Positions 1 through 32,775 of a stretch of DNA of 32,775 bases are shown here, piece after piece; the stretch's first letter is position 1; the number at the start of each line of letters is the position of its first letter. The stretch is from positions 1 to 32,775 of IMG/VR virus record IMGVR_UViG_3300025525_000005. One strand, 5' to 3'. This stretch comes from a virus. Both the position numbers and the translations under genes were made by a program. The notes beneath the pieces were generated by a model. It was not told where the DNA came from, did no database searches, and was given only the letters and a program-made list of their open reading frames with translations.

Positions 1-1640
1 GGGAGCCGATAGATCATCGGCGCGGACTCCAGCTCCGCATCGTCGAAGCAGATCTCGGCGGAGGCGGGCACTTTACGCGGCTTGGCCAGCTCGTAGAGCA
101 GCGCGGCGGCGTGGTGCGGCGCGATCCGCACCATCGCGGGCTGTCCGGCGAGCCACACCTCACGACGAGACATGCGGACCTCCTCCACGTAACGCGCGTT
201 GCGCGACCGGATGATAGCCTCGACCATCATGCGGTCGGGCGGCTCGAACGCGGCCAGCTCATCCATCTCGTGCCAGAGGTCCGCCGGGTTCGTGCGCCAA
301 CGCAGCTTCATGTTCCGCGCCCATCCCTCCAGCTTATGGTTGCGCGACGAGCTGATCAGGCTGTAGGCCTCCGTGATGATCTCGACGGCCTCAGCGTAGC
401 GCATGATCGGCGGGCGGAACGCTGCGGCCTCCTCGGGCAGCATGACGGCATCGGCGACATCCACCATGAGCTGCACGGCGCGCTGGCGCGTCTCGACCCA
501 CTCGGGCTTGTTGCTGCGGCTGTCCGAGCCGAGCTGTCCGGGCAGGTTGGCGAGCACATTGTGCGAGAGGTTGTGCGACGACTCCACCCAACGCTTGCCG
601 CGCGGGTTGCCCTTCGCCGGGCCGCGCCAGTGGCAAGCGAGTGCGGGCGAGCGGTCGGGCTTCGCCCACTCGACCTTGACGCGTCCGCCGGTCAGCGCGT
701 CGAGGCGGCGGATATACTCATCCGGCAGATGCGCGGTGCCGCCCTCGCACAGGATTTTGCAGGCGTCGCGGTGGTAGCCATCCGTCGACAGCAGGTGCGT
801 GACGCCGAGCACCATGTCGGCCTCGCACAGGTTCGTACGCTTCCCGGTGGCCTCGTCGCGCACCCGGGGGCGGAAGAGCGACACGGGTTTCTCGCCGCTT
901 GCAACATCGATGCAACACAACTCCAGCACCCGCACCTGCTGCGACCCGTAGATCACATCGAAGTCGTGCCAGAGGTCGTCGAACGCATAGAGCATGCCCG
1001 GCTCCAGCCCCTCGCGGGTGGTATGCGCCTGCGCCATCAGCGCGCGCGCCGGGCCTTTGCCCTGCGACGCCGCGATCCGGAAAACCTTCGGCGGTTTGCG
1101 GCGGCAGAGCTGGTCGTAACCCCAGCCGGGCGGCAGCTCGAAGTCCGGCGGGCACGTCGCGGGGCGGTCGAATCTTGAGCCGTAAATCGCGTCCCAAACC
1201 TGCGTCCAGTCCACCCCGCCGACCGACTCTCCCGCGCGGTAGCGCCGCACCAACTCGCGGTGCGCTCCCGCGACGCCGCCCCATCCGCCGTGCCCGCGCG
1301 TCCAGCGTACGCACTCCGCCCGCCACCAAGCGAGGAACGTCTCGGTCACCCAGCGCGACTTCCCGCCGCCCGAGAGGCGTCGGCGGTCGCACAGGCAGCG
1401 CCACGACTCGCCCGCGGCCACCGCGTAATACGCCCGCTGGAGCGTTTTGAACGACATGCCCCGGCCCCGCCCCTCGCGCGCCGCCGCCGCCGCCGTGTCG
1501 CGCAGGAACTCGCGCGGGTGCCGCGCCTTGACCGCATCCATGATGATGCGGCGCATGGCGAACCACTTGTTGCGCTCTTCGGCCGGCAGCAGGCCGAACT
1601 CCGGCTCATCGCACGCGGGGATCTCGAAAGCTGGGTACAT
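1..1640 (-). CDS. Mu-type DDE transposase (MuA-like), 3' end cut by window edge
   Basis: Would catalyse strand transfer in integration and replicative transposition of the phage. The visible 546 residues start at an ATG preceded by GAGGAGGAGACGAC. The N-terminal 200 residues are basic and Trp-rich, as expected for DNA binding. The catalytic region shows AFDDLWHDF (Asp221/222) as the first acidic residue, a strand ending in CIDVASGEK, ILCEGGTA (Glu299) where the second Asp is normally found, and WVESSHNLSHN followed by LPGQLG (Glu353) as the third. The WVES..N..HN..A.LPGQ pattern is what I know from phage MuA-like transposases. The rest would be the Mu C-terminal beta-barrel region. It is the last visible gene of the leftward early operon, 17 bases after its neighbour. 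The stop codon and any MuB-like partner lie beyond base 1. Family call is from motifs only. Confidence 0.8.
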   Translation of the reverse strand, partial: MYPAFEIPACDEPEFGLLPAEERNKWFAMRRIIMDAVKARHPREFLRDTAAAAAREGRGRGMSFKTLQRAYYAVAAGESWRCLCDRRRLSGGGKSRWVTETFLAWWRAECVRWTRGHGGWGGVAGAHRELVRRYRAGESVGGVDWTQVWDAIYGSRFDRPATCPPDFELPPGWGYDQLCRRKPPKVFRIAASQGKGPARALMAQAHTTREGLEPGMLYAFDDLWHDFDVIYGSQQVRVLELCCIDVASGEKPVSLFRPRVRDEATGKRTNLCEADMVLGVTHLLSTDGYHRDACKILCEGGTAHLPDEYIRRLDALTGGRVKVEWAKPDRSPALACHWRGPAKGNPRGKRWVESSHNLSHNVLANLPGQLGSDSRSNKPEWVETRQRAVQLMVDVADAVMLPEEAAAFRPPIMRYAEAVEIITEAYSLISSSRNHKLEGWARNMKLRWRTNPADLWHEMDELAAFEPPDRMMVEAIIRSRNARYVEEVRMSRREVWLAGQPAMVRIAPHHAAALLYELAKPRKVPASAEICFDDAELESAPMIYRL

Positions 1641-1657
1641 GTCGTCTCCTCCTCTGC

Positions 1658-2506
1658 TTACGTCGTTTTGCGAGCCTTGGCAGCCGGTTTGGCTGCCGCT
1701 TTTGCCGCGCGGCTCTTGGCCTGCCGCGTCGCGCAGCGCGCCACGATGGCCGCGAACGCGCGGAGCTGGCGGGCGACCTCCGCGCACTCGTCGGGGCTCA
1801 GGCGCTGGTAGCGCGGCGTCGAGCCGCTCACCAGTTCCGAGATCCGCGCGAGGGCGTGGTCGAACGAATGCTTCGCGGCCTCGTACTGCAGCCGCTCGGT
1901 GTCCGCCGGGCTGGCCTGCCGCCGCCTGCGCCACGCGCCGAACTGCCCGACCGCCTCGTCGTCCCAGTCGCTCGTCCGCACGCCGTTGAGGTCCGGGCGC
2001 TCCTCGCCGACGAACGCCGCCGCCTCCACCACGTCCGGCGCGAACCCGCCCCGCCGCGTCTGGGGCCGCGCGCCGATCTCGTGCAGGATCTCGCACATGC
2101 TGCGCTCGCCGATGTACTCGTCCATCATCCGGTCGGCCTCGCTCCCGCCGGAGAACACCGCCATCATCGCCGTCACGCCCTGCCGGTCGCGGTAGTCCGG
2201 CAGCGGAAGCCTGTCCGCCGTCCGGCGCTGGAAATCCGACGCCAGCTTGCGGTAATAATGCTGGCGCGTCTGGCCGATCTCCGGGAACCGGTCGGCGGCC
2301 CACTGCGTGAACGCGCCCGACAGCAGCGGCTTGGCGAAATTCAGCGCGAGCCCCTGGCAGATCGCGGCCTTCACGGCGTCGCCCTCGCTGCGGCGCTCCA
2401 CGGCGTGGAGCTGCCGGATGAACTGCTCGATCTTCGCGAGCTGGATCTCTTTGCTCGCGACCTCCGCGTTTTTCGACGCGACCTCAACAGATACCTGTTT
2501 CTTCAT
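1658..2506 (-). CDS. Basic-tailed early protein, DUF3102-like region
   Basis: 282 aa of unknown function. The ATG at 2506 is preceded by a purine-rich AGGAAAAGAGAGCA; an in-frame extension to 2581 lacks such a site and overlaps the upstream gene. Residues of about 50-100 (ICQGLALNFAKPLLSGAF.QW then YYRKLASDF) resemble the core of DUF3102-type phage proteins, in which a 'K..L.HG.F..W' segment precedes a helical repeat. The middle is acidic and helical. The last 20 residues are Lys/Ala-rich (KSRAAKAAAKPAAKARK), like a histone-H1-type tail, suggesting DNA contact. Directly upstream of the transposase in the same operon, so a role in transposition or replication is possible but only inferred from position. 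Confidence 0.6.
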   Translation of the reverse strand: MKKQVSVEVASKNAEVASKEIQLAKIEQFIRQLHAVERRSEGDAVKAAICQGLALNFAKPLLSGAFTQWAADRFPEIGQTRQHYYRKLASDFQRRTADRLPLPDYRDRQGVTAMMAVFSGGSEADRMMDEYIGERSMCEILHEIGARPQTRRGGFAPDVVEAAAFVGEERPDLNGVRTSDWDDEAVGQFGAWRRRRQASPADTERLQYEAAKHSFDHALARISELVSGSTPRYQRLSPDECAEVARQLRAFAAIVARCATRQAKSRAAKAAAKPAAKARKTT

Positions 2507-2534
2507 TGCTCTCTTTTCCTTTTTTTTCGCGCGC

Positions 2535-2795
2535 TCAGAACGTGCCCGACGCGCGGCTCCTGATGTGTTCCACCGCGACATCGCGATGGATGAAATACTG
2601 TGCCTTTGTGGGGGTGCCGTAATTCAGCGCGGAGATCTCCCCGCACTCGATCCGCTTGAGGATCGGCGACGACGACCGGAAACCGATCGCCGCCGCGATG
2701 TCCATCGGCGTCACCAGCGCGCCTTTCGGCAGCCGCGCGACAATCGCCTCGACCGTCGCGTTATGCTCGCCCGTCGTGTTCGCCGCACCTGTCAT
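2535..2795 (-). CDS. Small HTH-type DNA-binding protein
   Basis: 86 aa with a good ribosome site (AGAAGGAGGCGCGAA before ATG). Residues 15-60 (TVEAIVARLPKGALVTPMDIAAAIGF.SSSPILKRIECGEI) read as a compact helix-turn-helix with the recognition helix after VTPMDIAAAIGF, followed by KAQYFIHRDVAVEHI. It resembles small phage excisionase or regulator-like HTH proteins but I do not recognise a specific family. The start codon overlaps the stop of the upstream membrane protein by four bases (ATGA), so the two are translationally coupled. Confidence 0.6.
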   Translation of the reverse strand: MTGAANTTGEHNATVEAIVARLPKGALVTPMDIAAAIGFRSSSPILKRIECGEISALNYGTPTKAQYFIHRDVAVEHIRSRASGTF

Positions 2796-3007
2796 TTCGC
2801 GCCTCCTTCTCCCGCCTCCGCCTCCGCCTCACTGTGGCCGCGCCGCTCCGTCGCGGTCTCATCGTCCTCCTCGCCGTCCTCCGCCAAACACCACGCGAAG
2901 AACGCCTGAAACGCCAGCACCGCCAGCAGCGTCAAACCGAACAGAAACAACCCGATCCCGCAGCCGATCCGCGCCGCCTGCTCAACTGTCAATCCGTCCC
3001 AGCACAT
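2792..3007 (-). CDS. Small single-pass membrane protein
   Basis: 71 aa. A single strong membrane segment (IGCGIGLFLFGLTLLAVLAF, about residues 14-33) is followed by a very acidic and then mixed-charge tail rich in Glu, Asp and Ala. The ATG is preceded by an excellent AAGGAGG after an A tract. It sits in the middle of the early operon, overlapping the next gene by four bases. Function unknown; small early membrane proteins in phages can act in superinfection exclusion or membrane targeting of replication, but nothing here proves that. Confidence 0.6.
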   Translation of the reverse strand: MCWDGLTVEQAARIGCGIGLFLFGLTLLAVLAFQAFFAWCLAEDGEEDDETATERRGHSEAEAEAGEGGAK

Positions 3008-3031
3008 ACCCGCCTCCTTTTTTTTTAACCC

Positions 3032-3475
3032 TTACTTCCCGCCCGAAAAAAGCGCCAGCGGCTGCGGCGTCCGCACCTTCGCCGCGATGCAGCCCGGCGT
3101 CTGGCAGATGTAATACCGCTCCACCGTCCGCCCCGACTCATCCTTGCGACCGCCCGACCTCTTCCCCGGCAGATCGCAGAACCGGCAGCGCGGCACGCGG
3201 CAGTCGCCGCACTCCTCGGCGTTCTCCTTCGCCACGTTTTTCAGCGCGGCCTTCTCCCACGGCGCGGGCGGCTCCTCTTCACCTTCAAACGGGTTCGGAA
3301 CGGGCGTCCGCTCCACGCCGTCCAGCGCCCGGCGCAGCTCATCCCGCAGCGACACCGCCACAGGCCCGAGCCCGCCCGCCGCCTCCAGCGCTGCCCGCAC
3401 CTTCGCGCGCTCCTCCCGCCGCAACACGTACACGCCGTCCAGCAGCTCCACCCGCATCATCAGCTCACCCGCCAT
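3032..3475 (-). CDS. Zinc-ribbon early protein
   Basis: 147 aa. The start at 3475 (MAGELMMRVEL) has GAAGGAGG at good spacing and lies 11 bases inside the end of the upstream gene; the much longer open frame upstream is an Arg/Cys-rich shadow of that gene. The N-terminal half is helical (RREERAKVRAALEAAGG, LRDELRRALDGVE). The C-terminal half has CGDCRVPRCRFC (C-x2-C-x4-C-x2-C) and later CQTPGC, a probable metal-binding module. Family not recognised; a nucleic-acid-binding role is the natural guess. Confidence 0.6.
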   Translation of the reverse strand: MAGELMMRVELLDGVYVLRREERAKVRAALEAAGGLGPVAVSLRDELRRALDGVERTPVPNPFEGEEEPPAPWEKAALKNVAKENAEECGDCRVPRCRFCDLPGKRSGGRKDESGRTVERYYICQTPGCIAAKVRTPQPLALFSGGK

Positions 3476-3875
3476 GGCCCGCCTCCTTCGCCTTCCGCGC
3501 CTCCTCGCAATAGTGCGGCAGGTGGATGCCGATCCGCAGCAGCATCGCCATCGCCTGCGCCAGCTCCTTACGCGCCGCCTCCAGATCGCCAGCCTGCTCC
3601 GCCTCGCACATTTCCAAAAACTCCTCGCAAAACACCGAATACCCCGACGCGTGCGCACCGCCTTCCGCGTCGTTGCACTCCCGCGCCGCAGCGAGCTGCT
3701 CGCCGAGGGCGCACGGCATCTTTTCCGGCAACAGCAGCCTGTCCGGAAATTTCGGAAACTTCCCGCACGCCCGCTTAAGCTCCTGATACGCGGCATGCTC
3801 CAAAACCGCCGGCCCTCCGCTGCCGACCACAAGCTGCCGCTCCCACTCCTTCATCGTATCCAATGTCAACGCCAT
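3465..3875 (-). CDS. Possible MazG-like nucleotide pyrophosphohydrolase
   Basis: 136 aa. The layout YQELKRACGKFPKFPD near residues 30-45, then SVFCEEFLEMCEAEQ and EAARKELAQAMAMLLRI near residues 80-115, resembles the short phage MazG-like proteins in which an EE..E helix and an EL.Q/D helix bind the metal for NTP hydrolysis. If so it would hydrolyse (d)NTPs in the cytoplasm. The second acidic position is Gln rather than Asp, and a long loop separates the halves, so the assignment is tentative. The ATG at 3875 follows a GGAAAGGCGAGG sequence; the stop overlaps the zinc-ribbon gene. Confidence 0.45.
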   Translation of the reverse strand: MALTLDTMKEWERQLVVGSGGPAVLEHAAYQELKRACGKFPKFPDRLLLPEKMPCALGEQLAAARECNDAEGGAHASGYSVFCEEFLEMCEAEQAGDLEAARKELAQAMAMLLRIGIHLPHYCEEARKAKEAGHGG

Positions 3876-3929
3876 CTCGCACCTCGCCTTTCCACGCTCT
3901 TCGTTATTCGCTCTTCGCTGTTCACTCCC
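3876..3929. repeat. Degenerate 7-8-bp-period repeat between early genes
   Basis: The short gap before the MazG-like gene contains near-repeats of 'gctcttcg', 'ttattcgctcttcgctgttcactccc' style (about 3893-3929). On the minus strand this reads as GAGTGAACAGCGAAGAGCG and continues in the same style. It belongs in style with the better copies listed at 4275, 5564, 6868, 7094 and 9551, but is more diverged. Confidence 0.4.
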
Positions 3930-4250
3930 TCAATACTCCGCCCTTGCCGCCGCGTCCGCGAACGGCCACGCCGCCGCCGCCGAGAAATACCCGACGCCCC
4001 GCGCCGAGCGGTTAACGATCCGCCGGACCGCCCGCGTGTGGAGGTCGAACTCCTCCACACGCCAAACCCACCAGCCGCCCACGCGCTCCGCCACCGCGCG
4101 GCGGGCCGTGCCCGCCCGGCGGCAGCCGCTCCAATACACCCGCCGCCAGCCCGCGCCCTCGCGGTGCCACCCGCCCAGCGCCCGCCACGCCGTCGCCAGC
4201 TCGCCCGGCGCGACCCTCGGCCTCCGGTACTCGGTCAGAGCGCAGCTCAT
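3930..4250 (-). CDS. Hypothetical early protein, Trp/Arg-rich
   Basis: 106 aa of unknown function. Its ATG overlaps the stop of the upstream gene as ATGA (4247-4250), which decides the start. Composition is rich in Arg, Ala and Trp (ERVGGWWVWRVEEFDLHTR near the middle), consistent with a small beta-rich domain in which aromatic residues alternate. No family recognised. An alternative frame at 4012-4263 is open but has no coupled start and a less natural composition. Confidence 0.45.
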   Translation of the reverse strand: MSCALTEYRRPRVAPGELATAWRALGGWHREGAGWRRVYWSGCRRAGTARRAVAERVGGWWVWRVEEFDLHTRAVRRIVNRSARGVGYFSAAAAWPFADAAARAEY

Positions 4251-4525
4251 GCGGCACCGCCATTCGGCTGCGCCGAGTGAGGAGTTAGCAGTGAGGAGTG
4301 AGGAGTGGTGGACACGCCCTCACAAAAACTATCAAAAACCGCCCTTTCGGCAATATCGCCGTGCCGCCGCCGCACCGCATCGGCAATACTCTCCCCGGCG
4401 CGCGGCTTAACAAGCCGCTCCAGCTTATCCAAATCGATCATCTCGATACCGACATCATACAGATTGCCGTCCAGCAGGCGGCACGGCGGCACCCCTAAAA
4501 GAGAGCAGACATCGATCACGCCCAT
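4247..4525 (-). CDS. Hypothetical early protein with in-frame repeat at C-terminus
   Basis: 92 aa. The ATG at 4525 lies 10 bases inside the end of the serine recombinase gene. Residues 1-70 form a plausible small helical domain (VIDVCSLLGVPPCRLLDGN, then IDLDKLERLV and SIADAVRRRHGDIAERAV). The last 20 residues (TTPHSSLLTPHSAQPNGG) are encoded by the degenerate heptad repeat at 4275-4311, so the natural C-terminus appears to have been replaced or extended by repeat sequence. Function unknown. Confidence 0.5.
   Translation of the reverse strand: MGVIDVCSLLGVPPCRLLDGNLYDVGIEMIDLDKLERLVKPRAGESIADAVRRRHGDIAERAVFDSFCEGVSTTPHSSLLTPHSAQPNGGAA
4275..4311. repeat. Heptad-period short repeat, copy in coding sequence
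   Basis: Units of 'gtgagga' and 'gttagca' type in tandem (for example gtgaggagtgaggagtgg). Encodes TPHSSLLTPHS in frame on the minus strand. Same family as the copies at 5564, 6868, 7094 and 9551. Confidence 0.7.
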
Positions 4526-5124
4526 TTAACACCCCGCTCTCTGATGTGTTTCGCGAACGTCAGCCGGTGGACTCGCAACTTCCGCGCGGCCGCCGACTGC
4601 GACATTCCGCGCCCGAACAGCCGGTCGATCTCATCTTGTTTGCACGTCAGCTTGGTCACCGCGCTCCTGCTGCCCTTCGGCCGGCCTAACGTCACGCCGC
4701 GCTCCACGGCTCGCCGCAGCCCCTCCTTGGTGCGCTGACGCAACAAATCCCTCTCGATCTCAGCCGCCAAGCCCATCACCGTGACCAGCACCTTGCTTTG
4801 GATGGTATCCTCGAGGACGTACCGATCCTTGACTGTGTATATTTTTATCCCGCGCTCCGAGCAGTCTCTGATGACCTGCAGGATCATGTCCAGCTTGCGA
4901 CCGATACGGCTGATCTCCGCCGCCACGATCGCGTCGCCCGCCACCGCCTTTTTAAGTAGCTTACCGAGCAGCCGCTTCGACGGGTCCTTCGCCCCGCTCA
5001 CCCCCGAATCCGACACCCACTCGAGATCTGTCCACCCGCGCGCGGCGCAGAACTCCTCGATTCCGATGCGCTGCGAATCGACATCTTGATTATCTGTTGA
5101 AACTCTCAAGTAACAATAGATCAT
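4516..5124 (-). CDS. Serine recombinase, resolvase/invertase type
   Basis: 202 aa, the usual size for Hin/Gin/resolvase enzymes, which cut and religate DNA through a covalent serine link. YLRVSTDNQ places the catalytic Ser at residue 9 with Arg7; D64 and the SRIGR segment (residues 72-76) supply the other active-site residues; AEIERDLLRQRTKEGL (121-136) is the long dimer helix. LGRPKGS leads into a C-terminal HTH (MSQSAAARKLRVHRLTFAKHI). The ATG at 5124 overlaps the preceding stop as ATGA and has GGAGG upstream; a longer frame to 5232 is a shadow. Its place in an early operon, far from the fibre genes, is unlike Mu gin. Target sites were not identified. Confidence 0.92.
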   Translation of the reverse strand: MIYCYLRVSTDNQDVDSQRIGIEEFCAARGWTDLEWVSDSGVSGAKDPSKRLLGKLLKKAVAGDAIVAAEISRIGRKLDMILQVIRDCSERGIKIYTVKDRYVLEDTIQSKVLVTVMGLAAEIERDLLRQRTKEGLRRAVERGVTLGRPKGSRSAVTKLTCKQDEIDRLFGRGMSQSAAARKLRVHRLTFAKHIRERGVKWA

Positions 5125-5360
5125 GCCATCCTCCAATCTTTCCACGCCCTGAAACACACCCACTTGCACCCGCCTAGCTTGCGCCGACACAACGTGCAAC
5201 TGCTCTCGATGCTGTTGATCAGCCGCGCGCACGTCGCCTCACGGTCTTCCGCGGCTATCGAGCAGCCAGGCCTGTGCGAGCACTGCACGCAATGCCGAAA
5301 GTCGCCAGCCTTGTCGCGCCGCGACCGAACTTTGATAACTTTTCGCGCGTCAGATCTCAT
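5121..5360 (-). CDS. Cys-rich small protein, probable zinc finger
   Basis: 79 aa from ATG 5360 (a GTG at 5363 would add one residue). Contains HCVQCSHRPGC, then C..., and later SSCTLCRRKLGGCKWVCF: at least eight cysteines in C-x2-C type pairs, indicating two metal-binding knuckles. The N-terminus is basic (RKVIKVRSRRDK). Placed three bases after one Cys-rich gene and overlapping the recombinase start. Function unknown; DNA or RNA binding is likely from composition only. Confidence 0.6.
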   Translation of the reverse strand: MRSDARKVIKVRSRRDKAGDFRHCVQCSHRPGCSIAAEDREATCARLINSIESSCTLCRRKLGGCKWVCFRAWKDWRMA

Positions 5361-5363
5361 CAC

Positions 5364-5597
5364 TCAGCCCCCCGCCATCGGCGCTCCCCTTGGAGCCGCC
5401 CACACGATGTCCCCGCCACCGCCCCGCAGATGCCCGGCGCAGGGCGGCAGCGCGTTGCAAAGCTCCAGATCCCGCCCGCCCGACAGCCTCGCCGCCGCGC
5501 AGCCGTCGCAGCCGCGCGTCGACGCCTTCGCCCGGTACGTCCGCCCGGCGACTTCCGCCGTGCGGAGGGAGGAGTTATGAGTTAACGACCTATCCAT
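5364..5597 (-). CDS. Cys-module early protein, paralogue of the 6711-7136 product
   Basis: 77 aa. The ATG lies in AATGGATAG at the end of the RdgC-like gene (8-base overlap). After a repeat-encoded stretch (LTHNSSLRTA) comes AGRTYRAKAS, then CDGCAAAR, LELCNALPPCAGHLR and GDIVW. The pattern C-x2-C ... C-x5-C ... R..G..(I/L)VW is shared with the gene at 6711-7136 and is, as I recall, seen in small phage early proteins that bind metal. TYRAKA is also shared with the 64-aa protein at 7129-7323. Function unknown. Confidence 0.6.
   Translation of the reverse strand: MDRSLTHNSSLRTAEVAGRTYRAKASTRGCDGCAAARLSGGRDLELCNALPPCAGHLRGGGGDIVWAAPRGAPMAGG
5564..5586. repeat. Heptad-period short repeat, copy in coding sequence
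   Basis: ggagggaggagttatgagtt and the next bases, in the 5' end of the Cys-module gene; encodes LTHNSSLRTA on the minus strand. A short member of the family described at 6868 and 9551. Confidence 0.6.
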
Positions 5598-6714
5598 TGG
5601 CCACCTCCAGCCCGTTGCGGGTCGCGATCCAATTACGCATGCTGCTTACGCGCAGAGACCACGCCTTGGCATCGATGCGCTCCGCCAAGAACAGGCCGAA
5701 CAGGCAGAACCACGCGTCGAGGAACTCCGTCACAAACAGCGACCGCTCGGCGAAGCGCCCCGCCTGATCCAGCCCCTCGCCGGGCGGCAGCTTCAACGCC
5801 GAGAAGAGGAACCCGTCATCGACCGTCGCCGTCCACATCCGGTCGCCGCTGGCCATCACGAACTTCGCCTTGCGCAGAAGCTTGCCCTCCAGCAGGCAGG
5901 CCATGGCCTCCCGGCTGTTGAGCGGGTTTCCCTTGCGGATGCTCACCTCGTGCGCCCCTTGCCCCGCGTGGAAAAACGTCAGCGGCCCCTCCAGCATGTA
6001 GCCGATCTGCGGGCCGTGCAGCCGCGTGGTAAAGACCCCGCCGTTCTCCTCGTAGCGCCACATCAGCCACGTCAGGAACTCCATGCCGAGGGCTACCTCG
6101 GCGCTCGGCTCCTTGCGCGAATCGGGTGTGTAGGTCTCGGGGTGCAGGTCGTTGACGTTCGCCTTCAGCAGCGCGAACGCCGCCGTCTCCGGCGTGGCCA
6201 GAATCGGAAGGTTGCCGAACACCGCCTTGAACGCCGGGCAAAGATGGTCGATCTTACCGTCCGTCGTGGCCTCGGCCAGCACGATCCGCTTCGCGCAGTC
6301 GATCCATACGCCGATGCCGTTGAGCGTCGGCTGCGCCTTGGCCATGAGCGCCTCGCGCACCCGCTGCTTGATCTCCGCCCGCGCCACGCGGGGCAGGAAG
6401 TCACCGCCCCGCGCCTTCAGCTCGGCCTGCTCCTCGGCCTTGCACTCCGCTACCAGCAGCGTCTCGGGCACCTTGCGGACCGCTCGGACGTAATTCAGGC
6501 GCAGCCAGTCGTGGCACGCGATGTTCGCGAGCGACAGGTCGCGATCCATCATGTGGCGCGGCCCGCACCATCCGTCCGCCTTCTCCCCGACCACGCTCGC
6601 GAGATCCGGCAGCGCTGCCCGCTGGAGGTTTGCCAGCGCGTCAATCGAGCAGAGCGCCGCGTCGTCGCGAAGGTAGAACATGCGGAAGCTGATCGTTCCG
6701 GTTTCAAGGCTCAT
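5590..6714 (-). CDS. RdgC-like recombination-associated protein
   Basis: 374 aa. RdgC proteins are ring-shaped dimers that bind duplex DNA and restrain RecA-type recombination. The order of elements fits the family: an early FRMFYLRD strand, GWCGP.H.MD region, a strand with VPETLLVAECKAEEQAEL, LPRVARAEIKQRVREALM, IGVWIDCAKRIVLAEATTDGKIDHL, the PILATPETAAF strand, then LGMEFLTWLMWRYEENGG, characteristic of the distant bacterial/phage RdgC branch, and FLFSALKLPP. E. coli RdgC is about 303 aa, so this version is longer. ATG 6714 has GGGGGAGGTGGCACC upstream and overlaps the preceding stop (ATGA). Middle of the early operon; a role in handling transposition intermediates or blocking host RecA is inferred. 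Confidence 0.75.
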   Translation of the reverse strand: MSLETGTISFRMFYLRDDAALCSIDALANLQRAALPDLASVVGEKADGWCGPRHMMDRDLSLANIACHDWLRLNYVRAVRKVPETLLVAECKAEEQAELKARGGDFLPRVARAEIKQRVREALMAKAQPTLNGIGVWIDCAKRIVLAEATTDGKIDHLCPAFKAVFGNLPILATPETAAFALLKANVNDLHPETYTPDSRKEPSAEVALGMEFLTWLMWRYEENGGVFTTRLHGPQIGYMLEGPLTFFHAGQGAHEVSIRKGNPLNSREAMACLLEGKLLRKAKFVMASGDRMWTATVDDGFLFSALKLPPGEGLDQAGRFAERSLFVTEFLDAWFCLFGLFLAERIDAKAWSLRVSSMRNWIATRNGLEVANG

Positions 6715-7136
6715 GGTGCCACCTCCCCCGTCCTTTCGGCGTGCCGGAGCATCGCCTCCATGATCCGGCACTTCAGCGCCTCGACCACCTCCGCAGCCTC
6801 CTTCGGCGGCAGCGCCTCTATCATCGCCACCAGATCGCCCGCCGCACGCTTCGCCGCCTCCAGCGGCGAGGGAGGAGTTAGGAGGGAGGAGTTAGGAGTT
6901 GTAGTCTGGTCCGCCGACAGACGCCAGACCAACGAAAGCCCGTCCGTCCTCCCCATGCACTCCGGCAGATTGCCGAAACACAGATCGTCATCCTCGTCCC
7001 CGTCGCATCCGCGGCACCCGAGATCCGTGTGGTACCCGTCGTACCACCGCCCGTCATCGCCCTGCTCGCGCACCACCGCCGCAGCCTGCGGCGAAGGAGG
7101 AATTAGGAGGGAGGAGTCAGGAGTTGACTTATCCAT
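6711..7136 (-). CDS. Cys-module early protein flanked by repeat-encoded segments
   Basis: 141 aa. The start at 7136 lies in AATGGATAA at the end of the upstream gene (8-base overlap). The core GCRGCDGDED, LCFGNLPECMGR and TDGLSLVW matches the paralogue at 5364-5597 (C-x2-C ... C-x6-C ... R..G..LVW), a likely metal site. It is bracketed by TPDSSLLIPPSP near the N-terminus and TPNSSLLTPPSP after the core, both written by the degenerate heptad repeat. A C-terminal helical part (AMIEALPPKEAAEVVEALKCRIMEAM) follows. Function unknown. Confidence 0.6.
   Translation of the reverse strand: MDKSTPDSSLLIPPSPQAAAVVREQGDDGRWYDGYHTDLGCRGCDGDEDDDLCFGNLPECMGRTDGLSLVWRLSADQTTTPNSSLLTPPSPLEAAKRAAGDLVAMIEALPPKEAAEVVEALKCRIMEAMLRHAERTGEVAP
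6868..6904. repeat. Heptad-period short repeat, in-frame copy
   Basis: ggaggagttaggagggagga followed by gttaggagttgtag. Written on the minus strand it encodes TPNSSLLTPPSP inside the 141-aa Cys-module protein. Best conserved partner is at 7094-7128. Confidence 0.75.
7094..7128. repeat. Heptad-period short repeat, in-frame copy
   Basis: aaggaggaattaggaggg followed by aggagtcaggagttgac; encodes TPDSSLLIPPSP near the N-terminus of the same protein as the 6868 copy, in the same reading frame. Confidence 0.75.
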
Positions 7137-7323
7137 TCGCCACCGCCTTCCGTTGCCCGGCGCGTCTGCGTCCGCGTGCCAACGACAAAAGGATGGTCGC
7201 CAGCTCCCTGCGCCCGACCGCCTTGGCGCGGTACGTCCCGCCGACATCTCGCACGTTGATCACGACGACCTCCGTGCCCTCTGTGGTTTCCGCCACCGCC
7301 GCCTGCCCAGTTGTCTCACTCAT
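7129..7323 (-). CDS. Small early protein with TYRAKA motif
   Basis: 64 aa, starting MSETTGQ exactly like the upstream 166-aa protein because both starts lie in a duplicated 63-bp leader. The middle (EVVVINVRDVGGTYRAKAVGRRELATILLSLARG) looks like a short beta strand followed by a basic helix. ATG 7323 has GGAGGAGCGAG upstream. Function unknown; the TYRAKA segment recurs in the 77-aa Cys-module protein. Confidence 0.55.
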   Translation of the reverse strand: MSETTGQAAVAETTEGTEVVVINVRDVGGTYRAKAVGRRELATILLSLARGRRRAGQRKAVANG

Positions 7324-7369
7324 CTCGCTCCTCCTTTTTTTGCCCCGCGCGGAACCGCCGCGCGGGAAA
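7307..7369. repeat. 63-bp direct repeat, copy 1: start region, RBS, A-tract and hairpin
   Basis: Near-identical to 7871-7934 (one substitution, one T indel). On the minus strand it carries a 9-bp perfect stem (CCCGCGCGG / CCGCGCGGG, 7344-7352 and 7358-7366, 5-nt loop), seven A, GGAGGAG ribosome site and the ATG plus codons for MSETTG. The stem is followed by A rather than U, so it is not a terminator on that strand; a 5'-leader element is more likely. Confidence 0.8.
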
Positions 7370-7386
7370 TCGTTATGCCGTTTCTG

Positions 7387-7887
7387 TCAGGTTTTGAGCG
7401 CGGACTTTAACTCCGCGCGGGCCGAGTCGAGCATTCCGCGTACGGACACCCTCGATCCGTCGCTGAGGGCCGCGTCTATCCAGCCGAGGACGTACACCGC
7501 TGCCCGCTCGATATCCCTGAACCGCCTGTAATCTTTGTCCGCAACCCTGAAATACTCTTCCTCGACCGCAGGCTGGTTTTTTCCGATCGCGGTACGCTCA
7601 GCCTGCGTCAGCGTCGGGCGGCGCGGAGGCGAGGGCGGCGCCGGAACCGCCGCCCAGTCGGGGGAAAGGCCGTCCAGCACCCCGGTCGCCGCGATCCGTC
7701 GCGCCAGCGCCCTGCCGGGCTTGATACGCCCATGCGCGATGGCGCACATGTATTCGCGGGTGATCCCGAGTTTCCGCGCCGCCGCCGACACGCCGGTGCA
7801 CCCCGCCCGCCGACTGACCACCACCCTCGCCTCCTCACCGCCCGACTGCCCGCTGCCCACTGTCGACTGACCAGTTGTCTCACTCAT
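7387..7887 (-). CDS. HTH regulator with extra C-terminal domain
   Basis: 166 aa. Residues about 30-65 (VSAAARKLGITREYMCAIAHGRIKPGRALARRI) form a helix-turn-helix closely related to that of the 62-aa protein encoded upstream (INAAARRLGVTDTQVRRHISGE..S.RLARRM). A Pro-rich linker (PAPPSPPRRP) leads to a helical C-terminal domain (FRDIERAAVYVLGWIDAAL, VRGMLDSARAELKSAL). Probable early regulator of the Ner/Cro kind or a replication accessory factor. ATG 7887 has GGAGGAGCGGG upstream inside the duplicated leader. Function inferred from the HTH only. Confidence 0.65.
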   Translation of the reverse strand: MSETTGQSTVGSGQSGGEEARVVVSRRAGCTGVSAAARKLGITREYMCAIAHGRIKPGRALARRIAATGVLDGLSPDWAAVPAPPSPPRRPTLTQAERTAIGKNQPAVEEEYFRVADKDYRRFRDIERAAVYVLGWIDAALSDGSRVSVRGMLDSARAELKSALKT

Positions 7888-7934
7888 CCCGCTCCTCCTT
7901 TTTTTTGCCCCGCGCGGAACCGCCGCGCGGGAAA
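7871..7934. repeat. 63-bp direct repeat, copy 2: start region, RBS, A-tract and hairpin
   Basis: Second copy of the leader at 7307-7369, 564 bp away, with eight A instead of seven. Its stem occupies 7909-7917 and 7923-7931. The two copies bracket the 166-aa HTH gene, so recombination between them would cleanly remove that gene and leave one leader. Confidence 0.8.
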
Positions 7935-7938
7935 GCCG

Positions 7939-8127
7939 CTACCGCTCCACGACGATGCCCGCCTGCTCCATCCGCCGCGCCAGCCGCACGCTCGGCTCCT
8001 CGCCGCTGATGTGCCGCCGCACCTGCGTGTCGGTCACCCCCAGCCGCCGCGCGGCCGCGTTGATGTTCTGCCAGCGCTCAACCCGCCGCCGCCGGATCAC
8101 CAGCACATCGCTCTCTTTTCGCGCCAT
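7939..8127 (-). CDS. Ner/Cro-like small HTH protein, first early gene
   Basis: 62 aa from ATG 8127 with GGAGGT six bases upstream (a TTG at 8133 is possible but poorer). MARKESDVLVIRRRR is a basic strand; INAAARRLGVTDTQVRRHISGEEPSVRLARRM is a clear helix-turn-helix. As the first gene after the divergent control region it is placed like Mu Ner or lambda Cro, and so probably binds operators at 8146-8202 to tune early and repressor transcription. That role is inferred from position. Confidence 0.7.
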   Translation of the reverse strand: MARKESDVLVIRRRRVERWQNINAAARRLGVTDTQVRRHISGEEPSVRLARRMEQAGIVVER

Positions 8128-8145
8128 TGCCAAACCTCCGCCAAC

Positions 8146-8202
8146 TTGCTACCGTTTAACCGTTGATTGCACACGTTGTGCCAACGGGGCGGATGGTAGC
8201 AA
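8146..8202. promoter_or_regulatory. Candidate operators between early operon and repressor
   Basis: TTGCTACC (8146-8153) and GGTAGCAA (8195-8202) are exact inverted copies 41 bases apart, and TAGCAAAATAG follows at about 8233. Between them lies a second inverted repeat, GCACA-CGT-TGTGC (8169-8181), embedded in CCGTTG (8160-8165) ... CAACGG (8182-8187). The right GGTAGCAA overlaps the -10 of the leftward promoter, an expected place for a repressor site. Confidence 0.55.
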
Positions 8203-8222
8203 TTTGGTTGCAATGGTGTCAA
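8193..8222 (-). promoter_or_regulatory. Leftward early promoter (sigma-70-like)
   Basis: On the minus strand a consensus TTGACA (8222-8217) is followed after 18 bases by TACCAT (8198-8193). The -10 overlaps the GGTAGCAA operator half. The first early ATG at 8127 lies about 60 bases downstream of the expected start site. Confidence 0.55.
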
Positions 8223-8224
8223 GC

Positions 8225-8599
8225 ATGGAAAGTAGCAAAATAGTAGACATGAATGAGCGGCTGAACAAGCTCAGGTTCAGCCTCGGTATCGACTGGGGGG
8301 AGTTGGCTAAAAGATTGATGATTAGTCGCTCTATGCTCGGGTTTGTACGTGTCGGGACAAAAAAGCCGAGCCCAAAACTTCTTTGTAGGATAAGTAGCCT
8401 AGAAAAAGAGTCGGGTAGACATTCAGTAGCCACCTGCCAAAACTGTGGGATGTTGCTACAGAGGGTTGTTGAACTGGAGAAGCAACTCGTAGAAGCTGAT
8501 AAAATGCTCGACGAACGCTCTGCGGCTGTATTGCGCCTGATGGCGGCGTTCGATGCGTTCCGGATGCAGTATAGTGGTCTGAAAAAGGAGGCGACATGA
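8225..8599 (+). CDS. Repressor-like XRE-type HTH protein
   Basis: 124 aa from ATG 8225; ATG 8249 (MNERLNKL) or ATG 8214 are alternatives, and no strong ribosome site separates them. NERLNKLRFSLGIDWGELAKRLMISRSMLGFVRVGTKKPSPKLLCRI is an HTH of the Xre/Cro type. Then comes CQNCG, possibly metal binding, and a coiled coil (VELEKQLVEADKMLDERSAAVLRLMAAF) suited to oligomerisation. It is divergent from the early operon and is AT-richer than its neighbours. Placed like the Mu c repressor. No peptidase (S24) domain, so induction would not be by RecA-driven self-cleavage. Its stop overlaps the next start (ATGA). Confidence 0.65.
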   Translation: MESSKIVDMNERLNKLRFSLGIDWGELAKRLMISRSMLGFVRVGTKKPSPKLLCRISSLEKESGRHSVATCQNCGMLLQRVVELEKQLVEADKMLDERSAAVLRLMAAFDAFRMQYSGLKKEAT

Positions 8600-9261
8600 T
8601 AAGCAGAACACGCATGGTTATTTGCGCCGCCCTTGCGGCGGTCTGTATGGCGTCGGGGCAGACAAATGGTCTGGCTCTGTATTCTGAGCTGGAGAGCGAG
8701 CGGTTTGACTTTGGGCGCGCAAAGCGGCTCCGCGTGTGGATTGCCGTGCCGGACGGGCAGGGGAGCAACGAGGTCAGGCGGGCGATGGAGGATGTTGTGC
8801 AGCGTCATACGGGCATGCATGCGGTTTGCGTGGCGGTGATGCGAGATGGGGAAACCGCCAAAGCGTGGCCGTACACGGTCGGCAAATGCGTGTGGGCTCC
8901 CGAGGGCGACTGGGGCAGGGCGCTGGACGGGTTGAGCGATCCGAGGCGGACCACGTACAAGATGACGGTTGAGCTGAATCCTCATTATTTTGGCGGGGCG
9001 CCAAGGCCGACGCTCCACGGGCTTTCGGCCCGTGATATGGCGGCGGTTGCCTCCGATTGCTGCTTGGAAATCGATCATGAGCAGATCGAGGTTTTGAGGC
9101 GCGATCCGCTGGCGGGAAAATCAAAAATGGCCGAAGCCCGCCACCGCGCTGTTGCCCGTGTCTCAAACAAACGCGGATTGAGTGCCGATCAGCTCACCGA
9201 GATATGGGAGATTTATAATCTCGATGTTGCCCGCTGCATGAATCCGGAATTAAAACCGTAA
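8596..9261 (+). CDS. Secreted protein in the repressor operon
   Basis: 221 aa. The start overlaps the repressor stop (ATGA, with AAAAAGGAGGCGAC upstream). Residues 1-20 are a signal peptide: Arg/Lys, then ICAALAAVCMA, with likely cleavage around ASG-Q. The mature part has an alpha/beta region (KRLRVWIAVPDG, EVRRAMEDVVQRHTG, HAVCVAVMRDG) then PYTVGKCVWAPEGDWGRAL, which I associate with small secreted or lipoprotein-type DUF proteins, and a C-terminal helical part ending with LTEIWEIYNLDVARC. Not a known virion or lysis protein. Coupled translation with the repressor implies expression in the lysogen. Confidence 0.6.
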   Translation: MISRTRMVICAALAAVCMASGQTNGLALYSELESERFDFGRAKRLRVWIAVPDGQGSNEVRRAMEDVVQRHTGMHAVCVAVMRDGETAKAWPYTVGKCVWAPEGDWGRALDGLSDPRRTTYKMTVELNPHYFGGAPRPTLHGLSARDMAAVASDCCLEIDHEQIEVLRRDPLAGKSKMAEARHRAVARVSNKRGLSADQLTEIWEIYNLDVARCMNPELKP

Positions 9262-9277
9262 ACAAAAAAAAGAGCAC

Positions 9278-9442
9278 ATGAGAAGGACTGTGATCGTGTC
9301 TGGAATCGCCCTGCTGACCGCAGCCGCGCTGGCGGCGGCGGTGCAATGCAAAGGCGTCACGCAGAAGGGCGCGCGCTGCCGGAACCGGACGACGAACCCA
9401 TCGGGGTATTGCCACCTTCACGTCGGGCAGGCAACCCAATAA
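9278..9442 (+). CDS. 54-aa secreted Cys/His peptide (DUF5763-like)
   Basis: Starts at the ATG 17 bases after the previous stop, following an A-rich AAAAGAGCAC. MRRTVIVSGIALLTAAALAAA is a signal peptide. The mature part begins QCKGVTQKGARC and ends with NPSGYCHLH: C-x9-C-x10-C-x-x-H, the pattern of a widespread short exported family that I believe is DUF5763, which probably binds zinc. Second secreted product of the repressor transcription unit. Confidence 0.65.
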   Translation: MRRTVIVSGIALLTAAALAAAVQCKGVTQKGARCRNRTTNPSGYCHLHVGQATQ

Positions 9443-9465
9443 TAGGCCCGGCCGCCGCCACACCC

Positions 9466-9502
9466 GCCGCCCAGCACCCCCGTTGCAAGGCGGCTTTTTT
9501 TT
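9466..9502 (+). terminator. Terminator after the repressor operon
   Basis: Stem GCCGCC (9466-9471) with GGCGGC (9489-9494), 17-nt loop, directly followed by eight T (9495-9502). It lies 24 bases after the small secreted gene. Confidence 0.65.
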
Positions 9503-9550
9503 GCCCCAATCGCTCGCCGCTCACTGCGCGTCGCTCATTCCCCGTTTCCC

Positions 9551-9580
9551 GCCTCCTAACTCCTGACTCCTGACTCCTCC
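9551..9580. repeat. Heptad-period short repeat, non-coding copy
   Basis: Three tandem units of 'actcctg' type (ctcctaactcctgactcctg followed by actcctcc). This is the cleanest copy of the family and the only good one outside a gene. Confidence 0.75.
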
Positions 9581-9624
9581 TTTCTTCCGCCCCCCCGCCC
9601 CCCCTCCCCGGCTCCTTCTGAAAT

Positions 9625-9639
9625 TTTCGCACTGCGAAA
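9625..9639. promoter_or_regulatory. Palindrome TTTCGCA-C-TGCGAAA, copy 1
   Basis: Perfect 7-bp arms around one base; the match to the copy at 10556-10570 extends to AATTTTCGCA ... TGCGAAAGTT. It is followed by GTTA ... TAAC, similar to the hairpin beside copy 2. Candidate binding site for a late regulator. Confidence 0.5.
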
Positions 9640-9784
9640 GTTATCCGCGTCTAACAACATTCACCGCGCGAATGTTTCGCGCGGCGCGATTTCTGCGGCC
9701 TGTGCGCGCGGTGCCTCTCGTGCGCGCGCGCGAGGAGCGGAAACCGCGTATGATGCGCGGCAACCGGCGGGCAGCTCGCTCCTC

Positions 9785-9829
9785 CCCGCCCCCCTGCCGC
9801 CCGGGCCGCCGGGCGCGGGGGATTTTTTC
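9785..9829 (+). terminator. Possible second terminator
   Basis: Stem CGCCCGG (9799-9805) / CCGGGCG (9810-9816) with GCCG loop, extendable outward through C-rich and G-rich flanks, then GGGGATTTTTT. The T-run begins a few bases after the inner stem, so strength is uncertain. Confidence 0.4.
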
Positions 9830-9857
9830 AGGACGCACGGGGCGCGGAGGCATCGGC

Positions 9858-10253
9858 ATGGCGGTGGAGCTGGATCAGGGGTTCGTCTGGATCGCGGGGG
9901 CGCTGGCGGCGTTCCCGCTGCTCAATCAGGCGCTGGCTTTTTTCCAGCGGCTCAAGGGCCCCGCGCGCCAGCCGCCGCTGGCCGAGGAGGTCGCGGGCAA
10001 GTACGCCACGCGAAGCGAGCTGGACGCGTTCAAGCGCGAGATCAAGGGCGACATCGACACGCTGCGCAAGTCGATCGAGGAGACGGACCGCAAGGCGGAG
10101 GCGCGGTCGATCGACACGCACCGGCGGATCGACATGGCGCTCAAGTCGCTCATGGCGACCAACCGCAAGCTGGGCACGCTGATCGGCATCGCGATGGCGC
10201 AGGGGCGGGCGAACGCATCGGACTTCGGGCACGAAGAGGAGGAGGGCGGATGA
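9858..10253 (+). CDS. Membrane-anchored coiled-coil protein, Mu gp25-like (DUF2730 style)
   Basis: 131 aa; ATG 9858 has GCGGAGG at good spacing. FVWIAGALAAFPLLNQALAFF (residues 8-28) is a membrane-type segment. It is followed by a long charged helical stretch (RSELDAFKREIKGDIDTLRKSIEETDRKAEA) typical of a coiled coil, and an acidic tail. Mu and relatives have a similar TM-plus-coiled-coil protein (gp25) at this position, just before the small terminase. Role unknown; location matches, sequence identity not tested. Confidence 0.6.
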   Translation: MAVELDQGFVWIAGALAAFPLLNQALAFFQRLKGPARQPPLAEEVAGKYATRSELDAFKREIKGDIDTLRKSIEETDRKAEARSIDTHRRIDMALKSLMATNRKLGTLIGIAMAQGRANASDFGHEEEEGG

Positions 10254-10525
10254 TCACGGGCAAGGTGTTGGAGATTTACCAGCAGCGGCTGCTGCTGGTG
10301 TTGGACGCGAACAAGGGCCGCGAGGTGCGCGACCAGCAGGCCGTGACGGATTTCCAGATCACGGTGGACCCCTCCGCGCGGCCCGACGACGTGCGCGCCG
10401 CCATGGATGGGCTCGTGGGCCAGAAGCTCGCCGCGAAACGGCACGAGCCGCTGCGCGGCTGGCTGTGGAGCATCACGTCCGAGGGCAAGGCCGAGGCCGC
10501 GAAGCTGGCCTACGAGGAGCTGTGA
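10250..10525 (+). CDS. Small winged-helix-like phage protein
   Basis: 91 aa, start overlapping the previous stop (ATGA). VLEIYQQRLLLVLDANKGREV, DDVRAAMDGLVGQKLAAKR and a beta hairpin LRGWLWSITSEGKAEAAKL read like a small winged-helix fold. It sits between the gp25-like and gp27-like genes, where Mu has gp26. Function unknown. Confidence 0.55.
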   Translation: MITGKVLEIYQQRLLLVLDANKGREVRDQQAVTDFQITVDPSARPDDVRAAMDGLVGQKLAAKRHEPLRGWLWSITSEGKAEAAKLAYEEL

Positions 10526-10535
10526 GCGGCGGAAA

Positions 10536-10552
10536 GTTAGCCGACGGCTAAC
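10536..10552. other. Perfect short hairpin before the small terminase gene
   Basis: GTTAGCC (10536-10542), GAC loop, GGCTAAC (10546-10552). Immediately followed by the palindrome at 10556-10570; no T-run, so a terminator is unlikely. May be part of a composite regulatory site. Confidence 0.5.
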
Positions 10553-10555
10553 AAT

Positions 10556-10570
10556 TTTCGCAGTGCGAAA
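10556..10570. promoter_or_regulatory. Palindrome TTTCGCA-G-TGCGAAA, copy 2
   Basis: Same 7-bp arms as 9625-9639 with the centre base changed from C to G. It lies 31 bases before the small terminase ATG, in the only sizeable gap of the packaging operon (10526-10601). Confidence 0.5.
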
Positions 10571-10601
10571 GTTTCGGAAGGTCGGCAAAGAAAAGTCAAG
10601 C

Positions 10602-11081
10602 ATGAAGATCAACTCCAACAGTCTGTACAGCCGGATGGGGAAAGCGCTGCGGGATGAATTCTACCCGTGGTATCTCGCCGAAAACCCGTCGTACGACGAG
10701 ATGCTGGCGTGGTTCGAGGCGCGCGGCGTCGGCGCGAGCAACGGCTCGGTCTTCACGCTGGTGAACCGGCACATCGCGACGTGGAAGATCGATCAGGCGG
10801 TGCTGGCGAGCGACGAAGAGGTGGCGGCGCTGCCCGCGGATGTCGACGGGCGGACGCGCGAACGGCTGCGGGCGATGAAGTTCGACCTCGTGATGAGCGA
10901 CCTCTCCGCGCAGCAGAAAATGGCGTATCTGGCATACGATCTCAAAGAGCGCGAGCTGGCTGAGAAACAGCGCTCGGCGCGCGAGGCGGCGGTGGACGCG
11001 CTGCTCGCCGAGGCGGCGGGCAACGCGGCGGCGGAAGCCGCGCTCAAGACTTTCCTCGCGGCGCTGGGGGGTGCCGCGTGA
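10602..11081 (+). CDS. Small terminase-like protein, Mu gp27-like (DUF3486 style)
   Basis: 159 aa. The first half (SLYSRMGKALRDEFYPWYLAENPSYDEMLAWFEARGVGASNGSVFTLV) matches the layout of the DUF3486 proteins of Mu-like phages, where an HTH chooses packaging sites. The second half is helical and charged. It precedes and overlaps the large terminase gene, the usual place for the small subunit. The ribosome site (AAAGAAAAG) is weak, and the gene follows the two palindromic elements described at 10536-10570. Confidence 0.7.
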   Translation: MKINSNSLYSRMGKALRDEFYPWYLAENPSYDEMLAWFEARGVGASNGSVFTLVNRHIATWKIDQAVLASDEEVAALPADVDGRTRERLRAMKFDLVMSDLSAQQKMAYLAYDLKERELAEKQRSAREAAVDALLAEAAGNAAAEAALKTFLAALGGAA

Positions 11082-13159
11082 AGAAGCGCACCTCCATACG
11101 CCAGAAGCTGCAAGCCGCCGTGGCCCCAGAAACCCCGGCCGTCACCGTGCCGCGCGGCATCACGTTCCACGAGTTCATGCACCGGCACGCCCGCGTCCGC
11201 GTGGGCTCGGAATACAAACCCTACAGCACGGCGGGCCGCGAGCCGCTCCTCATGGTCATCGGCCTCATCGACCACGTGCTCGGCAACGACACCTCCTATC
11301 TTCCCGCGCCGATCCGCGACATGCTTTTTGCGTGCGTGGACGTGACCGGGCTCGTGCTGCCGGACGCGTGCATCGACGTCTGCGGCGGCGCTCAGTTCGG
11401 CAAGACCATCATCGGCCTGCACCTCAAAGCCTACCTCGCAGCAGTCAAGGGGATGAACACGTACTATGCCCTGCCGGACGACGACCTCGTGCAGGGCATC
11501 GTGGACGGCAAAGAGCGCCCGGAGGTCATCGACCAGATCCCGTGGCTGGCCAGCATGGCGAAAGTCGGCAAGGCGCTGAACGCATCCGGCAAGGCTGCCG
11601 ACCGCAAGGGCGCGATGCTCCTGACAGACGGCAAGGTGACGGCGATGTCGTACATCCGCGGCATCAACGCCAAGGTGCCCACGTCGTTCTCCGCCGACTG
11701 CGTGATCGAAGACGAAAAGGACGACATAAAGGACGCGAACGCGAAGTTCCTCGTCGGGCGTATGACCGCCTCGCTGCTGCGCCTGCATGTCACCATCGGC
11801 ACCCAGCGCTATCACGGGGCCGGGCAGAACAAGCTCTTTGAAGAGGGCACGCAACACGTCGGCTGGCTGACCTGCCCGCATTGCGGCAAGCGCCACAACC
11901 CAGAAGAGGCGTGGCCCAAAATCTGCCGCATGTACCGGCCCGAAGGTCCGCTCAATCCGTGGCTGACAGCCGAGGGCGACTTCCTTGACGCCGAAGGGAA
12001 CCACACCGCTTTCAGCCCGACGGGCTCCTACCACTTCGCCTGCACCGAATGTGGAACAGGACTCGACCGCACGCGGATCGATTACCAGCCGCGCCGTCCC
12101 GACCGCATCAGGGCCCGCAAGTGGTCGGTGCGCGTCTCGCAGCTCTGCTGCTCGGGCCTGCCGGTCATCATGTTCGTGGCCGACTGGCAGAACGCGGTGC
12201 GTGATCCGGACGCGATGAAGGCGTTCGCGTGCGACCGGCTCGCCATTCCGAAGAGCACGGCGCAGGCCGTCACGCCCGAGGTGCTGTCGCGTTCCACGAA
12301 GGTCGAGCCCGTGTTCTTTTCGCTCGCCCCTTCGGCGGCCGGGTTGCAGCGCTATTGCGGGCTCGATACCGGCGACCGCTGCTGGTTCACCTGCCGCGAG
12401 GTTTCGGCCGACGGCAGGAAACGCACGGTGTGGGCCGAGAGCATCGCGGCCGAAGCGGTCCGCGCCCGCGTCCCGGCGCTGTTCCACACGCTCGGCGCGA
12501 CGTGCGTGTTTGTCGACGCCGGTCCGCTTCGCGACTTGGCCCGCGACCTTTGCCTGCTGCTCAACGAGATACCGGCCGACCTGTTCGGAAACAAGGCGGC
12601 CGGGACGGGCGGCGACGTGGTCATCAAGAACCTGCGGTGGTCGGACGCCCGCAAAGAGTGGCGCGGCCTGCGGTGCGCGGCGGTCGAGTTCACCGGCAAG
12701 CCCGGCACGGGCATCACGCAGGCGTGCCGGATCACGCCCGACAACCGCTCGGTGTATCCCGTGATCAGTTGCAACCGTGACGAGGCGATAGACACCGTCG
12801 TCTATGAGCTGCTCACGGCCGATGAGGGTGTCGCCCAGGTGGGGGCCGACGGCAAGCTGCGCACCGAACCGTTGTGGCTTCTGCCCACCGACGCGCCCGG
12901 AGCGCAGCCCGCCGTCGCCACGCTGCACGGGCATATCCTCTGCGGCGCTCGCAAGGTCCGCGACGCCAACGGCAAGGACGAGCACTGGATCGACGGCGTG
13001 GAAAACCATCTGCTGCTCGCTTCGACCTACGCCCGGCTCGCCGAGACCGTGGCGGCGGGCGCGGCGGCGCGGGCGGGCTCGGCGGGCGCGGGGCGGATCA
13101 CGGGGATGGCGGAAGGCGAGCTGCCGGGGATCGGCATGTTCGGGGAGGTGCTGCTGTGA
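11078..13159 (+). CDS. Large terminase subunit, GpA/Mu gp28-like
   Basis: 693 aa; packages DNA into proheads using an ATPase motor and a nuclease. GTG start at 11078 overlaps the preceding stop (GTGA). Walker A is GGAQFGKT (residues 103-110), Walker B is CVIEDE (about 208-213), two Cys pairs CPHC (266-269) and CTEC (322-325) form a zinc ribbon as in GpA-like terminases. YCGLDTGDR (Asp430) and FVDAGP are likely nuclease-domain acidic motifs of the RNase H fold. Translationally coupled to the portal gene at its 3' end. Assignment is strong. Confidence 0.93.
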   Translation: MKKRTSIRQKLQAAVAPETPAVTVPRGITFHEFMHRHARVRVGSEYKPYSTAGREPLLMVIGLIDHVLGNDTSYLPAPIRDMLFACVDVTGLVLPDACIDVCGGAQFGKTIIGLHLKAYLAAVKGMNTYYALPDDDLVQGIVDGKERPEVIDQIPWLASMAKVGKALNASGKAADRKGAMLLTDGKVTAMSYIRGINAKVPTSFSADCVIEDEKDDIKDANAKFLVGRMTASLLRLHVTIGTQRYHGAGQNKLFEEGTQHVGWLTCPHCGKRHNPEEAWPKICRMYRPEGPLNPWLTAEGDFLDAEGNHTAFSPTGSYHFACTECGTGLDRTRIDYQPRRPDRIRARKWSVRVSQLCCSGLPVIMFVADWQNAVRDPDAMKAFACDRLAIPKSTAQAVTPEVLSRSTKVEPVFFSLAPSAAGLQRYCGLDTGDRCWFTCREVSADGRKRTVWAESIAAEAVRARVPALFHTLGATCVFVDAGPLRDLARDLCLLLNEIPADLFGNKAAGTGGDVVIKNLRWSDARKEWRGLRCAAVEFTGKPGTGITQACRITPDNRSVYPVISCNRDEAIDTVVYELLTADEGVAQVGADGKLRTEPLWLLPTDAPGAQPAVATLHGHILCGARKVRDANGKDEHWIDGVENHLLLASTYARLAETVAAGAAARAGSAGAGRITGMAEGELPGIGMFGEVLL

Positions 13160-14673
13160 GGTTGTTCGGCAAAACATTCGGCGGGGCCAAGACCGAGGCG
13201 GCGCTGGGCGCGGACCGCGTGTCGCTGCACATGATGAGCCTGTGGTCGCCGCTCGACAGCCTGACGCCTCGCACGCTGGCGGCGGCGCTCAACCAGCTCC
13301 GCGCCGGCGAGCTGCGGTCGTACGCGCGGCTATGGGACGAGGTGCGCGTGCGCGACGATCTGCTCAGCGCGGTGGTGCCCAAGCGCGCCAAGGCCGTCTC
13401 GCGGCTCGCGTGGGAGATCGTCGAGACCGAGGACAGCGCCGAGGCCGCGCGGCAGAAGGAGATTTTCGAAGCGTTCCTGAACGGCATCGACTACACGGAC
13501 GCGATGGACGCGGACCAGAGCGGCGGCTTCGAGGCGCTGGTCCGCGCGATGATGCTCGCAGTCGGCCACGGCTGGAGCGTGCAGGAGATCATCTGGCGTC
13601 CGTCGCTCTCCGGCCTTTCCGCCGAGCTGCGGCAGGTGCCGCTGGACTTTTTCGAACGGCGCACGGGGCGGCTGCGTTTCCTGCCGCACGAGGGCGCGTA
13701 CGACGGCATCGATCTGGAGCCGGGCGGCTGGCTCGTCACGGCGTGTCCCGACCGGCTGGCGGTGGCCTCGCTGGCGCTCTACCTGTTCAAGCATCTGCCG
13801 CTGCGCGACTGGCTGATCTATTGCCACCGCTACGTCGTGCCCGGTCTGCACGGCAAAACGCCCGCGCAGAAAAACTCGGAAGACTGGAAGGACCTGCGCG
13901 AGGCGCTGGCGGCGTTCGGGCAGGACTGGGCGATGCTCACCGGCAGCGAGGTGGACATCAAGCCCATCGACGCCAGCAGCAAAGGAGAGCTGCCGTATCC
14001 CAAACTCGTCGACCGCTGCGACCGCCGCATGACCTCCATCTGGCGCGGGGCTGACCTCTCGACGATGAGTTCCGAAAACGGGGCGGGCGCGAGCCTGCAG
14101 CAGGGCGAGACCGACCTGCTGACGATCGACGACGCGGGCATGGTGGAGGGCGTCATCAACCGCCGCCTGCTGCCGTACGTGCTGCGCTACACGCTCGGCG
14201 ACGTGCGCCCGCTGGTGGGGCTGGTGATCCAGTGCCCGAACCCGCAGACCAAGCAGGATCTGGAGATCGACGACAAGCTCATCGGCTGGGGCGTCGAGAT
14301 CAGCAAGCGCGATCTGCGCAAGCGCTACGGGCGCGCCACCCCCGACGAGAAAGACGAGGTGGCGACGCGACCCGCCTCCGCCGATCCGCGCGTCGCGGCG
14401 CAGCCCAACGCCGCCGCGCCCGGGGCGTCGCGTCCCGATCCGGTGCTTGCGGCGTTGGCGGCGGATCTCGCCCCGCTGCGCGAGCGGCTTGCAGCGGCGT
14501 TGCAACTGCCAGACGGCGAGATGGAGGCGGAGCTTGAGCGCCTCGCCGCCGCCGCCCCCGCGCTTTTCCGCGCGGCGGACGACAGCGGGCTCATGGCCGG
14601 GGCGCTGGCGGACCGCGCCGCCCGCGCGCTGGCCGAAGGATTCGCAAACCCCGCGGCACCACAGGAGGCATGA
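13156..14673 (+). CDS. Portal protein, Mu gp29-like (DUF935)
   Basis: 505 aa, forming the ring through which DNA enters the capsid. GTG 13156 overlaps the terminase stop (GTGA); longer upstream frames are shadows of the terminase gene. Diagnostic segments are RDDLLSAVVPKRAKAVSRLAWEI, HGWSVQEIIW, an LYLFKHLPLRDWLIY.HRYVVPG stretch, GSEVDIKPID and MTSIWRGADLST, then GMVEGVINRRLLPYVLRYTLGD. The C-terminal 110 residues are Ala-rich with a low-complexity linker (RPASADPRVAAQPNAAAPG) and helical. Directly followed by the protease gene; no gpF gene lies between them, unlike Mu. Confidence 0.9.
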   Translation: MRLFGKTFGGAKTEAALGADRVSLHMMSLWSPLDSLTPRTLAAALNQLRAGELRSYARLWDEVRVRDDLLSAVVPKRAKAVSRLAWEIVETEDSAEAARQKEIFEAFLNGIDYTDAMDADQSGGFEALVRAMMLAVGHGWSVQEIIWRPSLSGLSAELRQVPLDFFERRTGRLRFLPHEGAYDGIDLEPGGWLVTACPDRLAVASLALYLFKHLPLRDWLIYCHRYVVPGLHGKTPAQKNSEDWKDLREALAAFGQDWAMLTGSEVDIKPIDASSKGELPYPKLVDRCDRRMTSIWRGADLSTMSSENGAGASLQQGETDLLTIDDAGMVEGVINRRLLPYVLRYTLGDVRPLVGLVIQCPNPQTKQDLEIDDKLIGWGVEISKRDLRKRYGRATPDEKDEVATRPASADPRVAAQPNAAAPGASRPDPVLAALAADLAPLRERLAAALQLPDGEMEAELERLAAAAPALFRAADDSGLMAGALADRAARALAEGFANPAAPQEA

Positions 14674-15899
14674 TGAGACAGACCCGCACGCTTTACATCA
14701 CGATCAACGACGCGCGGCCCGCCGGGCTCGCGCAGCTCATGAACGCGCTGGCGCTCCCGGACGGGGCCGCGCAGGCCGCGCCCGAGTGGATCAGCATCCC
14801 GTACGGCGACGTGCCTTACGACCGCGACGGCACGCGCGGCATCCAGCGCATGAATCTGGCGGTCGCGCAGGAGCTGATCCGGCTGTGCGCGGAAGCCGCC
14901 TCGTCCGACCCGCGCGGCGCGGCGGGGCTGCCTTTTTACATCGGCCATCCGGACTACGTGCTCGCGGGCAAAGAGGCGCAGGCCGCGTGGCTGCAGAACC
15001 AGCCCGAGGCGGTCGGCTGGATCAGGGAATTCCGCGCGACCTCCAACAGCCTTGACCTGCGCGTCGAGTGGACCGAGGCGGGCGCCAAGCTCGTCGGCAG
15101 CCGCGCGTACAAATTCTTCTCGCCGTTTTTCCTCAGCGCGAAAACCGGCACGGAAAACGGCAAGACGATTTTCGAGCCCCGCTACATCGTCAGCGCGGGC
15201 CTCACCAACACGCCCAACTGGCCGATGCCCCCGATGGTCAATGCGGCGCTCGCGGACGGGGGCGGGAAAGGAAGCGGCATGAACCTGCTGCAACGGCTGA
15301 TCGCCCTGCTGGGCGACGAAAGCATCACGGATGACGACGGCGCGGTGACGGCTGTCGTGCGGCTGATCGAAGCCGCCAAAAAAATGAAGGCCAGCGTGGA
15401 GGCGCGCTGGGCCGCTGAAGACGCGGCGCGGCTGGCGCTGCCCAACGCGGCTGATCCCTTCGTGCTGGTGGAAGGCTACCTCGCGCACAGCGACGCGCTG
15501 CTGGCGCAGGCCGACGCCGCCACGCGGCGGTCCGCGGAGCTTGAGGCGCAGCTCAACGCGGCGCGCGAGGCGCACGCCCGCGACATCGTGGGCGCGGCGG
15601 TGGCGCGCGGCGCGGTGCTGCAGGAGCACGCCGAGACGCGCGTGAGCGACATGGTCAACGCGGGCGAGGGCTTCGCGGCCCGCGCGAAGGAGGTCGGCGC
15701 GCTGCCGCCGCTCATGAAGACCGCCAGCGACGCGCCGGACGTGGCCGCGCGCGGACGCGGCGCGGCGGACCGCCGCGCGCAGATCCACGAGGCGGTCAAC
15801 GCCGCCCTGCCGAAGTTCGGCGGGGACTACGACAAAGCGTTCGCCAGCGTGGTGCACGCGATGCCCGGGCTTTTCGACGAGCCGAAGCAGGCACAGTGA
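14670..15899 (+). CDS. Head maturation protease, Mu gpI-like
   Basis: 409 aa; processes the scaffold during prohead assembly. ATGATGAGA start overlaps the portal stop. The N-terminal 200 residues fit the Mu-like I protease: WISIPYGDVPYDRDGTRGIQ, GLPFYIGHPDY, VGWIREFR, LDLRVEWTEAGAKLV, YKFFSPFF and ITNTP-like SAGLTNTPNW. In this family a His and a Ser of these segments serve in catalysis. The C-terminal half is helical and charged, the scaffold part, with its own internal start at 15279. Confidence 0.85.
   Translation: MMRQTRTLYITINDARPAGLAQLMNALALPDGAAQAAPEWISIPYGDVPYDRDGTRGIQRMNLAVAQELIRLCAEAASSDPRGAAGLPFYIGHPDYVLAGKEAQAAWLQNQPEAVGWIREFRATSNSLDLRVEWTEAGAKLVGSRAYKFFSPFFLSAKTGTENGKTIFEPRYIVSAGLTNTPNWPMPPMVNAALADGGGKGSGMNLLQRLIALLGDESITDDDGAVTAVVRLIEAAKKMKASVEARWAAEDAARLALPNAADPFVLVEGYLAHSDALLAQADAATRRSAELEAQLNAAREAHARDIVGAAVARGAVLQEHAETRVSDMVNAGEGFAARAKEVGALPPLMKTASDAPDVAARGRGAADRRAQIHEAVNAALPKFGGDYDKAFASVVHAMPGLFDEPKQAQ
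15279..15899 (+). CDS. Nested scaffold protein, Mu gpZ-like internal start
   Basis: An in-frame ATG (MNLLQRLIALLGDES) at codon 204 of the protease gene is preceded by GGGAAAGGAAG at normal spacing, unusual inside a gene. It would give a 206-aa product made of the coiled-coil scaffold half, as Mu makes Z from an internal start in I. The protease part ends just before (LTNTPNWPMPPMV), which supports a modular boundary. Confidence 0.6.
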   Translation: MNLLQRLIALLGDESITDDDGAVTAVVRLIEAAKKMKASVEARWAAEDAARLALPNAADPFVLVEGYLAHSDALLAQADAATRRSAELEAQLNAAREAHARDIVGAAVARGAVLQEHAETRVSDMVNAGEGFAARAKEVGALPPLMKTASDAPDVAARGRGAADRRAQIHEAVNAALPKFGGDYDKAFASVVHAMPGLFDEPKQAQ

Positions 15900-15940
15900 G
15901 TGCACCTGCGTCGGGAAACAAAAAGAAAGAGAGAGAGAAC

Positions 15941-16369
15941 ATGAAGAAGCTGATCCCCATGATCAACGAGGCCGGTTCGCACGCGACCGGCAAGCTGACG
16001 CGCAAAGGCGACGCGGCCCTCGCGTTCCGCGCGTTCGTGAAGCCCGGCTCCGACGACAACCACGTCGCGGTGACCACGGCTCCGACGGAGTGCCCGCTCG
16101 GCCAGACCACGCACGCGACCGACGCGGCGGAAGACGAGGTGGGCGTGGAGCTGCCCGGCGCGAGCGAAGGCACCAAAGTGGCCGTCGCGGCGGGCGCGGT
16201 CGCGGTCAACGACCGCATCTGCGCGACGGCGCTCGGACGCGCCGAAAAACTGCCGGCCGAAGCGGGCACCTATTACGTGACCGGACGCGCGGTCACGGCG
16301 GCGGGGGCCGCTGGCATCCCGTTCGAGTACGAGGGCTGCACGCCCTACCCCGTCGTCGTGGCGGGCTAA
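15941..16369 (+). CDS. Capsid cement/decoration protein (DUF2190-like)
   Basis: 142 aa; ATG 15941 follows AAAGAGAGAGAGAAC. After a short N-terminus (NEAGSHATGKLTRKGDAAL) the sequence is beta-rich with alternating small residues, ending in GTYYVTGRAVTAAGAAG and an EYEGCTPYPVVV strand. Placement directly between protease/scaffold and major capsid protein is that of a decoration protein. Family assignment is by pattern and position. Confidence 0.6.
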   Translation: MKKLIPMINEAGSHATGKLTRKGDAALAFRAFVKPGSDDNHVAVTTAPTECPLGQTTHATDAAEDEVGVELPGASEGTKVAVAAGAVAVNDRICATALGRAEKLPAEAGTYYVTGRAVTAAGAAGIPFEYEGCTPYPVVVAG

Positions 16370-16408
16370 GCGCAATCAATCACGGATCACACAAAAAGGA
16401 AAAACGAC

Positions 16409-17392
16409 ATGAGCAAAATGATGATGCAGGGCGTCGCGGCGGTGATCGACACGCAGGTGTCGAACCCCTCGCACGGCCTTGTGGCGATGGCCGACGCGGC
16501 CTCGTTCGCGAACACGCACTTCAGCGAGAAGCTGACGACCTACGCGCAGGGCTGGCGCGACCCGACCAACATGCGCGAGGTGCTGGACTTCCTGTTCCCG
16601 CCCGTGCAGGTGGGGCGGCGCTTCGAGTTCCGCAAGCACGACGAGAGCGCGGACTTCCTCACGGACACGGACGACGAGCGCAGCATCGGCGCGGACTTCA
16701 AGCGCGTGCAGTACTCGGGGTCGATCCAGCAGGCCAAGACCGCGAACAAGGGCCTCACCATGTTCGTGGACATGGACGAGGTGAGCGACATGCCGGACTG
16801 GCAGCAGCTCTACACCGGGCGCCTGCTGCGCCGGTGCGTGCGCAACGACCTGCTGGCAGGCGTGACGATGCTCATCGCGGGCGCGGGCAACACGGCCAAG
16901 ACGTGGGACAACGCGGCGGACCCGGACGGCGACCTGCTCGCGCTGGTGGACGGCAGCGGCGACCTGATCGGGTTCAACCCCAACCGGCTGGCCTTTTTCG
17001 GCGCGGCGTGGAGCAAGCGCCTCACGGCGATGCGGGCGCAGGACAAAGCCGGTGCGGTGGCCTCGCTGGCGCTCACCACGCCCGACCTCGTGGCGCAGTA
17101 CTGCGGGGCGCAGCGCGGCATCAACGTCACCGCGCGGGTCAAGCTCTCCAACGCGGCCAACAAGAGCCGCCTCGGCGGGGGCAACTACGTCGTGGCGTTC
17201 TACGGCGAGGACGGGGCCGGGCCGGAAGACCCGAGCCACACCAAGCGGTTCTGGTCGCCCTGCGCGGACGGCACGGAACACCGCGTCTACGTGATGCAAA
17301 AGAGCGAGAAGCTCTGGGCCATCACCTTGGAGCGGTACAACAAGATGGCCGTGACGAGCACGGTGGGTTTGTCGAAGTACACGATCAGCTAA
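16409..17392 (+). CDS. Major capsid protein
   Basis: 327 aa; ATG with AAAAAGGAAAAACGAC upstream. YAQGWRDPTNMREVLDFLFPPVQVG and FEFRKHDESADFLTD are typical of the N-terminal arm and E-loop of phage capsid proteins of this group. FNPNRLAFFGAAWSKRL and ERYNKMAVTSTVGLSKY lie in the later domain. Length and place (after scaffold and cement) fit an HK97-fold capsid protein. Surrounded by short gaps, as often for highly expressed capsid genes. Confidence 0.85.
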   Translation: MSKMMMQGVAAVIDTQVSNPSHGLVAMADAASFANTHFSEKLTTYAQGWRDPTNMREVLDFLFPPVQVGRRFEFRKHDESADFLTDTDDERSIGADFKRVQYSGSIQQAKTANKGLTMFVDMDEVSDMPDWQQLYTGRLLRRCVRNDLLAGVTMLIAGAGNTAKTWDNAADPDGDLLALVDGSGDLIGFNPNRLAFFGAAWSKRLTAMRAQDKAGAVASLALTTPDLVAQYCGAQRGINVTARVKLSNAANKSRLGGGNYVVAFYGEDGAGPEDPSHTKRFWSPCADGTEHRVYVMQKSEKLWAITLERYNKMAVTSTVGLSKYTIS

Positions 17393-17403
17393 GGAGATCC
17401 GGC

Positions 17404-17859
17404 ATGGCCTGGCGGGCGATCAGAGAATCCGACATCGACACGCGGCTTTCGGCGACGGAGCTGGCGGGCATCCGTGCCCGCGCGGCGGAGGGCACAGACC
17501 CCGTGGCCGAGAGCATGGCGCTCGTCACCGAGCGGGTGCGCGGCCACGTGGCCGCGCAACCCGCCAACCGGCTCGGGCCTGAGGGCACGCTGCCGGAGCG
17601 CCTGATCGGCGCGGCGGCGGCGCTGCTGGTGGTGGAACTCTACAGCCGCACGGCGGGCCTGCTGATCGACCTTAACGAGACGCGCAAGGATGCCGCGAAA
17701 TCCGCCGAGACGTTGCTGCGCGACGTGTCGCGCGGCGCGTTCGCGGTGGAGCTGCCCGCAGCGGGCACGGAGTCGGCGGAGGATGCCAAAGCCGCCGCCG
17801 CCGAACTCGTGACCCGCTCGGAGCGGCCCCTGCTGCGCCGCGATCTGGAAGGACTCTGA
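17404..17859 (+). CDS. Head-tail connector, Mu gp36-like (DUF1320 style)
   Basis: 151 aa; ATG with AAGGAGATCCGGC. Begins MAWRAIRESDIDTRLSATELAGIR, then helices with AESMALVTERVRGHVA and LIGAAAALLVVELYSR, the usual plan of gp6/gp36-type connector proteins just after the capsid gene. Exact family not tested. Confidence 0.6.
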   Translation: MAWRAIRESDIDTRLSATELAGIRARAAEGTDPVAESMALVTERVRGHVAAQPANRLGPEGTLPERLIGAAAALLVVELYSRTAGLLIDLNETRKDAAKSAETLLRDVSRGAFAVELPAAGTESAEDAKAAAAELVTRSERPLLRRDLEGL

Positions 17860-17861
17860 AC

Positions 17862-18032
17862 ATGTCGGAAGAAAAAGATACCAAGGCCACCCGCGCCACA
17901 CCCGCCCCGGCAGATCCCGTCGCCGTGGTCGCGGAGGCGCTCAAGGCCGCAGGGTTCGCGCATGCGACCGTGCGGAAATCGGACGGCGTCCACGACGCCG
18001 TGATCGTCGTGACCCTCGCGAAAGGAACGTGA
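17862..18032 (+). CDS. 56-aa protein between connector genes
   Basis: Starts at ATG 17862, three bases after the previous stop, and ends five bases before the next start, so it fills the operon exactly. Low-complexity N-terminus (EEKDTKATRATPAPADPV), then VVAEALKAAGFAHATVRKSDGVHDAVIVVTLAKG, which looks like a helix followed by two strands. No family recognised. Confidence 0.5.
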   Translation: MSEEKDTKATRATPAPADPVAVVAEALKAAGFAHATVRKSDGVHDAVIVVTLAKGT

Positions 18033-18036
18033 CCGC

Positions 18037-18489
18037 ATGGGCAACCTCGACGATCTCCGCGCGGCGGTGACGCGCAGGCTGGAGGCACTCCCCGCGCTGG
18101 CGGGCGTGCCGATCATCCCCGAGGACAGGCAGAACCTCGTCTTCGAGATCGATAAGGCGCTCGGTCAGGGCGGAGGGCTGTGCGTCACCGTCGGGACGGG
18201 CAGCGCGAAAGGCGCCGCGCCGAACGACCCGCTGCCGCAGGCCGATGTGGAGATCGTTGTCGAGGTCGCCGAGATCCCCGCGCTCAACCGCGGGGCTGGC
18301 GGCAGGCAACTGCCCGCGATTTCGCTCGCCGTCGCGGCGGCTGCGGCCCTGCACCACCACGCGTGGGAGCCGGGCCGCGCGCTCGTGTTCGACGAGATCA
18401 TTTACGACCGCGACGACAAGCGCGCGGTCGTGATCTACGCGCTTGTATTCAGGACGCGCGTCGCCTTCACGGCGGCGCTGGGAGTGTAA
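18037..18489 (+). CDS. Minor tail/connector protein, Mu gp37-like
   Basis: 150 aa. LDDLRAAVTRRLEALP..AGVPIIPEDR, DKALGQGGGLCVTVGTGS, then QADVEIVVEVAEIPALNR and a final strand VIYALVFRTRVAF. This helix-strand plan, ending in a strand with 'F.', fits tail terminator or minor tail proteins of the gp37 (DUF1834) type, located just before the tail tube. Assignment by position and outline. Confidence 0.55.
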   Translation: MGNLDDLRAAVTRRLEALPALAGVPIIPEDRQNLVFEIDKALGQGGGLCVTVGTGSAKGAAPNDPLPQADVEIVVEVAEIPALNRGAGGRQLPAISLAVAAAAALHHHAWEPGRALVFDEIIYDRDDKRAVVIYALVFRTRVAFTAALGV

Positions 18490-18493
18490 CATC

Positions 18494-19444
18494 ATGGCAG
18501 GACCAGCAATCACACGCTCGTCGTTGCAGCGGGGCCCCGGAAGCCTCACCTACGACGGCACGCTCAAAATCTTCAGCGCGGAGGACATCAACGCCGCCGT
18601 GACCCTCGACACGTGGCGGCCCAAGGTCTCCACGCACGGCGAGGGCGCGCCGCGCCTGTCCGACGCGCGGGCGGAGATCACCTTCACGCCCGCCGGGCGG
18701 ATCACGGCGGATCTCGTCGCGGGGCTCTATCCGGCGGGCTTCCGCAATCCCGTCATCGGCGCGCGGGTCTTCCCGGCGGCCGACAAGGCGCTGCTCATCC
18801 ACGGCACGGACGGCGTCAAGCATCAGTTCCCCAACGCCGCGCTGACCAAGATGCCCGACCTGACGCTGAGCCCGCGCGGCACGGCGTTCGGCGAGGCCGC
18901 GTTCACCGCGCTGATCAAGGACAACACCGCGCGGTCGGCGGCGGGGGCGTTCTACACCACGCCTCAGGCGGCGACGTGGGCGGAGACCTTCAACGACGCG
19001 CAGATCATCGCCGTGCCCTACGCGGGCGTGTGGGGCAGCACGGCGATCGCGACCGAGGAGGGCTGGAAGATCGCGTTCGAGCTGGCGCTCAACCCCATCG
19101 TGGTCGACGGCATCGGCACGGTGGACTACGAGGTGGGCGGCGTCGGCGTCAAGGCCACGTGCAAGCCCTCGGCCATGTCGGCGGCGGCGCTCACCGCCGC
19201 GCTGCGCCCCGAGGGGCTGGAGCTTGGCTCCTCGATGCGGCAAAGCCAGAACCTCGTGATCACCGGGCTCTCCGGCGGGCTGGTGGTGACGCTCTACGAC
19301 GCGGTGATGACCGCAGGCCCGGCGGTGTGGGGCGCGAACGCGCCGCGCGCCGGGGAAGTGACGTTCGAGGCCTCGCGCGTGCTCACCGGCGAAGGTGCGT
19401 CCACGACGATGGGCGCGGTGTTCGCGGTGTCGATCGCCGCGTAA
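18494..19444 (+). CDS. Major tail tube protein (probable)
   Basis: 316 aa. Starts MAGPAITRSSLQRGPGSLTYDG; then IFSAEDINAAV, FTPAGRITADLVAGLYP, ALTKMPDLTLSPRGTAFGEAAFTALI and WGSTAIATEEGWKIAFEL. Long alternating strands without membrane segments, ending with EVTFEASRVL, resemble tube proteins of siphophages. It lies where Mu-like siphophages carry the tube gene, and no sheath gene accompanies it. Confidence 0.65.
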   Translation: MAGPAITRSSLQRGPGSLTYDGTLKIFSAEDINAAVTLDTWRPKVSTHGEGAPRLSDARAEITFTPAGRITADLVAGLYPAGFRNPVIGARVFPAADKALLIHGTDGVKHQFPNAALTKMPDLTLSPRGTAFGEAAFTALIKDNTARSAAGAFYTTPQAATWAETFNDAQIIAVPYAGVWGSTAIATEEGWKIAFELALNPIVVDGIGTVDYEVGGVGVKATCKPSAMSAAALTAALRPEGLELGSSMRQSQNLVITGLSGGLVVTLYDAVMTAGPAVWGANAPRAGEVTFEASRVLTGEGASTTMGAVFAVSIAA

Positions 19445-19454
19445 AGGACAGCGC

Positions 19455-19871
19455 ATGACGTTCACCCTCACAGATTCGTCCGGCGGCTCCCAGCTCGCGC
19501 TCGTGCACGGGCCGGGCGCCGCGACCGACAGTTACGCGCAGGGGCCGCTCGGCGAGCAGGCCTACGACGCGCAGCAGAAGGTGGACGAGTGGCCGCTGAC
19601 CCGCAGCGACTGGGCGCTCGTGCTGCCGCGCAAGAACCACGCGGCGACGCGCGGCTTCGCGGCGCTCCGCGCGTTCGCCACGGCGGAGGCGGCGGAGGCG
19701 TGGGCCGCGCAGCACACGCTCGCCGTGCAGGGGCTCACGCGGCTGGTCTACGCCAACGGCGCGCTGACGATCAAACTCCACGGCGCGATCGCCGCCTGCC
19801 GCCCGGTGGTGCGCAACGTGGCCGTGGAGATCCATTACGCATTCCGCTACGGGCGGGTGGAGGTGGTGTGA
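19455..19871 (+). CDS. Tail-associated protein of unknown function
   Basis: 138 aa; AAAGGACAGCGC before ATG. Begins MTFTLTDSSGGSQLALVHG and contains RGFAALRAFATAEAAEAWAAQH, then strands up to EIHYAFRYGRVEVV. Follows the tail tube gene but does not look like a tail assembly chaperone, and no slippery frameshift site was seen at its end. Stop and next start overlap as TGATG. Confidence 0.5.
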   Translation: MTFTLTDSSGGSQLALVHGPGAATDSYAQGPLGEQAYDAQQKVDEWPLTRSDWALVLPRKNHAATRGFAALRAFATAEAAEAWAAQHTLAVQGLTRLVYANGALTIKLHGAIAACRPVVRNVAVEIHYAFRYGRVEVV

Positions 19872-21319
19872 TGATGCGGCACGGAAGAGCGTTGCGGATC
19901 ATGGTGTGCGTGTGCGCGGCGGCAGGGCTGCGCGCGCAGGTGCCGGTGCGGTGGATCGCCGAGACCTCGCGACCGGTGCCGCAGAGCGTGGGCGTGTGGC
20001 AGGGCGAGACGCTCGCGTTCGAGCCGACCTTCACGGCCTACGGCGAGCCGCTCGCGTTCGGCGCGGACACGGAAGTCCGGCTCTACTGGCAGACCAACGG
20101 GATGGCGTCGGCGTGGTGGAGCGTGCCCGGCGAGACCTCCGCCGTGCCCGGGCGCGTCCGCGCGGTGTGGGGGCCGACGAACGACGCGGGGGCCGCGGCC
20201 TACAGCTTCTTCCTCGGCGTCGGCGGCGGCGGAGGCCGCATGTACCGCGCGTCCGGCACGATGCGAGTCAACGCCTCCCCCGGCTTCAACCCCGCCTCGC
20301 TGCCGCCGCCCTCCGCGTACCCGACGCTGGCGGCTGAACTCGCCCCGCTCGTCGCCCCGCTGCTCCCCGGCGGGCTGGCCACTACGGGCGACGTGGCGGC
20401 GGTCAGCAACGCGCTTGCAGGCGCGTTGCAAGCCGAGACGCAGTCCCGCGCATCGGCGGACGGAACCAACGCCGCCGCGATTTCAGAGCACGTCTCGCGC
20501 ACCGACAACCCGCACGCCGTCACGCCCGCGCAGATCGGCGCGGCCACGCCGTCCGCCGTCACCGGGATCGTGTCTGCCGCCCTCGCCGCCCTGCCGCCTC
20601 CCGCTGACCCCACGCGGCTGGTGTCGGCGGACTCGAATAGCTGGGTGACGGTGGACGGCGGCACCGCCACGCTCTGGCGGGTGGAAAACGTTCTGGTGAG
20701 TCTGTGCGACATCGAGTTTCTCGGCGCACAGATGGACCCTTTCAGACCCCCGTTTTTCCCCGTACCGCTGGTAGCCCAGTTCCCGTTTTACGCGACAGCA
20801 TTTGAGGTCGAGGTCGATCCTGACGACTGGATGCGCGGCTACTACCTGCCGGACGGGCGTGCGGAAATCACATCCAGTTTCGGGGAGGAATACGACATTG
20901 CGGCGACATGGAGGTCTGCGTCGGTGGAGTTTCCTCAGACGCTTTATCCGGTTGACGGGACAACCGCCGAGGGCCTTGCCGTGATTACGCCCACCGGGCA
21001 GTTTGTGAGCGTTTTCGCCACCAACGCCACCCGCTACGCGCTCGCCGATTTCGCCACGACGCAGCAGGTGGGGGCCGTCGCCGCGCAGATCCCCGACGTG
21101 TCCGGGCTTGCCTCGACGCAGCAGGTGGCCGAGGTCGCGGGTCTCATCCCCGACGTGTCCGGGCTGCTCTCCATGCAGACGGCGGACGAGCGCTATCCGC
21201 TACGCAACAACATGCCGAGCAACAGCGTCACCGGCTGGCTCGTCTACGATCAGGGATCTAACGACTGGCTGCGCGTGGTGGTCTCCAACCGCAGCTTCAC
21301 GGTGTGGGAGGTGCAGTGA
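19871..21319 (+). CDS. Fibre/baseplate-like protein with Sec signal peptide
   Basis: 482 aa. Residues 1-23 (Met, His/Arg-rich, then IMVCVCAAAGLRA) form a signal peptide with likely cleavage after LRA. Residues about 24-140 have a BppU-like plan: WQGETLAFEPTFTAYGEPL, EVRLYWQTNG, a G.VRAVW strand, AAAYSFFLGV, and YRASGTMRV..SPG. Later come HVSRTDNPHAVTPAQIGA, the classical phage tail-fibre motif, two 19-residue repeats (TTQQVGAVAAQIPDVSGL / STQQVAEVAGLIPDVSGL) and ADERYPL. So the body is a fibre or receptor-binding protein but the N-terminus directs export. The part encoded by 20640-21000 is less GC-rich. Confidence 0.7.
   Translation: MMRHGRALRIMVCVCAAAGLRAQVPVRWIAETSRPVPQSVGVWQGETLAFEPTFTAYGEPLAFGADTEVRLYWQTNGMASAWWSVPGETSAVPGRVRAVWGPTNDAGAAAYSFFLGVGGGGGRMYRASGTMRVNASPGFNPASLPPPSAYPTLAAELAPLVAPLLPGGLATTGDVAAVSNALAGALQAETQSRASADGTNAAAISEHVSRTDNPHAVTPAQIGAATPSAVTGIVSAALAALPPPADPTRLVSADSNSWVTVDGGTATLWRVENVLVSLCDIEFLGAQMDPFRPPFFPVPLVAQFPFYATAFEVEVDPDDWMRGYYLPDGRAEITSSFGEEYDIAATWRSASVEFPQTLYPVDGTTAEGLAVITPTGQFVSVFATNATRYALADFATTQQVGAVAAQIPDVSGLASTQQVAEVAGLIPDVSGLLSMQTADERYPLRNNMPSNSVTGWLVYDQGSNDWLRVVVSNRSFTVWEVQ
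21059..21172 (+). repeat. Two 57-bp tandem repeats in the fibre-like gene
   Basis: Encodes (T/S)TQQV..VA..IPDVSGL twice. DNA blocks 'atccccgacgtgtccgggct' and 'acgcagcaggtgg' are exact in both copies. Typical of fibre shafts that vary by unit number. Confidence 0.7.
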
Positions 21320-22053
21320 TGATTAAGCGCGTGTCCTTTTTTGTGTTGCTGTCGATTGCGGCCTCGGCGCAGAGCGTGCACGGCCCGCTGCTTGAGCTGC
21401 TGACGATCCGCCCGGACGGCTCGATGTGGCCGACCGGCGTCGCGGCCACCGTCTCCGGGCTGGCCAACGCGGCGGCCACCGCTCAGGCGGCCATCGCGGA
21501 GGCGCAGGCCGTGCAGTCCGCGCAGGCCATGATCGACGCACGGATCAGCGAGATCGAGCAGTTGGAGGCCGCCCGCAACGCCACCGGCTACATCCGCCTG
21601 TTCGTGGAGTCCTTCACGCCCGGCATCGAGGCGGACACCAACAACGTGGCCTCCATCATCCGGCTGTCTCTGGCCAGCAATACCGTCGAGCACGCGTACT
21701 GGGATCTGTGGACGTTTTTCACGTCCGACCCCGGCGTCTGGCCGTACGTCCGCACCTCCGAAAGCGTCGGGCGGTCGAACGAGTGGGATCTCGCCGATTC
21801 CGCCGGTGTCTCGCTCGGCGAGGTGCTCGTCGGCTCGACGCTCTACGAGGCCTATCGCAACACCGTCCGCATGCCCGTCGACAGCACGCAGGCCTTCTTC
21901 CGCGTCTACGCCGACATCGAGGGCGTCGGCACCAATCAGGTCACGCTTCCCGTCAACACAGGCGTGGCCGTCAACGGCGTGCCGGGGATCACCGTCACCA
22001 TCACAGAGGGCACCAACACCATGGGCTGGAAAGGGGGCGTACGTGTACAGTAG
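21319..22053 (+). CDS. Secreted coiled-coil/beta protein A
   Basis: 244 aa. TGATG overlap with the fibre-like gene. MIKRVSFFVLLSIAASAQ is a signal peptide with ASA-Q cleavage. Then an Ala-rich coiled coil (LANAAATAQAAIAEAQAVQSAQ, and ARISEIEQLEAARN), and a beta-rich C-terminal domain with YIRLFVESFTPG, YWDLWTFFTSDPGVWP and VAVNGVPGITVTI. It looks like a distant paralogue of the next product, with which it shares domain order. Not recognised. Confidence 0.6.
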   Translation: MIKRVSFFVLLSIAASAQSVHGPLLELLTIRPDGSMWPTGVAATVSGLANAAATAQAAIAEAQAVQSAQAMIDARISEIEQLEAARNATGYIRLFVESFTPGIEADTNNVASIIRLSLASNTVEHAYWDLWTFFTSDPGVWPYVRTSESVGRSNEWDLADSAGVSLGEVLVGSTLYEAYRNTVRMPVDSTQAFFRVYADIEGVGTNQVTLPVNTGVAVNGVPGITVTITEGTNTMGWKGGVRVQ

Positions 22054-22945
22054 CGAGGACATCATCAGGCTGCTTGTGCTCATCGGCGTCGGGCAGGCGT
22101 TCGTGCGCCTCCCGTCCGTCGCGCGGGCGGCGGGCTGGTGGGCCCGGAGCTTCGGGCGGCGCACCTTTTTCGGCCTGCTCGTCGGATGGTGCGCGTGGGC
22201 AGGGGCCAAGTCGATCACCCAGCGCACGCTTGTCGGGCAGTTCGTCAGCGTGCTGCGCTCGGGCGTCATCATCGATGAGTCCGGCGTCTTGGCCAAGGCC
22301 ACCGAGCAGGCCGTCGTCGAGGCGTTCGTGGGCCTTTCGCGCGAGGTGGTCGCCGCCACCTCCAACGAGGTGGTGCAGGCCGAGGCCGAGTTCGCGCGTG
22401 TCTCCGCCGTCGTCACCAACTCCAGCAGGCGCCTCATCTACATCGCCAGCTACCTGCCGCGCAGCGGCCCGGGACACATCAACCACAACATCGCGGCGAC
22501 GTGCGAAAAGACCTCGCAGACGCACGGCGGCAGCAACATCGTCGCGTGGGTCTGGTTCAGCCAAGAGCCAGCCTTCGCGCCCGGCATGGTGGCAGAGTTC
22601 GACGTGGGCGGCGGGCCTGTCCGCGCGGTCTGCGTCACCAACGACTTCCCCGCCACGGTCGCAGTCAACGGCGTGCCGTGCGTGCGCTACGAGTTCTGCG
22701 TGCCGCCCGGCGGCGTGGGCGTCCACTACAAGCCCGCCTACGAGGTCGGTTTCGGGCTGCCAGACAGCCCGCTGATCGTCCCCGCAGGCGGCATCAGCGT
22801 CAAGGTCGGCGAGGTCGAGTACCTGCCCTTCAGCGGCACCGACAGCTATTTCGGCGGGCGCGTGCAAGTCGTCTACAAAGGTGGGCTCGCCCAACAGTGC
22901 ATCATCGACGGCTCAGCCGTCACCAACGGAGTCTACGAGCTATGA
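22043..22945 (+). CDS. Membrane-anchored coiled-coil/beta protein B
   Basis: 300 aa from GTG 22043, chosen because AAAGGGGGCGTAC precedes it and a long upstream extension would run through the previous gene. Two hydrophobic stretches (IIRLLVLIGVGQAFV and TFFGLLVGWCAWAGA) flank an Arg-rich turn. Then a helical part (ATEQAVVEAFVGLSREVVAATSN, EVVQAEAEFARV) and a Cys-containing beta domain with RLIYIASYLPRSG, IVAWVWFSQEP, VAVNGVPCVRYEF and FGGRVQVVYKGG. Probably displays its C-terminal domain outside the inner membrane. Function unknown. Confidence 0.6.
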   Translation: MYSSEDIIRLLVLIGVGQAFVRLPSVARAAGWWARSFGRRTFFGLLVGWCAWAGAKSITQRTLVGQFVSVLRSGVIIDESGVLAKATEQAVVEAFVGLSREVVAATSNEVVQAEAEFARVSAVVTNSSRRLIYIASYLPRSGPGHINHNIAATCEKTSQTHGGSNIVAWVWFSQEPAFAPGMVAEFDVGGGPVRAVCVTNDFPATVAVNGVPCVRYEFCVPPGGVGVHYKPAYEVGFGLPDSPLIVPAGGISVKVGEVEYLPFSGTDSYFGGRVQVVYKGGLAQQCIIDGSAVTNGVYEL

Positions 22946-23634
22946 TGACCAAAGTCCTCACCCTCTGTTTCATCGCCGCCGCCGCAGCGGCCCAGCCCGT
23001 CGCCGTCTCCCGCATCCGCATGTCCGAGACCGAGGAGGCCGTCTTTTACAAAGACAAAATGTCAGACGGCACCTACCGCGACTCGCAGATCGTCAAGCCC
23101 AAGCCGATCTACTACCCCGAGCGCATCGAGCTGGTCGGCACCAACGACGCGCCGCGCTTTTACGAGCTGGTCTATGTCGGCTACTACGCGGGCGGCACCG
23201 TGCGCACCAATTACACGCCCGTCCTCAAATCAAAACGCATGCTTGCCGAGGAGCTGCTTGTCCCGCCGCCCCCGGTCCCCGACGTGCCGCCGCCTCACGA
23301 GCGAGCGCTTGCCAAGGACGACGCGCTCGGCCACGCCAAGGCCCGCATCCTCGCGCCCGCCGCCGTCGAGACCAACGCCGTGCGCCGCATGGGGCCTCCC
23401 CTGCCGCGCGTCAAGACCGCCATGCTGGCCAACGGCAAGCTGGTCGAGACGATGACAGACGGCACAGTCCGAATCTCCGCGCCGCGCCGCGCGTTCACGG
23501 CGCGGACAGACGCACGGCCTCACAACGGAAACACAGGCGCGCCCCTCGGCGCGGCGGCTGCGGCGGGTGCCGCAGCCCTCGCCGCAGCCGCAGGTTACGC
23601 CGCCGGAAAAAAAGGGAACAAAGACAATGGATAA
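22942..23634 (+). CDS. Secreted Pro-rich protein with C-terminal anchor-like tail
   Basis: 230 aa, ATGATG start overlapping the previous stop. MMTKVLTLCFIAAAAAAQ is a signal peptide. The mature part has a small beta domain (EEAVFYKDKMSDGTYRD, FYELVYVGYYAGG) then a Pro linker (VPPPPVPDVPPP), a basic stretch and a C-terminus with GAAAAAGAAALAAAAGYAAG followed by KKGNK: hydrophobic segment plus positive tail, like a C-terminal membrane anchor. Function unknown. Confidence 0.55.
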   Translation: MMTKVLTLCFIAAAAAAQPVAVSRIRMSETEEAVFYKDKMSDGTYRDSQIVKPKPIYYPERIELVGTNDAPRFYELVYVGYYAGGTVRTNYTPVLKSKRMLAEELLVPPPPVPDVPPPHERALAKDDALGHAKARILAPAAVETNAVRRMGPPLPRVKTAMLANGKLVETMTDGTVRISAPRRAFTARTDARPHNGNTGAPLGAAAAAGAAALAAAAGYAAGKKGNKDNG

Positions 23635-24187
23635 CATCAAACCCAGAGACTCAAAAGAGATCGCTGTCACCGGAGCCGGGACGCGTATCCTCGCGGCCAT
23701 CGGCATTGTCGGCGCGATGGTCCCCACGCTGCTCGCCGCAGTCGGCGGGCTCGACTGGATCACCGCCAACCTGCCGCTGCTGCTCACCGGCCTCGGCTCG
23801 CTGGTCACGGGCGGCGTGGCCTCCTACGTCGCGGTGCGCCGCATGCGCGTCGACCGCGTGGCCTGCTTCCTGATTGCGCTCGTCATCGGTCTCTTTCTCT
23901 GCGGCTGCCTCACGCGCACCCGCTGCCAGCAGATCAACGCCCGCGACTGCGTGATCAACGTCAACCTCAACGATCCGGAGTCCATGTCGGAAAACGCCTA
24001 TCCGCGCTCTCTTAACATCCTCTCGCAGGATCAGATGGTGGAGGGCGGGGCCGACACGATTAGCTCCGGCAACCGCACGCCGGTCACCACGCTGCCGCTC
24101 GGCGACACCGCGCTCGATGCGGCATCGGCCATCGCGACGGGCGGCGCGTCGAAAGTCGCGGACGCGCTGGACAACGCGGCGAAATGA
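23627..24187 (+). CDS. Holin-like membrane protein fused to a lipoprotein-like tail
   Basis: 186 aa; the ATG lies in AATGGATAA at the end of the upstream gene. Residues 20-60 contain two membrane segments (ILAAIGIVGAMVPTLLAAVG, LPLLLTGLGSLVTGGVASYVAV) with the small-holin look, followed by RRMRVDR and a third segment ending in a lipobox-like LFLCGC, then a polar tail (TRTRCQQINARDC ... NILSQDQMVEGG). The Met at MRVDRVACFLIALV could serve as an internal start giving a separate Rz1-like lipoprotein. Lysis role is inferred; no endolysin was found nearby. Confidence 0.55.
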   Translation: MDNIKPRDSKEIAVTGAGTRILAAIGIVGAMVPTLLAAVGGLDWITANLPLLLTGLGSLVTGGVASYVAVRRMRVDRVACFLIALVIGLFLCGCLTRTRCQQINARDCVINVNLNDPESMSENAYPRSLNILSQDQMVEGGADTISSGNRTPVTTLPLGDTALDAASAIATGGASKVADALDNAAK

Positions 24188-24224
24188 TTTCCGGCGGCAT
24201 GGTGCCTCCGGGGAAAGGAACAAC

Positions 24225-24701
24225 ATGAAGAGACGTATGATGATGATGGGGGTTCTCGCGGCGGCGGGCCTGCTGGCCTTGCCTTCGCGGGCGGGGCCGG
24301 CCGCGCTGGATTTCGAGGTGTCGCTGACGGCGGGGCAGACGGCGGTGACGCAGTCCGTGCCGATGGTTTCGGCGGCGTTTGAGATCGACCGCATCGTGCT
24401 CCACAACGACAGCGCCGTGACGGCGGCGGTGGCGGTGGCCGCGCTGGACCTCGGCGTGGCGCTGCCGCTCGACACGTTCGCGTTGGCGGCGGGCGGCGGC
24501 GAAAGCCGCGCGACGAGGCTGGCGGAGATCACCACGCTCCAGCAGCATGTGGTGACCGGCGACGTGGCGTTCGTGCGCACGAACGTCTCGACCAACCAGA
24601 TCCGCAGGCCGCTCGTCCGCGACCTGCAGGTGACGGTGAGCAAGCCGACCAACGCGGTGCCGATGACGGTTCGCGGGCGGGTCTTCGGCTTCGGCAATTG
24701 A
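24225..24701 (+). CDS. Secreted beta-sandwich-like protein
   Basis: 158 aa; GGGAAAGGAACAAC before ATG. MKRRMMMMGVLAAAGLLAL..RA is a signal peptide. The mature part (FEVSLTAGQTAVTQSVPM, FEIDRIVLHNDSAVTAAVAVAAL, TTLQQHVVTGDVAFVRTN, RDLQVTVSKPTNAVPMTV, VFGFG) is a run of alternating strands like a decoration or pilin-like domain, without Cys. Last gene before the strong terminator. Function unknown. Confidence 0.6.
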   Translation: MKRRMMMMGVLAAAGLLALPSRAGPAALDFEVSLTAGQTAVTQSVPMVSAAFEIDRIVLHNDSAVTAAVAVAALDLGVALPLDTFALAAGGGESRATRLAEITTLQQHVVTGDVAFVRTNVSTNQIRRPLVRDLQVTVSKPTNAVPMTVRGRVFGFGN

Positions 24702-24705
24702 TCCG

Positions 24706-24747
24706 GGCGCCCCCGCCGCGCAAGGCGGGGGCGCCGCACTTTTTTTT
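24706..24747 (+). terminator. Strong rho-independent terminator inside the late region
   Basis: Perfect 12-bp stem GGCGCCCCCGCC (24706-24717) / GGCGGGGGCGCC (24724-24735), 6-nt loop, then GCAC and eight T (24740-24747). It separates the exported-protein block from the MuF-like gene. Confidence 0.85.
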
Positions 24748-24762
24748 CAGCGGGGCGCGGAC

Positions 24763-26031
24763 ATGGCAGACCTGATCACAACGGCGGCGAGGTTTCTGGC
24801 GGGCAAGCGGGCGGTCGCGACATCGCTCAGCTCGCGCGAGATCGAAGAGCACGTGCCCCGCGCGCTGCGTGACAGCTCGGTGTTTTCCGCGCGCACCATC
24901 TACGCGGAGCATGTGAGCGAGACGAAGCGCGAGATCACGGCGCTGCTCGACGGAAAAAAAAGCCCCGCCGAGATCCGCGCGGCGATGAAGCTGCGGCTGG
25001 CGCGTCTGGGCTACGCGCCCGATCCGGCGCAGCGCGGCGGGCTCCAAGACCTCTCAAGCGACCGCCGGACGAACCTGATCATCGAGATGCAGGAGCAGGG
25101 CGCGCGCGGCTATGCCGTGTGGCGCGCCCAGCAGGATGAGGCGCTGCTGACCGTGTGGCCCGCGCAGGAGCTTTTCCGCGCGGAGGCGCGGATGAACCCG
25201 CGCCGCTGGCGCGAGCGCTGGGAGACGGCCCGCGGGGAGCTGGGCGAGACGACCACCGCGACGGCGGCGCTTTCCGACGCGGGGCCGTTCGTCGCGCTCA
25301 AGAACGACCGCGTCTGGACGCATCCGGCGGTCAACCGTTTCGGGCATCCGTGGACGCCGTTCGACTACCGCAGCGGCATGCGCCTGCGGCAGGTGCGGGC
25401 GGGCGCGGCCCGCGCGGCGGGCGCGCTCAAGGGCCGCAACTTCCCGAAACCCGCGCGCGACCCGATGGACGGGCGCGTCACATCGGCCTCGGCGGCGGGC
25501 ATGGACATGGAGGTGGTGCGGGCGTGGGCGGCGGCGTTCGGCGACCGCGCGCGGGTCTACGCGGGGCGGGGCGGCGTCCCGCGCGTCGCGGTGGCTCCGG
25601 ACGCGGCGGCGGCAAAACAGGTCGTGGAGGCGGCGCTTGAGGGCGCGGAGGCGACCGCCGCGTTCGGGTTCCCGCCGGAGGCCGCTGTCCGCGCGATCGG
25701 CGAGGCGCTCGGCAGGGAGCTGCGTCCGGAGACGCCGATGCAGGTGTCCGCCTCGGACGTGCGGCACATCCTCAAGGCGCACGGCGGCGAGACGCGCGCG
25801 GGGCAGCGGCCCGTGACGGCGGAGGACATCGGGCGCGTGCCTGAGACGGTGCGCGGCGCGGGCCGCTGGCAGCCCGCCGCACCGGCGCGTTCGGGCGGAG
25901 GCGAAACGGTGATGTTCGTGGCGGAGGGCGGCGAGCGCGTGGTCTTCCAGCTCACCGACGGGAAGAACGATCCGCGCCTGAAACTCAAAACGATGTGGGC
26001 CGAAAAAAAGAAAGACCGCCCCGCCGGTTGA
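24763..26031 (+). CDS. MuF-like minor head protein with C-terminal nuclease-like domain
   Basis: 422 aa. The N-terminal 240 residues fit the variant MuF proteins of Mu-like phages: AARFLAGKRAVATSLSSREI, FSARTIYAEHVSETKREI, a WPAQELFRAEARMNPRRWRERW segment, then FVALKNDRVWTHPAVNRFG..WTPFDYRSGM. Residues about 335-422 (VSASDVRHILKAHGG, QRPVTAEDIGRVPETV, ETVMFVAEGGERVVFQL, LKLKTMWAEKKK) match the outline of the barnase/EndoU/ColicinE5/RelE-like domains attached to MuF proteins, with His at DVRHILKAHG. It would ride in the virion. In Mu the F gene follows the portal; here it is displaced by about 10 kb. Confidence 0.7.
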   Translation: MADLITTAARFLAGKRAVATSLSSREIEEHVPRALRDSSVFSARTIYAEHVSETKREITALLDGKKSPAEIRAAMKLRLARLGYAPDPAQRGGLQDLSSDRRTNLIIEMQEQGARGYAVWRAQQDEALLTVWPAQELFRAEARMNPRRWRERWETARGELGETTTATAALSDAGPFVALKNDRVWTHPAVNRFGHPWTPFDYRSGMRLRQVRAGAARAAGALKGRNFPKPARDPMDGRVTSASAAGMDMEVVRAWAAAFGDRARVYAGRGGVPRVAVAPDAAAAKQVVEAALEGAEATAAFGFPPEAAVRAIGEALGRELRPETPMQVSASDVRHILKAHGGETRAGQRPVTAEDIGRVPETVRGAGRWQPAAPARSGGGETVMFVAEGGERVVFQLTDGKNDPRLKLKTMWAEKKKDRPAG

Positions 26032-26095
26032 CGTCCGGAAACGCGGCTTGCTTCCGCGCAAGCCCCGGCTGCTGCGGTCGGAGAAAGGATAGACC

Positions 26096-26695
26096 ATGCT
26101 GGACATCAATGTCAAATTCGACGGCTCGGGCGCGGTGGGCCTGCTGCGCAAGCTGCAGTGGACGTTTCAGGGGAGCGCCGCCGCCGCCGTGGTGGCGGAG
26201 GCGTGCGGCGACCTCACGCGCGGCCACCTGCGCAGGCTGGCGGGGCGCAGGCACCGGCCCGGGATCGCACACAACTTCTATCTGCGGGCGGCGGACGCGG
26301 TGGTGGCCGAGCGCGTGACGGGCGGCGCGGCGGTGACGATCGCGCACGAGGGGCTCGCGCTGCGCTACTACGGCGGGACGGTGCGCCCGAGCGGGCGCAT
26401 CTCGCTCGTGACGGGGCGTCCGATCCGCGCGCTGGCCGTGCCCAAGCCGGGCAGCGGGGCGGAGGGCAAGACGCCCGGGGAGTTCGGCAAGCTCTTCGTG
26501 GTGGCGTCGAAGCGTTCCGGCAAGGCGGTGCTGGCCGGGCGCGGCCCGGCGGGCATGGTGCGCGTGCTGTTCCTGTTGCTCAAGAGCGCCGAACACAAGG
26601 CGGATAAAAGCGTGCTGCCGAAAGACCGCGCCTACCAAGAGGCCGGTGCCGAGGCGCTGGACGACCTTTTAGCGGAGACGATCAATGGCCTCTAA
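26096..26695 (+). CDS. Virion morphogenesis protein, Mu gpG-like
   Basis: 199 aa, AGAAAGGATAGACC before ATG. Starts MLDINVKFDGSGAVGLLRKL; has HRPGIAHNFYLRAADAV, ALRYYGGTVRPSGR and PIRALAVPK, the 'G.t.rp...~aL.iP' feature known from gpG/tail-completion proteins, ending in a helical tail (QEAGAEALDDLLAETI). Follows the MuF gene as in Mu (F then G). Its end overlaps the tape measure start by 11 bases. Confidence 0.75.
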   Translation: MLDINVKFDGSGAVGLLRKLQWTFQGSAAAAVVAEACGDLTRGHLRRLAGRRHRPGIAHNFYLRAADAVVAERVTGGAAVTIAHEGLALRYYGGTVRPSGRISLVTGRPIRALAVPKPGSGAEGKTPGEFGKLFVVASKRSGKAVLAGRGPAGMVRVLFLLLKSAEHKADKSVLPKDRAYQEAGAEALDDLLAETINGL

Positions 26696-28775
26696 AGACG
26701 TGCGGATCATCATCAAGGCGCTGGCGGACATGACGGGTTTGAGCCGCGCTGCAACGGCGTTGCACCAATGGGCCGAACGCCACAAGGTGCTGGTGGCCGG
26801 GATGCGCGCGACGTGGCACGGGCTCGGCGCGGCGGCATCGGCCTCCTTCGCGGCGATCAGCAGGGCGGGCTCGGTTGCGGCGGCGGGCGTCTCCTCCGCG
26901 CTGCGCGGCATGCGCAACGTCGCGATCGGCACGGTCGGCGCGCTGGCGGCGTCGACGCGCGAATTCGTGACGTGGAATACCGAGGCCGCGCGGGCGTGGA
27001 CGATGATGGACACGGGCGTCGGAGAGTTCGTGCGGCTGCGCCGCGAGGTCGCCGGGCTCGCGGGCGAGCTGGGCGTCGCGAAGTCGGAGCTGGGCAAAGG
27101 CTGGTATCAGGCGCTCAGTAAAGGCGTGTCGGAAGACCAGCTTATACCGTTCTTGAGGCTCGCCGGCAAGGTGGCCGTGGCGGACGGCACAAATGTCATC
27201 AACATCGTCGACGGCCTGACGACCGTCCTTAACGCCTTCGGTCTCCAAAGCGGCGACGCGGCGAAAGTAGCGGACCAGATGTTCCAGACCGTCCGAAAGG
27301 GCGGGACGACCTTCGCTGAGATGGCTAGTTATATTGCGCAGGCGGCTCCGGCTGCGGCAGGCATGGGCGTCGAGCTCGACCAGCTCTTAGCCGCGACCTC
27401 GACACTCACCAAGCAGGGCTTGCCGACCGCCACGGCGATGGTTCAGATCCGCAACGCGATCCTCGGACTCAACGGCGAGATGGGCGACGGCTGGGCCAAG
27501 ACCATGACGCTGCAGGACGCACTCGAAAGTTTCGCCGAATCCGTCGGCTACTCGGACATTGCGATCGAGAAAGCCTTCGGCAAAGAGAACGTTACCGGCG
27601 TTTTAGCGCTCACAGGGAAGAACGCGAAACTCGCTCAAGCGGATCTGTTGCATTATCGTGACGCGGTCGGGGTCGTAGACGCGGCATACGCAAAAGTCAA
27701 CTCGCAGATCGGCCACTGGCCGCGCCTGTGGCAGAGCTTCCGCACGCTGGTGAGCGATGTGGGTGAGCAGGTGGACACCGTGCTGCGCCCCGCGATCGAC
27801 GACATCGCCGCGAGGCTCCAGAAGCTGCGGGACAGCGGCGGTTTTTCCGGTCTGCTCAACACGCTCGCCGCGACCGTTTCCGGTCTGCTCAACACGCTCG
27901 CCGCGACCGTTTCCGAGGTGGTCACGCGGCTGGTGGCGGGCGTGCAGACCGCCGTGGACGTGTTGTCAAAGGCGACGCTCGGCGGGGTGATCTCCAGCGC
28001 GGTCGGCGCGCTGATCGACATGGCCGTGACGCTGCTGGCCGAGGGGCTGCGCGGTCTGGGGACGGTGATGGTGGCGCTGGCTAAAATCTTCAGCGCGGCG
28101 CTGGCGCAGGACTTCATGAAGATGGATTTGCCGTTCCGGGACGAGGAAAAAGAGGCGCGGCGGGCCGCGTTGCGCAAGCTCATCAGACTGTCTCCGGAGC
28201 AGGCGGCGGCGTTCGGCGTGCCCGAGGAGTTCACGCGGCCCGCCCCGAAGATGAGCCACGAGCAGCTCCGCGACCGGCAGCGCCGCATGCAGGAGTGGGC
28301 TGGCGGGTTGAGCCTCGATCAGGCCGCGCAGATCGCGACGGCGTCGCGCGACGCGGACATCGAGGCGGCGCTCGCCAACGCCGCGCGGAACTTCGCGGCC
28401 AGCCGAGGGCGCATGGAATCGGCGGGCGGGCGGATTGTCGGGAATATCGCGGGGCGGACGGGCGTGGACGTGCGCGCCGTCTGGGGGTCGAACATCGCCG
28501 ATGCGCGGGCGATGATGGGCGCGGCGGGCGGTTCACCGGCGGCAGGCGCCGGGACGGCGACGCGGCCCGCTCCCGCTCCCGCAGGCGGCGGGCAGACCGT
28601 GAAAAACGCGACGAGCGGCGCGTTGACCGATGAGGCCGCGAGGCAACTGATGCAGGAGTTCGCGGAGATCAACGGGCTCATGCACAACGTGTTCCACAAC
28701 ATGATGCGCGAGGCGGGGCGGCTGCGGCAGACCGTGGCGGATGCCGAGGCGCGAAGCAGGCAGCCGGGAGGGTGA
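26685..28775 (+). CDS. Tail tape measure protein
   Basis: 696 aa. A helical N-terminus (MASKDVRIIIKALADMTGLSRAA) is followed by the TP901-type core: GELGVAKSELGKGWYQALSKGV, VAVADGTNVINIVDGLTTVLNAFGL, MFQTVRKGGTTFAEMASYIAQAAPAAA, LAATSTLTKQGLPTATAMVQIRNAI. Hydrophobic stretches near residues 395-470 (LLNTLAATV repeats, AVGALIDMAVTLLAEGLRGLGTVMVAL) are typical for these proteins. The length predicts a tail of roughly 100 nm by the usual 0.15 nm per residue. Contains an exact 33-bp tandem duplication. Start overlaps the gpG end. Confidence 0.9.
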   Translation: MASKDVRIIIKALADMTGLSRAATALHQWAERHKVLVAGMRATWHGLGAAASASFAAISRAGSVAAAGVSSALRGMRNVAIGTVGALAASTREFVTWNTEAARAWTMMDTGVGEFVRLRREVAGLAGELGVAKSELGKGWYQALSKGVSEDQLIPFLRLAGKVAVADGTNVINIVDGLTTVLNAFGLQSGDAAKVADQMFQTVRKGGTTFAEMASYIAQAAPAAAGMGVELDQLLAATSTLTKQGLPTATAMVQIRNAILGLNGEMGDGWAKTMTLQDALESFAESVGYSDIAIEKAFGKENVTGVLALTGKNAKLAQADLLHYRDAVGVVDAAYAKVNSQIGHWPRLWQSFRTLVSDVGEQVDTVLRPAIDDIAARLQKLRDSGGFSGLLNTLAATVSGLLNTLAATVSEVVTRLVAGVQTAVDVLSKATLGGVISSAVGALIDMAVTLLAEGLRGLGTVMVALAKIFSAALAQDFMKMDLPFRDEEKEARRAALRKLIRLSPEQAAAFGVPEEFTRPAPKMSHEQLRDRQRRMQEWAGGLSLDQAAQIATASRDADIEAALANAARNFAASRGRMESAGGRIVGNIAGRTGVDVRAVWGSNIADARAMMGAAGGSPAAGAGTATRPAPAPAGGGQTVKNATSGALTDEAARQLMQEFAEINGLMHNVFHNMMREAGRLRQTVADAEARSRQPGG
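27844..27909 (+). repeat. Exact 33-bp tandem duplication in the tape measure gene
   Basis: Unit 27844-27876 repeated at 27877-27909 without a mismatch, in frame; adds SGLLNTLAATV a second time. The match continues six bases past the second unit. Lack of any difference suggests a recent event. Confidence 0.9.
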
Positions 28776-28779
28776 GCGG

Positions 28780-30816
28780 ATGGCGACGGTATACGAGGTG
28801 TGTCTCGCGCTGGAGGACGCTGGCAGCGAGGTGTGGTTCGGGTTGGCCGAACTCGGCTTGAGCGAGCCGGAGCGCACGCGCGTTGTAGCGGGCGTGGACA
28901 TGCTGACACTGCGCGGCACAGGCCCGACCGCGTTCACGGACGACCAGCTTTTCGCCTACCACGCGCTGCTGCGTTTCCGCCGCGTTGACAACGGCACGCC
29001 CCGCCTGCTTTTCCTTGGGCGAGTCGAGCCTTACGAGCGCGTGTGCGAAGCCTCCGAGACCTACACGATTGAGGTGCGCGGGATCTGGGGGTGGCTCGAC
29101 GAGACGCCCATGCGGCAGGATTGGGCCGTTCTTGAGCAGACCGTCACCAAGCCGCGCGTGATTCTGTTTTGCGATGAGGCCGGTGCGCGGATCAGCACGG
29201 GGCAGCAAATCGAGCAGTGCGTGCAGGCGGCGCGTGCGGCGGGTTGTCCGTTGGCGGAGCCGGAGCCGGGGGACATCGCGGCGGGCTTCACCCCGCCGTT
29301 CGACGAGCAGGTTGTCATCATGATTTCCCACGCGATCTGCAAAGCGCTGGCCAACCATCCGCACGCCGTCTGCTGGGTGGACTACAGCGAGCGCCTGCCG
29401 CGCCTGCGCGTCGCGACGCGGCAGAGCCTTCCCGCAGTGAGCGTGAGCGTCGCGGGAAAACTGGGCATCCGCATCAAGCCGCGCGAGGATCAGCAGCCGA
29501 CCGCCGTGGCGATCTGCTACGAGCGTGAGAGCGAGGCGGACGGGCAGAGCTATCTGGAGTCGTTCATCGATTACGCGCCGGTCATCGATGGGGAGACGAC
29601 GGCGGAGACCCGCGCGCGCCTTGCGCAGGCTGGTGTGATATGGGGTGTTTACGATCTCCAGGGCGGCTCACGGCAGACCGTAACGCAGGACATCGAGGTT
29701 GCCGCGATCCCCGTGACAATGGACGGTCGGATCGGATTTATTAAGCAGCATATCCCGCGCTTGGCAGACTTTGCGGACATCGATATTGAGCTTGAGAGCT
29801 GGTCGCGTTCCGGCGACACCGAGCTGGTCAACATCCTGCTCAAGGGAGCCATCTACGGCTGGATGCCTGTTGATTGGGAGCGCCAGACTGTCACGGCGGA
29901 AGTCACGCTGATCAACCGCGACGGCGAGGATGACGTGGTCGAGCGGCGTAAAGAGACGCTCACGCTGGAGTTTGTCGCGACATCGGCAGAGACGCGTACC
30001 TATCGCACGACGGCGGCGTTTGATCCGGGCGAGCCCGCGCCTGAAGGCATTGCCGCCGCCATGTGGGAGGAGTGGCAGCAGCTGCATCACGACGGGGTGG
30101 TGTCCGTCGCAGAGGATGAGTGCAGCGGATCGGTTGAGCCCGGGAAAGTCATCAACCTCACGGGCGGTCGGACCGAGTGGACGACGATGGCCGCCATGAT
30201 ACGCCGCGTGACGGAGCGTTTCGACGCCGGCGTGACGGAGATCGAGTTCGGTGTGCCGACATGGATCGATCTCGATTCGCGCGTAGCGTGGTACCGCACG
30301 AATCGCGCGAGGTCTTACGCCTTTTCCCGTTACCTCCGCGTCGAGTTGGAGGAGGGCGATGTCGGCATTGCGGACACATCGGCAAAACGCGACGGAGGAA
30401 ACGTAACGGACATCCATCGGCGGCGGTTTGTCGGCGACAACGGAGCTGATGTGGACATCAATCCGGACGAAGATTTACCGGAAGGCGAGGTGGCCAAATT
30501 CCGCGAGATCAGTTATGTGGATTCAGATGGAGTCCCTCAGACCGCATCGGTGCTTGCAACGGAGCCGGAGGCTGGCACTAGCGGCACCGTCACCGAAGAG
30601 GACATCGACATCTACTGCAAACAGTTCGTCCTAAAAGCAAAGCTCCGCACGCGCACAGTCGGCGAGGGCGAAGAGGCCGAGGCCACGCTCGTCGACATCA
30701 AGCCGGTCGAAAAGGTCGCCTACAGCCCCTCCGACCGCCGCCTGCTCCTGCAGATCACCGAGCCGGAGACAGATTCGTTCGTCCTCGCGCTCGACCGGGG
30801 ATACCTCAAGCAATAA
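28780..30816 (+). CDS. Tail hub/baseplate-like protein
   Basis: 678 aa; GGGAGGGTGAGCGG before ATG. The N-terminal 300 residues look like a tail hub: LLFLGRVEPYERVCEASETYTIEVRGIWGWLDETPMRQDW, then ISTGQQIEQCVQAARAAG and a segment ANHPHAVCWVDYSERLPRLRVATRQ. I know this plan from hub-type tail proteins of phages of the Verrucomicrobia-related groups. The remainder is beta-rich. No lysozyme or peptidase motif seen. Directly after the tape measure gene, the expected place for a distal tail or hub protein. Assignment by pattern and position. Confidence 0.65.
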   Translation: MATVYEVCLALEDAGSEVWFGLAELGLSEPERTRVVAGVDMLTLRGTGPTAFTDDQLFAYHALLRFRRVDNGTPRLLFLGRVEPYERVCEASETYTIEVRGIWGWLDETPMRQDWAVLEQTVTKPRVILFCDEAGARISTGQQIEQCVQAARAAGCPLAEPEPGDIAAGFTPPFDEQVVIMISHAICKALANHPHAVCWVDYSERLPRLRVATRQSLPAVSVSVAGKLGIRIKPREDQQPTAVAICYERESEADGQSYLESFIDYAPVIDGETTAETRARLAQAGVIWGVYDLQGGSRQTVTQDIEVAAIPVTMDGRIGFIKQHIPRLADFADIDIELESWSRSGDTELVNILLKGAIYGWMPVDWERQTVTAEVTLINRDGEDDVVERRKETLTLEFVATSAETRTYRTTAAFDPGEPAPEGIAAAMWEEWQQLHHDGVVSVAEDECSGSVEPGKVINLTGGRTEWTTMAAMIRRVTERFDAGVTEIEFGVPTWIDLDSRVAWYRTNRARSYAFSRYLRVELEEGDVGIADTSAKRDGGNVTDIHRRRFVGDNGADVDINPDEDLPEGEVAKFREISYVDSDGVPQTASVLATEPEAGTSGTVTEEDIDIYCKQFVLKAKLRTRTVGEGEEAEATLVDIKPVEKVAYSPSDRRLLLQITEPETDSFVLALDRGYLKQ

Positions 30817-30830
30817 GGTAAGGAGTCGGC

Positions 30831-31862
30831 ATGGCGTGGGCGACGATTACGACCGATACGAGCTGGCAGTCGCTGGCGGTCGCGCAGCAACTGGCCGTCG
30901 CGTTTAACCGGCGGGCCACGGTGGTCGGCGCGGACAGCATCGAGACGCGTCTAGGCGTGGCCGAGATCGGCGAGGGTGTGCGGGTGTATGACTTCGTGCG
31001 GGCGATGCAGGTCGGCATCGAGTCAATCGCCACATCATTCAGCCTCGCATCGGCCACTCTGGCAGGGCAGGCGTCTCTCCCCGCTAATTTCGCTTCGGTC
31101 TCGGCAATGATGACCGCCGCCGGTCTCACCCAATCAGGTTACTGGCGCAGGGCCGCAGAGGGCGGGGCTGCTCCCGATCCGTGGACGCCATACGCGGGAT
31201 GGAGCTACGGGAAGATGGAGACGGGGGACCTTGCAGGCCCGTGGCTGTTCAAAGACTTGCAGGTGGCTTTGACGGCCATGACGCGAGTGGTTGTTCCTGT
31301 TGCCTCTGCCACCTTTACTTCCTATGCGGAAAAGGTTGAAGGGGCGGAATACACGGAGTATCCCGACTTGCCGAGCGCAGAGCTGACAGGTTCCGTATCC
31401 ATGCCGCCGCCCACCTCCACATCATCGTGGGAAGTGTTTGTTTCGGTAACAAAAGAGCGGTGGTTCAACAGCTCACTGTCGATGCGATTCTGGCAGATCG
31501 GGGCTTTCGTGCGCATCGCCCGGCTACGGTCTTTATACACGCCGCCTTTTGGGGTGGCGAACACGACAAACTTTGTGGTGCTGATTCCCAGCGCCGCGCC
31601 CAGCGCGTTTTCCCCCGTCACGGGATGGTCTGACGCATCTATCGGGAAGACCGTCCTCCTGCCAACAACAGATCGAGGCGACGGTTATGCCAATGCGTGG
31701 GTGCCACGGAACCCATCCCTTATCACCCCGACGTGGTCTGCTCTATCCTCAATCCTTCCGTGGTCATCCGTCCCTTACTCATCGCCGCAGACAGCCCCCA
31801 CTGTCATCCGGATGGATGTGTCCCAAGTAAATTGCGTCCATGATTTTTCATTTTCAGAATAG
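30831..31862 (+). CDS. Distal tail protein, unrecognised
   Basis: 343 aa; AAGGTAAGGAGTCGGC before ATG. Begins MAWATITTDTSWQSLAVAQQLAVAFNRRA; contains GVRVYDFVRAMQVGIESIATSF, SGYWRRAAEG and long Ser/Thr/Pro-rich segments with aromatic residues (ERWFNSSLSMRFWQIG). Its latter half is less GC-rich than the hub gene, as often for host-contact genes. Likely structural, at the tail tip; no family recognised. Confidence 0.55.
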   Translation: MAWATITTDTSWQSLAVAQQLAVAFNRRATVVGADSIETRLGVAEIGEGVRVYDFVRAMQVGIESIATSFSLASATLAGQASLPANFASVSAMMTAAGLTQSGYWRRAAEGGAAPDPWTPYAGWSYGKMETGDLAGPWLFKDLQVALTAMTRVVVPVASATFTSYAEKVEGAEYTEYPDLPSAELTGSVSMPPPTSTSSWEVFVSVTKERWFNSSLSMRFWQIGAFVRIARLRSLYTPPFGVANTTNFVVLIPSAAPSAFSPVTGWSDASIGKTVLLPTTDRGDGYANAWVPRNPSLITPTWSALSSILPWSSVPYSSPQTAPTVIRMDVSQVNCVHDFSFSE

Positions 31863-32008
31863 GCCCCTGCCGAGTGGTGGGGGCGAGGTTCCGGAGGTTG
31901 CCGCCTCCGGACGATCACGGCATGGTACCTGCCGAAATAACCGCCTGCCAAGCCCGTCGCCCCCGTGGCGGCTGCGTTGGGGCAAGCGTAGAAAATAAGG
32001 ACAAGACC
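31863..32008. other. Short gap with two hairpins before the methyltransferase
   Basis: GCCCC ... GGGGC (31863-31884) and TCCGGAGG ttgccg CCTCCGGA (31890-31911). Neither is followed by T, so they are not simple terminators; they may protect the upstream mRNA end or reduce read-through. The methyltransferase frame stays open through part of the gap but has no start with a ribosome site there. Confidence 0.45.
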
Positions 32009-32692
32009 ATGCAAACTCCAATGCTTAGGGCACTGGACGCTATCCGATCCGTTCCCGTATACCGCGACGAGCGCGTCGCGCTTTTTCACGCCGACTGCCG
32101 AGATGTCCTCGGCGCGGTGTCTCAGTCGGCAAATGTCGCAATTGTCAGCGAGCCGCCGTACGGCATTAATTGGGTTCACTCTCACAACCCCGTCAAGATC
32201 ATGGGGGACGACAAACCTTTCGATCCGTCCCACCTGCTGCGGTTCCGCTGCGTCCTGTTCGGCGCGACACACTACTGCCAGCGTCTGCCTCCGGGCGGCT
32301 CGTGGATGGTATGGGACAAGCGATGTCCGCATTGCGGCGGCAAAGCCGCCTGCGAGGTCGGGCCATGCCATACCAACGACCTCGGAGACTTCGAGGACAT
32401 CTGGGCCAGTTTCAGGTGCCACCGCACGATCTTCCGGCACCACTGGAATGGGTTTGGGAAGGCCAGCGAAAAAGGCGTGCCGCGCATCCATCCGACCCAG
32501 AAGCCAGTGCTGCTCATGGGCTGGCTGATCGAGCGGGCGACAAAGCCTGGTGATCTTGTGATTGATCCTTATGCTGGGTCTTGTTCAACGCTGATAGCCG
32601 CGCGCCTCTCAGGTCGTTACGCCATCGGCATCGAGGCTGACGAGCGGAACATAGCCCCGGCGGTCAAACGATTAAAATCCTCTTTAATCTGA
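32009..32692 (+). CDS. DNA methyltransferase with deviant motifs
   Basis: 227 aa; ATG 32009 preceded by AAATAAGGACAAGACC. Order fits the beta class of amino-methyltransferases (N6-adenine or N4-cytosine): motif IV near residues 47-53 (SEPPYGI), VWDK and DFEDIW in the middle, HPTQKP, then motif I near 186-192 (DPYAGSC) and GRYAIGIE. Two key positions differ: Glu replaces Asp in DPPY, and Cys replaces Gly in F.G.G. A Cys cluster (CPHCG..C) sits in the middle. Placed near the right end like Mu mom, so a role in protecting phage DNA is likely if active. Confidence 0.8.
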   Translation: MQTPMLRALDAIRSVPVYRDERVALFHADCRDVLGAVSQSANVAIVSEPPYGINWVHSHNPVKIMGDDKPFDPSHLLRFRCVLFGATHYCQRLPPGGSWMVWDKRCPHCGGKAACEVGPCHTNDLGDFEDIWASFRCHRTIFRHHWNGFGKASEKGVPRIHPTQKPVLLMGWLIERATKPGDLVIDPYAGSCSTLIAARLSGRYAIGIEADERNIAPAVKRLKSSLI

Positions 32693-32698
32693 AATCGG

Positions 32699-32732
32699 AC
32701 AGGCGTTGCAATTGCCTTGCAACGCCTGTTTC
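32699..32732 (+). terminator. Terminator after the methyltransferase
   Basis: Perfect 13-bp stem ACAGGCGTTGCAA (32699-32711) / TTGCAACGCCTGT (32717-32729), loop TTGCC, then a short TT. Starts six bases after the stop codon. The remaining bases to 32775 hold nothing I can name; the phage right end may lie close by. Confidence 0.8.
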
Positions 32733-32775
32733 CCAGATAGTTGCGTTTTATTCTCAAATCGCGGCGCGGGATACA

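Follow-up and report, generated by a model that had tools for sequence, protein, structure and literature searches.

Among described phage systems, those closest to the locus presented here are the baseplate proteins of the BppU type, as represented by BppU (ORF48) of TP901-1 and the baseplate fibre of Staphylococcus aureus phage 80alpha, in which a characteristic N-terminal domain is combined with a helical stalk and a variable C-terminal part. Tailed phages are generally assumed to receive their fibres in the cytoplasm, and a secretion signal on an apparent tail fibre is odd, since particles of this kind are regarded as being put together within the cell. Neither Mu nor the Bacteroides Hankyphage, both Mu-like transposable phages, is known to possess an exported block comparable to the one described below. 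Phage-encoded exported proteins located beside a fibre or receptor-binding gene are likewise represented by the superinfection-exclusion lipoproteins Llp of T5 and Cor of T1 and phi80; T5 Llp, a periplasmic lipoprotein encoded beside the receptor-binding gene pb5, blocks FhuA (PMC9586334). A further group of relevance comprises the phage lysis cassettes, which consist of a holin, an endolysin and a spanin lipoprotein.

The window analysed here is the whole linear IMG/VR record IMGVR_UViG_3300025525_000005 (32,775 bases) and not a part of a host genome. Matches to PHROG families identified a Mu-type terminase (TerL), portal, protease, scaffold and MCP, and a tape-measure gene is present as well; the order of terminase, portal, protease, MCP and MuF-position gene is that of Mu and Hankyphage. 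The left-end gene (3-1640, - strand), which has no Pfam match, is presumably a MuA-type transposase, judged by its position and its homologues in relatives. The early region also harbors a serine recombinase of the DNA-invertase family (4516-5124, - strand; phrog_125, 1e-44). Relatives were reached via the terminase and then by alignments. Where named, the sources of these relatives are MAGs labelled Kiritimatiellae, Kiritimatiellaeota or Verrucomicrobia, in addition to one 'uncultured bacterium'. The Kiritimatiellae are little-studied gut bacteria, and a search of the open-licence PMC literature yielded no dedicated study of their phages. One relative (G004) has two ORFs at its right end that perhaps represent cargo or defence genes, one of them ATPase-like and the other 877 aa long (L011 reverse strand, rc 1792-5498). 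The genes of the block and its surroundings are as follows, with predicted signal peptide cleavage marked by a slash:

19455..19871, + strand: gene preceding the block, possibly for tail assembly; lacks a signal peptide
19871..21319, + strand: P1, 482 aa; predicted signal peptide 1-22 (LRA/QVPV), BppU-type N-domain from 23 to about 140, helix/coiled coil, variable C-terminal part
21319..22053, + strand: P2, 244 aa; predicted signal peptide (ASA/QSV), helical stalk, beta domain
22043..22945, + strand: P3, 300 aa, GTG start; two hydrophobic segments at the N-terminus, then a helical stalk and a beta domain
22942..23634, + strand: P4, 230 aa; predicted signal peptide (AAA/QPV), Pro-rich part with a DALG motif, Ala-rich hydrophobic C-terminus with a K/R tail
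23627..24187, + strand: P5, 186 aa; two membrane segments forming a holin-like part, joined to a third that carries the lipobox LFLCGC (Cys94)
24225..24701, + strand: P6, small protein of 158 aa, predicted to be exported (SRA/GPA)
24706..24735, + strand: intrinsic terminator hairpin, 12 G-C pairs followed by a T run; folded region -33.6 kcal/mol, z -3.2
24763..26031, + strand: downstream neighbour, named MuF in the first-pass annotation, kept in relatives

As the first-pass annotation had described, P1 to P6 reside inside a virion operon between the last gene of the tail-tube region and MuF, an assignment that is based on conserved position, since the protein has no family match beyond a weak one to PBECR3. 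The close spacing was also borne out: overlaps of 1-11 nt link the first five genes, and gaps of 37 nt and 61 nt precede P6 and MuF, respectively. The annotation had counted four signal peptides after that of the first gene, which is one too many, as there are four in total with P1 included (P1, P2, P4 and P6). The two remaining genes do encode membrane segments, two hydrophobic ones in P3 and three in P5. The hairpin behind P6 is indeed the strongest terminator of the window. Its proposed role as the boundary of a unit was rejected: a hairpin at the equivalent site was found in only one of seven relatives tested (L088, 7 bp), and since most of them lack it, the terminator does not define the block.

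Signal peptides were called by a crude home-made rule based on n-region charge, a hydrophobic core and a small-x-small cleavage site. By this rule, 31 of 39 P1 rows, 12/12 P2 and 5/5 P4 homologues were positive, compared to 4 of 158 core phage proteins (MCP 0/11, MuF 0/26, gp36 0/21, portal 0/9); gene starts were chosen by script, and the comparison is limited by differences in P1 length, the MAG origin of the sequences and fragment ends. The 39 P1 rows represent 38 distinct loci, as L074 duplicates L080, and a P1 signal peptide is present in 32 of the 38. The n-region is positive in all 32 of these and the hydrophobic core is found in 31, and 32/32 have a small-x-small site, located 3-9 residues ahead of the Trp with which the conserved P1 domain opens; this test is permissive (background 63%), and we regard it as supporting evidence only. 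The conserved domain starts directly after the predicted cleavage site, and the signal is retained in composition, not in sequence. As homologous rows are not independent, a comparison at the level of families is to be preferred to row counts: the families of the block possess signals or anchors, a feature that is consistent in none of about 18 core families. The signals of the block exceed chance. Sec export is thus predicted for P1, P2 and P4 across diverged homologues and for P6 from its own sequence, and export of the block products, as the first-pass annotation had proposed, appears well supported at the sequence level. The view that these N-termini are not functional signals and that the proteins are ordinary cytoplasmic virion components would agree with the normal lack of export of tailed-phage virion proteins and with the reported absence of signal peptides from phage DGR target proteins (PMC6199706). 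Against it, however, stand several gene families with textbook signals or anchors in one slot, next to core families without them, and a signal composition that is kept without sequence conservation, so that we consider it extremely unlikely.

The nature of P1 became apparent from structural modeling. An AlphaFold2 model of the mature P1 N-domain, built on a 32-sequence alignment, reached a pLDDT of 88.5, and a Foldseek search against the PDB returned baseplate chains of TP901-1, NF5 and 80alpha as the top matches (TP901-1 4v96, E 6e-7, and 3uh8, 3.4e-6; 80alpha 6v8i, 2.8e-6), with moderate TM-scores of about 0.5-0.6 by query length and identities of 5-16%. Viral BppU/baseplate proteins also ranked first in BFVD (E about 5e-9). 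A phage connector protein (Bas63) was likewise among the top matches, and immunoglobulin-like receptors appeared at weaker E-values; a sequence-profile search of the PDB with P1, now superseded by Foldseek, had yielded only weak Ig-like matches (best E 0.009). At the sequence level, the Pfam family BppU_N was matched by one P1 relative (4e-5), the value for L085 (1.4e-4) lying just under the cut-off and P1 of the window giving no match. The window P1 weakly matches the tail fibre family phrog_8147 (1.2e-4) and carries the tail-fibre motif DNPHAVT at residues 212-218 within its helix/coiled-coil part. Established tail-fibre modules are found on signal-bearing P1 proteins of relatives, namely Phage_tail_C in L024 (2e-11), PTR in L084 (2e-33) and Phage_fiber_2 in L026 (4e-8), and Collagen occurs in four P1 members. 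As in virion fibres, the N-domain is conserved and the C-terminal part is variable, conservation dropping after about residue 200. Judged by modeled fold and modules, P1 is a tail fibre with a predicted BppU-type N-domain, in line with the 'fibre-like' proteins envisaged earlier, and the architecture of an exported fibre is well supported. P1 resembles BppU-type proteins in the predicted fold of the N-domain, the helical stalk with repeat modules and the variable C-terminal part, but differs from them by the Sec signal, by its position beside lysis-type genes and before MuF, and by the co-encoded exported partners P2-P4.

Exported proteins with variable C-terminal parts might also be surface adhesins that benefit the lysogen. 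Such lysogenic conversion is very unlikely, however, as nearly every locus read has the block within a cluster of late phage genes; in addition, no promoter-like site was found on the + strand of the block region, which is a weak argument as the promoters of the host may look different.

The gene order was searched in other Mu-like phages, as the first-pass annotation had suggested, and the block recurs in relatives. P1-P2-P3-P4 occupy the same slot in L010 (G004, TerL identity 73%) and L013 (G003, 65%), where the hydrophobic N-termini persist at protein identities of 27-50%; in L010, P1 and P2 are separated by one additional small gene. The same order is found in L021, L032, L085 and L088, while P1 is accompanied by other exported genes in L031, L086, L090 and L095 and follows tail genes together with exported genes in other tail contexts (L023, L028, L079, L080). 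Of 388 genomes sampled from the phylum, 21 matched the P1 domain. Queried as single proteins, P3 and P5 gave no matches, nor did tblastn of P3 and three P1 N-domains against 50,697 records of cultured phages. We conclude that diverged Mu-like phages of Kiritimatiellae/Verrucomicrobiota share the block as a conserved late module, which is not a product of chance.

Five loci (L065 and L091-L094) encode a P1 without signal peptide. They form one group (support 100/99) beside the signal-bearing L084 and L087, so that a single change suffices; in the unrooted tree, this change was likely a loss. Homologues lacking hydrophobic N-termini, which the first-pass annotation had regarded as speaking against its view, were encountered for P1 only and in this clade only. 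In L091-L094, P1 is located after the gene in the gp36 position and upstream of a lipoprotein gene and MuF, and the signal-less P1 of L091 carries DNPHAVT and collagen repeats. The genes next to it in L092 and L093 are still exported by prediction. As one clade lacks the signal peptide, export is not essential for every P1. A 'DAPQG'/'AAPQG' leader was observed near the start of the signal-less P1 of L092-L094 and of unrelated genes of the same phages (L091:13326-13646, L093:13446-13763). Two fusions were also noted: in L022 (1732-2574), a tail-tube gene continues in frame into the P1 N-domain, the junction lying where a signal peptide would end, which may reflect a deletion or misassembly, and in L089 (9569-11791), a gp36-like gene runs in frame into P1, so that the signal-like hydrophobic stretch is internal.

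Comparison of P2 and P3 by hhalign yielded a profile match with 97.3% probability (E 2.4e-11), identifying the two as paralogues, one predicted to be free after signal peptide cleavage and the other to be membrane-anchored. In L086, P3 has a cleavable signal peptide in place of the TM anchor. The C-terminal hydrophobic stretch of P4 is not universal among homologues. Small exported genes comparable to P6, although only weakly similar, are located at the end of the block in L031 and beside the capsid gene in L085, L086, L088, L090, L096 and L097. More generally, an exported protein of 121-175 aa is encoded between the gene in the capsid position and gp36 in many relatives, and between gp36 and gp37 in L010, representing another signal peptide within the head operon (L085:6556-6936, L086:12316-12729, L088:13045-13440, L090:9330-9716, L096:4460-4852, L097:6004-6393, L030:5127-5492, L032:4852-5280, L082:10674-11201).

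P5 has TM segments and a lipobox, as would suit a holin or spanin, and together with its neighbours is reminiscent of a lysis cassette; unlike in described cassettes, the holin-like and lipoprotein parts are joined in one frame and no endolysin was recognised in the block of the window. The architecture is repeated in L088 (292 aa, LLSSGC), and L013 has separate ORFs for a holin-like protein and a lipoprotein. An internal ATG at 23843 precedes the lipobox segment, and the Met is retained in L088 (RRMRLDK), so that two products, including the lipoprotein alone, are possible. The block has the lysis-type neighbourhood suspected previously, with lipoproteins, two-TM ORFs and, in L010, a lysozyme-like ORF recognised by its motif and without a Pfam match; nearby genes encode DUF1353 in L085 and a GDSL hydrolase in L086. 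Given these neighbours and the overlap of P4 with P5, P1-P4 might aid the breakage of the envelope together with holin, lipoprotein and endolysin. This idea is quite improbable, however, as no enzymatic domain was found in P1-P6 and P1 is, by predicted fold and modules, a tail fibre.

On the basis of the signals, which point to export, and of the lysis-type neighbours, which suggest the moment when the compartments meet, we propose that the fibre is held in the periplasm and joins the virion at lysis. P1 would be a tail fibre of the BppU type that is synthesised as a Sec precursor. Two exported stalk-plus-beta proteins would accompany it, P2 in free form and P3 anchored in the inner membrane, along with P4 as another exported partner. 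P5 would serve lysis as a holin-like protein and lipoprotein in one, and P6 would be a further, small protein of the exported set. Late in infection, P1-P4 would cross the inner membrane, and the fibre would fold and be held in the periplasm on a platform of P2, P3 and P4. Once the holin opened the inner membrane, virions would arrive and the fibre would dock via its BppU domain onto the tail tip. We infer actual export, periplasmic holding and docking from the features described above; the role of P2-P4 as a platform is a guess, as the AlphaFold2 model of P2 is poor (pLDDT 44) and the fold predictions cover the P1 N-domain and P2. A precedent for a fibre joining a tailed phage in the periplasm was not found in the open-licence PMC literature. 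P1 is favored as a virion fibre because of its docking domain, its single copy and its signal-less sister clade. Such a build-up of fibre in the periplasm is the best explanation we can offer, albeit a tentative one. The first-pass annotation, whose observation as a whole is partly confirmed and whose interpretation is partly supported, had not considered that what is exported may be the fibre of the virion.

The main rival is receptor masking or superinfection exclusion, in which the receptor on an infected cell would be taken up or jammed by exported P1-P4, keeping progeny and competitors from adsorbing, the receptor-binding protein of the virion being a non-exported product of a gene near the tail tip. 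T5 Llp provides a precedent (PMC9586334), P2 and further block proteins stay exported where P1 is not, and non-exported genes that could encode the true receptor-binding proteins are located 3' of gene 28780 in the window (30831-31862), in L099, L100 and L105, and as a small ORF in G004. Gene 28780 is presumed from its position to encode the tail tip; a sequence-profile search of the PDB with it gave no match. On the other hand, P1-P4 are larger than Llp and Cor and are not lipoproteins: they lack an N-terminal lipobox, the only lipobox being that of P5 behind two TM segments. The most conserved part of P1 is a virion-docking domain for which a decoy has no obvious need, and the location within the late operon points to expression late in infection and not in the lysogen. 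The possibility that P1 is a decoy copied from another fibre was rejected: no other protein resembling P1-P4 was present in the 20 phages checked. The three fibre motifs searched occurred in no non-P1 ORF of the loci read. Receptor masking ranks second and is rather unlikely. A dual use would reconcile docking domain and signal peptide, if export were inefficient, so that some P1 stayed in the cytoplasm for use in virions and the remainder masked receptors, and loss of the signal in one clade would then leave the virion role alone. However, the P1 signal peptides look strong by n-region and core and direct support is lacking, which renders this combination improbable.

Returning to the periplasmic fibre, it might be speculated that tailed phages of Kiritimatiellae finish their virions outside the cytoplasm, the fibre and perhaps the capsid-adjacent exported protein being secreted and added only at lysis, a reading which we regard as possible but doubtful. 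A conserved Sec signal on a baseplate-type fibre would mean either that the last steps of virion assembly can take place beyond the cytoplasm or that phage adhesins are deployed in the host envelope. Either meaning would change the annotation of receptor-binding proteins, because a fibre that is secreted is readily mistaken for a surface protein of the host, and either would open up the biology of the phages of Kiritimatiellae.
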